This document shows positions 1-64,000 of a DNA stretch of 64,000 bases, piece by piece. Positions within the stretch are counted from its first letter, which is position 1. Each line of letters begins with the position of its first letter. The position numbers and the translations under genes were made by a program. A model generated the notes under the pieces. It ran no database searches and was not told the DNA's origin. It was given only the letters and a program-made list of their open reading frames with translations. Origin of the DNA: Deltaproteobacteria bacterium (GTDB lineage Bacteria > Desulfobacterota > Desulfarculia > JACQYL01); NCBI GenBank assembly GCA_016208165.1, contig JACQYL010000032.1, forward strand, positions 1 through 64,000. The letters are read 5' to 3'.

Positions 1-954
1 CACGATGATGACTTCACCGTTTTTCACGATATAATCCACGTCCCTCTTGAACAGGCTGTGAGCTTTCAATGCCTGATTGAGGTGATGAAGCACCTCGATG
101 TATTTCGGATCGTAGAGGTTATCGATCTTGAGTAGTTTCTCGGAGTGAGCCACTCCCTCTTCCGTCAACGAAACGGTCCGCGTCTTTTCTTCCACCGTGA
201 AGTCGGCTTCCCGCTTCAGCTTCGGAATAATCTGGTTTAATCGATAATAGAGTTCCGTCGATTCGTCCGATGGTCCGGATATGATAAGCGGGGTCCTGGC
301 TTCGTCGATCAGGATGCTGTCCACCTCGTCCACAATGGCATAGTAGAAGTCCCGCTGAACGTAATCGTTCAGCGAGTACTTCATATTGTCCCGCAAATAG
401 TCGAATCCGAATTCGTTATTGGTCCCATACGTGATATCGGCGCCATAAGCCTTCCGGCGGTCCTCGTCGGTCATGTCATGCAGGATGACCCCCACGTCGA
501 GCCCCAGGAATCGATATACGGCCCCCATCCAATCCGCGTCTCTTCCGGCCAGATAGTCGTTCACGGTGACCACGTGAACGCCCCTTCCCGCAATCGCATT
601 CAGATATACGGGCATGGTGGCGGCGAGAGTCTTTCCCTCGCCGGTTTTCATTTCCGCGATTTTGCCCTGGTGGAGGACCAGGCCTCCCATGATCTGAACG
701 TCAAACGGACGCTGTCCCAGCGTTCGAATCGACGCTTCCCTCACAACGGCAAACGCCTCCGGCAGGATCTCATCCAGGGGCGCCCCCTGACTCACTCGTT
801 CCTTCAGCGCCCCCGTTACTCCACGAAGCTCCGCGTCGCTTTTGGCCCTCATCCCCGGTTCCATCAGATTGATTTGATCCACCAGAGGGGCGAGCTTCTT
901 CAGCTCTCGTTCGTTCTTTGTACCAACAACCTTCGTGATCAAACTGGATAACAT
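1..954 (-). CDS. secA: Protein translocase subunit SecA, 5' part (gene runs off the window)
   Basis: SecA is the cytoplasmic ATPase motor that pushes unfolded preproteins through SecYEG. The reverse strand from 954 reads without a stop to base 1. It gives the first 318 residues, starting [11 protein letters not shown]. Visible are the Walker A region MKTGEGKT near residues 102-109, the [12 protein letters not shown] region of nucleotide-binding domain 1, and the [12 protein letters not shown] (DEAD-type) motif near residue 210, all hallmark SecA sequence. The last part visible is the preprotein cross-linking domain. A GGGGA ribosome site lies about 6 bases before the ATG at 954-952. The C-terminal two thirds, including any zinc-binding tail, are outside the window. 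Identification is secure. Confidence 0.97.
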
Positions 955-1142
955 ACGGTTTCCCCACGTGAGACTCGGCATCCCGGCCAGGAAACGACGC
1001 TCGGAGGCCGCGCCGGCGCCTCTACGAACCAACCGCTCCTGAAAGGCCGGTGCGGCCGGCCGCGTTGCCGGTTATGCGCCATGCCGAGTCCAAATAAACA
1101 TGATAAGCATTTCGACCCGCGTCTTACCAGGCTATAGGCTGT

Positions 1143-1167
1143 TTCCGGAAGTATTGTGCTTCCGGAA
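1143..1167. other. Paired TTCCGGAA palindromes between the acetyltransferase gene and secA
   Basis: Nine-base arms TTCCGGAAG and CTTCCGGAA are separated by seven bases, and each arm contains the self-palindrome TTCCGGAA. The element lies 36 bases downstream of the acetyltransferase stop and about 190 bases upstream of secA. There is no T-run, so it is not an ordinary intrinsic terminator. It could be a protein-binding site or an RNA hairpin. Function unknown. Confidence 0.35.
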
Positions 1168-1202
1168 GATAAGAGCAATCGTCGAGGCCTCGTACGAAGG
1201 AC

Positions 1203-1658
1203 TCATAATTCAAGGAGCATGGCCGTTTCATCGCATTCAGGAAACTTCACACATTTGATGCAGTCCGCCCAGACCTTATGGGGCAAAACGGACTTGTCCA
1301 CTATTTCAAACCCGAAACGTTTGAAATAGTCCGGAACGTACGTGAGTGTAAAGATCCTGAAAATACCCAATGTAACGGCGTCCGAAAGACACGCTTCCAC
1401 GAGTCTGCTGCCGATCTTCCTGCCATGCTCCGTCTCTTCGACGGCCAGAGAGCGGATCTCGGCCAGGTTTTCCCAAACGATGTGGGTGGAGCACACGCCT
1501 GTCACCTTGTCGTCTTCTCCATCCACGTTCACAAAATAGTCCCGGATGTGATCGTAGATGTCGCTCAACGATCTGGGAAGCAGGAGTCCTCTGTCTGCAT
1601 AATAATGCAACAGACCATGGATGATTTTGGCGTCGTGTATCTTGGCTTTACGAATCAT
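1203..1658 (-). CDS. GNAT family N-acetyltransferase (ArgA-like class)
   Basis: Small acetyl-CoA-dependent acyltransferase of about 151 residues. The acetyl-CoA pyrophosphate loop is visible as EHGRKIGSRLVE (the RxxGxG type), preceded by the strand AEIRSLAVEE that normally carries substrate contacts. The protein resembles the short stand-alone GNAT proteins of Desulfobacterota annotated as N-acetylglutamate synthase-like, which could start arginine synthesis, but the acceptor cannot be read from sequence. The ATG at 1658 is chosen because the family starts MIRKAK. An in-frame GTG at 1673 would add five residues, and neither start has a strong ribosome site. It lies upstream of secA on the same strand. 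Confidence 0.8.
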   Translation of the reverse strand: MIRKAKIHDAKIIHGLLHYYADRGLLLPRSLSDIYDHIRDYFVNVDGEDDKVTGVCSTHIVWENLAEIRSLAVEETEHGRKIGSRLVEACLSDAVTLGIFRIFTLTYVPDYFKRFGFEIVDKSVLPHKVWADCIKCVKFPECDETAMLLEL

Positions 1659-1707
1659 GGGAAAACCCGTCACCTATAATTGAAAAGTCGTTTCCAAGTC
1701 CGGCTGG

Positions 1708-2979
1708 TCATTTCCAGCGCGAAAAAAGTAACCGGCCTTCTCCGGGCCGTAGGAGATAATTGAACGGGTCGGGTATGTGCGACATACGGTCCACCGGAGA
1801 CACGTCAATCAGGGCTTCGCCGGATTGCACAAAGGAGATCGGGGACTGCAACGTCACCTGCTGTCGATGGTAGACGTCCTTGTTCAGGACAACCAGCACC
1901 TCTTCGCCGGCCCTGACCGAAGCCTTCCAAAGTAACAATACCTGATCGTTGAATGACTTCAGGGCCTTTGCGGGCCCGTCCTCCACGAAAAGCGCATACT
2001 GTTTCTTGACCTCGTTGATCGAAGCAATGAAGTCCGTGAGGTCGATCTCCGCGGATTCCCAGTCTTCCGGGCGGGTCTCCACCACGTGCAGTTTCTTTTT
2101 GAACCCAAACTCGTATCCGATCGGCATCAGCACACCGGATGAAAAGAAAGCCGACAAGAAATAGCGCTGTTTTAAGGCGGCTTCATTACCCTGAACGTCT
2201 TCCGCCAGACGGGTGGTATCGTGGCTCTCAGGAAAGCCGATGGACCGCACCACGTCGCGTGTGAGGCCGTACTGCTCTAAAAGCCAGTCCGAAGCCAGAT
2301 CCCACCATTTTACGCTGTTGAAAATGTAGTCGAAACCCGACAGGGCCGTATAAACTGTCTCGGGGATGCTGCAACCCAGCGTTTCCGCCGTAAACACCAC
2401 ATCCGAGTTCAGGTCTCTGGTATGCAGGATGATCTTCTCCCAGAACGCGGACGGCACTTGATACGCGGCATCGCAGCGAAACCCCGAAAACCCCAAATCC
2501 AGGAGAAATCGGATCCATTCCATAAAAAAGCCGAACAAGCCCTCCGGATCGGCGGTCTTCTCGTGGTCGATGCGTGCGAGGTCACCCCATGTCACCCGTC
2601 CTTCGGCGGTGTTGCAGCCCGGATGAACCACCTTCCCGTCCCCGGCCCAGTCGAACCACTCCGGATGCTTCGCCACGAGCGGAGAGTCTATGGAACAGTG
2701 ATTCGCCACCAGGTCCGCCATGAACCTGAGTCCCAGTTCACGGCCGGCCGCGATGGTGTCTTTCATCTGATCCCGCGCCGAACGGATATCGTTTGCATCG
2801 ATCAATAACGGATTGAAGTGAAAATGATCCTTGACGGCGTACAGGCTGCCCGAAAAGCCTGGAGCCTGAAAAGGGTTCACGAACACCCAATCAAACCCCA
2901 TTCGGGCCGCTCGTTCCAAATGCGGTCTCCAGCGAGTCACCGGCCCGACGATGGTTGGAAACAGGTTATAGATGATCAT
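1708..2979 (-). CDS. Alpha-amylase family (GH13) glycosyl hydrolase or glucanotransferase
   Basis: A 423-residue TIM-barrel enzyme acting on alpha-glucosidic bonds. The four GH13 regions are visible: FMADLVANHCS (region I), GFRCDAAY with the nucleophile Asp (region II), FTAETLG with the acid/base Glu (region III) and FPESHDTTR with the transition-state Asp (region IV). The start MIIYNLFPTIVGP is typical of the short cytoplasmic GH13 group related to maltosyltransferase-type enzymes, and no signal peptide is seen. The C-terminal 100 residues form a beta domain. The neighbouring PFK-2/FBPase-2 gene suggests a shared role in glycogen or sugar-phosphate control. The exact substrate is not determinable here. 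Confidence 0.85.
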   Translation of the reverse strand: MIIYNLFPTIVGPVTRWRPHLERAARMGFDWVFVNPFQAPGFSGSLYAVKDHFHFNPLLIDANDIRSARDQMKDTIAAGRELGLRFMADLVANHCSIDSPLVAKHPEWFDWAGDGKVVHPGCNTAEGRVTWGDLARIDHEKTADPEGLFGFFMEWIRFLLDLGFSGFRCDAAYQVPSAFWEKIILHTRDLNSDVVFTAETLGCSIPETVYTALSGFDYIFNSVKWWDLASDWLLEQYGLTRDVVRSIGFPESHDTTRLAEDVQGNEAALKQRYFLSAFFSSGVLMPIGYEFGFKKKLHVVETRPEDWESAEIDLTDFIASINEVKKQYALFVEDGPAKALKSFNDQVLLLWKASVRAGEEVLVVLNKDVYHRQQVTLQSPISFVQSGEALIDVSPVDRMSHIPDPFNYLLRPGEGRLLFSRWK

Positions 2980-3099
2980 GGTTCTCTTGAAGTCCGGTAC
3001 CTGTATGTTCGGGCGGCTCCCGGATCCCTGTCCGATATATGACGCCCGGTCCTCTCCGACGCAAACTTCGCTCCTTCCTTATACACCAACAGTCTTGTT

Positions 3100-4323
3100 T
3101 CAGGAGTATTTTTTCAGTTGAAACAGTTTCTTATTCTGATTGATGGCCATATGATAATACTTATCCTGCGGGACGTATATGTAAGGCACGTCTTCTTTAC
3201 GCTTGAATACGAAATGAGCGAGAATCATGCGATTTACGGCCCGGTGTCCGATGATCATGATGTTCTCGGAATGGCTGCTTAAATAAAGGACCTTTTTCAC
3301 CCCACGCTTGATGCGTTCCTCCATGGATACGTATCCCTCCCCTTCCGGATACTCGTAGTTGTACTTATCCTTCTTCCGGGTGGCGGACACGTGCGGCATC
3401 TTTTCACGTATTTCGGCGTAGCTCATGCCTTCGCACACGCCGCTGTCGATTTCGTTGAACTCTTCAAGGGTAATGATTTTGCAGCCTTGCTGTTCCTCTT
3501 GTATGGGTATGGCCGTCTGGATCGTTCGCTTCCGGTCCGAAGTGAAGATGAGAGGTATCCGTTTTTGTTTAAAGTGACGGGCTAAGGCCCGCGCCTGATC
3601 GAGCCCTCCCACGGTGAGCCCCGAATCCCCCCCGATCCTGTCTTCCAGGTTGAAGTAGGTCTCTCCATGACGGATCAGAAACAGATTCTTGATGAACGGC
3701 GTTACGAGAAAATCGCGGATGCGATCATAAAATGGGACGCCGTCGTTCAAGTTCTCCTCGAGAATACGGTAATGGAATGTATTCACTTTTACGAAGTTGC
3801 GTTCCGTTCGAAGGGGCGTGTAAATTCCCTGATAATATTGTATCCGCTTCCTGAAACTGATGATGGCTTCCTCGGTGGACAAATGGGAAAATTCCGGAGT
3901 ACACACTTTGTATCGGATATTCTCGTCGAGGATGTCCCGATCTTCGTTGATGCACTCAATAAACAGCACCCGGTCTTCCGGCAATTCATTGAGCAGCATC
4001 CGCCGGCGTGCGGAGCTTACGTTGGTGGCGTCGATAATGGCGGCCTTGGGTTTCCCCCGATTGCCCTCTACAAAGGTTCGCGCGTGGTTGAGGTTCATCA
4101 TCGCGTAGCGCTCCCTCAGGGCCGCGCCGATTTTGTTTTTGGGATCAAAGAATTCGGGGTAGCTCGTGTTGTCTTTGGACAGTTTTCGTCGTAAGTCTCC
4201 ATTATTGAAAACCCGGCATCGTATGCCGTCCCGTCGGAGGCTGTCCTGCAATTTTCCGGACAGGGTGGTTTTACCCCGTGCCGGAAGGCCCACCATGATG
4301 ATGTAGATGAAATCTCCCCGCAT
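3100..4323 (-). CDS. Bifunctional 6-phosphofructo-2-kinase / fructose-2,6-bisphosphatase-like protein
   Basis: A 407-residue protein with the domain order of eukaryotic PFK-2/FBPase-2. The N-terminal kinase has Walker A GLPARGKTT (residues about 13-21), FNNGDLRRK, IIDATNVSSARRR and FIECINED, each matching a eukaryotic counterpart. The C-terminal histidine phosphatase has IRHGETYFN carrying the phospho-accepting His, and the second His in IIGHRAVNRM. In eukaryotes the pair makes and removes fructose 2,6-bisphosphate, a regulator of glycolysis. The N-terminal regulatory tail of the animal enzymes is absent. Bacterial homologues exist but their product is not established, so a different sugar phosphate or nucleotide is possible. 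It sits just upstream of the GH13 gene on the same strand. Confidence 0.88.
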   Translation of the reverse strand: MRGDFIYIIMVGLPARGKTTLSGKLQDSLRRDGIRCRVFNNGDLRRKLSKDNTSYPEFFDPKNKIGAALRERYAMMNLNHARTFVEGNRGKPKAAIIDATNVSSARRRMLLNELPEDRVLFIECINEDRDILDENIRYKVCTPEFSHLSTEEAIISFRKRIQYYQGIYTPLRTERNFVKVNTFHYRILEENLNDGVPFYDRIRDFLVTPFIKNLFLIRHGETYFNLEDRIGGDSGLTVGGLDQARALARHFKQKRIPLIFTSDRKRTIQTAIPIQEEQQGCKIITLEEFNEIDSGVCEGMSYAEIREKMPHVSATRKKDKYNYEYPEGEGYVSMEERIKRGVKKVLYLSSHSENIMIIGHRAVNRMILAHFVFKRKEDVPYIYVPQDKYYHMAINQNKKLFQLKKYS

Positions 4324-4776
4324 TCGCCGCTTTCCTATTCGGTTTAATCTTTAATGATAAGCATAATTTTCCCCGCAAGTCCAGTTTTCATCTGGCTTTA
4401 CCGGTCCGGTGCATGACTTCGTTCTCAGTTTCCGTTCCATTGGACAAGAGGACAGACGGATGCGTTTGATCCCCTGAGTCAGATATTCCTGAGAAATGAG
4501 TAAAGGAAAGAAAGGCCCGCGCGCTAACCTGCGGAGAGGTTAACGGCCCCTGCGAAAAAAGACAACCATCGGCAAGCAAGACGCATCCGTTCGAGGGGAT
4601 CCTTCGGACTCTACGGGTTTTCCTCGCAACACGTTCAGACCCGGCCAAAGCCTCTCTGCTTCGACGCAGTCCCACACACGACGGAGCACACGCAAGCGAA
4701 TGCGGGCGAAGCGAACATCCCTCAGCCCGGCAGCGGATCGGATCCTCCGGCCGGCTTCAACGCCCCTTGAAATCCG
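4324..4776. other. Non-coding gap with a pseudoknot-like pair of inverted segments
   Basis: No convincing gene is seen in this 450-base stretch. The ORF on the reverse strand at 4388-4675 has no recognisable features. The gap holds two interleaved inverted segments. ACGGATGCGT (4456-4465) is complementary to ACGCATCCGT (4581-4590), and GATCCCCT (4468-4475) is complementary to AGGGGATC (4594-4601). The first pairs with the third and the second with the fourth, which is the topology of an H-type pseudoknot rather than of nested hairpins. Confidence 0.4.
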
Positions 4777-5475
4777 TCATCCCGATGGCCCCAGCGCAAT
4801 GAAGGCGTCCACAGCCACAGGTTTGCCCTTGGAGAGAATCAACGGATTGATATCGATCTCCAGAATACGCTCCGCCTCGAGCCCCAATCGTCCCACCTCC
4901 ACCAGGATGTGCGCCAGGCTCTCCAGATCCGCCGGCTCCATACCCCGAACCGCCCCGAGGATCTTCCGACCCCGGATCTCCTGCATCATGTCCAATGCAT
5001 CACGCCGGCTCAAGGGAGCGATTCGAAAACACACATCCTTCAGAATCTCGGTGAACACGCCCCCCAGCCCGAACATCACACAAGGACCGAACTGAGGGTC
5101 TCTATTCAATCCCACCACCAGCTCCCGGCGACCTCGAACCATCTCCTGAACGAGAACCTCGTCGGATATACCACGCATATTGGACACTATCTCTCTAAAG
5201 GCCCCTAAAGCTTCACCGTCGTTCCGCACGTCCACGCGAACGAGATTCTGTTCGGTCTTGTGAGCCAACTCCGGCGCGCACGCTTTCATCACCAACGGGT
5301 AACCGATTTTCCGTGCGGCTTCAACGAGCGCACCCTCATTCCTGACCAGGACTTCCCGGGTGACCGGGATTCCATACGCAGCCAGCACGCGCTTGGACTC
5401 GTGCTCGGAAAGCTGTTTACGCCCTTCTTCCAATGCGCGGTCTAGGATTTTGTTGACTTCATCGGCGCCTGTCAT
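4777..5475 (-). CDS. ATP-grasp subunit of ADP-forming acyl-CoA synthetase (AcdB-like)
   Basis: A 232-residue ATP-grasp domain protein of the acetyl-CoA synthetase (ADP-forming) beta-subunit type. This family makes ATP from an acyl-CoA plus ADP and phosphate, usually with a CoA-binding alpha subunit. Visible features are the opening LSEHESKRVLAAYGIPVT (succinyl-CoA synthetase-like linker), GYPLVMKACAPELAHKTE, VLVQEMV, PCVMFGLGGVFTEILKD (ATP-grasp core) and EIDINPLIL (metal-binding loop). The start at 5475 is preferred because AGGAG precedes it, and the upstream in-frame extension is not conserved in character. No alpha subunit is adjacent, so the partner is encoded elsewhere or the protein acts on another acyl-CoA. 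Confidence 0.88.
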   Translation of the reverse strand: MTGADEVNKILDRALEEGRKQLSEHESKRVLAAYGIPVTREVLVRNEGALVEAARKIGYPLVMKACAPELAHKTEQNLVRVDVRNDGEALGAFREIVSNMRGISDEVLVQEMVRGRRELVVGLNRDPQFGPCVMFGLGGVFTEILKDVCFRIAPLSRRDALDMMQEIRGRKILGAVRGMEPADLESLAHILVEVGRLGLEAERILEIDINPLILSKGKPVAVDAFIALGPSG

Positions 5476-5804
5476 GGTCTTTTCCAATCTCCTGTCCAAA
5501 TAGGTTATGCCGTACGCCGGTCGTGTCGGAAAAACGGACATCATTCCGATCCACCGAGGGAAGCTTTCAAATGTCGCCAGTGGTCCGCTTTCCGGCGTCT
5601 GTGACAGGACCGCATCCTCTTCGGTGGAGCTGCTGAAGGATGATGTCCTCTTAGAACCTATGTATCATAAAACCGAATGACCTGGCAGATTTTGTTCGCC
5701 TTGACGCGTGGCGGAATACGAAACGCCTATTCTCGAGCATCTCCGCCGTTCTGAAACCCAGGCCGGCATGCCGAGGCCGATTCATAAACGGACCTCACAA
5801 TCCC

Positions 5805-5832
5805 TTGAGTTCGCGGCGATTTCTGATATACT
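5805..5832 (+). promoter_or_regulatory. Sigma70-type promoter in front of a candidate small RNA
   Basis: A -35 box TTGAGT at 5805-5810 and a -10 box TATACT at 5827-5832 are separated by 16 bases. The ten-base palindrome GAATGCATTC follows at 5833-5842 over the expected start site. The nearest plus-strand coding start is about 270 bases further on, beyond a terminator. Confidence 0.55.
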
Positions 5833-5838
5833 GAATGC

Positions 5839-5906
5839 ATTCGAATAGTATCCTGCCGATTTCGACCCGCCGGTTGGCTTCGCTTTTGAAGTCGGCCGCT
5901 TTTTTT
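5839..5906 (+). ncRNA. Candidate small non-coding RNA of about 70 nt ending at an intrinsic terminator
   Basis: A good promoter (5805-5832) is followed only about 65 bases later by a strong Rho-independent terminator. Its stem is CGGTTGGCTTC (5871-5881) with GAAGTCGGCCG (5888-5898), paired with a few G-U wobbles. The loop is GCTTTT, and a run of seven T follows at 5900-5906. No ribosome site plus start codon of useful length lies between them. The simplest reading is an autonomous small RNA, or an attenuated leader of the histidine kinase gene that starts 200 bases downstream. It does not match an RNA family I recognise. Confidence 0.45.
5871..5906 (+). terminator. Intrinsic terminator
   Basis: An 11-base stem (5871-5881 with 5888-5898, allowing G-U pairs) with a six-base loop is followed by C and seven T. 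No coding gene lies immediately upstream on this strand, so it most likely ends the candidate small RNA. Confidence 0.65.
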
Positions 5907-6105
5907 GTAATCGTCGGTCACTGTCGGACACTAAGGGATAGGTCGCCTGTTCGAGACGAAATGGGTTTCTACCCTGATGCAACAAGGAGCGACCGCTGAG
6001 AATTAACCTCATGTACCTATCACTGCATCCGTTCGTTATCCAACCCCGAATGACGTCGAACGCTCATTGCAGGTTGGCGTGGATGTGTTTTTGAAAGTCG
6101 CGATT

Positions 6106-8073
6106 ATGTCGGAAAAACCGACCTACGAAGAATTGGAAAAAAGAGTCGGTCAGCTTGAAGACGACTTGGCCCGGCAGGGAGAAGCGCTGGAAGAGCTGAA
6201 ACGATTTGTGGAGAGATCACAGGATGTGATCTATCGCTTTGACTTGGCCGCCAGACGTTTCGTCCTATACAACCAGGCAGCCTACGAACTCTACGGTGCA
6301 AAAGACGGTACTCGGCCCACGGCAAAGACGGTTTTAGCCACCATCCATCCCGACGACCGGGACGATGTCAGAAGGGCTGCGGAAGAGTCTGTAACCCTGA
6401 ATCGCACTGGAGGAGAGGTAGATTACCGCCAGGTACGCGCAGACGGATCTGTGAGATGGATGCATGACCGGTGGAATGTCGTTCGGGAAGAGTCGGGTCG
6501 GGCCATTTCCATCGAAGGCATCGTCAGGGACAATACCGAGCGCAAGCAGGTCGAGATGGAGCTGCACAGGCTGGCCGAAGCGGTTCGACAGGCGTCGGAG
6601 GCCATCGTCATCACCAAGACGGATGGCAAAATCGAGTACGCCAATCCGGCGTTCGAGAAAATCACGGGCTACCCTCTTGATGAGCTGATCGGCCTGAACC
6701 CACGAGTTCTCAAAAGCGGGCATCATGATGAGGCCTTCTATAAAAACCTATGGAACACCATTCTTCAAGGCAGGCAGTGGACCGGTCGCATCATCAACAA
6801 GCGAAAGGATGGAACCCTTTACACGGCGGAATGCTTCGTATCGCCGGTCAAAAACGAAGCCGGGGATATCGTGAATTTCGTGTGGATTACCCGCGACATC
6901 ACCAAGGAGTTGGAGCTTGAAAAGCGACTGTCGCAGGCGCAACGAATCGAGTCCATTGGAGTTCTGGCGGGGGGGATTGCCCACGACTTCAATAACCTGC
7001 TTTTTCCGATTATTGGAAGATGCGAGATGCTGTTGGAGGATATCCCGTCGAATGAGCCTAATCACACCAACGTGGAGCAGATCTATAGGGCGGCAAAGCG
7101 CGCCGAGGATTTGGTTAAGCAAATCCTGTCCTTCAGCCGGCGAACGGATCACAAGATGGCGCCGGTAAGAATCCAGCAGGCTTTGCGGGAAGCCCTCAAA
7201 TTGGCGCGCTCCACGATTCCTTCAAACATCGAAATCTTCCAGCAAATCCAAGACGACTGCGACGTGGTGATGGCCGATCCGTCCCAATTGCACCAGATAG
7301 CCATGAACCTGATAACGAATGCCTATCATGCGGTGGAGGCGACCGGGGGAACGATATCGATCCGGCTAAAGGAATTGGCCTTGACCGGCGGCGACTTGGA
7401 GGGTACTTCTCTCGGGCCGGGAAAGTATGCCGTGATCTCCGTGTCCGACACGGGGTACGGCATTGATCCTGCCGTGATGGGACGAATTTTTGAGCCCTAT
7501 TTCACGACCAAGGAACGGGAGAAAGGAACCGGCCTCGGACTTTCGGTGGTGTACGGCATTGCAAAGGAATATGGTGGGGATATCCGTGTGTACAGTGAGG
7601 TCGGGAAAGGATCCACCTTCGTTGTGTATCTGCCCATCCTGAGTGACATCTCGACGGCCGTAGCCACCGACAAGGCGGTTACGTTTGAAACAGGAAGGGA
7701 GAGGATTCTGGTAGTCGACGACGAAGTATTGATCGCCCGGCTTGAAAAACAGATGCTCGAACGTCTCGGTTATCACGTGGAAGAGCGGACCGGCAGCCTG
7801 GAAGCGCTCAAGGCGTTCAAGGCCGATCCGGACGCGTTCGATTTGGTGATCACGGATATGACGATGCCGAATATGACGGGCGATCGGCTAGCCCGGGAAC
7901 TGCTCTCGATCAAACCCGGAATTCCCATCATTATTTGTACCGGATTCAGCGAAAAGCTCAGCGAGGAAGGCGCCAAGGCCATCGGAATAAAGGGTTTCTT
8001 GATGAAGCCCATGGGCAGAAAAGATCTGGCTCTGATGGTGAGGAAGGTTCTCGATGAGGCATATGGGACTTGA
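6106..8073 (+). CDS. PAS-PAS hybrid histidine kinase with C-terminal receiver domain
   Basis: A 655-residue soluble sensor kinase. Order: a coiled coil starting MSEKPTYEELEKRV, typical of Desulfobacterota kinases; PAS 1 (about 35-145); PAS 2 (about 155-270, with TGYPLDELIG); HisKA-type dimerisation helix with phospho-acceptor His near residue 293 in GGIAHDFNNLL; ATPase with N-box NLITNAYHAVE, G1 DTGYGID and G2 TGLGLSVVYG; receiver with acidic pair VVDDE, phospho-acceptor Asp near 584 in VITDMTMP, and Lys in FLMKP. No membrane segment is seen, so it senses a cytoplasmic signal. The ATG at 6106 is chosen over an upstream TTG because the family begins there. No output regulator gene is adjacent. 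Confidence 0.93.
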   Translation: MSEKPTYEELEKRVGQLEDDLARQGEALEELKRFVERSQDVIYRFDLAARRFVLYNQAAYELYGAKDGTRPTAKTVLATIHPDDRDDVRRAAEESVTLNRTGGEVDYRQVRADGSVRWMHDRWNVVREESGRAISIEGIVRDNTERKQVEMELHRLAEAVRQASEAIVITKTDGKIEYANPAFEKITGYPLDELIGLNPRVLKSGHHDEAFYKNLWNTILQGRQWTGRIINKRKDGTLYTAECFVSPVKNEAGDIVNFVWITRDITKELELEKRLSQAQRIESIGVLAGGIAHDFNNLLFPIIGRCEMLLEDIPSNEPNHTNVEQIYRAAKRAEDLVKQILSFSRRTDHKMAPVRIQQALREALKLARSTIPSNIEIFQQIQDDCDVVMADPSQLHQIAMNLITNAYHAVEATGGTISIRLKELALTGGDLEGTSLGPGKYAVISVSDTGYGIDPAVMGRIFEPYFTTKEREKGTGLGLSVVYGIAKEYGGDIRVYSEVGKGSTFVVYLPILSDISTAVATDKAVTFETGRERILVVDDEVLIARLEKQMLERLGYHVEERTGSLEALKAFKADPDAFDLVITDMTMPNMTGDRLARELLSIKPGIPIIICTGFSEKLSEEGAKAIGIKGFLMKPMGRKDLALMVRKVLDEAYGT

Positions 8074-8190
8074 TGAAAACAACGGTCCTCGCATCCCAAA
8101 CACACATAAGTGCAAGAGACGATAATATTGAATGATGTCATATGGTTGTCCCCAAATGATTTTTTTTTGGCCATCACGAAAAAATAAATG

Positions 8191-8219
8191 TTGACGTAAG
8201 ACCTGAAGATATGCATAAT
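8191..8219 (+). promoter_or_regulatory. Sigma70-type promoter of the riboswitch/PEP-CTERM transcript
   Basis: TTGACG (8191-8196) and CATAAT (8214-8219) are separated by exactly 17 bases. The predicted start near 8226 places the aptamer at the 5' end of the transcript. Confidence 0.65.
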
Positions 8220-8253
8220 GAAATGAAGACATGCAGAATAGCGATGCTGATTA

Positions 8254-8337
8254 AGTAGGACTTCAGAAAAAGCCGAATCTCGAGCGATCGGGAGGCGGAA
8301 AACTACGGGTCTCAAAGAGATCGCCGGGTTGCCTGAT
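8254..8337 (+). promoter_or_regulatory. Cyclic di-GMP-I (GEMM) riboswitch aptamer
   Basis: The region folds like the GEMM class. P1 is AGTAGG (8254-8259) pairing with CCTGAT near 8332-8337 with one mismatch. The junction ACTTCAG corresponds to the family's ACGCACAG. P2 (TCTCGA / TCGGGA, 8278-8293) is closed by a GCGA tetraloop of the GNRA type that docks in this class. P3 is TCTC-AAA-GAGA at 8310-8320. The 3' strand GCCGGGTTGCC matches the GEMM consensus closely. The 3' strand is shared with a terminator stem (8323-8359), so ligand binding should decide read-through. Some conserved core bases differ from consensus, so the ligand could be cyclic di-GMP or a related dinucleotide. Confidence 0.7.
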
Positions 8338-8359
8338 GGAGGGCTATCCCGGCTTTTTT
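8323..8359 (+). terminator. Riboswitch-controlled intrinsic terminator
   Basis: GCCGGG (8323-8328) pairs with CCCGGC (8348-8353) and is followed by six T (8354-8359). The left arm is also the closing strand of the upstream GEMM aptamer, so the two folds are mutually exclusive. It lies 55 bases before the PEP-CTERM gene start. Confidence 0.75.
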
Positions 8360-8413
8360 ATTTCGCCGGGGCCTCCGCAGATTCAAAGGCGCTGTAAAAC
8401 CAAGGAGGGCGAA

Positions 8414-9016
8414 ATGAAGCGAGTGGTAGTTTTGGTGTTTCTGGGTCTAATGGCCCTGAGCCTGCCGGCTCAAGCCGTCACTTTTCAACTGGACAGCCTC
8501 ACCGTGGGCTCGTCGGATCCCGGATTGGTTCTCGGGGGTGGGCTGAACTACACGCCCCCGGTATCCTTCGATCTCGACTGCCCCGAGTGCAGCTACGACT
8601 CCGTGTTCTTCGACAATCTGTTCTATCTGTACAACACCGAGAGCGCATTGAACTTCGATGATTGGGCCACGATACCTCTTACCCTGACGTTCAATTTCTC
8701 GGTGCCTTCGGCCGGCGGTCAGGCCGTCTCCGGGCAGTCCCACGGATACTTCTCATTGATTCCGTTCGGCAACCGATGGGCGGTGGATCTCGACAACCCC
8801 ACCTTATTCTCCTTCACCGACGGAGCGTTCAATTATGAGCTCCGGGCCTTCATCAGCCCGGCCGAGGCTAACTTCGGCTGGACCGAGACGGGCTACTTCG
8901 ACGTGACCTTCAAGCTGAAAGAGTGCGAGGCCGTACCCATCCCCGGAGCGCTGTGGCTTCTCGGTTCCGGCCTAGTTGGAATGCTCGGGTTCCGGCGGCT
9001 TAGAAATAAAGCATAA
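8414..9016 (+). CDS. PEP-CTERM/VPLPA-CTERM sorting domain protein
   Basis: A 200-residue exported protein. A signal peptide (MKRVVVLVFLGLMALSLPAQA) is followed by a beta-rich body with a CPEC pair. The C-terminus is a classic exosortase sorting signal: VPIPGALWLLGSGLVGM, then FRRLR. The family is attached to or secreted with exopolysaccharide after exosortase cleavage. AAGGAGG lies seven bases before the ATG at 8414, and this start leaves the signal peptide intact. The gene stands alone between a riboswitch-controlled promoter and a strong terminator, so expression is probably tied to cyclic dinucleotide level, fitting biofilm or matrix control. No exosortase or polysaccharide gene is in the window. 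Confidence 0.9.
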   Translation: MKRVVVLVFLGLMALSLPAQAVTFQLDSLTVGSSDPGLVLGGGLNYTPPVSFDLDCPECSYDSVFFDNLFYLYNTESALNFDDWATIPLTLTFNFSVPSAGGQAVSGQSHGYFSLIPFGNRWAVDLDNPTLFSFTDGAFNYELRAFISPAEANFGWTETGYFDVTFKLKECEAVPIPGALWLLGSGLVGMLGFRRLRNKA

Positions 9017-9042
9017 CTCGTGGCTTTGACGTATCACTCAGA

Positions 9043-9070
9043 AGCAGGGTCGTTCGACCCTGCTTTGTTT
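9043..9070 (+). terminator. Intrinsic terminator of the PEP-CTERM gene
   Basis: Perfect ten-base arms AGCAGGGTCG and CGACCCTGCT are followed by TTGTTTT. It lies 27 bases after the stop codon at 9016. Confidence 0.8.
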
Positions 9071-9217
9071 TCGGTCCGGGAAAGAGCACGTACATAACCA
9101 CGGCGCACCCGCGTTACGCTTGGGCATCCATGCGGCCTCCCGCCTTTCCCCTCCGCCGGCTTCATGGAATGTGCCTGATCGCCAGGAAAAGTTGGTCAAA
9201 GGCGCCTCAAGAGCCGT

Positions 9218-9925
9218 CTACATCCCCAGGTAAGCTTCTCGGATCTCCTGGGTCTCGCAGATCTGTCGCGGGTCTCCTTCCGCGCGGATAGCGCCTTCAT
9301 GCATGACGTACACGTAGTCGGCCACGCGGAGGGAGGCTTCCACGTTCTGCTCCACCAAGAGGATCGTTAACCCGAATTCTTCCCGCATCTTCTGGATTGC
9401 TCGAAGGACCTCCTGGACCAGCAACGGAGCCAATCCCTGACTCGGCTCGTCGAACATGATAAGCTTGGGCTTGGTCATGAGCGCGCGCGCTATGGTCAGC
9501 ATCTGTTGCTCACCGCCGCTCAGGGATCCGGCCCGCTGCGCACCGCGCAGCTGGAGTATGGGAAAGAGCGAGTGGACCAACTGCAGATTGGCGTCTTTGT
9601 CCCCATGCGCTTTTTTCAGATAGGCGCCCATGACCACGTTCTCATGCACGGTCATGTTCGGGAACAGGTGCCTCCCCTCCGGGACCAGAGCCAGCCCCAG
9701 GTCCACCTTCTTATGGGTCGGCATAACCGTGATGTCGTTTTCATCGTACAGGATGGAGCCTCCCCAAGGCAGGATGGAGCCGAAGATGGCGCTCAAGAGC
9801 GTACTCTTGCCCACGCCGTTCGGTCCCAGAATCAGGGTCACCGTGCCGGAAACCACCTTTAGACTGGGTCTCCAAAGCACCTGCATGGCTCCGTAACCCG
9901 CCTCGAGGTCTCGTACGGTCAACAT
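9218..9925 (-). CDS. livF: Branched-chain amino acid ABC transporter ATP-binding protein LivF
   Basis: A 235-residue ABC ATPase of the LivF type that powers uptake of leucine, isoleucine, valine or related compounds. Walker A is GPNGVGKST, the Q-loop region is ALVPEGRHLFP, the signature is LSGGEQQML, Walker B is LIMFDEPSQGL and the switch His is replaced by Gln in LLVEQN, all as usual for LivF. It is the last gene of the operon and overlaps the preceding gene by seven bases. Because the partner LivG domain lacks its Walker A (see the fusion gene), LivF may be the only competent nucleotide-binding subunit. Confidence 0.95.
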   Translation of the reverse strand: MLTVRDLEAGYGAMQVLWRPSLKVVSGTVTLILGPNGVGKSTLLSAIFGSILPWGGSILYDENDITVMPTHKKVDLGLALVPEGRHLFPNMTVHENVVMGAYLKKAHGDKDANLQLVHSLFPILQLRGAQRAGSLSGGEQQMLTIARALMTKPKLIMFDEPSQGLAPLLVQEVLRAIQKMREEFGLTILLVEQNVEASLRVADYVYVMHEGAIRAEGDPRQICETQEIREAYLGM

Positions 9926-11505
9926 GATTGCTCCTTCGGCGGACGACCTAAGTACACCTCCACGACTCTCGGGTTTTCCAAGGCCTCTTTGGTAGGAGCG
10001 TCCACTAGCTTGGACCCCTGGTACAGGACCACGACCCTCTGGACGAGACCCACCACCGCCCGCATGATGTGCTCGACCATGGCCACGATGGAGATGCGCT
10101 CCTCCTCCGCGATGCGCTTGAGAAAATCGACGATGTGGTCAATGTCTTTCGGATGCATCCCGGCCATGGCCTCATCCATGAGCAGCAACTTGGGCCGCAT
10201 GGCCAGGGCTCGCGCGATCTCGGTGAGCTTTTTCTCGATGGGAGTGAGCCCGCCCGCCGGCTTGTCCCGGTGCTCTTGAAGGCCCACCAGTTCGACGTAG
10301 CGATCCGCGATCTCGAGCGCCTCCCGGACCCCAACCTTGCCGCTGAGCGTGCCGAACATGGCTCCCACCGCCACATTCTCCCGGACGGTGGCGGATCCGA
10401 AGGGCCTGGGAATCTGAAAGGTCCGTCCGAGTCCCATGGGCGCTCGCTTGTACGGAGGCATCCGTGTTATGTCTTTCCCCTCGAAGTAGATCCTCCCTTC
10501 CTCCGGGAAAAACACCCCGCTGATCAGATTGAACAGGGTCGTCCGCGCCAGCACGCCTATGACTCCCTCGGGAAACGCGACGATAATAATAATGATGATA
10601 GGCGCAAATATGAGCAGCTGAAATCCCGGAATAATGACGGTGAGCCAGTACTTGGTCAGTCCATAGATAAGCCCGCCGACAACCGGACCCAGCAACGTTC
10701 CGGCGCCTCCCAGCAGGACTATGATGATGCATTCGACGGTGTAATGGATTTCGAAAACTTCCGGAGGAAACACGTTCGTGACCTTCAAGCCCCACGCGGT
10801 CGCTCCGATCAACCCGGCGAGGGACGCGCTCGTGATAAAGGCGATGATCTTGTACTTCGTCACATGGATACCCATGACCTTGGCCGCGTCTTCATCCTCC
10901 CGAAGAGCAGTCAGGGCGTACCCGATCTTTCCTTTCATGTAACACAGGGTGATGAAGGCGGCGACCCCGGCTATGACAAAGACGAAAACATCCGCCCAGA
11001 AGGTGGACAGTAAGCTGGCGGTCTTCCGACCCACCGCCTGCGCCAACTGCCCGTAAAAAATGATGCCTTCGGATCCGCCCCAGAGCTTGGCTCCTTCGAT
11101 CAGATACCGGAACCCCTCGTTCACCCCGATCGTGGCGATGGCGAAATACGCGCCCCGGAGCCTCAAGGCTACCGCGCCCACAAAAATCGAGAGAATGGTG
11201 GACATGACCGCGGCGAGCAGGAAGCCGACCAGCACGACCCAACTACCCAGCCACTCTATATGGTACAGGTGGGAGATGCTCAGCGCCATCCCGTACGTGC
11301 CCACCCCCATGAACGCCACGTAGCCGAAGTCCACGTACCCGGTCATGCCCAGGAATATGTTGAACGCCTGGCCGATGGCGGCGTAGAAGGCCAGCATGGC
11401 TATCAATTGCCACATGCCCGGAGCGTTCCTTCCAATTAGGAACAACGTCAGATAGACCGCGTAGACGGGTATCAGGGGGTAGTACTTCGCTATTCTGTCG
11501 CTCAT
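9919..11505 (-). CDS. LivM permease fused in frame to a LivG ATPase domain that lacks Walker A
   Basis: A 528-residue chimera. Residues 1 to about 320 are a full LivM-type permease with several membrane segments and the EAA-like loop near YALTALREDEDAAKVMGI. The frame then runs straight from the LivM end PEGVIGVLA into TTLFNLISG, which in LivG directly follows GPNGAGK. The LivG start, A-loop and Walker A (about 50 residues) are therefore missing; the join is near base 10543. The rest of LivG is present: GLGRTFQIPRPF, a divergent signature region LTPIEKKLTEIARAL, Walker B LLLMDEAMAGM and VEHIM. Normal systems have separate genes or a fusion of about 575 residues. The ATPase half should not bind ATP normally. 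A real deletion or an assembly error are both possible. Confidence 0.88.
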   Translation of the reverse strand: MSDRIAKYYPLIPVYAVYLTLFLIGRNAPGMWQLIAMLAFYAAIGQAFNIFLGMTGYVDFGYVAFMGVGTYGMALSISHLYHIEWLGSWVVLVGFLLAAVMSTILSIFVGAVALRLRGAYFAIATIGVNEGFRYLIEGAKLWGGSEGIIFYGQLAQAVGRKTASLLSTFWADVFVFVIAGVAAFITLCYMKGKIGYALTALREDEDAAKVMGIHVTKYKIIAFITSASLAGLIGATAWGLKVTNVFPPEVFEIHYTVECIIIVLLGGAGTLLGPVVGGLIYGLTKYWLTVIIPGFQLLIFAPIIIIIIVAFPEGVIGVLARTTLFNLISGVFFPEEGRIYFEGKDITRMPPYKRAPMGLGRTFQIPRPFGSATVRENVAVGAMFGTLSGKVGVREALEIADRYVELVGLQEHRDKPAGGLTPIEKKLTEIARALAMRPKLLLMDEAMAGMHPKDIDHIVDFLKRIAEEERISIVAMVEHIMRAVVGLVQRVVVLYQGSKLVDAPTKEALENPRVVEVYLGRPPKEQSC

Positions 11506-12389
11506 TTGGTCCCCATCAGCCCGGTGGGCTTTATCAAGAGGATCACGAGTAACATCACGAAGGAAAAGAAGCGCGTCATTGCAAAGGGCTCCAATCCGGG
11601 TATCATCGCAAACAAGGTGTAGCAGCCGTTTTCCAGGAGCCCGAAAATCAAGCCCCCGAAAAAGGCGCCGTAGGGAGAACCCAGGCCCCCCAAAACCGCA
11701 ACGACAAATGCTTTCAGAGTGTACGTACCGCCCATGTACGGGTTAATGCCGACGGGGATGAACATCGTAAGCAGGACGCCGCTCACGACCGTCAAGGATA
11801 TTCCCAGGGCAAAGCTCATGGCATATACCCATCCTACGTTGACGCCGCACACACTGGCCCCGATATCGTCTTCGACGACACTTCGCACCGCCGTCCCCGC
11901 TCGGGTCTTCTTGAACCAAACGTACAAGATGATCGCCACGAGGATGCTTCCGGCAAGAGCGTAGACTTTGCTCATGGGCAGCACCGTTACACCGAGGTCG
12001 ACCCGTGACACTATCCAGTTGTATCCGCGGAACTCGGACCCGAAGATCTGTTTGATCAGCTCCTCGAGCAGTATGCCGATAGCAAAGGTGGCCAGAAGAG
12101 AAGCAAGCTCCGGAGCCTTGATCAGCCTTCGGATGGAAGTGTAATAGAACAGGCACCCAAGCGCGATGCCCACGACAAAGGCGACGGGGATCGCGAGCAT
12201 GGGGTTCAGGCCGAAGGTGTTAAACAGGAAGAGGGCTATGAAGGCGCCGACCATCATAAAGGCTCCGTGGCCCACGTTGACGACGTTCAGCACCCCGAAG
12301 ATCAAGCTCAGACCCATGGTGGCCACGCCGTAAATCCCGCCGAGGAACAAGCCCTGTATGAGATTTCCAGCTAGCTGTTCTCCAATCAT
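11502..12389 (-). CDS. livH: Branched-chain amino acid ABC transporter permease LivH
   Basis: A 295-residue inner-membrane permease. It has hydrophobic segments throughout, the family opening NLIQGLFLGGIYGVATMGLSLIFGVLNVVNVGHGAFMM region, and the cytoplasmic coupling loop around TRAGTAVRSVVEDDIGASVCGVN. It overlaps the following livM-livG gene by four bases (ATGA), showing translational coupling. It forms the substrate channel with the LivM half of the next gene, fed by LivK. Confidence 0.95.
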   Translation of the reverse strand: MIGEQLAGNLIQGLFLGGIYGVATMGLSLIFGVLNVVNVGHGAFMMVGAFIALFLFNTFGLNPMLAIPVAFVVGIALGCLFYYTSIRRLIKAPELASLLATFAIGILLEELIKQIFGSEFRGYNWIVSRVDLGVTVLPMSKVYALAGSILVAIILYVWFKKTRAGTAVRSVVEDDIGASVCGVNVGWVYAMSFALGISLTVVSGVLLTMFIPVGINPYMGGTYTLKAFVVAVLGGLGSPYGAFFGGLIFGLLENGCYTLFAMIPGLEPFAMTRFFSFVMLLVILLIKPTGLMGTK

Positions 12390-12443
12390 GATCCGACCAT
12401 TCCCTGATGCATTTGGAGATCCTCCCCCAACCCGTGGAAAGGG

Positions 12444-12476
12444 TCCCGGGGTCCTCTTTTAAAGGTTCCCCCGGGA
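12444..12476 (-). other. Hairpin between livK and livH
   Basis: Arms TCCCGGGG (12444-12451) and CCCCGGGA (12469-12476) with a 17-base A/T-rich loop lie in the 137 bases between the livK stop and the livH start. No T-run follows. Such stems after a binding-protein gene commonly stabilise its mRNA or attenuate read-through, giving excess LivK. This role is inferred from position. Confidence 0.45.
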
Positions 12477-12526
12477 TATTCCCTGAAAACATCCGGAGTC
12501 TTCCGGCGGGGGCAACGACGAATGGG

Positions 12527-13816
12527 CTACTTGGGTACGGCCAACTTGCCCTTTGCCTTTTCCTCGAAGCTGGGCAGGGGGTAGTACAGCTTGCCCGTGG
12601 CCGCGTCCGGAGGCCATATTATGACCCGATCGCCGCCCTGCCACTGCATGTCCACCATGCTGTGCCCGACCTGTTTTCCGGTTTCATCGACATCCCATCC
12701 GCCGTAAAACGACATGAACGCGAGATTTCCAAAGGCCTCCCGGACCTTATCCATCTCGAGCGAATCCGCCATCTCGATGGCTTTAACGAGCGACAGGATC
12801 GCCGCGCCGGCTTCGGCCGCATGATACTCGGGAGTCAGGTCTTTGCCCACGGCTTCCTTGAACAGACTCACAAACTCGTCTTGGGAGGGGCCGAGCCACT
12901 GCTTACCTGCTTTGTCCGCGGCCTCCTTCGAATATTTCACCCCGTATTCCCAGTGGGAGGGTCCCATGATGCCGTCCGCGATGGATCCCAGGGCCTCGTA
13001 AAACGCGGGCAACGTGACGCTCACCACAATCGAGATGGCTTTGGCGTTGATGCCCAGATCCGCCATCTGCCTGGCAAACAGCTGTCCGTCTTCAAAGTGG
13101 CCGCCACCGATGACGATGTCCGGCTTACTCGACTTCATATCCGAAAGAACGGGAGTCAAGTCGGGGGTGCCTTCAGGGTAAGTCCGTTTGAACACGATGT
13201 CATAGCCGATCTTTTTGGCGTGTTCCTCGGCGCCTTTCATCACATCCCTCGAAAACTCCGCATCCTTGTATAGCAGGGCCAGCCGCTTGGATTCGGGGTC
13301 CACCTTGCGCAGCATGTCCAGCGTGCCCACGTGATACAGGCTTCCGGGACCAATGGTTTGAACGACATACCGAAACCCCTGTTCGAAAATGCGATCGCTG
13401 GCGCCGCCGTGATCCAGGTAGAGCATTCCGTACTTCTCGGCCACGGGGGCGCCGGCCAAGGTCAGGGGGGAACTGTAAGGCGTCAGCAGGAAGTTCACCT
13501 TGTCCACCGTGATCAATCGCTCGATGAGGCTGGTGACGACTTCCTTTTTGGACTCACAGTCGTAGTTGACGTACTCGATGGGAAGCTTCTTGCCTCCCAC
13601 CGAGACTCCGCCGTACACCTCGTTGATCCACTTGATACACCCTTTGACGCCGCCGATGGCCTGCTCTCCGGCTTTGGCAAACTTCCCCGAAAGACACTCC
13701 GGGTGTCCCACGAGAATGCTGTCGCGCGATTCCGCGCTGGAGGCCATGAAGCTCGCCGAAACAAAGATGCTCAGAGTGAGCAGACAGATGATGCCAAAAC
13801 GTTCTCTCATTTTCAT
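12527..13816 (-). CDS. livK: Branched-chain amino acid ABC transporter substrate-binding protein LivK
   Basis: A periplasmic type I binding protein of 429 residues. A signal peptide (MRERFGIICLLTLSIFVSASF, ending near SSA-ES) is followed by ILVGHPECLSGKFAKAGEQ, the usual first strand and ligand loop, and by GGVKGCIKWINE. The protein is larger than E. coli LivK and of the amide/aromatic/branched-chain group, so the ligand is uncertain. The ATG at 13816 has GGGAG six bases upstream. A longer frame reaching 13972 lacks a ribosome site and would bury the signal peptide. It is the first gene of the operon. Confidence 0.92.
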   Translation of the reverse strand: MKMRERFGIICLLTLSIFVSASFMASSAESRDSILVGHPECLSGKFAKAGEQAIGGVKGCIKWINEVYGGVSVGGKKLPIEYVNYDCESKKEVVTSLIERLITVDKVNFLLTPYSSPLTLAGAPVAEKYGMLYLDHGGASDRIFEQGFRYVVQTIGPGSLYHVGTLDMLRKVDPESKRLALLYKDAEFSRDVMKGAEEHAKKIGYDIVFKRTYPEGTPDLTPVLSDMKSSKPDIVIGGGHFEDGQLFARQMADLGINAKAISIVVSVTLPAFYEALGSIADGIMGPSHWEYGVKYSKEAADKAGKQWLGPSQDEFVSLFKEAVGKDLTPEYHAAEAGAAILSLVKAIEMADSLEMDKVREAFGNLAFMSFYGGWDVDETGKQVGHSMVDMQWQGGDRVIIWPPDAATGKLYYPLPSFEEKAKGKLAVPK

Positions 13817-14301
13817 TCGGCTCTCCCTTTTATTTGTGTTGGTGGTCACCATACATGCGCTCCTGATGGCGCTTATCAAGCGCCTTTCTGCGTTTGCATC
13901 CGAATAAGCTGCAGTCGATATCAAGCATGCGGCCCGCGCGGGGGCTAGAAAACGGGTCCGAAGACCGTACATGAAGGGCGGCGAGGCATTGTGAAATCAA
14001 GACGAATAAAAACCGTCCGGAAACAGGCGGGCCGCTTTTGGATCAAGCCGAACGCCCTGTTGTTCCCGGCATTCCTGCTCAGTTTCAATCCATGGAATTT
14101 ACCAACGGTTGTTCTGTTGTATACCAGATCGGAAATGAAAAGGAAAGATTAAACAGGTATGATTATCCGGATGTCTAATGCATCCTGCACCTAAATTACG
14201 TATAGTTGTCTGATTCGTTCAAGAACTGTCGACGGACGACGATGGTCTTACGGTGGCGGATGCTGCAGATTGCACACCCAACGTCGCGAGAGGTTGATTT
14301 C
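13817..14301. other. Divergent intergenic region between livK and the PfpI-like gene
   Basis: About 485 bases that should carry the promoters of the liv operon (left) and of the PfpI-like gene (right). No gene, clear -10/-35 pair, operator palindrome or riboswitch could be assigned. Confidence 0.4.
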
Positions 14302-14859
14302 ATGAAAGCCGCGTTTGTCGTCTTCGATCGCATGACATCTCTGGATTTCATCGGATTTTACGACCCTGTAACACGTCTAAGGTCCATGAGAATCATGGAC
14401 GATTTCGAATGGCGTATCTGTTCGACCGCCCGGCATGTTGTCGATGATCGGGGACTACGGTTCGAGGCGGACACCGTAGCGGAATCCCTCGATTCCTACG
14501 ATATGCTGTTTGTGCCTGGCGGGTATGGCGCCAGGAACCTCCAATATGATCGCACGTTTATCGGTTGGTTGAAAGCCGCTGAATCTGCGCGACTGAAGGT
14601 ATCCGTATGCACCGGCGCTCTGCTCCTGGGAGCGGCGGGCTTTCTTCGAGGACGGAGAGCGACAACGCATCCGAACGCGTACAAGGAGCTGGAACTCTAC
14701 TGTGACACGGTGATTCAGGATCGAGTGGTCGATGAAGTGGACATCATCACCGCGGGCGGCGTTTCGGCCGCCATCGACGCGGGCTTGCACTTGGTGCAAA
14801 AATGGGCGGGCGCCGATGCGCGCAAGCAAGTCGCTGCACAGATGGACTACCCGTACTGA
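14302..14859 (+). CDS. DJ-1/PfpI (ThiJ) family glutamine amidotransferase-like protein
   Basis: A 185-residue flavodoxin-like protein of the DJ-1/PfpI superfamily. The nucleophile elbow is VCTGALLLGAAG, carrying the conserved Cys, and the upstream Asp/Glu region is YDMLFVPGGYGAR. HPNAYKELE and the closing TAGGVSAAIDAGLHLV are typical of the branch annotated as DJ-1/PfpI or isonitrile-hydratase-like. Reported activities in the family include deglycase, chaperone and hydratase, and none can be chosen here. The ATG at 14302 with GAGAGG upstream fits the family start MKAAFVVFD; the upstream frame to 14206 is not needed. It converges with the next gene. Confidence 0.88.
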   Translation: MKAAFVVFDRMTSLDFIGFYDPVTRLRSMRIMDDFEWRICSTARHVVDDRGLRFEADTVAESLDSYDMLFVPGGYGARNLQYDRTFIGWLKAAESARLKVSVCTGALLLGAAGFLRGRRATTHPNAYKELELYCDTVIQDRVVDEVDIITAGGVSAAIDAGLHLVQKWAGADARKQVAAQMDYPY

Positions 14860-14920
14860 TGGAATCCGCGCATATCGGGGATGTACATCATCGTGTGGCA
14901 TGAAATAGCATTGCCCCCGA

Positions 14921-15862
14921 TCAACCACTTACCCGAAGAACGATTTTGCCCCTCACGTGGCCGGTCCGGCTCAATTCATGGGCCTGAAACGCCTCAGCCA
15001 GCGGAAGGATGGCGGAAACAGCGGGTCTCACCTTCCCTGCGTCGATCAAGGCCGCGATTTGAGCGAGTTGAGCCGCGTCAGGGTGAACCATGATCCCCTC
15101 ACCCCTCACGCCGTGTTGGCGGGCCACCTCCGGGGAGGTGACTCCCAAGGTGGCGACTAGAGTTCCCCCCTTTTTGAGAACCCTCCAGGAACGCGCTTGG
15201 GTGTCTCCGCCAATGGTATCGAGCACCACATCCACGTCGGTCACGGCCTCTTCGAACCGGGTGGAGCGATAATCGATCACCTCATCGGCGCCCAGCGCCC
15301 GCAGAAAATCCGCGTTGCTTGCGGAGGCTGTTCCGATGATTTTGGCCCCTTTCCACTTGGCGAACTGGACGGCAAAATGCCCCACCCCGCCCGCCGCGGC
15401 ATGAATGAGCACGGTTTGGCCGGATTCGAGACCCGCCACTTCGAACAGGGATTGCCAGGCCGTCAGTGAGGCCAGGGGCGCCGCCCCGGCCTGAGTATGG
15501 TCGATGGAGTTCGGCTTAAGCGCCAAATGCCGCGTCCGTGCCGTCACGTACTCCGCATAAGCGCCGTCGCGCATGAAATCCAACATGCCGTAGACCGCAT
15601 CGCCGACTTTGAAATTCGTGACCTCGGGGCCGACCGCCTCCACGACCCCTGAGACATCCCAACCCGGGATCAAGGGGAGCCGGTGCTGCAGCCACGCCTT
15701 GACGTGACCGGCGCGCACTTTCCAATCCAGAGGATTCACACCTGCGGCGTGGACCCGAATGAGCACTTCCCCCTCTCCGGCTTCGGGACGGGGCGCCTCT
15801 TCCAGTACGAGGACTTTGGTGTCCCCGTAGGAGTGAAATCTCACTGCCTGCATGGTTGCCAT
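14921..15862 (-). CDS. NADPH-dependent quinone-type oxidoreductase (zinc-free MDR family)
   Basis: A 313-residue medium-chain dehydrogenase/reductase. The catalytic GroES-like half opens MQAVRFHSYG and contains VHAAGVNPLDWKVRAG and PGWDVSGVVEAVG. The NADPH-binding half has HAAAGGVGHFAVQFAKWKGA. The zinc-binding cysteines of alcohol dehydrogenases are absent, placing it with quinone oxidoreductases and enoyl reductases. It is probably a cytoplasmic detoxification enzyme, but the electron acceptor cannot be read. It is monocistronic and convergent with the PfpI-like gene 61 bases away. Confidence 0.9.
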   Translation of the reverse strand: MATMQAVRFHSYGDTKVLVLEEAPRPEAGEGEVLIRVHAAGVNPLDWKVRAGHVKAWLQHRLPLIPGWDVSGVVEAVGPEVTNFKVGDAVYGMLDFMRDGAYAEYVTARTRHLALKPNSIDHTQAGAAPLASLTAWQSLFEVAGLESGQTVLIHAAAGGVGHFAVQFAKWKGAKIIGTASASNADFLRALGADEVIDYRSTRFEEAVTDVDVVLDTIGGDTQARSWRVLKKGGTLVATLGVTSPEVARQHGVRGEGIMVHPDAAQLAQIAALIDAGKVRPAVSAILPLAEAFQAHELSRTGHVRGKIVLRVSG

Positions 15863-16185
15863 GATCGTCTCCCTTTATATCCGGGCTCTTCCAATCGGAG
15901 TTCTTCCCGCTTCCAAGAAACGGGAAAAAACCGAATACCCGACCTAGTCTTATCCAATATAAGGACTGAAACAAACCGAAGCGAATAGGGTGAAGGCTGT
16001 ATTTCGGAGGATAGGGCACGCACCAGAGGCATACATGCAGTCCTGACTCCTATTAAGTTCCAAACAAAAATCGGAATACTCCTCCCCGATTTTCTGCCCT
16101 CGACGGTCATGAACAGACATAATAAACTACGCAATATCAATAAAATAAGAATCGAGTAAGAAAATCGTCTGAATCAACTTGAGTC
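15863..16185. other. Intergenic region before the lexA operon
   Basis: No gene is seen. It is A/T-richer than the flanking coding sequence, especially from about 16080, marking the left edge of the lexA-methyltransferase-nuclease block. The lexA promoter begins at 16186. Confidence 0.4.
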
Positions 16186-16213
16186 TTGCGTTTCTCTACA
16201 TACTGTGTATAAT
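16186..16213 (+). promoter_or_regulatory. Promoter of the lexA operon
   Basis: TTGCGT (16186-16191) and a perfect TATAAT (16208-16213) are separated by 16 bases. The SOS box begins three bases after the -10 box and covers the expected start point. Confidence 0.7.
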
Positions 16214-16215
16214 AT

Positions 16216-16235
16216 CACTGTTAATTATAGCAGTA
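16216..16235 (+). promoter_or_regulatory. SOS box (LexA operator) overlapping the transcription start
   Basis: The site is CACTG, ten bases, CAGTA. The CTG-N10-CAG spacing and A/T centre are those of the enterobacterial LexA consensus. A second, imperfect copy, CTG-N10-CAC at 16203-16218, overlaps it and includes the -10 box. Binding here would block the promoter, implying autorepression of the whole three-gene operon and induction by DNA damage. Confidence 0.72.
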
Positions 16236-16260
16236 TTTATGAACTTGCCCGGGGACCACA

Positions 16261-16902
16261 TTGAAGAGCCTGACTAACAAGCAGTCCGAGATATACGAAT
16301 TCATTGCAGCATGGCAGAGGGACAACGGCTACCCGCCAACTCAGGAGGAAATACGTGCGCACTTCGGGTTGGGCAGCCTCAACGCCGTCCGTAATCATCT
16401 CGCTCTGATCGAAAAGAAAGGCTATGTCCGTCTGAATTTCGGAAAAGCTCGTGGAATTCGGTTGTCGCCCTTATCCACGCAGAGCATTCCGACACAGAAT
16501 GGTTTCATCCCTCTGTACGGCACGATTGCTGCGGGTCTACCCATATGGGCGGTAGACAATCTTGAAGGCCACCTGCCCATTTCGCCTGGCTTGTTTGGTG
16601 GGGGTGAGCTTTTTGCGCTGCACGTACTGGGCGATAGCATGATCGGAGCCGGAATCAGAAACGGCGATATCGCCGTCATTCAAAAGCGAAATTATGTCGA
16701 AAATGGGGAAATAGCGGCTGTTCTCATAGAGCAGGAGGCTACATTGAAGCGAGTCTATTCATCACCTGATTCGCTTGTTCTCAAAGCCGACAATCCTTCC
16801 TTTCACGACCTGAAATATGGTAAGGAGAATATCGACTCGATTCTCATCCTTGGGCGTTACCAGGGAATTGTCCGAACACGGAATATTCGGTGCTCCCCAT
16901 GA
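16261..16902 (+). CDS. lexA: LexA-family SOS repressor (S24 self-cleaving)
   Basis: A 213-residue repressor. The N-terminal winged helix spans residues 1-66, with GYPPTQEEIRAHFG and NAVRNHLALIEKKGYV. The cleavage site is the Ala-Gly bond in IAAGLP near residues 89-94. The catalytic Ser is in LGDSMIGAG and the Lys in ATLKRVY. LexA bound to RecA-ssDNA cleaves itself and releases its operators. The start is a TTG at 16261 with GGGGA upstream; no in-frame ATG exists before the catalytic domain. The C-terminus ends in RTRNIRCSP, longer than usual. It overlaps the methyltransferase gene by four bases, which is unusual for a chromosomal lexA and suggests an accessory copy controlling this module. 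Confidence 0.9.
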   Translation: MKSLTNKQSEIYEFIAAWQRDNGYPPTQEEIRAHFGLGSLNAVRNHLALIEKKGYVRLNFGKARGIRLSPLSTQSIPTQNGFIPLYGTIAAGLPIWAVDNLEGHLPISPGLFGGGELFALHVLGDSMIGAGIRNGDIAVIQKRNYVENGEIAAVLIEQEATLKRVYSSPDSLVLKADNPSFHDLKYGKENIDSILILGRYQGIVRTRNIRCSP

Positions 16903-19900
16903 ATGTCGCAGAGGAAGTCAAGAACTTCGGGTGTTACGATGTGGTGTCGCTCGGCGGCAAGCCGACTCCCAAACATTTGGACTACCTTGATCTGCTCGAG
17001 GAGTCTGGGACTGAGCGCCTGACAGTGGATGCCGTCGCCGAGTTCCAGTCCAGGCCCCTCCTTTATATTCTATCGGGAGAACAGATACGAAATGTGGACG
17101 ACAGCCAGATGCCGAATTTGCAGTGTCTTCTGGCGAATCGGGGTGAGAGGGCGTATCTCGGTGTGCTGAAACCGGGCGAGTTGGATGTCTACCCCATCAA
17201 CTTGGACCGTTCCCGCCTGCTTAACTCCCCCCCAAAAACCATCAAGAAGGCTTCTTCTGCGGCCCCCCTTTTTTTTCAGAGTGTCGTGAACGGCGTTTTT
17301 ACCTCAGAAGGCCAGCCTGAAGAGCCTGATTATGTATTCAAGATAATTAATGATCTGATGACCGACTCTTCGGAGAGACTCATAAAAACCTACAAACTCG
17401 AACCTCTGGATGTCCTGTCATTTCTCGGCCGTGCATTGTTCTTCCGTTTCTTGTCGGATCGTAAGATAGTAGAAGCGAGTGAGCTTCATGTCGTTTGTCC
17501 GCAAGCGAAGACAGTCGGTGACTGTTTCGGTAATGTGACCAATTCCGTCTCAACCTGCAGGTGGCTCGACGAAACCTTCAACGGTGACCTACTTCCGCTC
17601 CCCCCCGACTATGAAGGTGTATTCAGACAGGCGGATGAACAAACAGAAGGTAGATTATTCTTTCATCTACGGGCCATCCTGGAGGGCTGGGAGCAGGTAG
17701 GAGATGGGCAGTTTCAATATACGATTGACTGGGGCGATCTTGACTTTGCCCACATACCCGTCGGTGTGCTCAGTCAGGTGTATGAGAATTTCAGCAAGGC
17801 GTGGGATCCGATACACACGAAAAAGACCAGCGCGTACTATACACCCAAGAATATTGCGCGTTACCTGGTCGACGAGGCATTTGAAGGCGTCACGGCCAGG
17901 GAGGACGCTCAAGTACTCGACGCAAGTTGCGGCGCCGGGATTTTTCTCGTTTTGGCGTTCAGGAGACTGGTAGCAACCCGCTGGGAGCACGATGGTAAGC
18001 GGCCCGACACAAAGACGATTCAGTCCATTCTGTATGATCAACTTTGTGGTTTCGATGTCAATGAGTCCGCCTTACGTTTGGCTGCATTGTCTCTCTACAT
18101 TACCGCCATTGAACTTAATGGTACGCCGAAACCTCCCGAAAGCCTGAAATTCCCAAAACCACTGAGGGAAGTCGTTCTCCACAATCACAAACGACCTGAA
18201 GAGCAGGCGGCCAAAGGTTTTGTGCTGGGCAGTCTGCGTTCGGACGTCTCCGAGAACTTCAACAGCCGTTTCGATATGATCATCGGTAATCCCCCTTGGA
18301 CTCGTCTGAACAGAGGGCAAGAAAAGATCAATGCACGATTCACGGAATTAACTCGTAGGATACTGGCCAATCGCGGGCTTAAAGAGATTGCGCAGGCTTA
18401 CCATAATCCCGATAACGATCCGGACCTGCCTTTCCTGTGGAGGTCGACCGAATGGGCCAAACAGGGAGGCATTATTGCTTTGGCTCTGCCCGGACGCATA
18501 TTTCTCAAACAGTCGAAGCCGGGCATCGATGCATTTCATGCCATACTGAAGGGAATCGAAATTACGGGCATATTGAATGGATCAAACCTTTCGGATAGCC
18601 CCGCAGTATGGCCGGGTATGGATCAGCCGTTCATGCTTTTTTTCGCACGCAACCGCCTTCCCGCTGCAGAGACGCATTTCTATTTTGTTACACCTCATTT
18701 CGAACGACGCGTTAATGACGAGGGGCGCATCCGTATTGATTATCAATCCGCTCAACCCGTAGCTGCTCGCAAGGCCGTGGAGGATTCCCGGTTGCTAAAG
18801 ACGTTGTCGATAGGAACTATTCTCGACGTGGAACTTCTTCATAAGATAGACGACTTGCAATGGCCGAGCGTTGAGGAATACTGGAGTAACAATGGTCTGT
18901 ATTCGGGGTTGGGGTACAATCTTTCCCCAAAGCAGGTCCAATATGACGCATCATTCATGCAGAAATTGGACGATTTCCAACGACCGCCGAATGGCGAATT
19001 CTCGGTTCGTGCGTCGTCACTGCCAAAGTTCCAGCGTAGTACAGCGCATAGGCTAAGGCTAGTGGAACTTTATACACCGCCTTTGCTTATTGTGCCGGAG
19101 TCACCGGGCTCTTCGTCGCTTTCGCCGAAATCATACGTCGTTCGAAAACCAACAGCTTTCAGTAAGAGTTATTATGGCTTTTCCGCCCACGGCAGCAAAG
19201 AAGCGGATTTGATTATAGCTCTTCTTTATCTGATCACTCATGCGGATCTGTTCAGGTATCACGTGCTGCTGACGAGTTCGAGGATGGGCGCGGAACGAAG
19301 AACTTTTCTCAAGGAGAACATCAACCACTTTCCTTTCCCGGAAATCCATGACATGTCCGACCAGCAACAAGAGATCGCCGTGAAACTGTCCCGTGAGCTT
19401 GAAAGCGGATCCAAAAAACCATGGAAGGCGATCAACGACTTCATTTTTGATCTCTACCGATTCGACCAGTACGACCGACAGGTTGTCGAAGATACGCTTG
19501 AAGTGGCCTCGCCTTACAAGGAGGCGCGGGATCGCGCCAACGCACCCCCAAAATTGGCTGAGCGCAAAGCCTTCTATGCTGCGCTGCAGCGAATGATCGA
19601 GCCTTCCTTCCACATAACGAGAGAGACGGTATCGGTTGATGAGATAGAGATTCCGGCGGAAGACATTCCCACATCTTGGCATTTTTTTGTGGTTTCTTCA
19701 TCAGCCGCTTCGGCAACTCCATCACGAACGGTGCAGAAGACCCTTATCTCGCGAATCACCGAAGAGGCCAATAGAACAGGATGCAGTCGTTTTATTGTTC
19801 ACGACAAGGCATGCTTACTAGTGGGAATGATTAGCCAATATCGATACTGGACGCTAAGTCGTGCCCGCTTGTGTGCGATAGATATACTCAATGAGCATCT

Positions 19901-19928
19901 TGACGTATTTCCCATGGGAAAGAACTGA
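16899..19928 (+). CDS. N6-adenine DNA methyltransferase (type I/IIG-like)
   Basis: A 1009-residue protein. After an uncharacterised N-terminal 300 residues it shows the HsdM/Eco57I-type core. SAYYTPKNIARYLV comes just before motif I DASCGAGIFLV (near 341-351), and motif IV NPPW is near residue 464, the catalytic motif of N6-adenine methylation. A later SRMGAERRTFLKENINHFPFP segment resembles the end of a target-recognition region. No nuclease motif is apparent in its own N-terminus, so cleavage is likely supplied by the next gene. The ATG at 16899 overlaps the lexA stop (ATGA). Codon and base composition look less GC-rich than the flanking genes, consistent with transfer. It could belong to a restriction system or to another methylation-based defence. 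Confidence 0.85.
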   Translation: MNVAEEVKNFGCYDVVSLGGKPTPKHLDYLDLLEESGTERLTVDAVAEFQSRPLLYILSGEQIRNVDDSQMPNLQCLLANRGERAYLGVLKPGELDVYPINLDRSRLLNSPPKTIKKASSAAPLFFQSVVNGVFTSEGQPEEPDYVFKIINDLMTDSSERLIKTYKLEPLDVLSFLGRALFFRFLSDRKIVEASELHVVCPQAKTVGDCFGNVTNSVSTCRWLDETFNGDLLPLPPDYEGVFRQADEQTEGRLFFHLRAILEGWEQVGDGQFQYTIDWGDLDFAHIPVGVLSQVYENFSKAWDPIHTKKTSAYYTPKNIARYLVDEAFEGVTAREDAQVLDASCGAGIFLVLAFRRLVATRWEHDGKRPDTKTIQSILYDQLCGFDVNESALRLAALSLYITAIELNGTPKPPESLKFPKPLREVVLHNHKRPEEQAAKGFVLGSLRSDVSENFNSRFDMIIGNPPWTRLNRGQEKINARFTELTRRILANRGLKEIAQAYHNPDNDPDLPFLWRSTEWAKQGGIIALALPGRIFLKQSKPGIDAFHAILKGIEITGILNGSNLSDSPAVWPGMDQPFMLFFARNRLPAAETHFYFVTPHFERRVNDEGRIRIDYQSAQPVAARKAVEDSRLLKTLSIGTILDVELLHKIDDLQWPSVEEYWSNNGLYSGLGYNLSPKQVQYDASFMQKLDDFQRPPNGEFSVRASSLPKFQRSTAHRLRLVELYTPPLLIVPESPGSSSLSPKSYVVRKPTAFSKSYYGFSAHGSKEADLIIALLYLITHADLFRYHVLLTSSRMGAERRTFLKENINHFPFPEIHDMSDQQQEIAVKLSRELESGSKKPWKAINDFIFDLYRFDQYDRQVVEDTLEVASPYKEARDRANAPPKLAERKAFYAALQRMIEPSFHITRETVSVDEIEIPAEDIPTSWHFFVVSSSAASATPSRTVQKTLISRITEEANRTGCSRFIVHDKACLLVGMISQYRYWTLSRARLCAIDILNEHLDVFPMGKN

Positions 19929-20668
19929 TGGCGAAAGGTTTTTTTACCCTGGGTGTAAAATTCGAATTACCTCACCCACCAATCCCGCAACGTACCCTGC
20001 TGCTTCTCTGTAAGGTAATCAGAAAGGCCTGGCAGTTGCTGAGAGAGACGCCGATTGAGGGGTTCAGCCTACAATCCGCACACGAAGACGCCATCACACT
20101 CCACTTGGTCTGGATTCTTGAAAACCGCTTGCGAAAGAACGGGGAGGTTGATGGATTCAACTGCGAGCTCTTTGGGCGAGTTGTTCGAGAACCTACGATC
20201 ACGAATTATGATAATGAACATCCCGATAAGATGCCCGATATCGTCTTCGGTTTAAGACGGGAGAAACGACCGATTCTCAGTGAAGAGGACGGGCTCTTTG
20301 TAGAATGCAAACCGATTGACAGCAAACACTCAATTTTTTCCTGCTACTGCAAGAAAGGCCTAATACGGTTCGTCAACGGCGATTATGCCTGGGCTATGCA
20401 GGATGCCTTGATGGTCGGATATGTAAAAGGCGGCTATTCATATGATAAGCTTGCATCTGTCCTTGACGATATCGAAAGAAGCAGAGAAATGAATACCACC
20501 AACCATTCTCTACTCAAACAGCGCGAAATCTACTGTTCGAATCACAGCAGAGATTTTCAATGGTTGGAAAGCCACGGGAAAGCTTGCCCCATAGCGGTAT
20601 CACATCTGTGGTTGTGTGTGGAAGCCCCTGTCGAGCTTAGCCGCAAACCAAGGGTCTTGCGGGCATGA
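19928..20668 (+). CDS. Putative PD-(D/E)XK restriction endonuclease partner
   Basis: A 246-residue protein with no family name I can assign with certainty. It shows a plausible PD-(D/E)XK nuclease core: an N-terminal helix with Glu in SAHEDAITLHLVW, then PDIVFGL with Asp near 104, then LFVECKP with Glu126-x-Lys128, and a following helix region FVNGDYAWAMQDALMVGYV. The Asp to Glu-x-Lys spacing fits the fold. Its start overlaps the methyltransferase stop by one base (TGATG), so the two are translationally coupled. With the methyltransferase it would form a restriction-modification pair; a nickase or defence effector is an alternative. The nuclease call is inferred from motifs. Confidence 0.68.
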   Translation: MAKGFFTLGVKFELPHPPIPQRTLLLLCKVIRKAWQLLRETPIEGFSLQSAHEDAITLHLVWILENRLRKNGEVDGFNCELFGRVVREPTITNYDNEHPDKMPDIVFGLRREKRPILSEEDGLFVECKPIDSKHSIFSCYCKKGLIRFVNGDYAWAMQDALMVGYVKGGYSYDKLASVLDDIERSREMNTTNHSLLKQREIYCSNHSRDFQWLESHGKACPIAVSHLWLCVEAPVELSRKPRVLRA

Positions 20669-20907
20669 CGCACATCCCTCAGACAGCGGGGAATGGCCAG
20701 GTGTGCTTTTAAGACTTGTCCAAATACGTCTTGCCCAGTATTGGACGATGAGTCGTCTGTGACGTGGGGAAAGGGTCCCAAAGAAAAGACCACGACTTTT
20801 TCGAGTTCCCTGAAAACTTGCGCTCAGGGCCAGAAAGCATGTCTCTGGGCCGATCTCTCTGAACGGATACGTTTTCCTCCATATCAGCCCCCTCCGCATT
20901 TCAACCT

Positions 20908-22239
20908 TCAGTGTCCGGGCGTCGACGCAACATTCCCAACCGTAATCACCGGCGGCACGGGTTTGATGAAATGTTGCCGGAGGCTGTACGTGTACGCTCC
21001 TTGCGTCGGAATCATGAGCACGTCGCCCGGCCGGATGTCTTCGCCCCAGTAACCGTATCCCCAGACATCGTGCGGGGTGCACAGAGACCCCAGGATATGG
21101 CATGGCCTTTCCGTCATAGCGGGACGAGTCAGGTTCAATATCGGGAAATAGTCCGTCTCGAACCGTTCCCAACCGACGGCATTGGCGCCGGCGTCCGTGA
21201 TGACCAGGTCCTCGGCCTTCTTGTCTACAACGGATATCAGGAGATGCATGGCGTCGTTGCAGATCCATCGACCCGGTTCGAGAAAGATCCGGCAGTCCAC
21301 AATCGGAAGGATCTGTTCTCGAATGGCCGCTGCAAGTGGTTCGGCGAAGCGCTCGATGGATAGAGCGGGCATCCGGTAATGGACCGGACCGGACTCGGTC
21401 TGTCTCATGAGGGCCTTTCTCAGCATGCCCTTCGGAGTCCCCGCGGTCTGAAGCCATTCACCCTGACCCGGCCAGTACCCTCCCCCGATATCGATAAACT
21501 CCAACTGCTGTCTGAAGGACCCGGGCATCCGCGTCAAAACCCCGGCCAGGACCTCGGTGAACCCGATCTGGGAGTCAGGAGTCAGGTTCCAGCTGGAATG
21601 AAAATGCAGACCCACCAACCGCACGTGGGTGCAACGGGCGGCGGTTTCCCAAAAAGAAGGCAAGTCGTCCGGAACAATACCGAATTTCCGCCAAAGCCCT
21701 TCCGGGATGGTGGTCAGGCGCACGCCGGCTCGAACCTGCGCGTTTTCTTTCGCCGCGATGGCTTCAAGCCGCTGCAGTTCCCCGAAGCTGTCCATCAGCA
21801 CGACAACGCTTTCGGGATTCCTTGCGGCCAACCGCAGTTCGGCTTCCGTCTTTCCGGGACCGTTGAAGACAATATCCCGCGCGTCGAGCTTTAAGGCCGT
21901 ATCGAGTTCGAGACCGCTGGACACCTCGAGGCCGAAGCCGCAGCCAAGAAGGATGTTGGACACCTCGGGATGGTTGTTGCTCTTCACGGCAAAATAAAAA
22001 GCCGATTCAGGCAAATGTGCGCGGAAGGCATTCCGGAATCGGTGCGCTCTTTGCTCCAGGACCGAGGGCTCCAGAACATAGATCGGCGGCGGATGTATGC
22101 CGAGAATGTCCAGATACGTGTCCCGGAATTGAAAATAATGGTGTACAAAAAGCTTAAGCTCCGCCTCGGGCAATGTAGGGCATTCCTGGGCGAACACGGA
22201 TTTCAAATCCTGAATCGTGATCGGGTCTTCAACCATCAT
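20908..22239 (-). CDS. PLP-dependent decarboxylase of the ornithine/diaminopimelate (fold III) family
   Basis: A 443-residue alanine-racemase-fold decarboxylase. The PLP lysine is Lys86 in YFAVKSNNHPEV. Other family marks are GLHFHSSWN, FIDIGGGYWPGQGEW, FLEPGRWI, the catalytic Cys in GSLCTPHDVWG, and the closing QGAYTYSL. The family removes the carboxylate from a basic or diamino acid, or from a carboxylated polyamine. The substrate-specificity region differs from LysA and SpeC, so no substrate is assigned. The ATG at 22239 follows the upstream ATP-grasp stop by one base, indicating coupling. It is the last gene of the four-gene SpeD-like cluster. Confidence 0.88.
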   Translation of the reverse strand: MMVEDPITIQDLKSVFAQECPTLPEAELKLFVHHYFQFRDTYLDILGIHPPPIYVLEPSVLEQRAHRFRNAFRAHLPESAFYFAVKSNNHPEVSNILLGCGFGLEVSSGLELDTALKLDARDIVFNGPGKTEAELRLAARNPESVVVLMDSFGELQRLEAIAAKENAQVRAGVRLTTIPEGLWRKFGIVPDDLPSFWETAARCTHVRLVGLHFHSSWNLTPDSQIGFTEVLAGVLTRMPGSFRQQLEFIDIGGGYWPGQGEWLQTAGTPKGMLRKALMRQTESGPVHYRMPALSIERFAEPLAAAIREQILPIVDCRIFLEPGRWICNDAMHLLISVVDKKAEDLVITDAGANAVGWERFETDYFPILNLTRPAMTERPCHILGSLCTPHDVWGYGYWGEDIRPGDVLMIPTQGAYTYSLRQHFIKPVPPVITVGNVASTPGH

Positions 22240-22240
22240 G

Positions 22241-23515
22241 TTATGATTCGATCTCCACCACGAACCGTCCAAAAAGCTCGTGACACTGAGTTTCTACATC
22301 CGGTTCGGCAAAGGGTTCCATTAGGACATGACCCAACAACCAGGAATCGTAGTCTTCCGGAGGCATTCGCACGATGTGGCCCGGCGTTCGGATTAAATGC
22401 ACCTCACGCACTCTGGGGTCCCGGCGAAGCGGACGCACATCCATGGCCCGCAAAACGCCGTTGCGCCCGGCATGCAGGCGCAGCCCTACCCAGTTTTTCG
22501 CACCCGTATAGAGAACGGGGCGGACGGGGCGTCGCTGAGCGATATCGAGGGTCAGAATCAGCGGGTCCAAATGGCCCGCCTCGCGGAGAAGGAACGGTAG
22601 GCAATCCCCACCGGGGCGGGGAGTCATTTCCAACAGCACGATGCCCTCGTCGCGTACGAGAAAATCCACCATGCAAATCGCGTCGGTAATCCCCAAAGCC
22701 TTCGCGCCGTCACCAAGAACCCGCTCGAACCGACGTTGATCCATGTCTCCCGGAGGACGTGTAACCAGGGCATAGCCGCGAATCGTGCCGAAGGGTCCCT
22801 CGGTGGAATGAATCTTTCGAGTCAGCCGTAGAACATCCACCCGGTCATCCCGGACAAGGAAATCACAGCTGAACTCGGTCCCGGCAACGAACTCCTCCGC
22901 CACCACGCACGGACCCTTGGATACGGAGTTGCCGTACATCCGATGGGTCTCCCTGGCTTCCAATCCGCGCCGGATCTCCAGCAGGGCTCGTTCACACTCC
23001 TCCGGATCGCTGCAGCAAAACACCAGCTCACTGCCGCTGCCCGTAAGCGGTTTCAACACGCAAGGACCACCGATGTCTTCGAAAAAGGCGCCGAGTTCGG
23101 CCGATGATCGAACCAATCGCGTTCGAGGACACGGCACTCCGCTTTCTTGCCAGAGCCGTTTGGATGCATACTTGTCCCGGCAACGCCCAATGGTTTCGGC
23201 GGAAGGATAACTCAGATGAAACTCCTCCGCGAGAACCGCCGTCAGCTCCATCGACTCACAATCGAAACAGGCGATTCCGTCGAGCTTGAGTTCCCAGGCC
23301 AGGAGATGCGCCCTCAATGCATCCCTCGCCGCGTCGTAGTCAGCCAAGTCGGAAAGGAGTTCCTCAACCGGAGCCGGAGCCGGTTCCAGCGCCGTCCGCC
23401 GCACCCCCGGTTCCGTGAGAAAGAGCGCCCGGCCGGGGCATGCGCGGCGGATCCACTCGATGTAGTCGGCCGTTGTACCGACCACCAGTACTTTTGGGTT
23501 ATGATTCGGTTGCAT
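22241..23515 (-). CDS. ATP-grasp domain carboxylate-amine ligase
   Basis: A 424-residue ATP-grasp enzyme of the biotin-carboxylase/L-amino-acid-ligase type. An N-terminal Rossmann-like segment (VLVVGTTADYIEWIRR) and central DKYASKRLWQESGVPCPRTRL are followed by GPCVLKPLTGSGSELVF (ATP-binding strand), VVAEEFVAGTEFSCDFLV and LEMTPRPGGDCLP (metal-binding Glu and Arg loop). Such enzymes activate a carboxylate as acyl phosphate and join it to an amine or amino acid. Its place between a FemAB-like transferase and a decarboxylase suggests it builds an amide or peptide-like small molecule. It ends one base before the decarboxylase start. Confidence 0.86.
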   Translation of the reverse strand: MQPNHNPKVLVVGTTADYIEWIRRACPGRALFLTEPGVRRTALEPAPAPVEELLSDLADYDAARDALRAHLLAWELKLDGIACFDCESMELTAVLAEEFHLSYPSAETIGRCRDKYASKRLWQESGVPCPRTRLVRSSAELGAFFEDIGGPCVLKPLTGSGSELVFCCSDPEECERALLEIRRGLEARETHRMYGNSVSKGPCVVAEEFVAGTEFSCDFLVRDDRVDVLRLTRKIHSTEGPFGTIRGYALVTRPPGDMDQRRFERVLGDGAKALGITDAICMVDFLVRDEGIVLLEMTPRPGGDCLPFLLREAGHLDPLILTLDIAQRRPVRPVLYTGAKNWVGLRLHAGRNGVLRAMDVRPLRRDPRVREVHLIRTPGHIVRMPPEDYDSWLLGHVLMEPFAEPDVETQCHELFGRFVVEIES

Positions 23516-23652
23516 ACATCCGTTTCAGCTCATTACGACGAAGTCCGGGAAGGCCGACAGGCTCCAAATGGTGCAGCCGCACCGCCTTGGGCGGTGCGGC
23601 TCTCGAAGCGAACGCTTGGAAAACCTTGTATGTTTCCCTCAGCGGAAGACCA

Positions 23653-24651
23653 TTATATTTGCAGATGAAGACGAGGGCGCTGAGTCCGCTCGAAGGCGGG
23701 TCTATTTTCGAAGCAGGTGTTCCCCTGAAGCGCCGGCGACGGAGCAATTCGAATCTCGAAGAGCGGGTGGGGATCCAGATGAAACCGCTCTTTCCAACCG
23801 AAATCTCCACAAAGAAAATCGACCTTTTCCAAACGACGTTGGCACGCCCACTCGATGTGGTGAAAGTTGATCAGTTTGCCGACACCCGAAAAGTCCGAAT
23901 GCGCGCCTCCGGCCAGAACGGTATACGAGCGGTTCCACACCGCACCAACGTCAACGGCGGCGACCTCGCCGCCCACCATGACCGTGGTGATCCGGAGGAG
24001 TTCGTTGTTACGCAGCCAGGACACAAGATTTTCGAAGGACTTCAAGAACCTGGGATCGTTGAAATATGACCGTTCCCCGAACGTGTTTCGATTCAAGTCG
24101 AACAGATGATCCATATCCGAAAGCGTGTCATATCGATAGGAAACGCCCATGGATTTCAGAAGGCTTAACTCCCGGACCAGCTTCTTTCGGGTTTTACCTG
24201 AAAACTGCTGCATGTAGGTTTCGAAGGACCAATCATACTGTCTTGGGAAAAAGAGATAGCCCACCTCGTCCAGCTCCACGAGTTCTTCATTCTGTGGCAG
24301 CGATTCCCGGGTCAGATATCGCAGATGAGCCTCGGCGGGAACGTGGTTCAGAAGCTCCGCGGCTACCAAGGGGCCGGAGGCCGGGATTCGGTTCTGCTCC
24401 AGCCACGTCTTCCCGTTCCAGGTCTCGCCCGGAAAGTGACCGAAACACGCCTTCTCCTCGATCCAGCTCAACGCCAGCATCCCCCTTACAACTCCTTTGT
24501 GTTCCGCAACCAGGAAGTAGGGGGTACGATCAAAGGGCTCCAGAAAACAGGATCGCACCGGCCACAAGTCGAACAGGCACTCGGCGGGCCATATCCGTTC
24601 CCAGAGACGCCGGCACCCTTCAGGGTCTTCACACGTTTTAACGGTAGTCAT
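23653..24651 (-). CDS. GNAT/FemAB-like (BioF2-type) acyltransferase
   Basis: A 332-residue protein with the BioF2-like acetyltransferase domain (PF13480 type) in its second half. FSGKTRKKLVRELSLLK is the family's characteristic basic helix, followed by FGERSYFNDPRF and VMVGGEVAAVDVGAVWNRSYTVLAGGAHSDFSG, then LCGDFGWKERFHL. The N-terminal half looks like a degenerate second GNAT-like fold, as in FemAB amino-acyl transferases. The family transfers acyl or aminoacyl groups to amines, sugars or peptidoglycan. Its start is one base from the SpeD-like stop, and 137 bases separate it from the ATP-grasp gene. The donor and acceptor are unknown. Confidence 0.78.
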   Translation of the reverse strand: MTTVKTCEDPEGCRRLWERIWPAECLFDLWPVRSCFLEPFDRTPYFLVAEHKGVVRGMLALSWIEEKACFGHFPGETWNGKTWLEQNRIPASGPLVAAELLNHVPAEAHLRYLTRESLPQNEELVELDEVGYLFFPRQYDWSFETYMQQFSGKTRKKLVRELSLLKSMGVSYRYDTLSDMDHLFDLNRNTFGERSYFNDPRFLKSFENLVSWLRNNELLRITTVMVGGEVAAVDVGAVWNRSYTVLAGGAHSDFSGVGKLINFHHIEWACQRRLEKVDFLCGDFGWKERFHLDPHPLFEIRIAPSPALQGNTCFENRPAFERTQRPRLHLQI

Positions 24652-24652
24652 C

Positions 24653-25042
24653 TTAGCGCCTCAGCGTTACGTTGAGAGTGCTGTGGGTACCTCCGAAATA
24701 CTCTTGGGCGAAGGCCTGAACGGTCTCCGGATCATAGGGTTTGCAGCTGAACACATCCAGATAGGTTGCATTCGTCTGGTTCGCAAAATGAGCGGAGATG
24801 AGGGAGGTCTCGATGAGTTGCACCATCGAATACCCTGCTACCCGCTCGTCTTCCCCGAAATGAACCACCATGGTATCTCCAAAGCGCTTCATCTCGATCA
24901 GCTGGCACAATTTGATCACAAAACGCCGGATCGCTTCAGCGTCTCGAATTTTGTCGGCATCGCAGTTGTGGATGTCAATCGCAGAGGCGATGCCCCAAAC
25001 ATTTGCTTCTATTTCTCTAGCTTTCAGGGCCGTATTCTTCAT
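24653..25042 (-). CDS. S-adenosylmethionine decarboxylase family (SpeD/SpeH-like) pyruvoyl enzyme
   Basis: A 129-residue AdoMetDC-fold protein. In the bacterial family the chain self-cleaves before a Ser to give a pyruvoyl cofactor, with a His five residues later and a Cys fifteen after that. Here Ser80, His85 and Cys100 (IETSLISAH ... DVFSC) keep exactly that spacing, so the active site appears intact. The residue before the Ser is Thr where spermidine-pathway enzymes have Glu (LAESH). This departure, plus the lack of a spermidine synthase nearby, suggests a changed substrate; decarboxylases for arginine or ornithine have evolved from this fold. It heads the cluster, with AAGGAA upstream of the ATG. 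Confidence 0.82.
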   Translation of the reverse strand: MKNTALKAREIEANVWGIASAIDIHNCDADKIRDAEAIRRFVIKLCQLIEMKRFGDTMVVHFGEDERVAGYSMVQLIETSLISAHFANQTNATYLDVFSCKPYDPETVQAFAQEYFGGTHSTLNVTLRR

Positions 25043-25427
25043 GCGCTATTTCCTTTCCAGCCGTAAAACGGATCTCGTTTCCGGTTCAGTATACCTCCGG
25101 ACGGCGTTCTTCACGGCCACTCATCCGAATGTTAAGTTGAATACGTTCCTTTTTCCGGTGTCCGGGATATACGATATTCCGGCGATTCAGCCGCTTCTCG
25201 AATGAGGAGACGCCATGCAGCTCATGCGAGCGGTTTCTGGAGGAGACCCTCTCCTTGTTTCCTTCTCACAGTTCCTGCAGGCTGTTACAGCCAAACAGCC
25301 GCCCTTGGAATCGGACACTCGCGATGCTCTCGCACTTTCGAAGCCAACTCCTCTTCATCTCCCTTCTCTTTTGAGGCCCGGAAAATTTCGTTTCTGGAAC
25401 GCGGCCTGCCTTCACAAGAAGTTGCGG

Positions 25428-25598
25428 TTACTTTCCCATGAGTTCGTCTTTCAGCGTCCTTTTTCGATGGAAGCGTACGCCGGATTTTTTTTGACGCGAA
25501 ATCTCTTCATCCTCATACAGATTTTCATCATACGGTTCCCGATCCCTCGGGTTGTTGTCCCGCTTCTTTTTCCGATCGGGCTCTTTCTCTTTCCTCAT
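25428..25598 (-). CDS. Small highly charged protein of 56 residues, unknown function
   Basis: The reverse strand from 25598 reads MRKEKEPDRKKKRDNN... to a stop at 25428. About half of the residues are Lys, Arg, Glu or Asp, there are no Cys, and it ends KDELMGK. AGGA lies about ten bases before the ATG. It is 385 bases upstream of the SpeD-like gene on the same strand and could share its transcript. No family is recognised. The biased composition could also come from chance in an A/G-rich strand, so this is a candidate only. Confidence 0.42.
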   Translation of the reverse strand: MRKEKEPDRKKKRDNNPRDREPYDENLYEDEEISRQKKSGVRFHRKRTLKDELMGK

Positions 25599-26000
25599 CT
25601 GTCTGTCCTCGTTTTCGCACGTCCATATGAAGCTGATTCGAGCTTGAAAAAACGATAGGTCTTACCCCTCTAGCACGTTTTATGCCAAATTAACGCTACC
25701 GATAACTCCTTTTTTTAATTAAGCAATATCCGATGGCCTGTTTCCCCCGACCGGGCAACGGTATGTTTTTTAAGTAAACGAATACCGATTAATTGAAAAA
25801 TCTGTATCAAAGTGCTATTAATTACACTTTATCGGCATGCTGACGCATCAAAGATCGAAGGGACCCGCGGAGCGTTTGAGGCGAAAAGGAGTGTTGCTTC
25901 TATAACTAATTGATATTAAAGGTCAAAATAGTGAGGGAGCGATCTCTCTTTCTTTAACATCTGAAAAGATGCTATCCGGGAAACAAAGTACGCCCGACTA
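25599..26000. other. Intergenic region with repeated TACCGAT half-sites
   Basis: No gene is seen. The stretch is A/T-rich and contains TACCGAT at 25697-25703 and TACCGATT at 25783-25790, the same half-site that forms the palindrome at 26001-26022 before the sigma54 activator. No convincing -24/-12 promoter (GG-N10-GC) was found. Confidence 0.4.
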
Positions 26001-26022
26001 AATCGGTAGATATATACCGATT
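26001..26022 (+). promoter_or_regulatory. Operator-like palindrome upstream of the sigma54 activator gene
   Basis: Perfect eight-base arms AATCGGTA (26001-26008) and TACCGATT (26015-26022) with a six-base A/T spacer end immediately before the AGGAGA ribosome site. The symmetry and position suggest a DNA-binding site for autoregulation, though in RNA it could also form a hairpin next to the ribosome site. Confidence 0.5.
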
Positions 26023-26037
26023 TCAGGAGAACAGCCC

Positions 26038-27468
26038 ATGTTGATCCGACTTGTCTTTGCCATCAGGAACAAGCCATTGCAAAAGCGACTGGAAAAAAGC
26101 TTTTCCGTTTCCGACGTCCAGGTCAAGTCCTGCAGGCAACTCAAGACAGCCTGGCAGGAACTGGTTCGCAGTTGCGGAGACATCATCGTTGTCAGTGGGT
26201 CCATGATCCCGAATCCCATTGAAGGCGGCATCGCCATGCTCAACGACCTGCCTGAAAAGCCGACGACCGTGATCCTCCACGACACCGACTCGTCCGAAGA
26301 ACACGCCCGATTGGTAGCGGCCGGGGCCGACGTCGTCCTCTACGCCCGAGTTTCGGATAGAAGCCTTGTGGAAGCCATCGAAACCACCCTGGAATCCCGG
26401 CGGCAGTTCCACCTTCTGGATCGCTTCGATCGCAAAGGCCAATTGAAACCCAAACTCGGCGACTTCTCCTCCCACAGCGAGGAGATGCAGATCTTCATGG
26501 ACGAGGTGCAGCAGGTGATTCCCAGCAGAACGCTTCTGTTGCTGCAGGGCGAAACAGGGGTCGGCAAAGAGCATCTGGCCAAGGCCATTCACGCTGAAAG
26601 CCCCTGGTCGGCCGGTCCCTTCGTTACGGTCAATACCGCTGCCTTACCCGAACAACTCCTTGAAAGCGAACTCTTCGGACACGAGCAGGGAGCGTTCACC
26701 GGCGCCATCCGATCTCGTCGAGGCGCATTCGAGCTGGCTCACGGAGGAACCATTTTCCTGGACGAAATCGGAGAGATGCCTTTGCACCTCCAGGCCAAAC
26801 TGCTCCGAGTGCTCCAGGACTATGAAGTCCAGCCCATCGGCGGGGAAAGTCCCATCTGGGTGGACGTTCGAGTCATCGCCGCTACCAACCGGGATCTGGA
26901 GACGGAAGTGCAGCAGGGAAACTTTCGCCAGGACCTGTACTATCGCTTGAGCATCGTGACGCTGACCATACCGCCCCTGCGAAAACGAAGAACGGACATC
27001 CCCGCCATTGCGGAACAATTCCTACGTTACTACCGGAACAAGATCGCCCGTGAGGTGGACCGCATCTCGCCGGCGGCCATGGACGCTCTATGCCGCTATG
27101 ATTGGCCCGGAAACGTGCGCGAACTGATGAACGTCATCGAGCGGGCCATGCTGCTCAGCAAGTCCCGTGAGATCACGCTAAAAGATCTACCCGGAAGTTT
27201 CCATGAAGACCGGTCGGCGGTCAGGGAAATCCTGCCGAACGACGCCAACACTCCTCTGTCGTGGGAAAACAAAACCCTCTCGGAAGTCCAACAGGAAGTC
27301 ATGGAACGGGTGGAACGGCTATATCTTCAAATGGTGCTCGAGAAAACCGAGGGCCGTGTTGGACAGGCCGCCGAACTGGCCGGCATTCATCCCCGGGGAC
27401 TGTTTAACAAGATGAAACGGCTGGGTCTCCAAAAAGAAAATTTCAAAAAATCGATACCTCGCCGATAG
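26038..27468 (+). CDS. Sigma54-dependent transcriptional activator with a degenerate receiver domain
   Basis: A 476-residue enhancer-binding protein. Residues 1-120 look like a receiver domain, but the usual phospho-acceptor position reads IIVVSGSMIPNP with no Asp, so phosphorylation control is unlikely. The central AAA+ domain has Walker A GETGVGKE, the sigma54 contact loop GAFTGA (near 218) and Walker B TIFLDEIGEM. The C-terminus is a Fis-type helix-turn-helix (GRVGQAAELAGIHPRGLFNKMKRLGL region). AGGAGA lies seven bases before the ATG. It would activate -24/-12 promoters; its target is not evident, and no kinase is adjacent. The palindrome upstream may be its own site. Confidence 0.92.
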   Translation: MLIRLVFAIRNKPLQKRLEKSFSVSDVQVKSCRQLKTAWQELVRSCGDIIVVSGSMIPNPIEGGIAMLNDLPEKPTTVILHDTDSSEEHARLVAAGADVVLYARVSDRSLVEAIETTLESRRQFHLLDRFDRKGQLKPKLGDFSSHSEEMQIFMDEVQQVIPSRTLLLLQGETGVGKEHLAKAIHAESPWSAGPFVTVNTAALPEQLLESELFGHEQGAFTGAIRSRRGAFELAHGGTIFLDEIGEMPLHLQAKLLRVLQDYEVQPIGGESPIWVDVRVIAATNRDLETEVQQGNFRQDLYYRLSIVTLTIPPLRKRRTDIPAIAEQFLRYYRNKIAREVDRISPAAMDALCRYDWPGNVRELMNVIERAMLLSKSREITLKDLPGSFHEDRSAVREILPNDANTPLSWENKTLSEVQQEVMERVERLYLQMVLEKTEGRVGQAAELAGIHPRGLFNKMKRLGLQKENFKKSIPRR

Positions 27469-27477
27469 TAAACTGAA

Positions 27478-27502
27478 GGGCGGCTTTCAAAGCCGCCCCT
27501 AC
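27478..27502. repeat. REP-like palindrome ending CCGCCCCTAC
   Basis: GGGCGGCTTT, one base, AAAGCCGCCC, followed by CTAC. No T-run follows, so it is not a normal terminator. It belongs to the GTAGGGGCG / CGCCCCTAC palindrome family that recurs near 29.8, 30.0 and 32.8 kb. It lies ten bases after the sigma54 activator stop. Confidence 0.6.
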
Positions 27503-27590
27503 ATACCTGTGGCGTGAATGGTCCTCCGCTCCTCAAGTTGCCGCATCGCAAGGCTCCGCACGGCGAACCATCGTTTTGTTGGCCCTTCGG

Positions 27591-28100
27591 TCAGGTTCGT
27601 TCTCTCTTTCGGACACGGATCGCCTTGATCGCCAGGACCGGCACGGCCAGCAGTTCGAAACCGATGATCGCGTGCAACACCGCATAACCCCGGTACCCGT
27701 CGGATATGCGGGCCAGGAGTATATCCGACGGCGCCAGACACGCGCTCAAAATCCCTAGGAAAATGGATAGCATCGCCAGCCACATCACCGCAAAACCCAT
27801 CAGGAATCGACTCCGGAAGGTTTCGGACGAGGTATAACTCAACGCCTGCTTCACGAACCACACCGCCATGCCCAGCCAGCAGGCCAGCATGATTTCCTGG
27901 GCAAGACCCCGATGCCCGGCCAGAGCCTCGTACACCGGAACCGTAATCTGTGGCAATCCCGTATTCTGGTAAGACGCGTACAAATGGACCAGTGCCACAT
28001 CCAGGATGTAGCCGAGAAAAAGCGCCGGAACCACGGATCCCATCATGAGAACGGCGGGAACCGCTTCACGCCGCAAAAAAGAGGAGGTTTTCGCCGTCAT
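27591..28100 (-). CDS. Four-helix integral membrane protein, unknown function
   Basis: A 169-residue protein with four predicted membrane segments: around AVLMMGSVVPALFLGYILD, IMLACWLGMAVWFVKQAL, FLMGFAVMWLAMLSIFLGIL, and HAIIGFELLAVPVLAI. It has a basic cytoplasmic C-terminus (KAIRVRKRERT). No family is recognised. Its ATG at 28100 overlaps the stop of the SLOG-domain gene by four bases (ATGA), so the two are made together. A membrane partner next to a nucleotide-sensing domain is a common layout in conflict systems, where the membrane protein acts as effector; here that is inference only. A longer frame to 28229 lies inside the upstream gene. Confidence 0.75.
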   Translation of the reverse strand: MTAKTSSFLRREAVPAVLMMGSVVPALFLGYILDVALVHLYASYQNTGLPQITVPVYEALAGHRGLAQEIMLACWLGMAVWFVKQALSYTSSETFRSRFLMGFAVMWLAMLSIFLGILSACLAPSDILLARISDGYRGYAVLHAIIGFELLAVPVLAIKAIRVRKRERT

Positions 28101-29683
28101 TTCTCTTCCGCCCATCGCTCGACGCCGTACTCTCGCCAAATCTCCGCCGCCTCTTCGTCCGACGGCGCAATGACCCTCAGACGATCTCCGGGAACAGCCG
28201 AAAGCATCAGGTCCCCCCTGCACCGCCATTCCTTCTCTTGGGACCAGTCGGTTCGGTTGGGGTCCAGATGCTGAAAGCGGAACTTCTGGACTTCATCCAG
28301 TGCTTCGTACGTTTGCGCGTCTCCGTAGAGGACAGGAACCGCGCCCATCTCCTCGAGCAAAGCCTTGGGAAACACGATCCCGTAAGGCTCGAAGCTCCAC
28401 CGCACAAGGGCCGACTGCCATCGGATCAATCGCCGGATCTCGTCGGGCTCGCATTCGGTGAACGAAACCGTGTCCAGGGCGCCCCGGATGAGGCGGTGGC
28501 CGGCGCGGATTCGTCCTTCTCTCAGGATGCGCCGGAGAGCCTGGAAGGCCGTGTGCTCGAAGTCTTCCGCTCCCCCGAGCACCCCCTCGAGATAGTCTCG
28601 ATGCGTCTGGCCGGGCCAGGCGCCGTTGCAGCGACGGGTATAATGCACGAGTATGGGCTCATCGAGCCGCGATGCCGGCGTCTTGGCGGTTAAACCAGCG
28701 CAGGTCGTCCCTGTTGAGTTGACATTCGCCTTCCAGCCTTGGCCTTCTCCCTTTGGGACAAGGCCGGGATGAGAGTGCGTGTCGATACGCCCGACATTCC
28801 CGCCGCACGCCGTTTCCAGCAGATTGCGATTGCCGCCCGTGGAAGCGCCGAACCTTCCCGGAGCATATACGCGCACCGGTTTGCCCCGCTCGAGGGCCCG
28901 TCGCCCCACGGCTTCCATGTTTCCCCCGCCGCGGATTTCCGCCACCCAGATTTCATGCGCCAGATTTCCAACGCATCGGTCCCGGAGAGCCGCCGCTTCC
29001 CGGTGGAGCCGCCTGGAACAGGGCGGCAAAGGAGATACGAAGGTGGTCCTTCCGGAATGGAAGAGTTCGGCCCGGCCCGGGAATTCGGACCCCAAACGGC
29101 TTCCCTCCGATAGTCGAAACGGGCTGCCGTCCGGACACACCACCCACACGTGTGCGCCCAGTTTGTTCCCCACATGACTCACCAGGTCGTAAGGAACGTT
29201 GCCGTAACTTGTCACCAAATCGAACCCTTCCTCACAGGCCTTCCCGGCCAGATGCCCGGTCACTTTGGGCCATCGTTCGTCCGGAGTGATCCGTCCCGGC
29301 TTTCTGGAATTCAGCACGGCCACCCTGCGCGCGTCCTTCTTCGGTTCACTCCCGAAGACGAAAAAAATCCGAGGCCCGTCGCGTTCGCCGGAATCCCGGT
29401 TCTTCAACACCCGCAATCCGCCGTCCAACCACCGCTTGGCCTTCTCCCTGTAAAGGCCTGCGTTACGCCGTACCTGTCTCAAGAACGACTCGGAAAGCCG
29501 GACTCCGCACGTTTCAGCCGCGCTTGCCGGCGCAGGCAGGGGATCTTCATCGGCAACACGGGTCGGGTTCGGAAACGAATCGATGATGCGCAGCCGGTCC
29601 GCCAACGGAAGACCGCGCGCCTCCGAAACCGCCGCCGCGGCGAACACGTAGGCATAGGCCTCTTCTTGGGAGAGATGGAGCAT
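28097..29683 (-). CDS. SLOG (DprA-like) domain protein with an ADP-ribosyltransferase-like C-terminal domain
   Basis: A 528-residue protein. The middle third has the DprA/SLOG Rossmann pattern: RVAVLNSRKPG, then EEGFDLVTSYGNVPYDLVSHVGNKLGAHVWVV, SPLPPCSRRLHREAAALRDR, WVAEIRGGGNMEAVGRRALERGKPVRVYAPG, and GNRNLLETACGG. SLOG domains bind nucleotides or their derivatives. The last 200 residues carry LVHYTRR, VSFTECEP, FEPYGIVFPKALL and SQEKEWRCRGDL. The H-Y, S/T and E order recalls the ADP-ribosyltransferase fold; this is inference. Between the two domains, residues about 302-330 are encoded by an intergenic-type repeat (28743-28780). Overlap with the membrane protein gene marks a two-gene operon. 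Its role may be defence or stress signalling. Confidence 0.7.
   Translation of the reverse strand: MLHLSQEEAYAYVFAAAAVSEARGLPLADRLRIIDSFPNPTRVADEDPLPAPASAAETCGVRLSESFLRQVRRNAGLYREKAKRWLDGGLRVLKNRDSGERDGPRIFFVFGSEPKKDARRVAVLNSRKPGRITPDERWPKVTGHLAGKACEEGFDLVTSYGNVPYDLVSHVGNKLGAHVWVVCPDGSPFRLSEGSRLGSEFPGRAELFHSGRTTFVSPLPPCSRRLHREAAALRDRCVGNLAHEIWVAEIRGGGNMEAVGRRALERGKPVRVYAPGRFGASTGGNRNLLETACGGNVGRIDTHSHPGLVPKGEGQGWKANVNSTGTTCAGLTAKTPASRLDEPILVHYTRRCNGAWPGQTHRDYLEGVLGGAEDFEHTAFQALRRILREGRIRAGHRLIRGALDTVSFTECEPDEIRRLIRWQSALVRWSFEPYGIVFPKALLEEMGAVPVLYGDAQTYEALDEVQKFRFQHLDPNRTDWSQEKEWRCRGDLMLSAVPGDRLRVIAPSDEEAAEIWREYGVERWAEEK
28743..28780 (+). repeat. Dispersed repeat embedded in the SLOG-domain gene
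   Basis: This 38-base segment matches 32658-32695 at 33 of 38 positions, same orientation. Its core reads CCTTCTCCCTTTGGGACAAG. The other copy is in non-coding DNA. Here the reverse strand of the repeat is translated as THSHPGLVPKGEG in the linker of the SLOG-domain protein, keeping the frame open. Confidence 0.65.
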
Positions 29684-29809
29684 GCTGCAAAACCCGACGT
29701 TTGTTTCAGGAGAACATCGTTCCAGTTAAGAATGTGTACGCTTTGTTTATCTTATCCGGTGTGCTCCAAATCAATCAAGCAGGGACGGGTTGAAATCGCG
29801 TGCGCGGCC

Positions 29810-29837
29810 GTGGGAGCGAATGTTTATTCGCCCCTAC
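29810..29837. repeat. REP-like palindrome (GTGGGAGCGAAT / ATTCGCCCCTAC)
   Basis: Twelve-base arms with two mismatches flank a four-base loop (GTTT). Its right arm ends CGCCCCTAC like the other members of the family. Confidence 0.6.
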
Positions 29838-29981
29838 GGTTCCATGTGGCGACGCGGATTCCGGGCTTGAAGTTCTTGTTGTTCAAGCAACGATCCGGCG
29901 GCCTGTGTTCACATATGCCCCCTCACCCTGCCTCTCCCCCGTACCGATGGCGAGGGGGATTTGATCGGGGCGGCATTCTTA

Positions 29982-30009
29982 GTAGGGGCGGTTCGCGAAC
30001 CGCCCCTAC
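29982..30009. repeat. REP-like perfect palindrome with 14-base arms
   Basis: GTAGGGGCGGTTCG is followed directly by its exact reverse complement CGAACCGCCCCTAC. This is the best-preserved member of the GTAGGGGCG family in the window. Confidence 0.7.
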
Positions 30010-30271
30010 GGAACGAACCGCCGAAAGGGATGGGAAAATAGGCACGGCGGCAGTTATCGGCGCATCGATTGTTCTTGGGATCGTGATGGCGGTGGCATGT
30101 TTCGCGTTTTGGTTCGCGCCGAAATGATAGGGGCTTCCCGCCTCCTGTGGGATTTTTTGAGGGGTTTCCCTCGCCTATAGTACGCCGGCCATATTAAGCC
30201 TTGCCGAAGCCCGTGTTTTCGGGCACCATGCACGGAATGAATCCGATCAATCCAACACAAGGAGCCTGCAC

Positions 30272-32178
30272 ATGACTTCCCCCATCCTGTTTCAGCCTAT
30301 ATCCATCAATCACATGGACCTGCGCAACCGCATGGTGATGCCTGCCATGCATCTGAATTATTGCACCGACGGCACGGTAACGGACCGGTTGGTGCGGTTT
30401 TACGAAGAGCGAGCCAAAGGCGGCGTGGGCCTCATCATCGTGGGTGGTTGCCTTGTAGACGAATGGTCCGGCGGGCAGACCATGGTCGGCCTTGACAAAG
30501 ACGAATACATTCCCGGCCTCAAGGCACTTACGGCGGCCTGCAAAGCCCACGGCGCCAAGGTCGCGGCCCAGCTCTACATGGCGGGCGCGTATGCGCATCA
30601 GGCGTTGATACGGCGCGACGCGTTAAGCTCGTCCAGTCACCGGTCGAAATTCACGAACGAAAACGCCCAGGGAATGACCTTGGAAGACATCCGGATGGTC
30701 ACCGGAGATTTCGTTTCGGCGGCCGTTCGAGCCAAGGAAGCCGGATTTGACATGGTCGAGGTTCTGGCCGCGGCGGGATACCTCATTTCGCAGTTCCTGT
30801 CGCCGGTGATCAACAAACGCGAGGATGAATACGGAGGTCCCCTCGAGAACCGGATGCGTTTCGGCATCGATGTGATACGGGCCGTTCGGAAAGCCGTGGG
30901 TGACGATTTCTGCGTGGGCGTCCGTATCGCGGGAAACGACTTCGTGCCGGGGAGTCACACCAACAAGGAAGCTCAGCTTTTCGCCAGGGCCTGTCAGGGA
31001 GCGGGCGCCGACCTGATCAACGTAACCGGGGGATGGCATGAAACGCGCGTGCCGCAGATCACGGGAGATCTTCCACGCGCCGGTTTCGCGTATCTGGCCC
31101 GGGGCATACGCGAGGCCGTGAGCGTTCCCGTAGCCGCGAGCAATCGCATCGGTCGGCCGGACCTGGCCGAAGAGCTGTTGCGCGAGGGCTTCGGCGATCT
31201 CATCTGTTTTGGACGCTCGCTCATCGCCGATCCCGAACTTCCGAAGAAAGCCATCGAGGGCCGGAATGACGAAATTCGCCCCTGTATCGCCTGCAACCAG
31301 AAATGTTTCGATCATGTATTTGCCGTCAAACCGGTCGGTTGTCTGGTCAATGCGGAAGCCGGCGAAGAATGTCGGACGAACATCACCAAGACGGAAACGC
31401 CCGGAAAATTGGCGGTCGCGGGCGGCGGCGCCGCAGGGTGCGAAGGACCGAGTTTCTGGAACTGTTTCGCTACTACGCCGCCGCTATGGCCAAAGCGGGC
31501 GTCGACGTGCGGCTAGGCAAGGGATTCACCGCGGACCATGCCCGCAAGGGCGGATACGACGCCGTCTTCTTGGCCACAGGGGCGGAGTCCCTCGTGCCGG
31601 ATATTCCGGGCATGGACGCTCCTCACGTGGTGCAGGCCTGGGACGTGCTTAAAGGGACCGCTCGGACCGGCCGGAATGTGGTGGTCGTGGGCGGGGGCGC
31701 CGTGGGTCTCGAAACCGGCATTTATCTGGCCAAAAAGGGCGCCCTCACACCCCAACAGCTCTACTTCCTCATGCTCCACGACGCCGAATCGCCTGAAACC
31801 CTCAAGGAACTCATGGGCAGAGGCGCAAAGAAGGTCACCGTCATTGAAATGACCCCCGAACTGGGCAGAGACATCGGCCGCTCGACACGCTGGACCGTGC
31901 TGAAAAAGACGAAACTGTACGGCGTTACCCTATTGAACAACACGAAGCTGTTGGAAGTGCGTCCCGATCGCGTGGTGGTCCGGGACAAGGCGGACGAAAT
32001 CGTGGAAATACCCGCGGACACGGTGGTCATGGCCGTGGGCGCCCGCCCCGCAAACCGGTTGTACCGGGAGATCGAGGCGATGCTGCCCGGCCGGGTCCGT
32101 GTCATCGGCGACGCGGAGAGCGCTTCCAACGCGGCCGGGGCAGTGGAAGCCGGATTCCGGGCGGCCATGGAACTCTAA
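30272..32178 (+). pseudogene. NADH:flavin oxidoreductase / 2,4-dienoyl-CoA reductase family gene, frameshifted by deletion
   Basis: The intact family (about 640-660 residues) has an FMN TIM barrel, a 4Fe-4S cluster and a FAD/NAD(P) domain. Here frame 2 from the ATG at 30272 (AAGGAG upstream) encodes the whole barrel, the cluster cysteines CIACNQKCF and the dinucleotide motif VAGGGAAG, then derails. Frame 1 resumes with RTEFLELFRYYAAAMAKAG and continues through a second VVVVGGGAVGLETG to the proper end MEL at 32178. About 35 residues between the two parts (the FAD-binding helix and following strand) are missing at 31440-31446, and the reading frame shifts. A GAAGG microhomology could explain the join. 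A true pseudogene or a sequencing/assembly gap are both possible. Confidence 0.85.
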
Positions 32179-32657
32179 CTGCAGTTTATCACTGCGAGGG
32201 AAACCTTAACCGGTTTGTGGTCATTCACGGGGGGAAGACCTCTGAAAAGGCTTCAATATGCCATGCCGTCCTTTCCGCGGCGGCAATCTTTTGGAGTTTG
32301 TGCGGCCTCTCATCCCTGATTTCAATTCCTAGCGGATGGATTGTGAAAGGACGAGAGGCGGCTGTACCCTGCGCATCATCAACGTGCGTGAAGTCGCACC
32401 CGGGGCGCGGCCTCTTGTTACTTCGCAATGCGGACAACGAGTTGGCCGCGCCGGCCGGTGTGAGGTAGGATTCGATACATTCGAACGGTTTCGCCAAATG
32501 CTGCGCAACGCGCACCCTACCGTGGGTATCCTCCGATCAGGTCGAAACAACCTCATCTGTTTGCCCGGATGTCCGGGCGGGTTTGCCGCAGGTCCTGAGC
32601 CGGTCGATGGAAAACCAGCCCCCTGCGACTTTGGGACCGGATGTCCGGACTCAAACT

Positions 32658-32695
32658 CCTTCTCCCTCTGGGAGAAGGTCGGGATGAGGGTGTGT
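32658..32695 (+). repeat. Dispersed CTTCTCCCTCTGGGAGAAGG repeat
   Basis: The core CTTCTCCCTCTGGGAGAAGG is an imperfect palindrome followed by TCGGGATGAGGGTG. The second copy is at 28743-28780 inside the SLOG-domain gene. Confidence 0.6.
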
Positions 32696-32759
32696 TGTCG
32701 GATGGACGGCCCGGACAGACTCGATAATACGGAGGGCATTGTTGGAGCAGACGTTGTCC

Positions 32760-32784
32760 GGGCGGGTTTGAAACCAGCCCCTAC
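32760..32784. repeat. REP-like palindrome (GGGCGGGTTT / AAACCAGCCC then CTAC)
   Basis: Ten-base arms with one mismatch and a one-base loop, followed by CTAC, as in the copy at 27478-27502. Confidence 0.55.
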
Positions 32785-32932
32785 GGCTTTGCAAGATAAA
32801 TCCGGAGAAGGTCGGGAAATCGAAGCCGCCGTAAAACCGGTATTCAGGATAGAAGGTTGGGATAGCGAGCGTAACCTAACGCCTTGAATTACCTTGATTT
32901 CACCCCTCGACACAACCTGTAGATTCGGCCGT

Positions 32933-34033
32933 TCACATGAGCCTCCGTAACCGCCGTATCAGCTTCAGCTTCCGCACCTTGAACCGCAGGGTCTCGACGT
33001 CGGTCCACCCCCGCATATGGCAGTTCAGGCAGGGTTTCTTCAGACGGCCCGTGACCAGTCCCTGCCTGTAGGCTTTGATGGCGGAATTGTTGAGCATGGC
33101 GCCCAGGCCTGGTCCTTCATACAGGTCGCCTACCCTTTCCTGTGTGACGCAGCACGGCCGCACCGAGCCGTCGGCTCCGATAAACACCACGTCCCACGGA
33201 TCCAGACAGTCCCGGGTCCGGGTTTCACCACGGGGATAGGACGGTCCGGGCTCAATTCCGTTCAAACCATGTGTAGGATGTGCGTAGCCGTCGGCGATCC
33301 GGCCTTCATCGAAATGCGCTTTCAGGCTGTCCAGCAGCGGTTCTTGAATCTCGCATTCGGCGCCGCGGCGACGGATGGTTTCGGAGACGCGCCGCATCAG
33401 ACCGGGCAGACGCCCTGTTTCCCTCTCGGACAACCGGGCGATGGGCCGCACGAAAAAACCGTCGTGTTCCGAAGGGTATTCCACCAGGTTGCAGAAGGTG
33501 AACCGGCGCACATTTTGGGCCAGCCCGAAGGCCGCCAGGTCCGACAGGCCGAAGACGGTCTTGTCCGAAACCACGATGGACCAGCCGAAACGAGGCGGCT
33601 TGCGTCCCTGAGCAAAGGCTTCGTCGCGGATCATTGTCATGTTACGGACGATGGTCCGAAGATCGGCGCCGCGCATGCCCTCATCGAGCAGCCTTTCGCA
33701 GTAGTCGCGCCACCGGTTCACCGTGGTGGTTTCCCCATGCCCGTGCACCGAAACCAGTGAGACCTCCCTTGCTTTCAGATCTCGAAGGATATCCTCAAAC
33801 CGGCTCAGATCCAGGTCCATGGCTTTGTAGCCGGCCTGTCGTGAAGCGCAATAGACACATTTCAGATTACAACCCGTGGTGAATTCGACAAACGCGTGGT
33901 TCGTGTAGTCGGAGCGCATCAGATCCCCCACCACGGGAGACAGAAAGCGTTCGCCCATCTTTCCTATTGGGATGCCGGAAGCCCGCATCGCTCTCTTGAA
34001 CCGTTTGAGCACTTTGTCCACGACAGGATTCAT
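32933..34033 (-). CDS. Radical SAM protein with SPASM-type C-terminal cluster
   Basis: A 366-residue radical SAM enzyme. GCNLKCVYCAS supplies the C-x3-C-x2-C motif that binds the SAM-cleaving 4Fe-4S cluster. The C-terminal part DCLDPWDVVFIGADGSVRPCC ... CLNCHMRGW is a SPASM/twitch-like auxiliary cluster region, as in peptide- or cofactor-modifying enzymes. No precursor peptide gene or transport gene is adjacent, so the substrate is unknown. The N-terminus has a basic amphipathic helix; the C-terminus ends in a very basic stretch (RFKVRKLKLIRRLRRLM). Confidence 0.88.
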   Translation of the reverse strand: MNPVVDKVLKRFKRAMRASGIPIGKMGERFLSPVVGDLMRSDYTNHAFVEFTTGCNLKCVYCASRQAGYKAMDLDLSRFEDILRDLKAREVSLVSVHGHGETTTVNRWRDYCERLLDEGMRGADLRTIVRNMTMIRDEAFAQGRKPPRFGWSIVVSDKTVFGLSDLAAFGLAQNVRRFTFCNLVEYPSEHDGFFVRPIARLSERETGRLPGLMRRVSETIRRRGAECEIQEPLLDSLKAHFDEGRIADGYAHPTHGLNGIEPGPSYPRGETRTRDCLDPWDVVFIGADGSVRPCCVTQERVGDLYEGPGLGAMLNNSAIKAYRQGLVTGRLKKPCLNCHMRGWTDVETLRFKVRKLKLIRRLRRLM

Positions 34034-34276
34034 CTGTTCAACTCGAGAAGTGGTGGATCGGTTAGAACCGTCGATCGTATTATCCCATCTTTTACGCCCT
34101 GTGCAAGTTTAATGGGAGCGGCAAAGCCGACCTGCCCTGAAATTCGTGTCCGGGAGCGGGATAGGCATCGCGGAATATGCACGAAAGAGTTTGAGAACGA
34201 CCGGTCGTCCGGACTACACTGTATGCATTGCGTCATGGCGAGGGTTTCCATTTTCACTTTCAAAAGGAGTACGGGT

Positions 34277-34870
34277 ATGAGGAGGCCGGCGGGTGTTCTA
34301 TTGATTTTATCCACGTTACTACTCACCTCCGGATCGTCGGGGGCCGCCCCCGAGTGGACCTTTGACCCCAACCATTGCGAGATTGTGTTCAAAATCAGGC
34401 ACATCTTCGCCTATGTATCCGGAGTTTTTGAAAAATTCGACGGGAAAGTCCTTTTTGATCCCAACGATCTCGAGGGAAGCTTCATCCACGTCCGGATAGA
34501 AGTAAACAGCATCGATACCAGGATCGAAAAGCGGGACGAGCATTTGCGTTCGGAGGAGTTCCTCGACGCGCAGAAATTTCCGTATATGACATTCACCAGC
34601 TCCGAGATTGTGCACAAGAAAGACAACGACTATATCGCCCGAGGGAAACTGAAGATCAAAGACGTGATTCTGCAGATCGAACTCCCTTTTACCTACCTCG
34701 GCAGCAGGACCGACCCTTTCAACGACAAGCAGGAGGTAGCGGGTTTCGACGCTGAATACGAGCTGGACCGTCTGATCTACCATGTGGGTAGCGGCAAATA
34801 CTACGAGCAGGGAGTAATCGGCAAAGACGTGACCATTTCCATCCACGTTGAGCTCCTCCGAGCCCGATAG
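34277..34870 (+). CDS. YceI family periplasmic lipocalin-like protein
   Basis: A 197-residue exported beta-barrel protein. A signal peptide (MRRPAGVLLILSTLLLTSG, cleaved near SGAAP) leads into EWTFDPNHCEIVFKIRHIF, the YceI opening. Later come the expected HLRSEEFLDAQKFPYMTFTS, GKLKIKDV and FDAEYELDR. YceI proteins bind isoprenoid-like lipids such as polyprenyl quinones in the periplasm. AAAAGGAG lies seven bases before the ATG at 34277, and the much longer upstream frame is rejected because it has no ribosome site and would remove the signal peptide from the N-terminus. Confidence 0.93.
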   Translation: MRRPAGVLLILSTLLLTSGSSGAAPEWTFDPNHCEIVFKIRHIFAYVSGVFEKFDGKVLFDPNDLEGSFIHVRIEVNSIDTRIEKRDEHLRSEEFLDAQKFPYMTFTSSEIVHKKDNDYIARGKLKIKDVILQIELPFTYLGSRTDPFNDKQEVAGFDAEYELDRLIYHVGSGKYYEQGVIGKDVTISIHVELLRAR

Positions 34871-34908
34871 ACGTTGCCGTGAATAGGGGAATGCGACGGC
34901 TCCGGCGT

Positions 34909-34981
34909 CCGACCGGATCGAACGATATAGAACCGCGAAGGTCCGTTCCGAAGGTCTCGCGGACAGGTTCGATCCGGTCGG
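34909..34981 (+). other. Long two-tier hairpin downstream of the YceI gene
   Basis: Perfect 15-base arms CCGACCGGATCGAAC (34909-34923) and GTTCGATCCGGTCGG (34967-34981) enclose a second stem CCGCGA/TCGCGG (34933-34938 with 34957-34962). No T-run follows; a GGAGGAGGAT ribosome-site-like sequence and a 25-codon frame do. It may be a structured RNA element, a mobile palindromic repeat or a transcript stabiliser. Confidence 0.5.
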
Positions 34982-35064
34982 GAGGAGGATATGGCTTTCT
35001 CCGGTGAGCATTCAACGAGACCGTCCGTGACTTTTCAATCCGGACGGCTGAACACATTTTTATC

Positions 35065-35094
35065 TTGACAAAACAGGTCGCCCTGAATTAGATA
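35065..35094 (+). promoter_or_regulatory. Promoter of the tetR-like gene
   Basis: TTGACA (35065-35070) and TAGATA (35089-35094) are separated by 18 bases and lie about 85 bases before the regulator start. Confidence 0.55.
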
Positions 35095-35177
35095 TTGACC
35101 AGCTGGCCGGTTTTTTTGTTCCGTAGTTCTTCCACATCCTGTTTCCTGGTCAGTCTTTTTCCCGGCGGGGGCGACTC

Positions 35178-35795
35178 GTGTTCAAACCGGCAACCGAAGT
35201 TGAAAAGTTCGATCGATTCAGCCACAAAGGCAAGCTGAAAATCGATGAAATCTGCACGAGAGCCGCGGAGGTGTTCAGCAACAAAGGATACCTGACAGCC
35301 ACTCTCGCCGATGTCGCCAATGCCGTGGGTATTAGTAAAGGAGGCATTTACCACTACTTCTCAACCAAGGAAGAACTTCTTTTTTTGATTCTGTTACGCT
35401 ATATGGATCAGACGCTGCAAGAATTGAAAGAAAAACTAAAATCAATGGATGACCACAGGAATAGAATACGCCTGTTCATCCACCATCATATCGCCCACTA
35501 TCGTGACAACTTCCACCAATCTCGCCTCATCCTTCACGAAGCGCACCATCTTCCTGACGAGTACTACAACCAGGTGAAACAAAAAGAGAGAGAATACGTA
35601 AATCTATTGGCGGAGAATATCCGCGGTTTGGTCACGGGATATAAGGATAAACCGCTGAAAATAAAGCTTGTAACCTTTTCCCTGATCGGCATGTGCAACT
35701 GGCCGTATATATGGTTCAACCCCAAAGGGTCCGTTCCGCCGGAAGAGCTGGCTGAGGAAATATATAAGGTCTTTATCGGCGATCTGCCGATCTGA
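35178..35795 (+). CDS. TetR family transcriptional regulator
   Basis: A 205-residue repressor. The N-terminal helix-turn-helix is IDEICTRAAEVFSNKGYLTATLADVANAVGISKGGIYHYFSTKEELL, the standard TetR DNA-binding domain, here starting around residue 22 after a basic arm. The C-terminal ligand domain resembles regulators of fatty-acid or acyl-CoA genes (LLRYMDQTLQELKEKL ... LIGMCNWPYIWFNP). The start is a GTG at 35178. It lies directly before the dehydratase/ThDP operon on the same strand and is the best candidate for its local regulator, sensing an acyl-CoA. Confidence 0.9.
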   Translation: MFKPATEVEKFDRFSHKGKLKIDEICTRAAEVFSNKGYLTATLADVANAVGISKGGIYHYFSTKEELLFLILLRYMDQTLQELKEKLKSMDDHRNRIRLFIHHHIAHYRDNFHQSRLILHEAHHLPDEYYNQVKQKEREYVNLLAENIRGLVTGYKDKPLKIKLVTFSLIGMCNWPYIWFNPKGSVPPEELAEEIYKVFIGDLPI

Positions 35796-35968
35796 CACTG
35801 TTTCAGGCGCGCGAAGGATCACGCCTCCAAAAGCGTTGCCCGTGCTTGCATAACCCGTACACCACAGGGGGGCTCAGGCCGCCCGACAAAACATACCAGC
35901 CGGCCGGTTTAAATTGCCCCGGTTTCGCCCGCTCGTCAGAGCTTTCGGTCGCGCAGGAGGACCCTCAC

Positions 35969-37300
35969 ATGGGTGAAAAAGCTAGCTCCAAAACATCCAA
36001 ATCCTTAAAAACCTTGAATACCACGAAAATGGTGTTCCCTAGAGTGATGGACTATTACAAACGAGCCTACGAGGCCAAGTCTTCGGGATCCGCCAAAATC
36101 GTGTATCACACCGGTGTCGATCCCACCGAAATCGATTACGCCATGGGGCTCATCCCCATGTTTCCGGAAAACTTCTCCGCGGCGTGCGGGAGCACTCAGC
36201 TCGCTCCCGTTCTCATCGAAGTGTCCGAAAGCCTCGGCGCCCCTCAGGATCTCTGTTCCTATTTCAAAACCCATTATGGCTTTATGAAGGGCCATTTCCC
36301 CGAAGCCGTGGAAAATGCGCTCTCCCGCATCCGCTTACCCGACCCGGACCTCGTCGTGTCCACCAAAAAACTCTGCCGGCTGCATCCCTTATGGATGAAA
36401 GTCGTAGCCGAGCACTACGGCGCGCCCTACTTTTCACTGGATTCGCCCATTATGCCGCCCCGCTACGACGCGAACGAACGTGCGTTCGAGCGACTGTGGG
36501 GCATTCACTATCTGCACGGAGTCGGCCGGGAAGCACTCGACTTCTGCGTGGCCCAGCTCGAGGAGTATATCATCTTCCTGGAGGAGCACACCGGGAGCAA
36601 ACTGGACTGGGATCGATTGAGAGAATCGGTGGCCCTTGCCGGCGAACTGGGCCTCCTTTTCCATCGCATCCTTGAACTGAGACGAAAGGTTCCGTGCCCT
36701 GTGGGAGGAGAAGACATAAACTCGCTGGTGTTTTTCCCGGCATGCCTGTCGGGGACCCGGGAGGCGGTGGATGCTTTCAAACAGGCCGTTGACGAAGTGG
36801 AGGACAGGGCGGCCGCGGGCAAGGGTGTGGTTCCCAAAGAGCGGTTTCGACTCCTGTTCGAAGGCATCCCCCCTTGGTTCAATATGGGTCTTTTCAACTA
36901 CTTTCACAAGTTTGGAGCCGTCTCCGTGGACGAGTTCTATCCAAGGACGTGGTGCGCGCTCATGGATCCCGACAAGCCCTTGGAGTCCCTGGCAATGAAA
37001 TATATGCTGGCGGCCAACGCCACGGCGACATACACCGCCACCAGGGAAACAGCCATGGAAAGGGCCGATCTCTATAGCGCGGACGGCGCCATTCTGTGGA
37101 ACTTGCCGACGTGCAGGACTATGGCGTCCACCATGCTTCCCAGACTGCAAACCAGCTACGAAAACGACGTGGGGATTCCCACGCTGATGCTCGACGCGGA
37201 TCAAGTGGATTCCCGTCGATATAATGAAGCACTGGTGATCGGCAGAATCGACGCATTCATGGAGGTGATTGAACAACGGAAGTACGGGGGTCTCGATTAG
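35969..37300 (+). CDS. 2-hydroxyacyl-CoA dehydratase family protein (HgdB/BcrB-C type subunit)
   Basis: A 443-residue protein of the family that includes 2-hydroxyglutaryl-CoA dehydratase and benzoyl-CoA reductase subunits, which use a 4Fe-4S cluster and ketyl-radical chemistry. Marks are YHTGVDPTEIDYAMGLIPMFPENF at the start, CSYFKTHYGF, STKKLCRLH, FFPACLSGTRE, and CALMDPDKP and LWNLPTCRTMA near the end. The family normally needs a second subunit and an ATP-driven activator; neither is adjacent. The ATG at 35969 has AGGAGG upstream; the longer frame from 35846 is not used. It is the first gene of a five-gene operon. Confidence 0.85.
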   Translation: MGEKASSKTSKSLKTLNTTKMVFPRVMDYYKRAYEAKSSGSAKIVYHTGVDPTEIDYAMGLIPMFPENFSAACGSTQLAPVLIEVSESLGAPQDLCSYFKTHYGFMKGHFPEAVENALSRIRLPDPDLVVSTKKLCRLHPLWMKVVAEHYGAPYFSLDSPIMPPRYDANERAFERLWGIHYLHGVGREALDFCVAQLEEYIIFLEEHTGSKLDWDRLRESVALAGELGLLFHRILELRRKVPCPVGGEDINSLVFFPACLSGTREAVDAFKQAVDEVEDRAAAGKGVVPKERFRLLFEGIPPWFNMGLFNYFHKFGAVSVDEFYPRTWCALMDPDKPLESLAMKYMLAANATATYTATRETAMERADLYSADGAILWNLPTCRTMASTMLPRLQTSYENDVGIPTLMLDADQVDSRRYNEALVIGRIDAFMEVIEQRKYGGLD

Positions 37301-37376
37301 CGGTTGGCGGATATCCGGATATTAAGAAGGATGTCCGGTTCAATACACGAATCCTAACGTCAAAGGGAGGTTCCAC

Positions 37377-39323
37377 ATGTCGGGTGAGCAGAATCGGGAA
37401 ATCGCTTTGGGGATGCGAGAAATGCAACCCAACCCCTCCAAATTTACCGCCCAAACACTCAAGGATTTGGGGGTGGAGGTTGCCTTCGGTGTGCATGGAG
37501 GACACATCTGGCAGATGTGCGACGAGATGAGCAATCTCGGTATCCGGATGGTCACCGTAAGGCATGAGCAGGCAGGCGTTTATGCAGCGGAGGCCTATTC
37601 AAAGGTTACCGGAAAAATCGGCGTGTGCTACGCAACGGCGGGACCCGGAGTCGCCAATTGCACCAGCGCCCTGCAGCAATGCTGGCTGAGTCGGTCACCG
37701 GTCCTTCTGTTGACCGGCGGGAATGAATTCGAGCACGACGATACGTTCACCTTACAGCCCGCCGATTCGGTGAACCTGTTCACGCACATCACCAAGTGGA
37801 CGAAAAGGATCACCCACCCCTGCCAGCTCAAACAATTCATAACTAGAGGATACAAGACGGCCATGACGTATCCTCAGGGACCGGTATGTCTGGAAATCAG
37901 CCATTCCGTGTTATACACCCCTATCCCGCCGATGGGACCGGCCAGTATCTTCGGTGAACATCCTCTCTTCGTGGACAAATGGCTCGAGGATCGGAACGGG
38001 AAGGTAGTACCGGCCTATGGCGCGGATCCCAAGTTGATTGGAGACCTGGTCGACCGGATTTACAAGGCGGAAAGACCGGTCATGCTTGCCGGCGACGGCA
38101 TTCACTGGGCGAACGCCCAGGACGAGCTGCGGGAATTCGTCGAATTGACTCAAGTGCCCACCAGTGTCCGGCGAATATCTCGAGGGGCCTTGGATGAAAC
38201 CAATCCCTTGTACTGGAGTTCCCGTATCGGGAGCAAAGTGCTCCAGAAGAACGACCTGACTCTGGTGATGGGAATGAAAGTCGGCTTCTTCGACGGATAT
38301 GGGCGGCCCTGGCGCAACGCCATCCAGATCAACGAATCCCCTGACCAGATTGTTCCGTTCTTCAAGACGGACATGGCCGTAGTGGGCAGCCCCAAAGTGG
38401 TCATGCGGCAGATGATCGATTACATCAAAGCGAAGGGACTTAAACCGCCGGCCGTCCGGTCGCAGTGGTCCCGGGAAGTGGTTTCGATGCAGAAGTCCAC
38501 CCTGACCAAAATCAAGGACAGGGCTGAAACGTACAGTAAGCACAAACCGATCCATTTCGGTTACCTGTCCAAGGTCGTCTGGGATGTTTGCGAAGATCTG
38601 TATGGCGGCATGAATCGCGTCATTATGGACGGCTATACTTTTTCCGGATGGTTTCCTCCCTACATGACCGCCCGGTACTCGGGCCAGTATCAGGACTCTT
38701 CCGAACAAGCCGGCGTGGGTCACGGGGTCGGCATGGCGATCGGAACCGCCTTCGCGGATCCGGAGACCCGAAAGCGGCCCGTTATCGTCCTCATGGGCGA
38801 TTCCGGAATGGGCCTGGGGGGCATGGACATTGAAGTGGCCATCCGATATAGACTGCCCATCGTCTTTATCGTAGGCAACAACAACGGCTGGCTCACCGGC
38901 ATGAAAGCCATCACCTACGGCAAGGATTGGGGCGCGCTGGGGCCGCAGGACCGGGAGCACGGCTCGGAAAATATTTCCAATATCGCCTACGACAAGATGT
39001 TCGAGGTGATCGGATGCCACGCCGAAGGCGTCACGGACCCGGCCGGGATCCGGCCCGCCCTGGAGCGGGCCTGCCGTGCTGCGGAAAAAGGGCAAACAGC
39101 CGTAGTCAATGTGTACGTGGACCCCACCGTGACCAATCGTGAGGTGTACAGCGGCATGTACGCGGCGGCTTGGCTTCACATACCCTGGGATAAGCTTCCC
39201 AAACGAGGCAAAGCCATCCGCAGAAACACCATGCCCATGTTCCCGTGGGATCAGGTAGGGGTCCCCCCAATGCCGATGCCGGATTATTGGGAGCCCATTC
39301 CGGAAGACGAACAAATCCCCTGA
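37377..39323 (+). CDS. Thiamine-diphosphate-dependent enzyme (2-hydroxyacyl-CoA lyase / acetolactate synthase family)
   Basis: A 648-residue ThDP enzyme, longer than the usual 550-600. The pyrimidine domain carries the catalytic Glu64 in TVRHEQAGVYAAEAY, followed by ATAGPGVANCTSALQQCW. The diphosphate domain has VLMGDSGMGLGGMDIEVA (near 471-488) ending in VGNNNGW, the GDG...NN metal and diphosphate motif. The last 70 residues (MPMFPWDQVGVPPMPMPDY) are an extra Pro/Met-rich tail. Oxalyl-CoA decarboxylase and 2-hydroxyacyl-CoA lyase relatives cleave or make C-C bonds to formyl-CoA. With dehydratase, SDR and thiolase genes around it, a 2-hydroxyacyl-CoA substrate is likely. GGAGGT precedes the ATG. 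Confidence 0.87.
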   Translation: MSGEQNREIALGMREMQPNPSKFTAQTLKDLGVEVAFGVHGGHIWQMCDEMSNLGIRMVTVRHEQAGVYAAEAYSKVTGKIGVCYATAGPGVANCTSALQQCWLSRSPVLLLTGGNEFEHDDTFTLQPADSVNLFTHITKWTKRITHPCQLKQFITRGYKTAMTYPQGPVCLEISHSVLYTPIPPMGPASIFGEHPLFVDKWLEDRNGKVVPAYGADPKLIGDLVDRIYKAERPVMLAGDGIHWANAQDELREFVELTQVPTSVRRISRGALDETNPLYWSSRIGSKVLQKNDLTLVMGMKVGFFDGYGRPWRNAIQINESPDQIVPFFKTDMAVVGSPKVVMRQMIDYIKAKGLKPPAVRSQWSREVVSMQKSTLTKIKDRAETYSKHKPIHFGYLSKVVWDVCEDLYGGMNRVIMDGYTFSGWFPPYMTARYSGQYQDSSEQAGVGHGVGMAIGTAFADPETRKRPVIVLMGDSGMGLGGMDIEVAIRYRLPIVFIVGNNNGWLTGMKAITYGKDWGALGPQDREHGSENISNIAYDKMFEVIGCHAEGVTDPAGIRPALERACRAAEKGQTAVVNVYVDPTVTNREVYSGMYAAAWLHIPWDKLPKRGKAIRRNTMPMFPWDQVGVPPMPMPDYWEPIPEDEQIP

Positions 39324-39362
39324 GCGTAGGAATCCGATCCGAGCAAACATCGTGCTTGTTCA

Positions 39363-39452
39363 CAGGGTCAAAACCAGCCTCTGGCTGCCGGGGGAACAAT
39401 GTTCCCCCGGACCCTTGTGCCGGCTCCGTCCCCCCAGTGGGGGACGGAGCCG
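39363..39452 (+). repeat. Composite repeat: CAGGGTCAAAACC unit plus two perfect hairpins
   Basis: CAGGGTCAAAACCAGCC (39363-39379) is followed by hairpin A (CCGGGGGAAC / GTTCCCCCGG, 39388-39410) and hairpin B (CGGCTCCGTCCCCC / GGGGGACGGAGCCG, 39421-39452). A shortened relative is at 40313-40347. It ends 24 bases before the SDR gene start and may affect expression of the downstream half of the operon. Confidence 0.6.
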
Positions 39453-39475
39453 AAGTAGCGGGAGGAGAGATCTCG

Positions 39476-40237
39476 ATGAAACGACTGGAAGGGAAAGTGA
39501 GTATCGTAACGGGCGCCGCAAGAGGGATAGGCAAAGCCATCGCGGAACTGTTTGCCGGGGAAGGCTCCAGTGTTGTCCTGTCGGATATCGATGCATCGGG
39601 TGACCAGGTCGCCCAAGATATTCGGGGAAGAGGAGGCAACACGCTCTTCGTCCGGGCGGACGTGTCCAAAGTCGACGAGGTGAAGCACCTAATCAACAAA
39701 ACAGTGGAAACCTACGGCAGGATAGACGTGTTGGTGAACAATGCCGGAATCAGCGGCGGATTGGCCAATGGCCTGCAAATCGAGGAGAACGACTGGCAGA
39801 AGATCCTGGATATCAACTTGACCGGTCCCCATCTGTGCACGAAATACGCAGGTCTCGAAATGGTCAAGAACAACAGCGGATCCATCATCAATATGTCCTC
39901 CATTCTCGGTATCGTCGGATGCCCGATTTCCACTCCCTACTCGGCAACCAAAGGAGGCGTACGAACGTACACCAAGGCCATGGCGGTTGTTCTGGCTCCT
40001 CAGGGCGTTCGCGTGAATTCCATCCATCCCGGCTATATAGACACCGACTTGGTCGCCAAGATTCTTGCGGACATTGGAGACCCAGGCGCCCGGGCAGGCG
40101 CGGAAGCCCTCCACCCACTCGGAAGGTTCGGCAGACCGGAGGAAGTCGCCTATGCCGCGCTGTTCCTTGCTTCAGACGAATCCTCATTTGTAACCGGAAG
40201 TGAACTCGTTGTTGACGGGGGATTTACAGCCCAATAA
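39476..40237 (+). CDS. Short-chain dehydrogenase/reductase (3-hydroxyacyl-CoA type)
   Basis: A 253-residue classical SDR. NAD(P) motif TGAARGIGKAIAELF is followed by LVNNAGISGG, the catalytic Ser in NMSSILGIVG, and Tyr/Lys in YSATKGG. Closing PEEVAYAALFLASDESSFVTGSELVVDGG is standard. SDRs of this type oxidise 3-hydroxyacyl-CoAs or secondary alcohols. GGAGGAGAG precedes the ATG at 39476; the upstream extension crosses the palindromic repeat and is rejected. It is the third gene of the dehydratase/ThDP operon. Confidence 0.92.
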   Translation: MKRLEGKVSIVTGAARGIGKAIAELFAGEGSSVVLSDIDASGDQVAQDIRGRGGNTLFVRADVSKVDEVKHLINKTVETYGRIDVLVNNAGISGGLANGLQIEENDWQKILDINLTGPHLCTKYAGLEMVKNNSGSIINMSSILGIVGCPISTPYSATKGGVRTYTKAMAVVLAPQGVRVNSIHPGYIDTDLVAKILADIGDPGARAGAEALHPLGRFGRPEEVAYAALFLASDESSFVTGSELVVDGGFTAQ

Positions 40238-40685
40238 GGTGTTGGGGGACGTCCGCGATATATGGACATTTGTCGGTTTTCGTGTCGAACGGAATCCCCC
40301 CCGCCTCGAGCGCAGGGTCAAAACCGGCCCCCCTTGCGCCGGCTCCGCGCGCGGTTAGTAACCCGTTTGCAGAGAACCCTTGACCCCGGTTTCTACGCGG
40401 AAGCGCGCAACCCTCTCAAGAGGTTTTGGAAAGGATCCGGGGAAACCTTTTCCAAAAGATTTCCTTACATACCCCGTGAATGAATACGACAAATCATCTC
40501 GGGCAGAGCTTGGAAGGAAAAGCGTTGAACGATTCGTTTTTAAACATGCCTTCCAATTGTAATGGCGCAAGACTTCATGAAGTTTCCGGGGTAAGGAAGA
40601 ACACAATGCCTCCCGGCGCAGGAGGCTGCGTCTTACCTGTATCGCGCCACCATCATAAAAATCGCACCTTAGGAGGTAGAGTCGG
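40238..40685. other. Intergenic region within the CoA operon, with repeats
   Basis: No gene is seen in 448 bases between the SDR and thiolase-like genes. It holds the second CAGGGTCAAAACC copy (40313-40347) and an imperfect inverted repeat TTTTGGAAAGG / CCTTTTCCAAAA near 40424-40455, which could end or attenuate the upstream transcript. Confidence 0.45.
40313..40347 (+). repeat. Shortened copy of the CAGGGTCAAAACC repeat
   Basis: CAGGGTCAAAACCGGCC is followed directly by CCCTTGCGCCGGCTCCG. The copy at 39363 has the same two ends, CAGGGTCAAAACCAGCC and CCCTTGTGCCGGCTCCG, but with hairpin A between them. Loss or gain of the hairpin distinguishes the copies. Confidence 0.6.
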
Positions 40686-41873
40686 ATGTTCACTAAAACG
40701 TATGTTCCTTACAGAGGCTATTTTTGCACTCCTTTTTGCCGCTGGCAGGGAAGTTTCCAAACAGAGAACGCCATTGAGTTGGGAGCCATGGTCACCAAGA
40801 AGGGCCTGGCCGAGCGAAGCATCGATCCGAAACAGTTCGACGGTCTGTTTCTTGGCTACACGATACCCCAGATATCCTGCTTCTTCGGAGGACCCTGGAT
40901 GGCGGGAATGATCGGCGCCGAAACCATCAGCGGTCCCATTCTGAGCCAGGCCTGCGCCACGTCGGCAACGTTGGTCGGCCAGGCGACCATGGCTCTCGAG
41001 GCAGACATGTATGGAAGCATCGTGGGCATTGCCACGGATCGGACTTCCAACGGACCCCATCTCGTATATCCGAACCCCAACGGACCGGGCGGCATGCCCA
41101 TAAAAGAAGACTGGGTTATGGATAATTTCAATAACGACCCATGGGCCAAGAACTCCATGATCCAGACCGCGGAGAATGTGGCAAAAGAAAAGGGGATTAC
41201 CCGCGAGGACTGCGACGTCCTGGTACTCAAACGGTACCTTCAGTACCTGGATGCGCTCAAAGACGATCGGGCTTTCCAGAAACGGTATATGATGCCGGTG
41301 GAAATCCGGAAAGGGAAACAAACCGTCATCGTGGATCAGGACGAAGGGATTATCGAGTCGACCGAAGAAGGGCTTGCCCGGCTGAAACCGTTTTTGCCGG
41401 GAGGCGCCCACACTTTTGCAGCACAAACGCATCCGGCGGATGGAAATGCGACCATTATCCTTGCCCACAGGGACAAGGCCAAGAGCATGAGCGCGGATCC
41501 GGCCATTGAAATTCAAGTGCTTTCGTATGGATACGCACGCGCCGCCAAAGGCTATCTGGCTAAAGCCGTTCCACCGGCGGCCCGGATGGCCTTGGAAAAG
41601 GCGGGCATCAAGGTGTCGGAGCTTGCGGCCGTAAAGACGCATAACCCGTTCGCCGGCAACGACGTTCACATGATACGTGAGATGAATATGGATCCTGAAA
41701 TCGTGAACAATTACGGTTCTTCGTTGATATACGGCCATCCGCAGGCGCCCACCGGCCTGCGTCTGATCATCGAACTGATCGAAGAGCTCGTCCTCCTCGG
41801 AGGCGGCTATGGGCTCTTTGTCGGATGTTCGGCTGGAGACACCGCGGCGAGCGTCACGGTAAAGGTAGGTTAG
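40686..41873 (+). CDS. Thiolase family protein (acetyl-CoA acetyltransferase-like)
   Basis: A 395-residue thiolase-fold enzyme. The acylated Cys lies in ILSQACATSATLVG, followed by the second-half motifs THNPFAGNDVHM, YGSSLIYGHPQAPTGLR (the GHPxGxTG region) and GYGLFVGCSAGDTAAS with the second active Cys. Sequence around the first Cys and the NPFAG motif differs from standard degradative thiolases, so it may act on a branched or short 3-ketoacyl-CoA. AGGAGGT lies nine bases before the ATG. Confidence 0.85.
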   Translation: MFTKTYVPYRGYFCTPFCRWQGSFQTENAIELGAMVTKKGLAERSIDPKQFDGLFLGYTIPQISCFFGGPWMAGMIGAETISGPILSQACATSATLVGQATMALEADMYGSIVGIATDRTSNGPHLVYPNPNGPGGMPIKEDWVMDNFNNDPWAKNSMIQTAENVAKEKGITREDCDVLVLKRYLQYLDALKDDRAFQKRYMMPVEIRKGKQTVIVDQDEGIIESTEEGLARLKPFLPGGAHTFAAQTHPADGNATIILAHRDKAKSMSADPAIEIQVLSYGYARAAKGYLAKAVPPAARMALEKAGIKVSELAAVKTHNPFAGNDVHMIREMNMDPEIVNNYGSSLIYGHPQAPTGLRLIIELIEELVLLGGGYGLFVGCSAGDTAASVTVKVG

Positions 41874-41965
41874 CGCTTCATGTGAGGCGGGGCGAACTTG
41901 AGTTCCGCACAAACGACCAGGGCGGGCATCGCTTGCCCTGATGACCATTCAAAGGAGGAATGCAG

Positions 41966-42748
41966 ATGTCCGGTTTGGTATTCTGTGAAAAGCATGGCGG
42001 CGTGACTCACATTGTTTTGAACTCCCCCCCCGCCAATGCCATGAGTTCGGAATTCATGCTCGATTTGGAAACGGCCCTTGTGGAGGTCGAATCGGACGAA
42101 AGCTGCAGAGCCGTTATTTTTCGCAGCGACGTGAAGAAGATATTCATGGCCGGTGCGGACCTGAAAGAACTGCTGAGTATCAGCGAAGAGGAGTCGAAAG
42201 CCTACTTCGGACAGGGACAGAAGTACGTCAGTCGAGTGGAAGAGCTGTCAAAACCCACCATCGCCGTTCTGAACGGACACACCATGGGTGGCGGATGCGA
42301 ATTGGCGCTTTGCTGTGACTTTCGCTATATGGTCGATACCAAAGCGAGGATCGGTCTGCCCGAAGTAACCCTGGGCCTCCTTCCGGGAGCGGGTGGGACA
42401 CAGCGTCTGCCGCGCCTGATCGGCAGACGCAAAGCCGTTGACCTTCTGTTCCGAGGCAGGACGCTGACGGGTCCGGAAGCCCTTTCCATCGGGCTGGTGG
42501 ACGCGGTTTTCCCTGCGGAAACGCTGCTCGAGGAAAGCGTTAAACTGGCGGAGGAACTCGCTCAAGGCGCCACCAAAGCCATTGGAGAGATCAAGAAGTG
42601 TCTGAGGGTTCCGTTCGAAGACATGTCTTCCAGAGGCTTCGTCCAGGAGGTGGAAGGAATCCTATATCTGTTCAATCGAACTCATGACACCAAGGAAGGG
42701 ATCCGGGCATTCAACGAAAAGCGTCCTCCGAAGTACACGGGCCAATAA
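41966..42748 (+). CDS. Enoyl-CoA hydratase/isomerase (crotonase) family protein
   Basis: A 260-residue crotonase. The oxyanion hole loops are [11 protein letters not shown] and [18 protein letters not shown]. The catalytic loop reads [21 protein letters not shown], with the first catalytic Glu in PEVTLG. At the second Glu position it has Gly (LLPGAGGT), as in many hydratases that use one acid or do isomerisation. The second ATG at 41966 is seven bases from AGGAGG and is preferred over the one at 41960. It is the last gene of the operon, ahead of a bidirectional terminator. Confidence 0.9.
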
Positions 42749-42773
42749 TTCAGGTAGGACGAAAGCGGATACT

Positions 42774-42812
42774 AAGCGAAAGGGCCGTGATTCGATCACG
42801 GCCCTTTCGCTT
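42774..42812. terminator. Bidirectional intrinsic terminator
   Basis: Perfect 17-base arms (42774-42790 and 42796-42812; core AGGGCCGTGA / TCACGGCCCT) flank the loop TTCGA. It sits between converging genes, the crotonase on plus and the channel protein on minus, and would stop both transcripts. Confidence 0.85.
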
Positions 42813-42835
42813 TCAAAAACGATTCAAACCTCTGC

Positions 42836-43510
42836 TTACCAGGCGCCTACTTTGCCTGCATTGAGGTTGGCCAAAGCCGGATATGCGATCGTGACGATCG
42901 AGATAAAGCAGCAGTACCATCCTGTGAACTGGAGGGCTCCAAAGTTGCCCAATCCGAACACATAGAAGAACAGGAAAAACGCGATGGCATAGGAGACCCA
43001 AAGAATGCCGAATTGGGGAACCTTGGGAAGCTTCTTGCCTAGGATGTGGAAGTACCCGAGTCCCTCGATAAAGATCAAGACGGACATGGGGAGGGAGTAC
43101 CATCCAAGTGGCTGGAAGGCCGCAAAACCAACGAATGGATTAGCTTGGCCCCCTTCCGGCACGGCCGCCTTCGCCATTGCAATGTAGTCCGGATTGTACA
43201 TGTTGAAGAGGGCTCCGCCGAGCAGCAGATAGGCGACCGCAAAGGTCAGGACAGCGGACCCCACAACCAGTGAAACGGTCTCGCCAAAGCCCTTGTAAGT
43301 ATCCATTACAAGGATAACCAGAGCCATAATCACCATGATGCCGCCGATGATGTAATTCAAATTGGCGACGCCCGCCGCGGAGAAGGCCACATTCAAGATG
43401 CCAATGCCCGCCTGGCCCGCGACTGGGTTGAAGGCGGTGATAACCCCCGCCATGATTAATCCGTTGGTGAACAGAACAGCCGTGACCAGGTACAAAACAA
43501 CGTAAACCAT
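42836..43510 (-). CDS. AmiS/UreI-like multi-pass membrane channel or transporter
   Basis: A 224-residue protein with six or seven membrane segments: MVYVVLYLVTAVLFTNGLIM at the start, then YIIGGIMVIMALVILVMD, SAVLTFAVAYLLLGGALF, GWYSLPMSVLIFIEGLGYF, FGILWVSYAIAFFLFFYVFGL, and FTGWYCCFISIVTIAYPALANL. The layout and the LGWYSL, GILW and FTGW motifs resemble AmiS/UreI channels for urea and short amides. The acetate/succinate (YaaH) family is an alternative. It may pass a small neutral substrate for the neighbouring CoA pathway. It is monocistronic on the minus strand. Confidence 0.6.
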   Translation of the reverse strand: MVYVVLYLVTAVLFTNGLIMAGVITAFNPVAGQAGIGILNVAFSAAGVANLNYIIGGIMVIMALVILVMDTYKGFGETVSLVVGSAVLTFAVAYLLLGGALFNMYNPDYIAMAKAAVPEGGQANPFVGFAAFQPLGWYSLPMSVLIFIEGLGYFHILGKKLPKVPQFGILWVSYAIAFFLFFYVFGLGNFGALQFTGWYCCFISIVTIAYPALANLNAGKVGAW

Positions 43511-43997
43511 CTGACTCTCCCTTCTTCTTTAAAGGTTCTATTGCTCTAAAAACCTATGACCTCTACGAATGAATCGGCTTTCACATGTGGAGCGCGACAT
43601 TGCACGATCGTTCTGTAGCGCGATGAAGAATCATTTCGTCTAGCTCATACTTATAGAGAGTCCGCCCGAAGCACACCCTTTGGGAATCGTAACGACGTAT
43701 AGGTTCACCGAGTATTTGGTTGGGGCTGACTTGCCGCTCCGGGGAAAAGGTTATCGTTCATCTTGTCAAGTCACCGGCTCATCCTGAACGAAATGCATTC
43801 TGGCTGAATTCCGCTCTCATGTCAAGAAAGTAATACAGGATAAATACGCAGTTTTTTAGTGGGCTTTTACACGTCCTATTTCAGATAGAAACTATCTGCT
43901 TTCCCAAAAACAGATAGCGGAATTGTCGCCGTCTCCAGGTGTTTCTTCGGGACATTTTCATAGAACGGTTGGCATTGACTCGAGGTCTCGCCAAAAG
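43511..43997. other. Intergenic region upstream of the channel gene
   Basis: About 490 bases with no gene. It should contain the channel gene promoter (reverse strand); no clear -10/-35 or correctly spaced -24/-12 pair was found. Confidence 0.4.
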
Positions 43998-44026
43998 GAA
44001 GGGCGGTGAGAGTCTCACCGCCCTTC
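43998..44026 (-). terminator. Terminator of the por operon
   Basis: Thirteen-base perfect arms GAAGGGCGGTGAG and CTCACCGCCCTTC with a three-base loop lie 36 bases after the porB stop. On the minus strand CCTTTTGG follows. Confidence 0.75.
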
Positions 44027-44062
44027 TTCGTTTTCCATACGAAAGATAAATCCCGGCTTGAT

Positions 44063-45034
44063 CTACTCGGTTTTATCCTCCGGAGTTGTGGCGGCAATGA
44101 GTTTCATCAGTCTCTCCCAGTTGGCGTCGACTCTTTCCTGTATGGTCTTTACGTCTTCCGCCGTCAGATGGCTGAATCTCCGCTGGGGTTTCAGATACTC
44201 TTCCACCGGTTTCGGTTTCTTGATGTCCCTGCTGAGAATCCACTGGCCGTCTATGACTTCGTATAGCGGAAAAACCCGGGTCTCCACCACCAAGCGAGCC
44301 GACTCGACCGACAAATGCGGGGCCATTCGCCAACCCGTGCAGCACGGTGAATAGACATGAAGATACGCGGGCCCCTTCACCAGAGACGCTTTCTTGGCTT
44401 TGTTCATCAGGTCCACAGGGAACGCAGGAGATCCGGTGGCCACGTACGGAATCCGGTGAGCCGCGGCAATGGCCGGCAGATCCTTCTTCCAGGTTTCCTG
44501 TCCCCTACTCAACTTGCCCGGAGGTGAGGTGGTCGTCATGGCGCCGTAAGGCGTCGAACTCGAGCGCTGAACCCCTGTATTCATGTACGCTTCGTTGTCC
44601 AGGCAGAGATACACGAAGTTGTGGCCCCGCTCGAGCGCGCCGCTCAGCGCCTGCAAACCAATGTCCGCGGTCCCGCCGTCGCCCGCTACGGCCAGAAATG
44701 TCGTGTTCGTGTCCTCGATCTTTCCCTTACGCGTCATTGCCTTATAGGCCGCCTCCACTCCTGAAGCCACGGCGGCCGCATTTTCAAACGCCACGTGGAG
44801 CCAGGGCACCCTCCATGCCGTCTGCGGCCATGGCGATGTGATGATCTCCATGCAGCCCGTGGCGGAGGATACGATGACATTTTCGCCGATGGCCTTCATC
44901 ACCTGACGAAGAGCCAACACCTCACCGCATCCCTGACATGCTCGATGTCCCGGAGCCAACGGTTCCACCATGGGCAAGTTCTTCTTTAGGCTATACTTCT
45001 CGAAGCCTTTAAATGCTTCCGCTGCTGTTCCCAT
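44063..45034 (-). CDS. porB: 2-oxoacid:ferredoxin oxidoreductase, beta (ThDP) subunit
   Basis: A 323-residue subunit. CQGCGEVLALRQVMK provides the paired cysteines for the 4Fe-4S cluster, GDGGTADIGLQALSGALERG ... DNEAYMNTG the ThDP/Mg motif, and YSPCCTGW the late Cys. Together with alpha, gamma and delta subunits it oxidises pyruvate or another 2-oxoacid to an acyl-CoA with reduction of ferredoxin, or runs in reverse. Its start overlaps the alpha stop by one base (TAATG). It is the last gene of the long minus-strand operon. Confidence 0.92.
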   Translation of the reverse strand: MGTAAEAFKGFEKYSLKKNLPMVEPLAPGHRACQGCGEVLALRQVMKAIGENVIVSSATGCMEIITSPWPQTAWRVPWLHVAFENAAAVASGVEAAYKAMTRKGKIEDTNTTFLAVAGDGGTADIGLQALSGALERGHNFVYLCLDNEAYMNTGVQRSSSTPYGAMTTTSPPGKLSRGQETWKKDLPAIAAAHRIPYVATGSPAFPVDLMNKAKKASLVKGPAYLHVYSPCCTGWRMAPHLSVESARLVVETRVFPLYEVIDGQWILSRDIKKPKPVEEYLKPQRRFSHLTAEDVKTIQERVDANWERLMKLIAATTPEDKTE

Positions 45035-46209
45035 TATTCCCTCACATTTATGATCTTGTAGAACTCTGTAAGTTCGGATTTTTCCAAGCTTTCCAGTTCG
45101 GAAGCCATTTCCTCGAAGTTCTCGACGGTCACATCCCGGCCGCCCAAACCCGCAATGTAGTTGTACACGAACGGACGATCCGTCTGATGGTACAATGCGG
45201 ACCGAACTTCCGCCGCCACCGGCCCTCCGGAAGCGCCGAAGGGAAGAGCCCGATCTATAACGCCGACGCGCTTTACGCCTTTCAGGGCTTTCCGCAGCTC
45301 TTCCACGGGAAACGGCCGAAACAGCCGAATGCGCAGCAGACCAACTTTCTTTCCCCGAGAACGCATTTCATCGACGGCCGTCATGGCCGTCTCGCCGATA
45401 CTCCCCATGGTAATGAGCACCGTTTCGGCGCCGTCCATCTGATAGCTCTCCACCGCTCGATAGTATCTTCCAAACTGATCGCCAAAGGCTTGCCAGGCTT
45501 CGGCAATCACCGGTCTGGCTGCTTTAATGGCTTCTTCCTGCGCCTTACGTGCTTCCGTATAGACCTCCGGCATGCCCACCGGTCCCATGGTGATCGGATG
45601 CTTGGGATCGAGACGCATGGCAGGCACGTACGGTTTCAAATAGCTATCCACCTCCGCCTGGTCAAAATACTCGATGGGCTCGATCACGTGGCTCAATGTG
45701 AAACCATCCAGATTAACAATCACGGGCAACAGCACCCGATGGTCTTCCGCCACCCGATAAGCGTGAAATATCAGGTCGTAGGCCTCTTGGCCGTTCTCCG
45801 CCACCGTCTGAATCCAACCCGTGTCCCGGGATAGCATGAGATCGCAATGATCGTTCCAGATGCTGATGGGACCGCTCAATGCCCGGTTCACCATGGACAT
45901 CACCACCGGAAGTCTCAGGGCGGACGCGATATACAGAATCTCCACCATCAAAGCCAGACCCTGCGAGCTGGTGGCCGTAAAGGTGCGTGCTCCCGCAGCC
46001 GACGCGCCGACGCAGGTGCTCATGGCCGTATGTTCGGACTCCACTGGAATGAACTCGGCATCCAGCTCTCCGTCCGCCACCAATTCGGACAGATGCTCCA
46101 CAATATGCGTCTGTGGCGTGATCGGATACGCTGAGATCACATCCACGTTGCACTGTTTCGCAGCCTCGGCCACCGCGATCGAAACTTCCACTCCTAGTCG
46201 TTTAGCCAT
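45034..46209 (-). CDS. porA: 2-oxoacid:ferredoxin oxidoreductase, alpha subunit
   Basis: A 391-residue subunit carrying the pyrimidine-binding fold (ISAYPITPQTHIVEHLSELV, FIPVESEHTAMSTCVGASAAGARTFTATSSQGLALM) and domain II (NLDGFTLSHVIEP), then TVLITMGSIGETAMTAVDEMR and the transketolase C-terminal-like domain RLFRPFPVEELRKALK. These are standard for pyruvate or 2-ketoisovalerate ferredoxin oxidoreductases. It overlaps the delta gene by eight bases. Confidence 0.92.
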   Translation of the reverse strand: MAKRLGVEVSIAVAEAAKQCNVDVISAYPITPQTHIVEHLSELVADGELDAEFIPVESEHTAMSTCVGASAAGARTFTATSSQGLALMVEILYIASALRLPVVMSMVNRALSGPISIWNDHCDLMLSRDTGWIQTVAENGQEAYDLIFHAYRVAEDHRVLLPVIVNLDGFTLSHVIEPIEYFDQAEVDSYLKPYVPAMRLDPKHPITMGPVGMPEVYTEARKAQEEAIKAARPVIAEAWQAFGDQFGRYYRAVESYQMDGAETVLITMGSIGETAMTAVDEMRSRGKKVGLLRIRLFRPFPVEELRKALKGVKRVGVIDRALPFGASGGPVAAEVRSALYHQTDRPFVYNYIAGLGGRDVTVENFEEMASELESLEKSELTEFYKIINVRE

Positions 46210-46501
46210 TGCTGCCCTCCTCCACCATACTTATGCAATCCTTGGGGCATTCATGGGCGCAAATCCCACATCCCTTACAATAGTAGTAGTTCTGAACGTA
46301 ATAACCCTCGTCATCCCGAGAGTACACCATGTCCGGACAGAAGATATAACACATGCCGCATTTGATGCAGCACTCCCTGTCCGTCACCGGCTTCATGCTC
46401 CGCCAATCCCCCGTCTTTAACTTAGAGGAACTACCTGGCTCCAGGATGGCCGTTCCTAATGATAACTCTTTCCAACTGATTGCGCCGGTTTCTTTCGCCA
46501 C
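46202..46501 (-). CDS. porD: 2-oxoacid:ferredoxin oxidoreductase, delta (2x[4Fe-4S] ferredoxin) subunit
   Basis: A 99-residue subunit. Its N-terminal ISWKELSLGTAILEPGSS ... KTGDWRSMKPV is the usual delta-subunit lead, followed by two cluster motifs CIKCGMCYIFCPD and CKGCGICAHECPKDC. It passes electrons to soluble ferredoxin. The start is a GTG at 46501, supported by GAGGAG located in the end of the gamma gene; the longer frame to 46576 overlaps gamma without need. Confidence 0.9.
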   Translation of the reverse strand: MAKETGAISWKELSLGTAILEPGSSSKLKTGDWRSMKPVTDRECCIKCGMCYIFCPDMVYSRDDEGYYVQNYYYCKGCGICAHECPKDCISMVEEGSNG

Positions 46502-46505
46502 GGGT

Positions 46506-47054
46506 TCACTCCTCGATTTTGGTTTCTTCAAACGCGCGCCCGCAGGACGCAATGTTTTTGGACGCCAGCCCTCCAAACCGTTTCTCCAGCGGTCCCTCCA
46601 GATCGGCCACTTCCACTACTCCCGTAGCCTTCACCAGGGCGCCCAGCATGGTCGTGTTCGTGATCGGGACCTTCATGTCCTCGATGGCGATCTTGGACGC
46701 ATCCACTAAGGCAAGCCTTCCTTTCAACCCATACTTCTTACGAAGCTCCTTCGCGTCCTCATTCGTATTGATCACCGTGACTCCGTCCTCTTGAAGACCC
46801 GCCTGTACATCTACAATGGACAACAGGGTCGGGTCCAGCACGACCACCACGTTCGGATTGTACACCTTCTCTCTCGTCCGAATGGGCTTCTGACTCACCC
46901 GCGTGAACGCCATTACAGGCGCACCGCGCCGCTCGGGACCAAAGCTGGGAAACGCCTGGGCGTACTTCCCTTCATTGATGGCCGCGATTGCCACCAATTC
47001 CGCGGAAGTCACCGCTCCTTGCCCGCCTCGTCCGTGATACCTGATCTCTATCAT
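46506..47054 (-). CDS. porG: 2-oxoacid:ferredoxin oxidoreductase, gamma subunit
   Basis: A 182-residue subunit starting MIEIRYHGRGGQGAVTSAELVA, the CoA-binding gamma fold, with YAQAFPSFGPERRGAPVMAFTR and NPNVVVVLDPTLL as expected. Gene order gamma-delta-alpha-beta is the common order of four-subunit enzymes. The stop lies four bases before the delta start. Confidence 0.92.
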   Translation of the reverse strand: MIEIRYHGRGGQGAVTSAELVAIAAINEGKYAQAFPSFGPERRGAPVMAFTRVSQKPIRTREKVYNPNVVVVLDPTLLSIVDVQAGLQEDGVTVINTNEDAKELRKKYGLKGRLALVDASKIAIEDMKVPITNTTMLGALVKATGVVEVADLEGPLEKRFGGLASKNIASCGRAFEETKIEE

Positions 47055-47125
47055 TCCTTTCGGCCTCCATTATACTGACTTTGGTAGAAAACCATAAAAA
47101 TGCACAATACGATGCGCACGATGGT

Positions 47126-47920
47126 TTATTTACCGGCAAATGTTGGTTTGCGCTTTTCACCGAATGCAGTAATCCCCTCTCTGGCATCCTCCGTCGTGAC
47201 CATTAACCGCTGGCAACGGTTCTCTTCCTCGAGATACAGCGGAAGCCTGGCCAAGACTTCTCTGTTCAAGATGGCTTTGCACGCGGCTATGGCCCGAGTA
47301 GGTCTCTGCGCCAAGTCCGCGGCTAGTTCCTGGGCCGCTTTCATAATCTCATCATGGGGCACTACCCGATTGTACAGGCCCAGTTCCAGCGCCTGTTCAG
47401 CGCTCAGAATCTCTCCCGTAAAGAAGTGCTCGGCAGCCCTGTGATACCCTATTCTCTGAGGAAGGAAGAAGGTTCCTCCGGCGTCCGGTATCAGGCCGAT
47501 GTTGACAAAATTTTGGGCGAACCGAGCTTTTTCGGACGCTATGATAATGTCACAGGCGAGGGCCAGATTCGCCCCGGAACCGGCGGCCACCCCATTCAAT
47601 GCCGCCACAACGGGTTTGGGCATCTTCCGAATCGACAGGATCAGCCGGGTCAGCGACTTTAGGATGTCCTCACCTTCTGGTTTTTCTTTTGTCAGACCTA
47701 GTAAATCATCAATGCCTTTCACATCCGCGCCCGCGCAGAACGCTCGACCTTCTCCGGTGAAAATGACGGCGCGAACGTTTTCGTCCAAAGCCACATTCTC
47801 GGAGATCTCGAGCAGCTCTTTCAACATAGGGATGTTGAAAGCGTTAAATGCATCGGGACGGTTCAACGTGATCGTTGCTACCTGCCCGATCGTTCCAAAT
47901 CGAACATTCGTATATGACAT
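47126..47920 (-). CDS. Enoyl-CoA hydratase/isomerase (crotonase) family protein
   Basis: A 264-residue crotonase. Oxyanion-hole loops FCAGADVKGIDDL and NGVAAGSGANLALACD are followed by the catalytic region NFVNIGLIPDAGGTFFLPQRIG. The first catalytic Glu of hydratases is not present and an Asp stands in PDAGG, the pattern of PaaG-type isomerases and ring-opening relatives. This makes an isomerase or another crotonase reaction more likely than simple hydration. It lies between the acyl-CoA ligase and the oxidoreductase genes in one operon. Confidence 0.9.
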   Translation of the reverse strand: MSYTNVRFGTIGQVATITLNRPDAFNAFNIPMLKELLEISENVALDENVRAVIFTGEGRAFCAGADVKGIDDLLGLTKEKPEGEDILKSLTRLILSIRKMPKPVVAALNGVAAGSGANLALACDIIIASEKARFAQNFVNIGLIPDAGGTFFLPQRIGYHRAAEHFFTGEILSAEQALELGLYNRVVPHDEIMKAAQELAADLAQRPTRAIAACKAILNREVLARLPLYLEEENRCQRLMVTTEDAREGITAFGEKRKPTFAGK

Positions 47921-48176
47921 GGTCTTCTCCCTTTTTCCGTTATCCGTGCCTATTCCTTGTCGGAATAATGCGTTCGCGTAAAAGATCCGCTTACAAACAG
48001 CCGCACGGGGTTACTCTTCGTTCCCTGCGCGGGTACACCGCGTTTGCTTTTATTCGGCGAATCGTCTTTCGCCGAGTCATGGATCCCGGTTTCTAAAGGG
48101 TCAAAACGTGGACCGCCCCCACGCGCGGCGAGCGGTCCACAGCGGCCTCTCACAATCGATTGCGAGAATGGTTCTA

Positions 48177-49748
48177 TCAGATGGAGCGTTCCTGTCCCTT
48201 CCAGTAGGGTTCCCGGATGAGGCGCTTGAGCACCTTGCCGGTTGCGGTCCGCGGAAAGTCATCTCTGAATTCCACACTGCGGGGCCGCTTATAGCCGGCC
48301 AGGTGTTTCTTGCAGTGTTCGAGGACCTCCTGCTCGGTCAGACTCGCACCTTCCTTTCGGATGACCAGCGCTTTCACCTCCTCGCCAAAATCGGGATGAG
48401 GCACACCGATTACCGCCACTTCGCTGACGCTCGGCAGATTCATGATCACTTCTTCGATCTCGGCAGGGTACACATTCTCTCCACCGCTGATGATCATGTC
48501 GTGCTTCCGGTCCGCCAGATAGTAGTACCCCTCGTCATCGACATAAGCGATGTCCCCGGCTGTGGCCCATTCGCCGTGGATCGCGTCCCTCGTCTTATCG
48601 GGATCTTTGTAGTACCCGATGAAGGCCGATCGGGCCTTGGCCCATAGAGTTCCCTGCTTGAAGGGTTCCTTGACCTCATTGCCCTCTTCGTCAAGCAGTT
48701 TGATTTCGATTCCCGGGTTGGGAAGGCCGATACTCCGGACCTTGCGCCGCTGGTCCTTGTGTCGAAGCGTCGTAAGCGCCCCGGTTTCCGTGGAGCCGTA
48801 TCCTTCGCTGAAACGGGCGTTTCTGAAAAACTCGAGGGCCGCTTCCTTGGTCTTGGTCAACAAAGGCGCGCTCGACGATCCGAGACTGGACAGGGAGGAC
48901 ATATCGTACTTAGCCTTGAGCGCTTCCGGAAGTTCCAGGATCCGGCTGATCATGGTGGGCACCATGGACGTGGTCGTCACCTTTTCATCAGTGATCAGTT
49001 GCAGCACTTTTTCAGGATCGAATCTTCCGGAAGGCATGATCACGTTGGTTCCACCGCACCAAAACGTGATGAGGGTAGCCCATACGCTGTTGGAATGGCA
49101 AATGGGGATAATGGCAAGCAACACCCGCTGGGTCAGATCGATATGCTCTTTACCCGCCGTACGAACGAACACGTTTTTGATGATGTCCAGAATTCCCCTT
49201 TGGGTGTTCATGGCGCCCTTGGGAAATCCCGTGGTTCCGGACGTGTACCCGAAGAAGAATATATCCTCCTCGCTGATGGCCGCATCCGAAGGTTCGTGCC
49301 CCGGTTGACCTTCCAGCAGCTCTTCGTAGTTCTTGAAACCTTCCGGCGTTTTGTCTTTCGGCGCCACTACGAAAATGTTCTCCTTTTTCACATTGTTCAG
49401 AGAATCAATCTCCAGTTTGTCGAACAGCTCCAATCCCACAATGACTCCGGTGGAATCGGAATTGTTGACTACGTAAGAGATTTCGGAAGGTACCAGACGG
49501 AAGTTCACCGGTACACTGATGACCCCGATACGCGCCAAGCCATGATAAATCTCCAGGAATTCAGTATTGTTGTACATGATGATGGAAACTTTATCCTGCC
49601 TCTTGAATCCCCGCGCTTTCATGGCATGCGCAAGTTGGTTCGCCCGTGTGTTCAGTTCAAGATAACTGACTCGCTTTCCTTCATACACCGCGGCGGCCTT
49701 ATCAGGATATTGCCATGAGTTCAATCGTAATCCATCCGCTACGTTCAC
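48177..49748 (-). CDS. Acyl-CoA synthetase (AMP-forming, class I adenylate-forming enzyme)
   Basis: A 523-residue ligase that activates a carboxylic acid as acyl-AMP and then acyl-CoA. A3 is GYTSGTTGFPKGAM, A5 is EGYGSTETGALT, A7-A8 are ATAGDIAYVDDEGYYYLADRKHDMIISGGENVYP, and A10 is PRTATGKVLKR with the catalytic Lys. Substrate-pocket residues do not point to a specific acid. The second GTG at 49748 is chosen because GCGGAGG lies five bases before it and the family starts NVADGLRLN. The open frame reaches a TTG at 49835 that would overlap the upstream gene. Confidence 0.92.
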   Translation of the reverse strand: MNVADGLRLNSWQYPDKAAAVYEGKRVSYLELNTRANQLAHAMKARGFKRQDKVSIIMYNNTEFLEIYHGLARIGVISVPVNFRLVPSEISYVVNNSDSTGVIVGLELFDKLEIDSLNNVKKENIFVVAPKDKTPEGFKNYEELLEGQPGHEPSDAAISEEDIFFFGYTSGTTGFPKGAMNTQRGILDIIKNVFVRTAGKEHIDLTQRVLLAIIPICHSNSVWATLITFWCGGTNVIMPSGRFDPEKVLQLITDEKVTTTSMVPTMISRILELPEALKAKYDMSSLSSLGSSSAPLLTKTKEAALEFFRNARFSEGYGSTETGALTTLRHKDQRRKVRSIGLPNPGIEIKLLDEEGNEVKEPFKQGTLWAKARSAFIGYYKDPDKTRDAIHGEWATAGDIAYVDDEGYYYLADRKHDMIISGGENVYPAEIEEVIMNLPSVSEVAVIGVPHPDFGEEVKALVIRKEGASLTEQEVLEHCKKHLAGYKRPRSVEFRDDFPRTATGKVLKRLIREPYWKGQERSI

Positions 49749-49801
49749 CACTGCCTCCGCTATTGATTTGTTTTCTTCGTTAAATCCGACAAATTCCTTC
49801 G

Positions 49802-50899
49802 CTAACGCAATTGAGACTTGTCTTTGGGATAACAAAAATAGCCGTCATGATAAGGCGGTACAAACATATACCCCTGCGAACCGTCATTCCATTGAACGAC
49901 ACCGTGAGTGCAAGGTCCGTTCTTCGTCGTGAAGGGCCTCAGTTTCCTTCTGAGCACCTGTTCGAGGACACGGCCCAGGGCGAGGTAACGCGGAAGATCC
50001 ACACCGGTTTCAATGCCTACTTCGTCGAGCATAACCAGCACATCTTCACTCGAGCAGTTTCCAACGTCCACACCGTCCGTGTACAGCGGTCCCGTGCCTT
50101 TTCCCACCATGTTGTCCACGATAAACGACGGCTGTCCGCCAAGCGCGCCCAGGGACGCTTCCACCAGAATAGCTCCTCCGAGTACGGAGGCAAATGTATT
50201 TGCCACTCCCATACCTCGGGTGTCGTGGAAATGTGCGATACGGTACTGGGCTTCGCCGTCATACTTGCCGAACTCATCCACGAGTCGACACATGTATTCA
50301 TAGGAACGAACCGGATTGCTTTCACCGGTGGTGTCGCACGGTGTGAAATCCCGTATCCCGACATCCAAACCCCACTTGATCAGGTCGACGGTATTCTGAA
50401 TGGGAACCGGTCCGTCACAGGGCGAACCGTATACGCATGCAATGGCCATGTCCAGATGGATTCCCACCGACTGGCAGGTCTTCAGCATGTCAAGGATTTC
50501 CGGCTTGTACTCGTCTCTCGTACGTCCCGAGTTACGCTTTCCGTGCAGGTCCGCCGCGGAAATGGTGAAAGCAAGCGAATCAATCGGATCGCCCTTTTGC
50601 TTTACCGCCGCTGCGCGCTCGGCCGCCTTTCGGGTCATTCCGTACGATTTGTAATGAACGCCTTCCACTCGTTTCAAACCGGCATGCACCGCTTCCGCGT
50701 CCGAAGACTGAGGGAGCAACTTCGGATGGGAGAAGTTGGTTACTTCCACCTGCTTATAGCCACAAGTGATGAACTCGTTGATGAACCAGATTTTCGTTTC
50801 CGTCGGCAAAAAGGTATCCAGATCCTGGATACCGTCTCGGGCGAATAGTTCCAGCACGTCCACTTTCTTGGGCAAGTTGCCCTTAAGATCCAACTTCAT
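49802..50899 (-). CDS. HMG-CoA lyase-like (DRE-TIM metallolyase) protein with altered catalytic Cys
   Basis: A 365-residue DRE-TIM enzyme. FARDGIQD (Arg21-Asp22) matches the HMG-CoA lyase RDGLQ, VEVTNFSHPKLLPQ its substrate loop, and AHFHDTRGMG (His223, His225) its metal ligands. The flexible loop that carries the catalytic Cys in HMG-CoA lyases (GLGGCP) reads GALGGQPSF, with Gln256 in its place. About 15 extra residues follow before NCSSEDVLVML. It is therefore probably not a classical HMG-CoA lyase but a divergent aldolase or lyase acting on another acyl-CoA. GGGAGG precedes the ATG. It lies between carboxyltransferase and ligase genes. Confidence 0.85.
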   Translation of the reverse strand: MKLDLKGNLPKKVDVLELFARDGIQDLDTFLPTETKIWFINEFITCGYKQVEVTNFSHPKLLPQSSDAEAVHAGLKRVEGVHYKSYGMTRKAAERAAAVKQKGDPIDSLAFTISAADLHGKRNSGRTRDEYKPEILDMLKTCQSVGIHLDMAIACVYGSPCDGPVPIQNTVDLIKWGLDVGIRDFTPCDTTGESNPVRSYEYMCRLVDEFGKYDGEAQYRIAHFHDTRGMGVANTFASVLGGAILVEASLGALGGQPSFIVDNMVGKGTGPLYTDGVDVGNCSSEDVLVMLDEVGIETGVDLPRYLALGRVLEQVLRRKLRPFTTKNGPCTHGVVQWNDGSQGYMFVPPYHDGYFCYPKDKSQLR

Positions 50900-50935
50900 A
50901 AAAAAACCTCCCTATGTATAAGGTACTTAACCGGA

Positions 50936-52486
50936 TCATATGGGAAGATTATCATGCTTCTTCTCCGGCATACGATCCCGTTTATTTTGCAAAGCTTCCA
51001 AAGCCTTTATCAGCTTGACCCGAGTCTGTTCGGGAAAAATCACCTCGTCCACGTACCCGTGCATGGCAGCCTGGTAGGGCGTGGCGAACTTGGACCGGTA
51101 TTCCTCGATCAGTTCCAGCTCTTTCTGCTCCGGATTTTCCGCGCTCTGGATCTCTTTTCGAAATACGATGCCCACAGCGCCTTCCGGTCCCATCACCGCG
51201 ATTTCTGCCGTCGGATAGGCAAAATTGATATCCCCCCACAAGTGTTTACTGCTCATGACGATGTAAGCGCCACCGTAGGCTTTTCTGGTGATCACGGTTA
51301 TTTTTGGCACCGTGGCCTCACAGTAAGCATAGATCAGTTTTGCGCCGTGCTTGATAATTCCACCGTATTCCTGCTGAGTGCCGGGGAGAAATCCCGGAAC
51401 GTCTGTAAACGTGATGATCGGAATATTGAAACAATCGCAGAAACGGACAAATCGGGCGCCCTTGACCGAGGCGTTGATATCCAGACAACCGGCCGCCACA
51501 TTGGGCTGATTGGCCAGAATGCCCACCGCGTGCCCGTTCAAACGAGCGAATCCCACAATCATATTGCGCGCGTAATGCTTGTGGACTTCAAAGAAATGTT
51601 GCCCGTCCGCCACGCATTTTATGATCTTATACATGTTATACACGCGCTTGGGACTCTCCGGGATCAGATCCCTGAGTTCCGGGTCCACCCTCGCGGGATC
51701 ATCGGTAGGCTCCAGCCGAGGCGGCTTTTCCCGAAAGTTCTGCGGAAGAAACGACAGAAGTTCCCGCACCATCTGGATGACTTCCTCGTCATCTTTTCCC
51801 TTGAAGTGGGCGACTCCGCTGAGACTCGTATGAGTTCCGGCGCCTCCGAGCTTTTCGGTGGTAACATCTTCATGACATACGGCCTTGACCACTTGCGGAC
51901 CGGTTATGAACATGTACGACGACGTCTCCACCATGAAGATGAAGTCGGTCAGGGCCGGCGAGTAGACGGCACCCCCGGCGCAGGGCCCCATAATCACGGA
52001 GATCTGGGGGATGACCCCGGAAGACAACACGTTTCTCATGAAAATATTACCGTAGCCCGCGAGACTCGTAACACCTTCCTGGATACGAGCCCCTCCTGAA
52101 TCCTGGAGACCGATCAGAGGACAACCGTTTTTCTGTGCAAGATCCTGGACTTTACAGATCTTGTTGGCGTGGGCCAGGCTGAGAGATCCACCCAGGACCG
52201 TAAAATCCTGGGCGAACACGAACACCTTCCTCCCATCAATCGCGCCGTGTCCGATAACCACCCCGTCTCCGGGAAAGCGCTTCGTATCCAGGCCGAAGTC
52301 CGTCGATGTGTGATATACAAACCTGTCCAACTCTTCGAACGTACCTGCATCCAGAAGTTTGGCCAGCCGTTCGCGCGCCGTCAGTTTGCTCTTATTATGC
52401 TGCTCGTCTATCCTGGCCTGACCACCTCCTAATTCCGCTTGTACTGTTTTTTCCTCAAGTAGTTTGAACTTATCTTCGTTAGCCAT
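50936..52486 (-). CDS. Biotin-dependent acyl-CoA carboxyltransferase (PccB/MmdA type)
   Basis: A 516-residue carboxyltransferase of the propionyl-CoA carboxylase beta / methylmalonyl-CoA decarboxylase alpha family. [37 protein letters not shown] and [16 protein letters not shown] (first crotonase-like half, oxyanion loop) are followed by [19 protein letters not shown]-type sequence (here TDVPGFLPG) and [12 protein letters not shown]. It moves the carboxyl group between biotin and an acyl-CoA. No biotin carboxylase or biotin carrier gene is in the window, but decarboxylase beta and delta-like subunits are at 56.2-57.5 kb, so it could serve as the alpha subunit of a sodium pump. The ATG at 52486 has GGGGGGA upstream. 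Confidence 0.92.
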
Positions 52487-52741
52487 CTGTCCCCCCAGCA
52501 TTGAAACCGCAAAAATAAGGCCGCTGTCGACGAATCCGCCTCAACCCTTCCTGCTTCCTGCTTCAGGTTTCGAGTATACCGTCCCTTCCCGGAGTCGCAC
52601 TTGTCGGAAATCCGGGATTTTCCTCCCGGCCTCGACGTTCGAACCGCTTACAGAAGTGCGTACGATGCACACCTTCCAGCGCCAAACCAACATCGCGCCA
52701 AACCCCGGCGCGATGTTGGTTTGATGGATCCCGAGCCTTAA

Positions 52742-54025
52742 TTACGGTCGTTCGAGCGTCATGGCGAATCCCATACCGCCACCAATGCACAACGTGGCCA
52801 GGGACTTCTTCAGGTTATTCTTCCGCATCTCATCCGCAGCCGCGTAAACGATTCGGCCGCCGGTGCAACCAATGGGATGGCCGATGGAGATTCCGCCGCC
52901 TTTGACATTCGTTTTACTCCAGTCCAATCCCAATTCGCGGATACAGGCCAGGGCCTGAGAAGCAAACGCTTCATTCAGTTCGATGACATCCAGATCGTCG
53001 ATCTTCCAGCCCGCCTTCTTCATCGCAAGATGGACGGCGGGGATCACGCCCAATCCCATGTAGGCGGGATCGATGGCTCCGGCGGAGTATGATCGAATGA
53101 CGGCCATGGGTTTGAGACCCAGTTCCTTGGCTTTTTCCCCGGACATGACCAGGACAGCCGCGGCGGCGTCGTTGATACCGGAAGCATTAGCCGCGGTTAC
53201 CGAGCCGTCTTTCTTGAAAAATGGTTTGAGTTTGCCCATTTTTTCCATGGTTGTATCCATGGGACGTTCATCCGTATCCACTACAATAGGATCGCCTTTC
53301 TTTTGCGGAATCCTGACCGGCACGATCTGATCTTTAAACGCACCCGATGTGATCGCGGCTCGCGCCCTCTGATGGCTCTCGAATCCCAGCCTGTCCTGAT
53401 CTTCTCTGGAAATGCCGTACTTCTCTACGATGTTTTCGGCTGTGACACCCATATGATAGCCATAATACAATTCCCAGAGGCCGTCATGAACCATCAAATC
53501 AACGGCCGCGGCGTCAAACATCCGCGCACCTTCCCTCAACGCGGGCAACGCATAGGGGATTTGACTCATGTTTTCCATACCGCCCGCCACGATCACGTCG
53601 GCATCACCCGCTTTAATGGCCTGGGCGGCCAAGGCGATGGCCTTGATACCGGACGCACATACTTTATTCACGGTCATTGCCGGCGTTTCTTTGGGCAACC
53701 CCGCATAGATCGTCGCCTGCCGGGCCGGGTTCTGGCCCTGTCCGGCCTGCACCACGTTGCCCATGATCACTTCGTCTACGACGACTTCCCTGGCGCCTTC
53801 ATCCCATTGGCGATACTTCTCTTCCAGTTCAATAACCTTGATGGGTTTCAGCTTTTCCGGCGCATGCTTGACCATATCCGGAACTGGAGCCGGCTTGAGC
53901 CCCGCGCGCTTGATGGCCTCGCGGATACACATAGCTCCAAGTTGGGCGGCCGGAATATCCTTCAGACCTCCTTGGAAATTACCTACCGCAGTTCGGGCGC
54001 CACTCACGATTACAGCATCTCTCAT
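52742..54025 (-). CDS. Acetyl-CoA C-acyltransferase (thiolase) with an inserted segment
   Basis: A 427-residue degradative or biosynthetic thiolase. The nucleophile is Cys123 in TVNKVCASGIKAI; ELNEAFASQ and the His/Cys pair GHPIGCTGGR complete the site. Compared with the usual 390 residues, a charged segment of about 34 residues (around 46-80) is inserted before VVVDEVIMGNV. It would cleave a 3-ketoacyl-CoA or condense two acetyl-CoA. It is the first enzyme gene downstream of the TetR gene in the minus-strand operon, with operator-like repeats in its upstream region. Confidence 0.93.
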   Translation of the reverse strand: MRDAVIVSGARTAVGNFQGGLKDIPAAQLGAMCIREAIKRAGLKPAPVPDMVKHAPEKLKPIKVIELEEKYRQWDEGAREVVVDEVIMGNVVQAGQGQNPARQATIYAGLPKETPAMTVNKVCASGIKAIALAAQAIKAGDADVIVAGGMENMSQIPYALPALREGARMFDAAAVDLMVHDGLWELYYGYHMGVTAENIVEKYGISREDQDRLGFESHQRARAAITSGAFKDQIVPVRIPQKKGDPIVVDTDERPMDTTMEKMGKLKPFFKKDGSVTAANASGINDAAAAVLVMSGEKAKELGLKPMAVIRSYSAGAIDPAYMGLGVIPAVHLAMKKAGWKIDDLDVIELNEAFASQALACIRELGLDWSKTNVKGGGISIGHPIGCTGGRIVYAAADEMRKNNLKKSLATLCIGGGMGFAMTLERP

Positions 54026-54115
54026 TGAACTTACCCCCTTTTGTTGGTTTTACACTATTCAACCACAGGCACCAGAAGTTGGATGCCAGTAACTTAGGTA
54101 AGCTACAGAACCGCT

Positions 54116-54144
54116 TTCTGACTAGAATCAGAATCCTTCTGATT
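54116..54144 (-). promoter_or_regulatory. Operator-like triple half-site between tetR and the thiolase gene
   Basis: TTCTGA (54116-54121), TCAGAA (54128-54133) and TTCTGA (54137-54142) alternate, making two overlapping palindromes; AATCAGAA-TCC-TTCTGATT is perfect. It lies 91-119 bases upstream of the thiolase start, where a TetR operator would act on the catabolic operon. Confidence 0.5.
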
Positions 54145-54225
54145 GGAATCCGGAAGAAGCAATCGATGAATCCGGTAACCTGACACTAACCACGGAAATG
54201 GCGCGAGGTGAGAACTCAGGTACGA

Positions 54226-54927
54226 TCAAAGCTCACTCCACGTATCCAACTCGGGCTTTACTCTCGGCGCATCAGAACGGGAGGGGCCGCTTCCCTCAGA
54301 AGGCTCCTTCGCCCGCCTCCATTCTTCTCGAGCTTCGTCGCTTCGAATACCTATGATAATCTGGTCCGTTAAGGCGTCCACGAATTGCCACAGGTCCGAC
54401 GGCCCTCCTATGAGCAATCGCCGGATGATCAGGTGTTCGACCGTTCCAAGAATCATGGCGCGAACCAAATACGGGTTCGTGTCAGACCTGAACTCACCCG
54501 AGGCTATCCCTTCTTCCACAACCCGGAGCAGGACTCGGGCTCTTTCGCGTACGACTTGGTACGCATCGGTTTCGCAGAACTTCCGGTTATGTTTGAGTAC
54601 AAGCATGATCAGAGCGCCATAATCCAGGTGATTCTCATACAGCCAGAGATAATGATAAATGATGGCGCGTATTTTGTGAGAGGCTCCTCGAACATGATCG
54701 AGGATGAATTCAAGCGTCTCTTTGGTCTTACGCTCCATCTCGCCCGGAATGGAAAACAGCAGCTCTTCTTTGGAAGAGAAATATTCGTATATAGTTGCCT
54801 CGGAAATCCCCGCTTCGTGGGCAACTTCTGATATCGTAGCTTCGTGGTATCCTTTTTGTGCAAACACCCTCTGGGCCGCTCTCCGGATGACCCGTCGACG
54901 ACCCTCGGCCTTGGTTTTGGCAGCCAA
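54226..54927 (-). CDS. TetR family transcriptional regulator
   Basis: A 233-residue repressor with the standard TetR helix-turn-helix (VIRRAAQRVFAQKGYHEATISEVAHEAGISEATIYEYFSSKEELL) and a ligand domain resembling FadR/RutR-like acyl-CoA regulators, plus a charged, disordered C-terminal tail of about 40 residues. The start is a TTG at 54927 with GGAG seven bases upstream. Its position directly before the thiolase-to-por operon on the same strand suggests it represses that operon and perhaps itself, released by an acyl-CoA intermediate. Confidence 0.92.
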   Translation of the reverse strand: MAAKTKAEGRRRVIRRAAQRVFAQKGYHEATISEVAHEAGISEATIYEYFSSKEELLFSIPGEMERKTKETLEFILDHVRGASHKIRAIIYHYLWLYENHLDYGALIMLVLKHNRKFCETDAYQVVRERARVLLRVVEEGIASGEFRSDTNPYLVRAMILGTVEHLIIRRLLIGGPSDLWQFVDALTDQIIIGIRSDEAREEWRRAKEPSEGSGPSRSDAPRVKPELDTWSEL

Positions 54928-56217
54928 AAGGATTCTCCAGGATTAGGAAAATATTGACAGAAAGTGTTAAATTAACTTGACAAATATCATAGCGATTATT
55001 TAAAAGTCAAATTAATTTTCTTCTTTCTCTTGGAAAAAGAAAGGTTTTTTTTATCCCGTATCAAGATAAAGATCGCCCTACGTATCGATCCTTCGATTCG
55101 CCGCAACCGAACGTTTACGTCGCCTGCGGGCCTTGACACAAACGGACTTCTTGCCCTGAATCATACTATGTTTAACGAGTTAGAGCTGACTGCCACATCG
55201 CGAAATCCCTAGCAGCGGCGCGCATCGAAAAGGAACCCGCTCCATCGGCGCAGTGAGGGTTCGGAAAACAACAATAACGAAGTTCGGATCGAACATCGCC
55301 GGGCAGCGGTGCGGCGGCTTTCTCCGGCGTGGTTGCTTCAAAATCCCTCGTTGAACCGCCGGAGCATGAACGTTGACCCAGCGGCTCTTCAAGAGCCCGG
55401 GGCAACCTGATTCCGGTAGCCCGTCGTCTTCCCGATCGAATCCGAGGGCTGCTCTGTGCTTTTTTTCGGCCATCGCAAGTGGAACCGGTTCTGCTGGAGC
55501 GTAAAGGGCCTACCCGATTCGAAAGGGGACGCTTTAATGCCCCTTTCCGGACCGCAGGTCCGCTGCTGTCGGCGTTCTCCATATCTCGAAATCATCCGAT
55601 GAAACCGCCGGCAAACTGTAACGATCGGTTCTGAACACCGTTATGCGTGGCAGGGCCTCTCGTTTCAGCTTTCGGAAGTCCTATAAAATCGATGAATTCG
55701 TAAAAAGTCGAAAACGGCCGGTTTCCGTCATTCCGGCGAAAGCCGGAATCCAGTAATTTCAAATACTTCTGGATGCCGGATCAAGCCCGGCATGACGACC
55801 TGGGGACTTGTTGCGAACTCATCACAATTCAATTCAACAAAGGAGGACGAGGCAGTGAAAGCCGGGTTGGCTATTGCTCATATCGAGTACGGCCGTCACA
55901 CCTACATTAGTTCCTTACTATTCGTGTGAAGGTTCGTCAATGCTGAAGAGCCGGAACTAGAGTAGGGGGTTAGCGTTCATCGATATCCGTCTGGATGAGA
56001 TGGGCCGGTCTCAATTCAAACAGAAAGATAGAACCGGTATTGGACTATAGTGATCGTCGGAATCAGCCCTTGGATATGCACGGACATCATCGGCATTCCC
56101 GGCAAGCGGTACAGGTTCGACAATCGCTATGTGTGGAGGTAAACACACTTTTCTCTGCACGGGCTAAGAAAAGCAGAGAGAAGGGAGACTGACGAGTTCA
56201 TTTGAGACGGAGGACAA
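54928..56217. other. Long intergenic region (about 1.3 kb) without a convincing gene
   Basis: The first 100 bases are A/T-rich and contain TTGACA/TTGACT motifs on both strands, probably the tetR promoter. Frames at 55172-55595 (minus) and 55995-56192 (plus) have no conserved features. A proteobacterial-type palindromic repeat is at 55726-55797. At 55855 a GTG with a strong AAAGGAGG site opens a 24-codon frame (MKAGLAIAHIEYGRHTYISS...), perhaps a leader peptide or gene remnant upstream of the decarboxylase subunits. Confidence 0.45.
55726..55797. repeat. Palindromic intergenic repeat (CGTCATTCCGGCGAAAGCCG type)
   Basis: Left part CGTCATTCCGGCGAAAGCCG then GAATCCAG; right part CTGGATGCCGGATCAAGCCC then GGCATGACG. 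The outer CGTCAT/ATGACG and the CCAG/CTGG pairs are inverted copies, each half also being a hairpin. This is the widespread CGTCATTCC...GGATGACG class of non-autonomous repeats. Confidence 0.7.
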
Positions 56218-56361
56218 ATGATAAACTGGAACGAAACACTACGGATCGTGTTTGGAGGCCTCGCCGCCGTTTTTTTCATCATGACGCTGCTGGCCGTTAT
56301 GACGCACTTGGTGGGCAAAGTGCTGACTCGGATCGAGCAAAAAAATAACGGGGGGAAGTAG
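56218..56361 (+). CDS. Small membrane subunit of a Na+-pumping acyl-CoA decarboxylase (OadG/MmdD-like)
   Basis: A 47-residue protein, MINWNETLRIVFGG..., with a single membrane helix (FGGLAAVFFIMTLLAVMTHLV) and a polar tail ending EQKNNGGK. Size, topology and position directly before the beta-subunit gene fit the gamma/delta subunits (OadG, MmdD, GcdD) that assemble sodium-pumping decarboxylases. GGAGG lies five bases before the ATG, and its stop is one base from the beta-subunit start. Similarity is structural rather than strong in sequence. Confidence 0.75.
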   Translation: MINWNETLRIVFGGLAAVFFIMTLLAVMTHLVGKVLTRIEQKNNGGK

Positions 56362-56362
56362 C

Positions 56363-57499
56363 ATGTTCTTAGGAATCCAAATGGGCTTCCCCTATTTGAA
56401 CCTGGGGCAAATCATAATGATCTCGGTGGGACTCGGATTCATCTATCTGGCCATCAAGAAGGAATGGGAACCGTATGAACTCCTTCCCATCGGCGCCGGG
56501 ATGATTCTGGCCAACCTGCCGCTGACCGGCCTGACCACGGAACCAGGTCCCGGCGTAGGCACGGGCATGGCGGGAATTCTGGGCATCATCCTAAAATATG
56601 GCTTGTATTACTGGACCATTTTGCCTCAGTTCATCTTTTTCGGTATCGGGGCATTGACGGATTTCGGACCGCTCATCGCGAACCCTCGGGCCTTTTTGCT
56701 CGGCGCCGCTGCGCAGTTGGGTATTTATACTTCCTTTTTAGGTGCTCTGTTCCTGGGATTTACCATTCCCGAAGCCTGTTCCATCGGGATCGTCGGTGGG
56801 GCGGACGGACCCACCACCATTTATACCACCGGCCTGCTGGCGCCGGACATCATGGGCATTACAGCCACGGCCGCATACAGCTACATGGCCATGGTGGCGA
56901 TCATCCAACCGCCCATTATCAAACTTCTGACGTCCAAAGCAGAACGGCAGATCTACATGAAACCTCAACTGCGACGCGTGTCTAAAACAGAAAAGATCCT
57001 TTTCCCCTTAATGACCATGTTGGTCGTACTTCTCCTTATCCCGAAATCCGCTCCCCTGGTCGGCATGCTCATGCTCGGAAACCTCTTCCGTGAGTCGAAC
57101 GTAGTGGAACGCCTCTCCCAGACCGCTCAGAATGAACTGATCAATATCATTACCATTCTGCTGATGCTGGGCATCGGAGCTTCCATGCCGGCGGATCAGG
57201 TCATGAATGTCCGAACCCTGATGGTTTTGACTTTAGGCCTCTTTGCATTCGCCATCGGAACAGCGGGAGGAGTGTTGCTTGGAAAGCTCATGTCCAAGTT
57301 TTCAAAGGAACCGTTCAATCCCATGCTCGGAGCGGCGGGTGTCTCGGCCGTTCCCATGAGCGCCCGCATCGTTCAGCATTTGGGACAGCGCGAGAACAGG
57401 AAGAACTTCTTGCTGATGCACGCCATGGGCCCCAACGTAGCCGGCGTAATCGGCTCCGCGGTCGCCGGAGGGTACTTCCTGGGACTGTTTGCCAAGTAG
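56363..57499 (+). CDS. Na+-translocating acyl-CoA decarboxylase, beta subunit
   Basis: A 378-residue integral membrane protein of the OadB/MmdB/GcdB family. About eleven membrane segments and the hallmark SIGIVGGADGPTTIY loop are present, with NPRAFLLGAAAQLGIY before it and AAGVSAVPMSARIVQ and HAMGPNVAGVIGSAVAGGYFL at the end. The family decarboxylates carboxybiotin and exports Na+. Alpha (carboxyltransferase) and biotin carrier subunits are not adjacent; the carboxyltransferase at 50.9-52.5 kb could be alpha. Methylmalonyl-CoA or glutaconyl-CoA are the likely substrate classes. Confidence 0.92.
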   Translation: MFLGIQMGFPYLNLGQIIMISVGLGFIYLAIKKEWEPYELLPIGAGMILANLPLTGLTTEPGPGVGTGMAGILGIILKYGLYYWTILPQFIFFGIGALTDFGPLIANPRAFLLGAAAQLGIYTSFLGALFLGFTIPEACSIGIVGGADGPTTIYTTGLLAPDIMGITATAAYSYMAMVAIIQPPIIKLLTSKAERQIYMKPQLRRVSKTEKILFPLMTMLVVLLLIPKSAPLVGMLMLGNLFRESNVVERLSQTAQNELINIITILLMLGIGASMPADQVMNVRTLMVLTLGLFAFAIGTAGGVLLGKLMSKFSKEPFNPMLGAAGVSAVPMSARIVQHLGQRENRKNFLLMHAMGPNVAGVIGSAVAGGYFLGLFAK

Positions 57500-57522
57500 C
57501 CGGAAGACGCATTTCAAATCAA

Positions 57523-57551
57523 AGCCCTGGCGGAAGACTTTCGCCGGGGCT
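57523..57551 (+). terminator. Terminator-like hairpin after the decarboxylase beta gene
   Basis: AGCCCTGGCG and CGCCGGGGCT pair over ten bases with one G-U and a nine-base loop, followed by TATTCT. The T-tail is weak. It starts 24 bases after the stop. Confidence 0.55.
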
Positions 57552-57752
57552 TATTCTATTGCGATGGAATTATCCCGCCGCGTTGGAAAAGCCTCTTTGT
57601 CGAGGACCGGACGTCGGACCGGAGCCACACGCACTCGAATTCCCTTCTTTACGGCCCGCCACATCGTTGCGATCACGGCGCACGGAGCCGGATAAGGGAG
57701 CGTTATAATCGGTCCATTCGAAGAAGGCTGGATCTATCGGAGAAGGTCGGAT

Positions 57753-58412
57753 CTAGAAGAAGTCGCCGTTTACCGATCCGTTTAGAAATGGGTTCGTAAT
57801 TCGTTCATGGCCGATGGTGGAACTGGGCGAAAACCCATAGTTATGTCCGGGAAAGATCTCCGTGTCGTCGGGTAGCGTCAGCAGACGTGTCCGGATGGAA
57901 TCGATCATCTGTCCCCACGACGCTTTTGGACCGTCGGTGCGCCCCACCGAACCCACAAAGAGCGTATCTCCGGTGAGACAGATCCCCCCACTCGCATAAT
58001 ACAGACAAATTCCGCCGGGCGTATGACCCGGAGTATGGATGACTTCCCATTCGTAGGCGCCGATGCGTATCCTATCACCGTCGTTCACGATCCGGTCGGC
58101 CGGGGGCGATTTCCTCGCATTGAACATCTTGAGCCAGAAATCACCGACTTTATCGAGATATTCGGCTTCTGCGGCATGTATGATAATCTCGGCGTCTGTC
58201 CTTTCCTTCATTTCAGCGTTTCCCATGACATGATCCACATGGCCGTGTGTATTGATAATACTCACAATTTTCAGGCCCTGTTTGTCCGCCATTTCTATCA
58301 GGCGATCTGCGTCCGCGGCGGGGTCCACCACGGCGCCTTGACCCGACACGGGATCCCCCAGCAGATATGCGAAAACGGAGTGGTATCCCACCTCCAGTTG
58401 TTGAAAAACCAT
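57753..58412 (-). CDS. Metallo-beta-lactamase fold hydrolase (glyoxalase II-like)
   Basis: A 219-residue hydrolase. NTHGHVDHVMGN supplies the H-x-H-x-D-H metal motif, TPGHTPGG the third His, LTGDTLFVGSVGRTD the bridging Asp, and FPGHNYG the last His. This set fits the glyoxalase II / persulfide dioxygenase-related thioesterase group; hydrolysis of a thioester or CoA by-product is plausible in this neighbourhood. It is separated from the mutase operon by a terminator. Confidence 0.88.
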   Translation of the reverse strand: MVFQQLEVGYHSVFAYLLGDPVSGQGAVVDPAADADRLIEMADKQGLKIVSIINTHGHVDHVMGNAEMKERTDAEIIIHAAEAEYLDKVGDFWLKMFNARKSPPADRIVNDGDRIRIGAYEWEVIHTPGHTPGGICLYYASGGICLTGDTLFVGSVGRTDGPKASWGQMIDSIRTRLLTLPDDTEIFPGHNYGFSPSSTIGHERITNPFLNGSVNGDFF

Positions 58413-58699
58413 CTTCGGTTCCTCACTTCTTCAGGTATTTCATGATGCCGGTTACACCGAGACCGAAAGAAACCCGTTCATAGACATACCTTTTCAGCTC
58501 CGGGCGTTTCTCCGAGTACGGATCGAGCAGCTCGCGCCCGTTCGCTTCGGGTCTTTGACTCTCCGGTTCGGAGCCGGTCTCCAACCGGAGATCGCGCTTT
58601 AGCTTGGCACTGCCAAAATATTTTCGTTTTCAGACAAAGACTAAGGGCTGTTATAAGCAAGCCGCGCTGGGCTCGCGAAGTCGCCAAACGAACAGCCGG
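58413..58699. other. Intergenic region with a possible gene remnant (reverse strand)
   Basis: On the reverse strand, from about 58640 down to a stop at 58422, one frame reads KYFGSAKLKRDLRLE, continues open for about 70 codons and ends YERVSFGLGVTGIMKYLKK. It looks protein-like but lacks a start codon after the preceding stop. It may be the 3' remnant of a decayed gene. A partly overlapping frame (58478-58705) has no recognisable features. Confidence 0.35.
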
Positions 58700-58741
58700 A
58701 AACAAAAAGTCGGGCCGGTGCGATACGCCGCTTGGCCCGAC
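58700..58741 (-). terminator. Intrinsic terminator of the acyl-CoA mutase operon
   Basis: On the reverse strand GTCGGGCC (58741-58734) pairs with GGCCCGAC (58716-58709), followed by TTTTTGTTT. It lies 37 bases after the SDR stop. Confidence 0.8.
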
Positions 58742-58777
58742 AAATCAGAAATCAGGATCGATTAGTGTGGATGGAAA

Positions 58778-59572
58778 CTATCCCTTGGAACCGAGTCTGA
58801 GACCTCCATGCAGGAAATACACCGCTCCGTTCACGGCTTCGTTTCTGTACATCTCGAAGATCAAGGAAGCAACCTCTTCCGGCTCCACCAATCTTCCAAT
58901 GGGAACATTCTCGAGGATGCCGTCCAGAGCCTTCTGATTCATCCCTTTAACCATTTCCGTACCCACGTATCCGGGAGCAATAGCCGCGCAGCGGATCTGG
59001 TTCCCAAGGCCCTTGCGGAAGAACTCCGCCACCAGGACACTCGGCATCACACTCATGGCTGCCTTGGTCGAGGAATAGTTGATTTGACCGGCCGTGCCAA
59101 GAGATCCCGTGGACGAAATCAGACACACCAAGCCTTTCGATCCGTTGTTGATCATCTGTTCGCAACATTCACGTATCGTCAGGAACACGCCCGTCAAGTT
59201 GATGTTGATGACCCTTTGAAATTGATCAAGGCCCATTTTCTTTTTCACTTTGCCGGTTTCTTTATCCGGGGCCAAAAACAGTCCATCAGCGATGATTCCC
59301 GCGCACGGCACCACCAGGTTAATGGCTCCGAAGGTTTCAATCGCCTTCTTGGCAAACCCGGCCATGCTCTCTTCATTGGTGACGTCGCAGACCATCGATC
59401 CTACCTGACCGCCCATCCCTTTAATCTCGTCTTCTACTCGTTTCAGCGCTTCGCCAACAACATCACCGATGAAGACTTTGCCGCCCTGCTTAACCCATTC
59501 TTTCGCCAGAGACTTGCCTATACCACTACCGCCTCCGGTGATTACGGCTACGTGGTCCTTGATTTCGAGCAT
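58778..59572 (-). CDS. Short-chain dehydrogenase/reductase in the mutase operon
   Basis: A 264-residue SDR. VITGGGSGIGKSLAKEW is the NAD(P) motif, the usual NNAG is changed to VPCAG, catalytic Ser is in LISSTGSLG and Tyr/Lys in INYSSTKAAM. The substrate loop contains an unusual charged insertion (DKETGKVKKKMG). It probably oxidises the hydroxyacyl-CoA formed by, or fed to, the neighbouring mutase. The ATG at 59572 has AAGGGGGA upstream; 17 upstream in-frame residues are excluded. It is the last gene of the operon. Confidence 0.92.
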   Translation of the reverse strand: MLEIKDHVAVITGGGSGIGKSLAKEWVKQGGKVFIGDVVGEALKRVEDEIKGMGGQVGSMVCDVTNEESMAGFAKKAIETFGAINLVVPCAGIIADGLFLAPDKETGKVKKKMGLDQFQRVININLTGVFLTIRECCEQMINNGSKGLVCLISSTGSLGTAGQINYSSTKAAMSVMPSVLVAEFFRKGLGNQIRCAAIAPGYVGTEMVKGMNQKALDGILENVPIGRLVEPEEVASLIFEMYRNEAVNGAVYFLHGGLRLGSKG

Positions 59573-59657
59573 TTGCTTCCCCCTTTCTGCACCTGAATAC
59601 CGACGTTTCAGCTTTCCGATCAAGCCATGTTGTTTAGAGCATTGGATACCATCCGCT

Positions 59658-60617
59658 TTAGACCATCTTTACTCCGGCGGTGATCTCCAGGGCTGCGCTT
59701 TCGGGATCCAACCTGTGTTCCCAGATATCGTTCACCAACTGGTCCCCAAGTTCGGTTTCATTCAGCCTCTGCCACACCAGCCGGACAATCTCTTTTTCGA
59801 CGAGCCGGCGCAGTTCCACCTTGAGCTGAGTTTTCCTGCGGTTCTCCAGATGGCTGTCGTTTTGAAGATGGGTACGATGTTTCCGTATCCCCTCATAAAG
59901 CTCGTTGATCCCCCAGTTTCGCATGGCAGCCACAAGGAACACCCGGGGCACCCACTTTGTCTTATAGAACGTGCTCCGACGTTCCAACATGGTGCCTATC
60001 GACTCGGCGATCGTCTCAGCCCCGGATCGATCCGATTTGTTCACTGCAAACACGTCCGCAATTTCCATGAGGCCGGCTTTCATGATCTGGACGCTGTCGC
60101 CGCTTTCGGGAACCAGCACTACCAAAACCGTGTCCGTCGCGCCGGCAATATCAAGCTCCGACTGCCCAACGCCGACCGTCTCGACAATAATGACGTCTTT
60201 GCCGCAAGCATCCAGGATCCGGGCAGCTTCTTTGGTGGTTTCCGACAGTCCTCCCACAATCTTCCCGGCGCTCATGCTCCGAAAGAAAATATCCCATTCG
60301 GGCTTTCTCTTGATGTTCATGCGGATCCGGTCGCCTAGAAGCGCCCCCCCGCTGAAGGGGCTGGATGGATCCACAGCGATGATGCCCACTGAGAATCCAT
60401 CCTCGCAGAACTTGCGGGTCAGTCTGTCCACCAGAGTGCTTTTGCCGGCGCCGGGCGGTCCCGTAATCCCCAGGTAATATGCTTTACCCGCGCGGGGGTA
60501 AATCCTTCTCATTACCTCATGAGATTCGGGATCCCGACGTTCCACCTTGGAGATGAGCCTGGCAATGGACAGGGTATCACCTCCGAAGGCCTTTTCAAGG
60601 AGTTCGTCCAACGTCAT
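59658..60617 (-). CDS. MeaB/ArgK-type G-protein chaperone of B12-dependent acyl-CoA mutase
   Basis: A 319-residue G3E GTPase. The P-loop is GITGPPGAGKSTLVD, switch I/II regions IIAVDPSSPFSGGALLGDRIRM and VIIVETVGVGQSE, and the base motif AVNKSD. MeaB guards adenosylcobalamin loading and protects acyl-CoA mutases from inactivation. Its position next to the mutase genes assigns it to them. Confidence 0.94.
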   Translation of the reverse strand: MTLDELLEKAFGGDTLSIARLISKVERRDPESHEVMRRIYPRAGKAYYLGITGPPGAGKSTLVDRLTRKFCEDGFSVGIIAVDPSSPFSGGALLGDRIRMNIKRKPEWDIFFRSMSAGKIVGGLSETTKEAARILDACGKDVIIVETVGVGQSELDIAGATDTVLVVLVPESGDSVQIMKAGLMEIADVFAVNKSDRSGAETIAESIGTMLERRSTFYKTKWVPRVFLVAAMRNWGINELYEGIRKHRTHLQNDSHLENRRKTQLKVELRRLVEKEIVRLVWQRLNETELGDQLVNDIWEHRLDPESAALEITAGVKMV

Positions 60618-60637
60618 ATCGACTTACGTATCCTCTC

Positions 60638-61030
60638 TTAGACGGAAACCGAGTCCTTTATCCCGTTGATGATGGTTTCCATGGGTGTATCCGGGCCGTA
60701 TACCTTGTGTACGCCGCCATCGAGAAGCTGAGGAATGTGCTTCGGGGGAATCACTCCGCCCATAAACACCTTGACTCCGGCCATATCGGACTTTCCCAAG
60801 AGGTCCACGGTCTTCAACCCGAGCGTAAGATGGTTGCCGCCGAGCGTGCTCATTCCGACGACATCGGCATCTTCCTGCATCGCCGCTTCCACGATCTGCT
60901 CCGGGAATTTGTTACCGATGTAAACCACGTCCATTCCGGCGTCCCTGAGAAACTGGCTTACCAGATAGACGCCACGCCAATGGATATCCAACCCCAGCTT
61001 CGCCATTACCACTTTTATTGGTCTTGCCAT
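60638..61030 (-). CDS. B12-binding (small) subunit of acyl-CoA mutase
   Basis: A 130-residue cobalamin-binding domain. Lys11, Asp15, His17 and Gly20 in KLGLDIHWRG form the base-off/His-on K...DxHxxG motif (the usual Gly after Asp is Ile here). GMSTLGGNHL is the S-x-L motif, and VKVFMGGVIPPKH the GG loop that holds the nucleotide tail. It pairs with the separate large subunit downstream of 61068, a two-polypeptide layout as in isobutyryl- and 2-hydroxyisobutyryl-CoA mutases. GGAGGT precedes the ATG. Confidence 0.93.
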   Translation of the reverse strand: MARPIKVVMAKLGLDIHWRGVYLVSQFLRDAGMDVVYIGNKFPEQIVEAAMQEDADVVGMSTLGGNHLTLGLKTVDLLGKSDMAGVKVFMGGVIPPKHIPQLLDGGVHKVYGPDTPMETIINGIKDSVSV

Positions 61031-61067
61031 AATTCAACCTCCATACGTTGAGCTACTCAGCGATCGA

Positions 61068-62789
61068 TTAGGAAATAAGTGGGAACGTCCAAAGGCCGAA
61101 TTCGTCTCGGAAAAGTTCCTCAATCTCGCCCAAAGTGACCAGATTCTTTACCGCCTCCATCGTGAACGGATACAGGTTCTCATCCGTATGACACTTGTCT
61201 CGGAGGACCTTCAGACATTCGTTCACTTTTTGCTGGCTCCGCTCTTTTCGCAGGCGATCGAGTTTGGCTTTTTGACGGGTGTAGGTTTCCGGATACTCGA
61301 ACACTTCGATCTCTTGGGTGCTGCTATCTTCAGATCGGAAATAGTTCACTCCCACAATCTTCATTTCGCCGGTTTCAATTTTCTTCTGATACTTGAGATT
61401 GTAATTGGCGATCTCTCGATGCAGCCATCCGTCCTCCACCGCCTTGACCAGTCCGCCCAACTCCTCGATCTGTTTTATGTAATCGAAGATTCGATTGATC
61501 ATCTGCTCGGTCAGATACTCGACGTAATAAGATCCGGCCAAGGGGTCCACCGTGTTAATAACGCCGGTTTCAGACTGAATGATCTGCTGCGTCCTCAACG
61601 ATACCAGGGCCGCTTCTTCAGTGGGCGCGGAATACGCTTCATCGTAGGAATCGATATGCAAGGATTGACATCCGCCGAACACCGCGGCCAGCCCCTGAAT
61701 GGCGGAACGAGCCACATTGTTCAGAGGTTCCGTCGCGGGCAGGGTCACTCCCGCCGTCTGAACGTGGAACCGCATCAGAGCGGATTTGGGATTCTTAGCG
61801 CCGAAACGATCGTGCACGATCTTGTACCATACCTTGCGACTGGCGCGGCACTTGGCAATTTCTTCAAAAAAGTCGTTATGCAAATCCCAGAAGAAACTCA
61901 TCCGTGGAGCAAACTGGTCGACGTCCATGCCCCTCCTGATCAACTCTTCAGCGGTGGCAATGGCGTTCGAGATGGCTATGGCCACTTCCTGAACGGCGTC
62001 TGTTCCCGCTTCTCGAAGATTGTATCCGTTATAGCTGATGGGGTTGAAACGGGGATAATTTTCGCAAACGTACTCCACGACATCGCATTGGAGACGAAAA
62101 CTGACCGGAGGCGGCAGAATTTCCGGACCGCTGCCCACACAGGTTTCCATGATAAAGTCGTTCTGACAGGTTCCTGCGATCTTGTCTCTCGAGGTGCCCC
62201 GTTGTTCCGCAACCGCGAAGTACATACCCGGTATCACGATGGACGTGCTGGGCAGGTGGGTCACCACCGATGTGCTGATCGCGCCGAGATCGATATCCTT
62301 GAAAAATGCGTCAATGTCCCAAATGGAATCAACCGCTGCGCCGCAGTGCCCGACGTTTCCTTCGGCCTCGGGATCGTCCGAGTTGTATCCCCGGATGGTC
62401 GGAAGATCGAACAGAATGTTGACCCCCGTGGCCCCGTGTCCCAGCAAATACTTGACCCTGAGGTTACAGTCCTCGGGCGCGCCCAGACCGGCTAACTGGC
62501 GCAAGGTGAAAGGCCGACCCCGATACATGTTCGGATACACGCCTCTGACATAAGGGGCGCAGCCTGGAAAACCGAGGTCCTCGGAATAATCAATGCCGGC
62601 GATATCGGCCGGCGTGTGCAGCATCCGAATGGGAATCCCGGAATGGGTGGTGTATTGGCCCGATAGCTCGTCCTGCCGGTCGTTGTCCTTCAATACATTG
62701 TTGAACCAATCGTCATAGCCCGACTTGATCGTATCAAGTTGCTCCCGACTGAACAAACAAACATCTTTTTTGGATTCTTCCCGTCCCAT
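61068..62789 (-). CDS. Acyl-CoA mutase large subunit (methylmalonyl-CoA mutase family, atypical active site)
   Basis: A 573-residue TIM-barrel subunit: MYRGRPFTLRQLAGLG, FDLPTIRGYNSDDPEAEGNVGHCG, GTCQNDF, FHVQTAGVTLPATEPLNNVARSAIQGLAAVFGG and DPLAGSYYVE are family motifs. Substrate-contact residues differ from methylmalonyl-CoA mutase: Leu99 in RQLAG replaces Tyr89 (Phe in isobutyryl-, Ile in 2-hydroxyisobutyryl-CoA mutase). The Arg207 position reads VGSGPEI (Gly/Ser). The catalytic His244 of GYH is Asn257 (GYNLREAG). It should not use methylmalonyl-CoA and may define a new substrate class. AAAGGAGG precedes the ATG. It is the first gene of the operon. Confidence 0.92.
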   Translation of the reverse strand: MGREESKKDVCLFSREQLDTIKSGYDDWFNNVLKDNDRQDELSGQYTTHSGIPIRMLHTPADIAGIDYSEDLGFPGCAPYVRGVYPNMYRGRPFTLRQLAGLGAPEDCNLRVKYLLGHGATGVNILFDLPTIRGYNSDDPEAEGNVGHCGAAVDSIWDIDAFFKDIDLGAISTSVVTHLPSTSIVIPGMYFAVAEQRGTSRDKIAGTCQNDFIMETCVGSGPEILPPPVSFRLQCDVVEYVCENYPRFNPISYNGYNLREAGTDAVQEVAIAISNAIATAEELIRRGMDVDQFAPRMSFFWDLHNDFFEEIAKCRASRKVWYKIVHDRFGAKNPKSALMRFHVQTAGVTLPATEPLNNVARSAIQGLAAVFGGCQSLHIDSYDEAYSAPTEEAALVSLRTQQIIQSETGVINTVDPLAGSYYVEYLTEQMINRIFDYIKQIEELGGLVKAVEDGWLHREIANYNLKYQKKIETGEMKIVGVNYFRSEDSSTQEIEVFEYPETYTRQKAKLDRLRKERSQQKVNECLKVLRDKCHTDENLYPFTMEAVKNLVTLGEIEELFRDEFGLWTFPLIS

Positions 62790-63009
62790 ATCTTGCCTCC
62801 TTTAGTGAAAGCATAGACAGCTTTAAAGAAATATTGACCTCATATGGTTTCCGAGACCTTACCGGTTTCTGAACCATCTTGTATTCTATACCAGAGTCCC
62901 GTCATCTCATTTCCAGCTCTGCTCTACCACTCGAAACAAACTCAGAGATACCTGACACCCGTAAATTGTCAAGCACTTCCGAACCGCGTCACGGGCGCGC
63001 ATTGGCATC
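62790..63009. other. Region upstream of the mutase operon
   Basis: About 220 bases that follow the radical SAM gene and precede the mutase operon on the same strand. No gene, clear promoter or terminator could be assigned. Confidence 0.35.
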
Positions 63010-64000
63010 CTAGAATTCCTCGGAGCCGATTTCCAGTTCGAGGGGGTCCGTTGCTAGAGGGACTTCTGAACCGCCTTGCACGACTACTCGGCTTAGTCCG
63101 GCGGACAGCAAAACCCCTTTCGCCGTCTCCATCATATGCGACTCCACAAAAGCTTCATCGCGACGCCGAAAGGCGGGTTGATATTCGATCAATGTGACCG
63201 GCATTTCGGGATTGATCTCCGCAATGGCCCGAGCCGCGTCCGCCAACTCATCGAGTGAATGAATGCTGGGATGGTACGGCAGACTTACAGCCATGAAAAC
63301 CTCTTCCCTATAACGCTCATCCAGATAACGAACCGCATTCCAGGAAGTTTCGAGGAACACCTTCGCGGTTTCTCTTGACTTGATTCCACACAACTTCATG
63401 AAGGTATCTACACGCCGCGCCTTCAAGTCCGGAGATATGTCCGAAACACCGGATTGAACGATCTCATCGATATACTCGTTCGTCAGAAGCGATGCATTCG
63501 TATCCAATTGTATGCGGCTGTCCGGGACCGTTTTTCTAATCTCTCGGATGGTGTCCAGCAGCCATCTACGGTTCAGCGTCGGTTCTCCCCCGGAAATGCC
63601 CACCCAGTAGTCCCTCTCCTTGTTCAAGCGCAGCATCGCCACCGCATCTTTAGGACTCAAGGCATTACCTTCGGAGGCAAACGTCATCTCCCAATTGTGG
63701 CAGAAATCACAATCATAGTTACAACCATGAACAAACACAGATGGATGATAGTGAGGCGGGGGACGCATGAGCGTCACGATTCGCCGAGGTTCCGTTCGTA
63801 GAACAATATCCGGATCCGTCACGATGTCCATGCCTTCCCGAAGCGGCGTAGCGCAGCTCCGGCATAGGACACCGTCTATCAGTACGGCGCAATTCCAACA
63901 TCCCCCGGTATCGCAACGCGCCCGATCACTCCGGCCTTCGTCCCCCACGGTCTCCGGCGTTCCGCCCAGTTCAAACAAGGCATCCCGGACACTCAGGGCG
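63010..64000 (-). CDS. Radical SAM protein with N-terminal cysteine-rich domain (5' end outside the window)
   Basis: The reverse strand is open from 64000 to the stop at 63010, so the gene starts beyond the window. The visible N-terminal part (SVRDALFELGGTPETVGDEG) contains RCDTGGCWNCAVLIDGVLC and RSC, a cysteine pattern reminiscent of a 2Fe-2S ferredoxin-type fold. Then GCNYDCDFCHNWEM supplies the C-x3-C-x2-C radical SAM motif with the CHNWE ending of the PflA/AmmeMemoRadiSam-like group, and GISGGEPTLNRRW follows. It is probably an activase or modifying enzyme for a partner encoded to the right of the window. Confidence 0.85.
   Translation of the reverse strand, partial: ALSVRDALFELGGTPETVGDEGRSDRARCDTGGCWNCAVLIDGVLCRSCATPLREGMDIVTDPDIVLRTEPRRIVTLMRPPPHYHPSVFVHGCNYDCDFCHNWEMTFASEGNALSPKDAVAMLRLNKERDYWVGISGGEPTLNRRWLLDTIREIRKTVPDSRIQLDTNASLLTNEYIDEIVQSGVSDISPDLKARRVDTFMKLCGIKSRETAKVFLETSWNAVRYLDERYREEVFMAVSLPYHPSIHSLDELADAARAIAEINPEMPVTLIEYQPAFRRRDEAFVESHMMETAKGVLLSAGLSRVVVQGGSEVPLATDPLELEIGSEEF

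Follow-up and report, generated by a model that had tools for sequence, protein, structure and literature searches.

The window, by which we mean the whole stretch of 64,000 nucleotides that was analyzed, contains genes for a substrate-binding protein, two BPD_transp_2 permeases, and two ABC_tran ATPases, the second of which is partial (Table 1). Together these identify a Liv/HAAT operon, and the gene order, K-H-M-G-F, and the Pfam domains of all subunits are those of the LivFGHMK/HAAT-type importers of branched-chain amino acids (or urea-like compounds). Unlike those importers, however, the operon in the window has livM and livG fused, a Walker A motif lost, and LTPIE at the signature position of LivG. 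Since the LivG part has no Walker A, so that the motif is not present in both ATPase subunits, the operon is a broken, rather than an intact, member of the Liv/HAAT family. The best matches among solved structures are MJ1267 (1g6h) for LivG and 1ji0 for LivF. For all four proteins, the NCBIfam matches listed fall under their curated cut-offs, and for this reason we leave the substrate unnamed. The livK-type protein probably starts at a later codon than the first listed ATG. A c-di-GMP-I riboswitch (RF01051, 53.5 bits) is present at 8262-8336 on the forward strand, immediately before an ORF that ends at 9016, which has no Pfam match and whose tail we take to be PEP-CTERM-like.

Table 1. Features of the liv operon in the window, with positions counted from the first nucleotide of the window.
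Feature	Positions	Strand	Basis
livF; has Walker A (GPNGVGKS) and LSGGE, with Gln replacing His in the switch loop (VEQN)	9218..9925	-	Pfam and motifs
Fused ORF livM-'livG, 528 aa	9919..11505	-	ORF translation and Pfam
LivG remnant, TTLFNLISG to stop (residues 322-528)	9919..10542	-	
LivG signature position, LTPIEKK, noncanonical and conserved in the subfamily	10228..10248	-	
Junction, Leu-319 followed by Ala-Arg where relatives have the LivM tail, the spacer, and the N terminus of LivG	10543..10551	-	
LivM part, residues 1-319	10549..11505	-	Pfam BPD_transp_2 and tails of relatives
livH, permease	11502..12389	-	Pfam BPD_transp_2
livK-type substrate-binding protein	12527..13972	-	Pfam Peripla_BP_6 from residue 86

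Translation of the fused ORF gives a single open frame across the junction, ...FPEGVIGVL-AR-TTLFNLISG.... BPD_transp_2 matches residues 34-306 with E = 9.4e-31 (profile positions 5-268 of 269), and ABC_tran matches residues 322-447 with E = 7.9e-14, starting at profile position 25 of 137. The Pfam scores on both halves rule out a chance resemblance. A pattern search for Walker A, [AG]x4GK[ST], found no match anywhere in the fused ORF. The LivG remnant retains the Q-loop (TFQIP), Walker B (LLLMDE), and the switch histidine of the H-loop (VEH). When aligned to MJ1267, it starts at residue 45 of that protein, and everything before this residue is missing; the LivM part lacks about the last 15 residues present in relatives. 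The junction consists of residues 319-321, and the Ala-Arg codons match neither the LivM nor the LivG consensus. An earlier note on this DNA had described the end of LivM as running straight into TTLFNLISG without a P-loop, and the translation, the Pfam matches, and the motif search all confirm this.

What is the arrangement in relatives? Genome contigs were scanned and yielded 80 loci, 53 of which carry LivM and LivG matches that are both above 60% identity. In all 53, livM and livG are separate, the N terminus of LivG is complete and runs into the P-loop, and the livM stop falls about 15 residues past the junction position. These loci and 11 stretches from genomes of the phylum, with identical copies removed, provided 64 distinct LivG cores at ≥60% identity. 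GxNGxGKT is present in 63 of these (GPNGSGKT in 42, GPNGAGKT in 19, and GTNGSGKT and GANGSGKT in 1 each), and the exception, L081, begins at the end of a contig. The commonest excess in spacing of relatives over the window is 173 bp, seen at 26 of 59 measurable loci, and at 36 of the 59 the excess has the remainder modulo 3 that would bring the two genes into one frame. The missing 173 bp correspond to about 15 C-terminal codons of LivM, the stop, the spacer, and 41-43 codons of LivG. Thus, a loss of LivG residues had been correctly noticed, although its size, put at about 50 residues, was slightly high. The frame had also been described as kept. There is indeed one open frame, but most relatives have livM and livG in different frames, which a deletion would have joined.

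A search of 395 genomes of the phylum, in which three candidates were scored per genome, found 18 other genomes holding the system at E ≤ 1e-75, and in none of these does a single match extend across the junction. The fusion is unique to this assembly among the relatives examined, which supports the earlier proposal of an in-frame deletion in this strain or assembly. Sequence conserved in the relatives examined is missing from this single genome, as expected for a deletion-made null allele. Among 63 genomes of the class, only the window's own has the system at E ≤ 1e-70; the other 62 lack this LivM/LivG type at that threshold, but it is present in the 18 other genomes of the phylum. This patchy distribution perhaps reflects horizontal movement.

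The same genome encodes a natural LivM-LivG fusion, L016 on contig C94, in which LivM is followed by a linker and the full N terminus of LivG with GPNGAGKTTLFN, after which the contig ends. L016 is like the window ORF in having permease and then ATPase in one frame, but it differs in its linker and complete LivG N terminus with GPNGAGKTT, whereas no complete LivG domain follows the permease in the window ORF, where LivG starts at Thr-Thr past the P-loop. Because the natural fusion keeps its P-loop, fusion as such is ordinary, but loss of the P-loop is not. There is no second copy of the window-type LivG in the genome, the other matches to the LivG half being at most 42% identical. Nor does the assembly contain an orphan copy of the missing head of LivG. 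The best match, at 69%, is inside an intact 263-aa frame on contig C141, and we reject the idea that the missing piece lies on another contig. A paralogous livG on contig C121 matches the first 27 bp past the junction at 96%, so P-loop DNA of this conserved kind is found more than once in the genome. At the junction itself, the sequence GGCGCGG is similar to the P-loop string Gly-Ala-Gly of the C121 paralogue.

The ATP sites of ABC proteins are composite, with the Walker A and B motifs and the switch from one subunit and the signature from its partner, as described in the available text of PMC7756269. At the signature position of LivG, the 64 distinct relatives have LTPVEK (47), LTPIEK (10), LTPTEK (4), LTPVDK (2), or LTAVEK (1), and none has LSGGQ. 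The form LTP(V/I/T)(E/D)K, found in the window and at loci L031-L089 and L140-L150, thus accounts for 63 of the 64. LivF in this subfamily has LSGGE or LSGGQ, with a few MSGG, and Gln at the switch position. Because the LivG signature is LTPVE-like and the LivF switch His has become Gln, the site built on LivF Walker A is altered twice, and the site formed by LivG Walker A and LivF LSGGE is the only fully canonical one. By sequence, the relatives have this one canonical composite site (Walker A/B, switch His, and partner signature), while in the window it is lost. From these motifs, the subfamily looks like a single-catalytic-site importer.

In the available text of PMC7756269, Pdr5, which has a degenerate nucleotide site, has the signature LNVEQ and Tyr in the H-loop. 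The relatives of the window resemble it in combining an altered signature in one subunit with an altered switch in the other, both in the same composite site. They are unlike the Pdr5-type transporters described there in that the subfamily is one of importers, and the deletion in the window affects the other, canonical site. We found nothing on degenerate sites in LivFG in the open-access literature searched. In the LivG proteins compared from the genome's other Liv systems, taken from 30 loci of 92 matches, the fourth signature position is glycine. More distant LivG proteins (L088 and L090; Desulfurella and Anaerotruncus; 39-42% identity) also have no glycine-containing signature there, and the signature loss may be wider than this Liv subfamily.

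In leave-one-out comparisons, the LivG remnant differs from its relatives at 2 of 57 invariant columns; both are residues of the junction, which align with the P-loop Gly-Lys. Window LivM departs at 0 of 88, and window LivF departs at 3 of 69, which ranks it last of 53. Judged by these columns, the LivG remnant is not decayed, which points to a recent loss or an assembly error and not to an old dead gene. Terminal branches of the window genes rank 4 (LivH), 18 (LivM), 9 (LivG), and 2 (LivF) of 47 in a four-gene set, where the fixed topology may inflate branches if the genes differ in history. In another tree, from which five loci with partial genes were left out, LivF ranked 1 of 48. Thus, when used to date the loss, branch lengths and relative-rate counts give a mixed signal across LivF, LivM, LivG, and LivH. 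Window LivF may be somewhat relaxed, and its divergence could mean that constraint has been relaxed for longer than 'recent' implies, but the four-gene ranks are mixed.

We consider it probable that an ordinary livKHMGF-type (HAAT) importer has been broken by one real and recent deletion of about 173 bp, giving a null. This deletion would have taken the last codons of livM, the spacer, and the first part of livG, in which Walker A is encoded, leaving both genes in a single frame. The product is predicted to retain the membrane part of LivM and the ATPase domain without its N-terminal part and P-loop. Because the complex would then have no canonical ATP site left, the importer is expected to be dead, and the conservation of the remnant suggests that the event was recent. 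A less likely but serious alternative is that the organism has a normal livM and livG, and that about 173 bp were dropped when reads or contigs were joined. The genome is a draft in 142 contigs, and a LivG remnant conserved as though under selection until now, Ala-Arg codons that fit neither flank, and the recurrence of the P-loop DNA on C121 are all consistent with such an error. However, the junction lies within a contig that is at least 64 kb long and free of Ns, and the best direct repeats at the junction are imperfect pairs of 11-14 nt, none of them long. Because no long direct repeat spans the junction, a k-mer collapse would have no obvious cause. Furthermore, in a check of 20 further proteins of the window, albeit a weak one, no other gene was clearly broken; a Pfam match, in some cases partial, was present for 18 of the 20. 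We lean, then, toward a real deletion over an artefact. A repeat-driven deletion was also considered, but only short imperfect repeats were found at the boundaries.

Could the fusion protein still work? The earlier note had offered a degenerate half-site transporter with LivF as its one competent ATPase. In such a transporter, the P-loop-less LivG would still keep the dimer assembled, and transport would be driven by LivF alone. The open frame and the conserved LivG remnant are consistent with this, and many ABC transporters are known to have degenerate sites that are conserved, as stated in the available text of PMC7756269. However, the LivF site needs the signature of LivG, which is LTPIE here, and LivF itself has Gln at the switch, so the supposedly competent site is the degenerate one, and the canonical site is the one destroyed. 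The degenerate-site transporters in the available text of that article retain one canonical site. In addition, the whole of LivG before the equivalent of MJ1267 residue 45 is missing, and the fusion is seen in no other genome examined. With the canonical LivG site lost, few readings are less likely than a transporter that runs on LivF alone, and we regard it as very improbable. It is slightly more doubtful still that this is a natural permease-ATPase fusion whose ATPase is supplied in trans by another LivG encoded in the genome. There are many other Liv systems with an intact LivG in the genome, and L016 provides one natural fusion, but L016 retains its P-loop after a linker, and the other LivG proteins are no more than 42% identical to the window LivG. 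We give just as little credence to a fusion that is real, fixed, and expressed, in a complex that functions with no ATP bound to LivG, be it as a substrate sensor, as a facilitator, or by ATP binding to LivF alone. That such a working fusion is the end point of a subfamily already reduced to one canonical ATP site appears equally improbable.

The locus itself represents one broken or misassembled gene pair and is mainly a warning for annotation. The fusion would have an ordinary explanation, and the ATPase asymmetry suggested by the subfamily's motifs is a side result. A Liv subfamily that combines an LTPVE-like LivG signature with a LivF devoid of the switch histidine would be a natural importer with a single catalytic site. 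If this is true biochemically, whether importers need two hydrolysis events could be tested in a native system.
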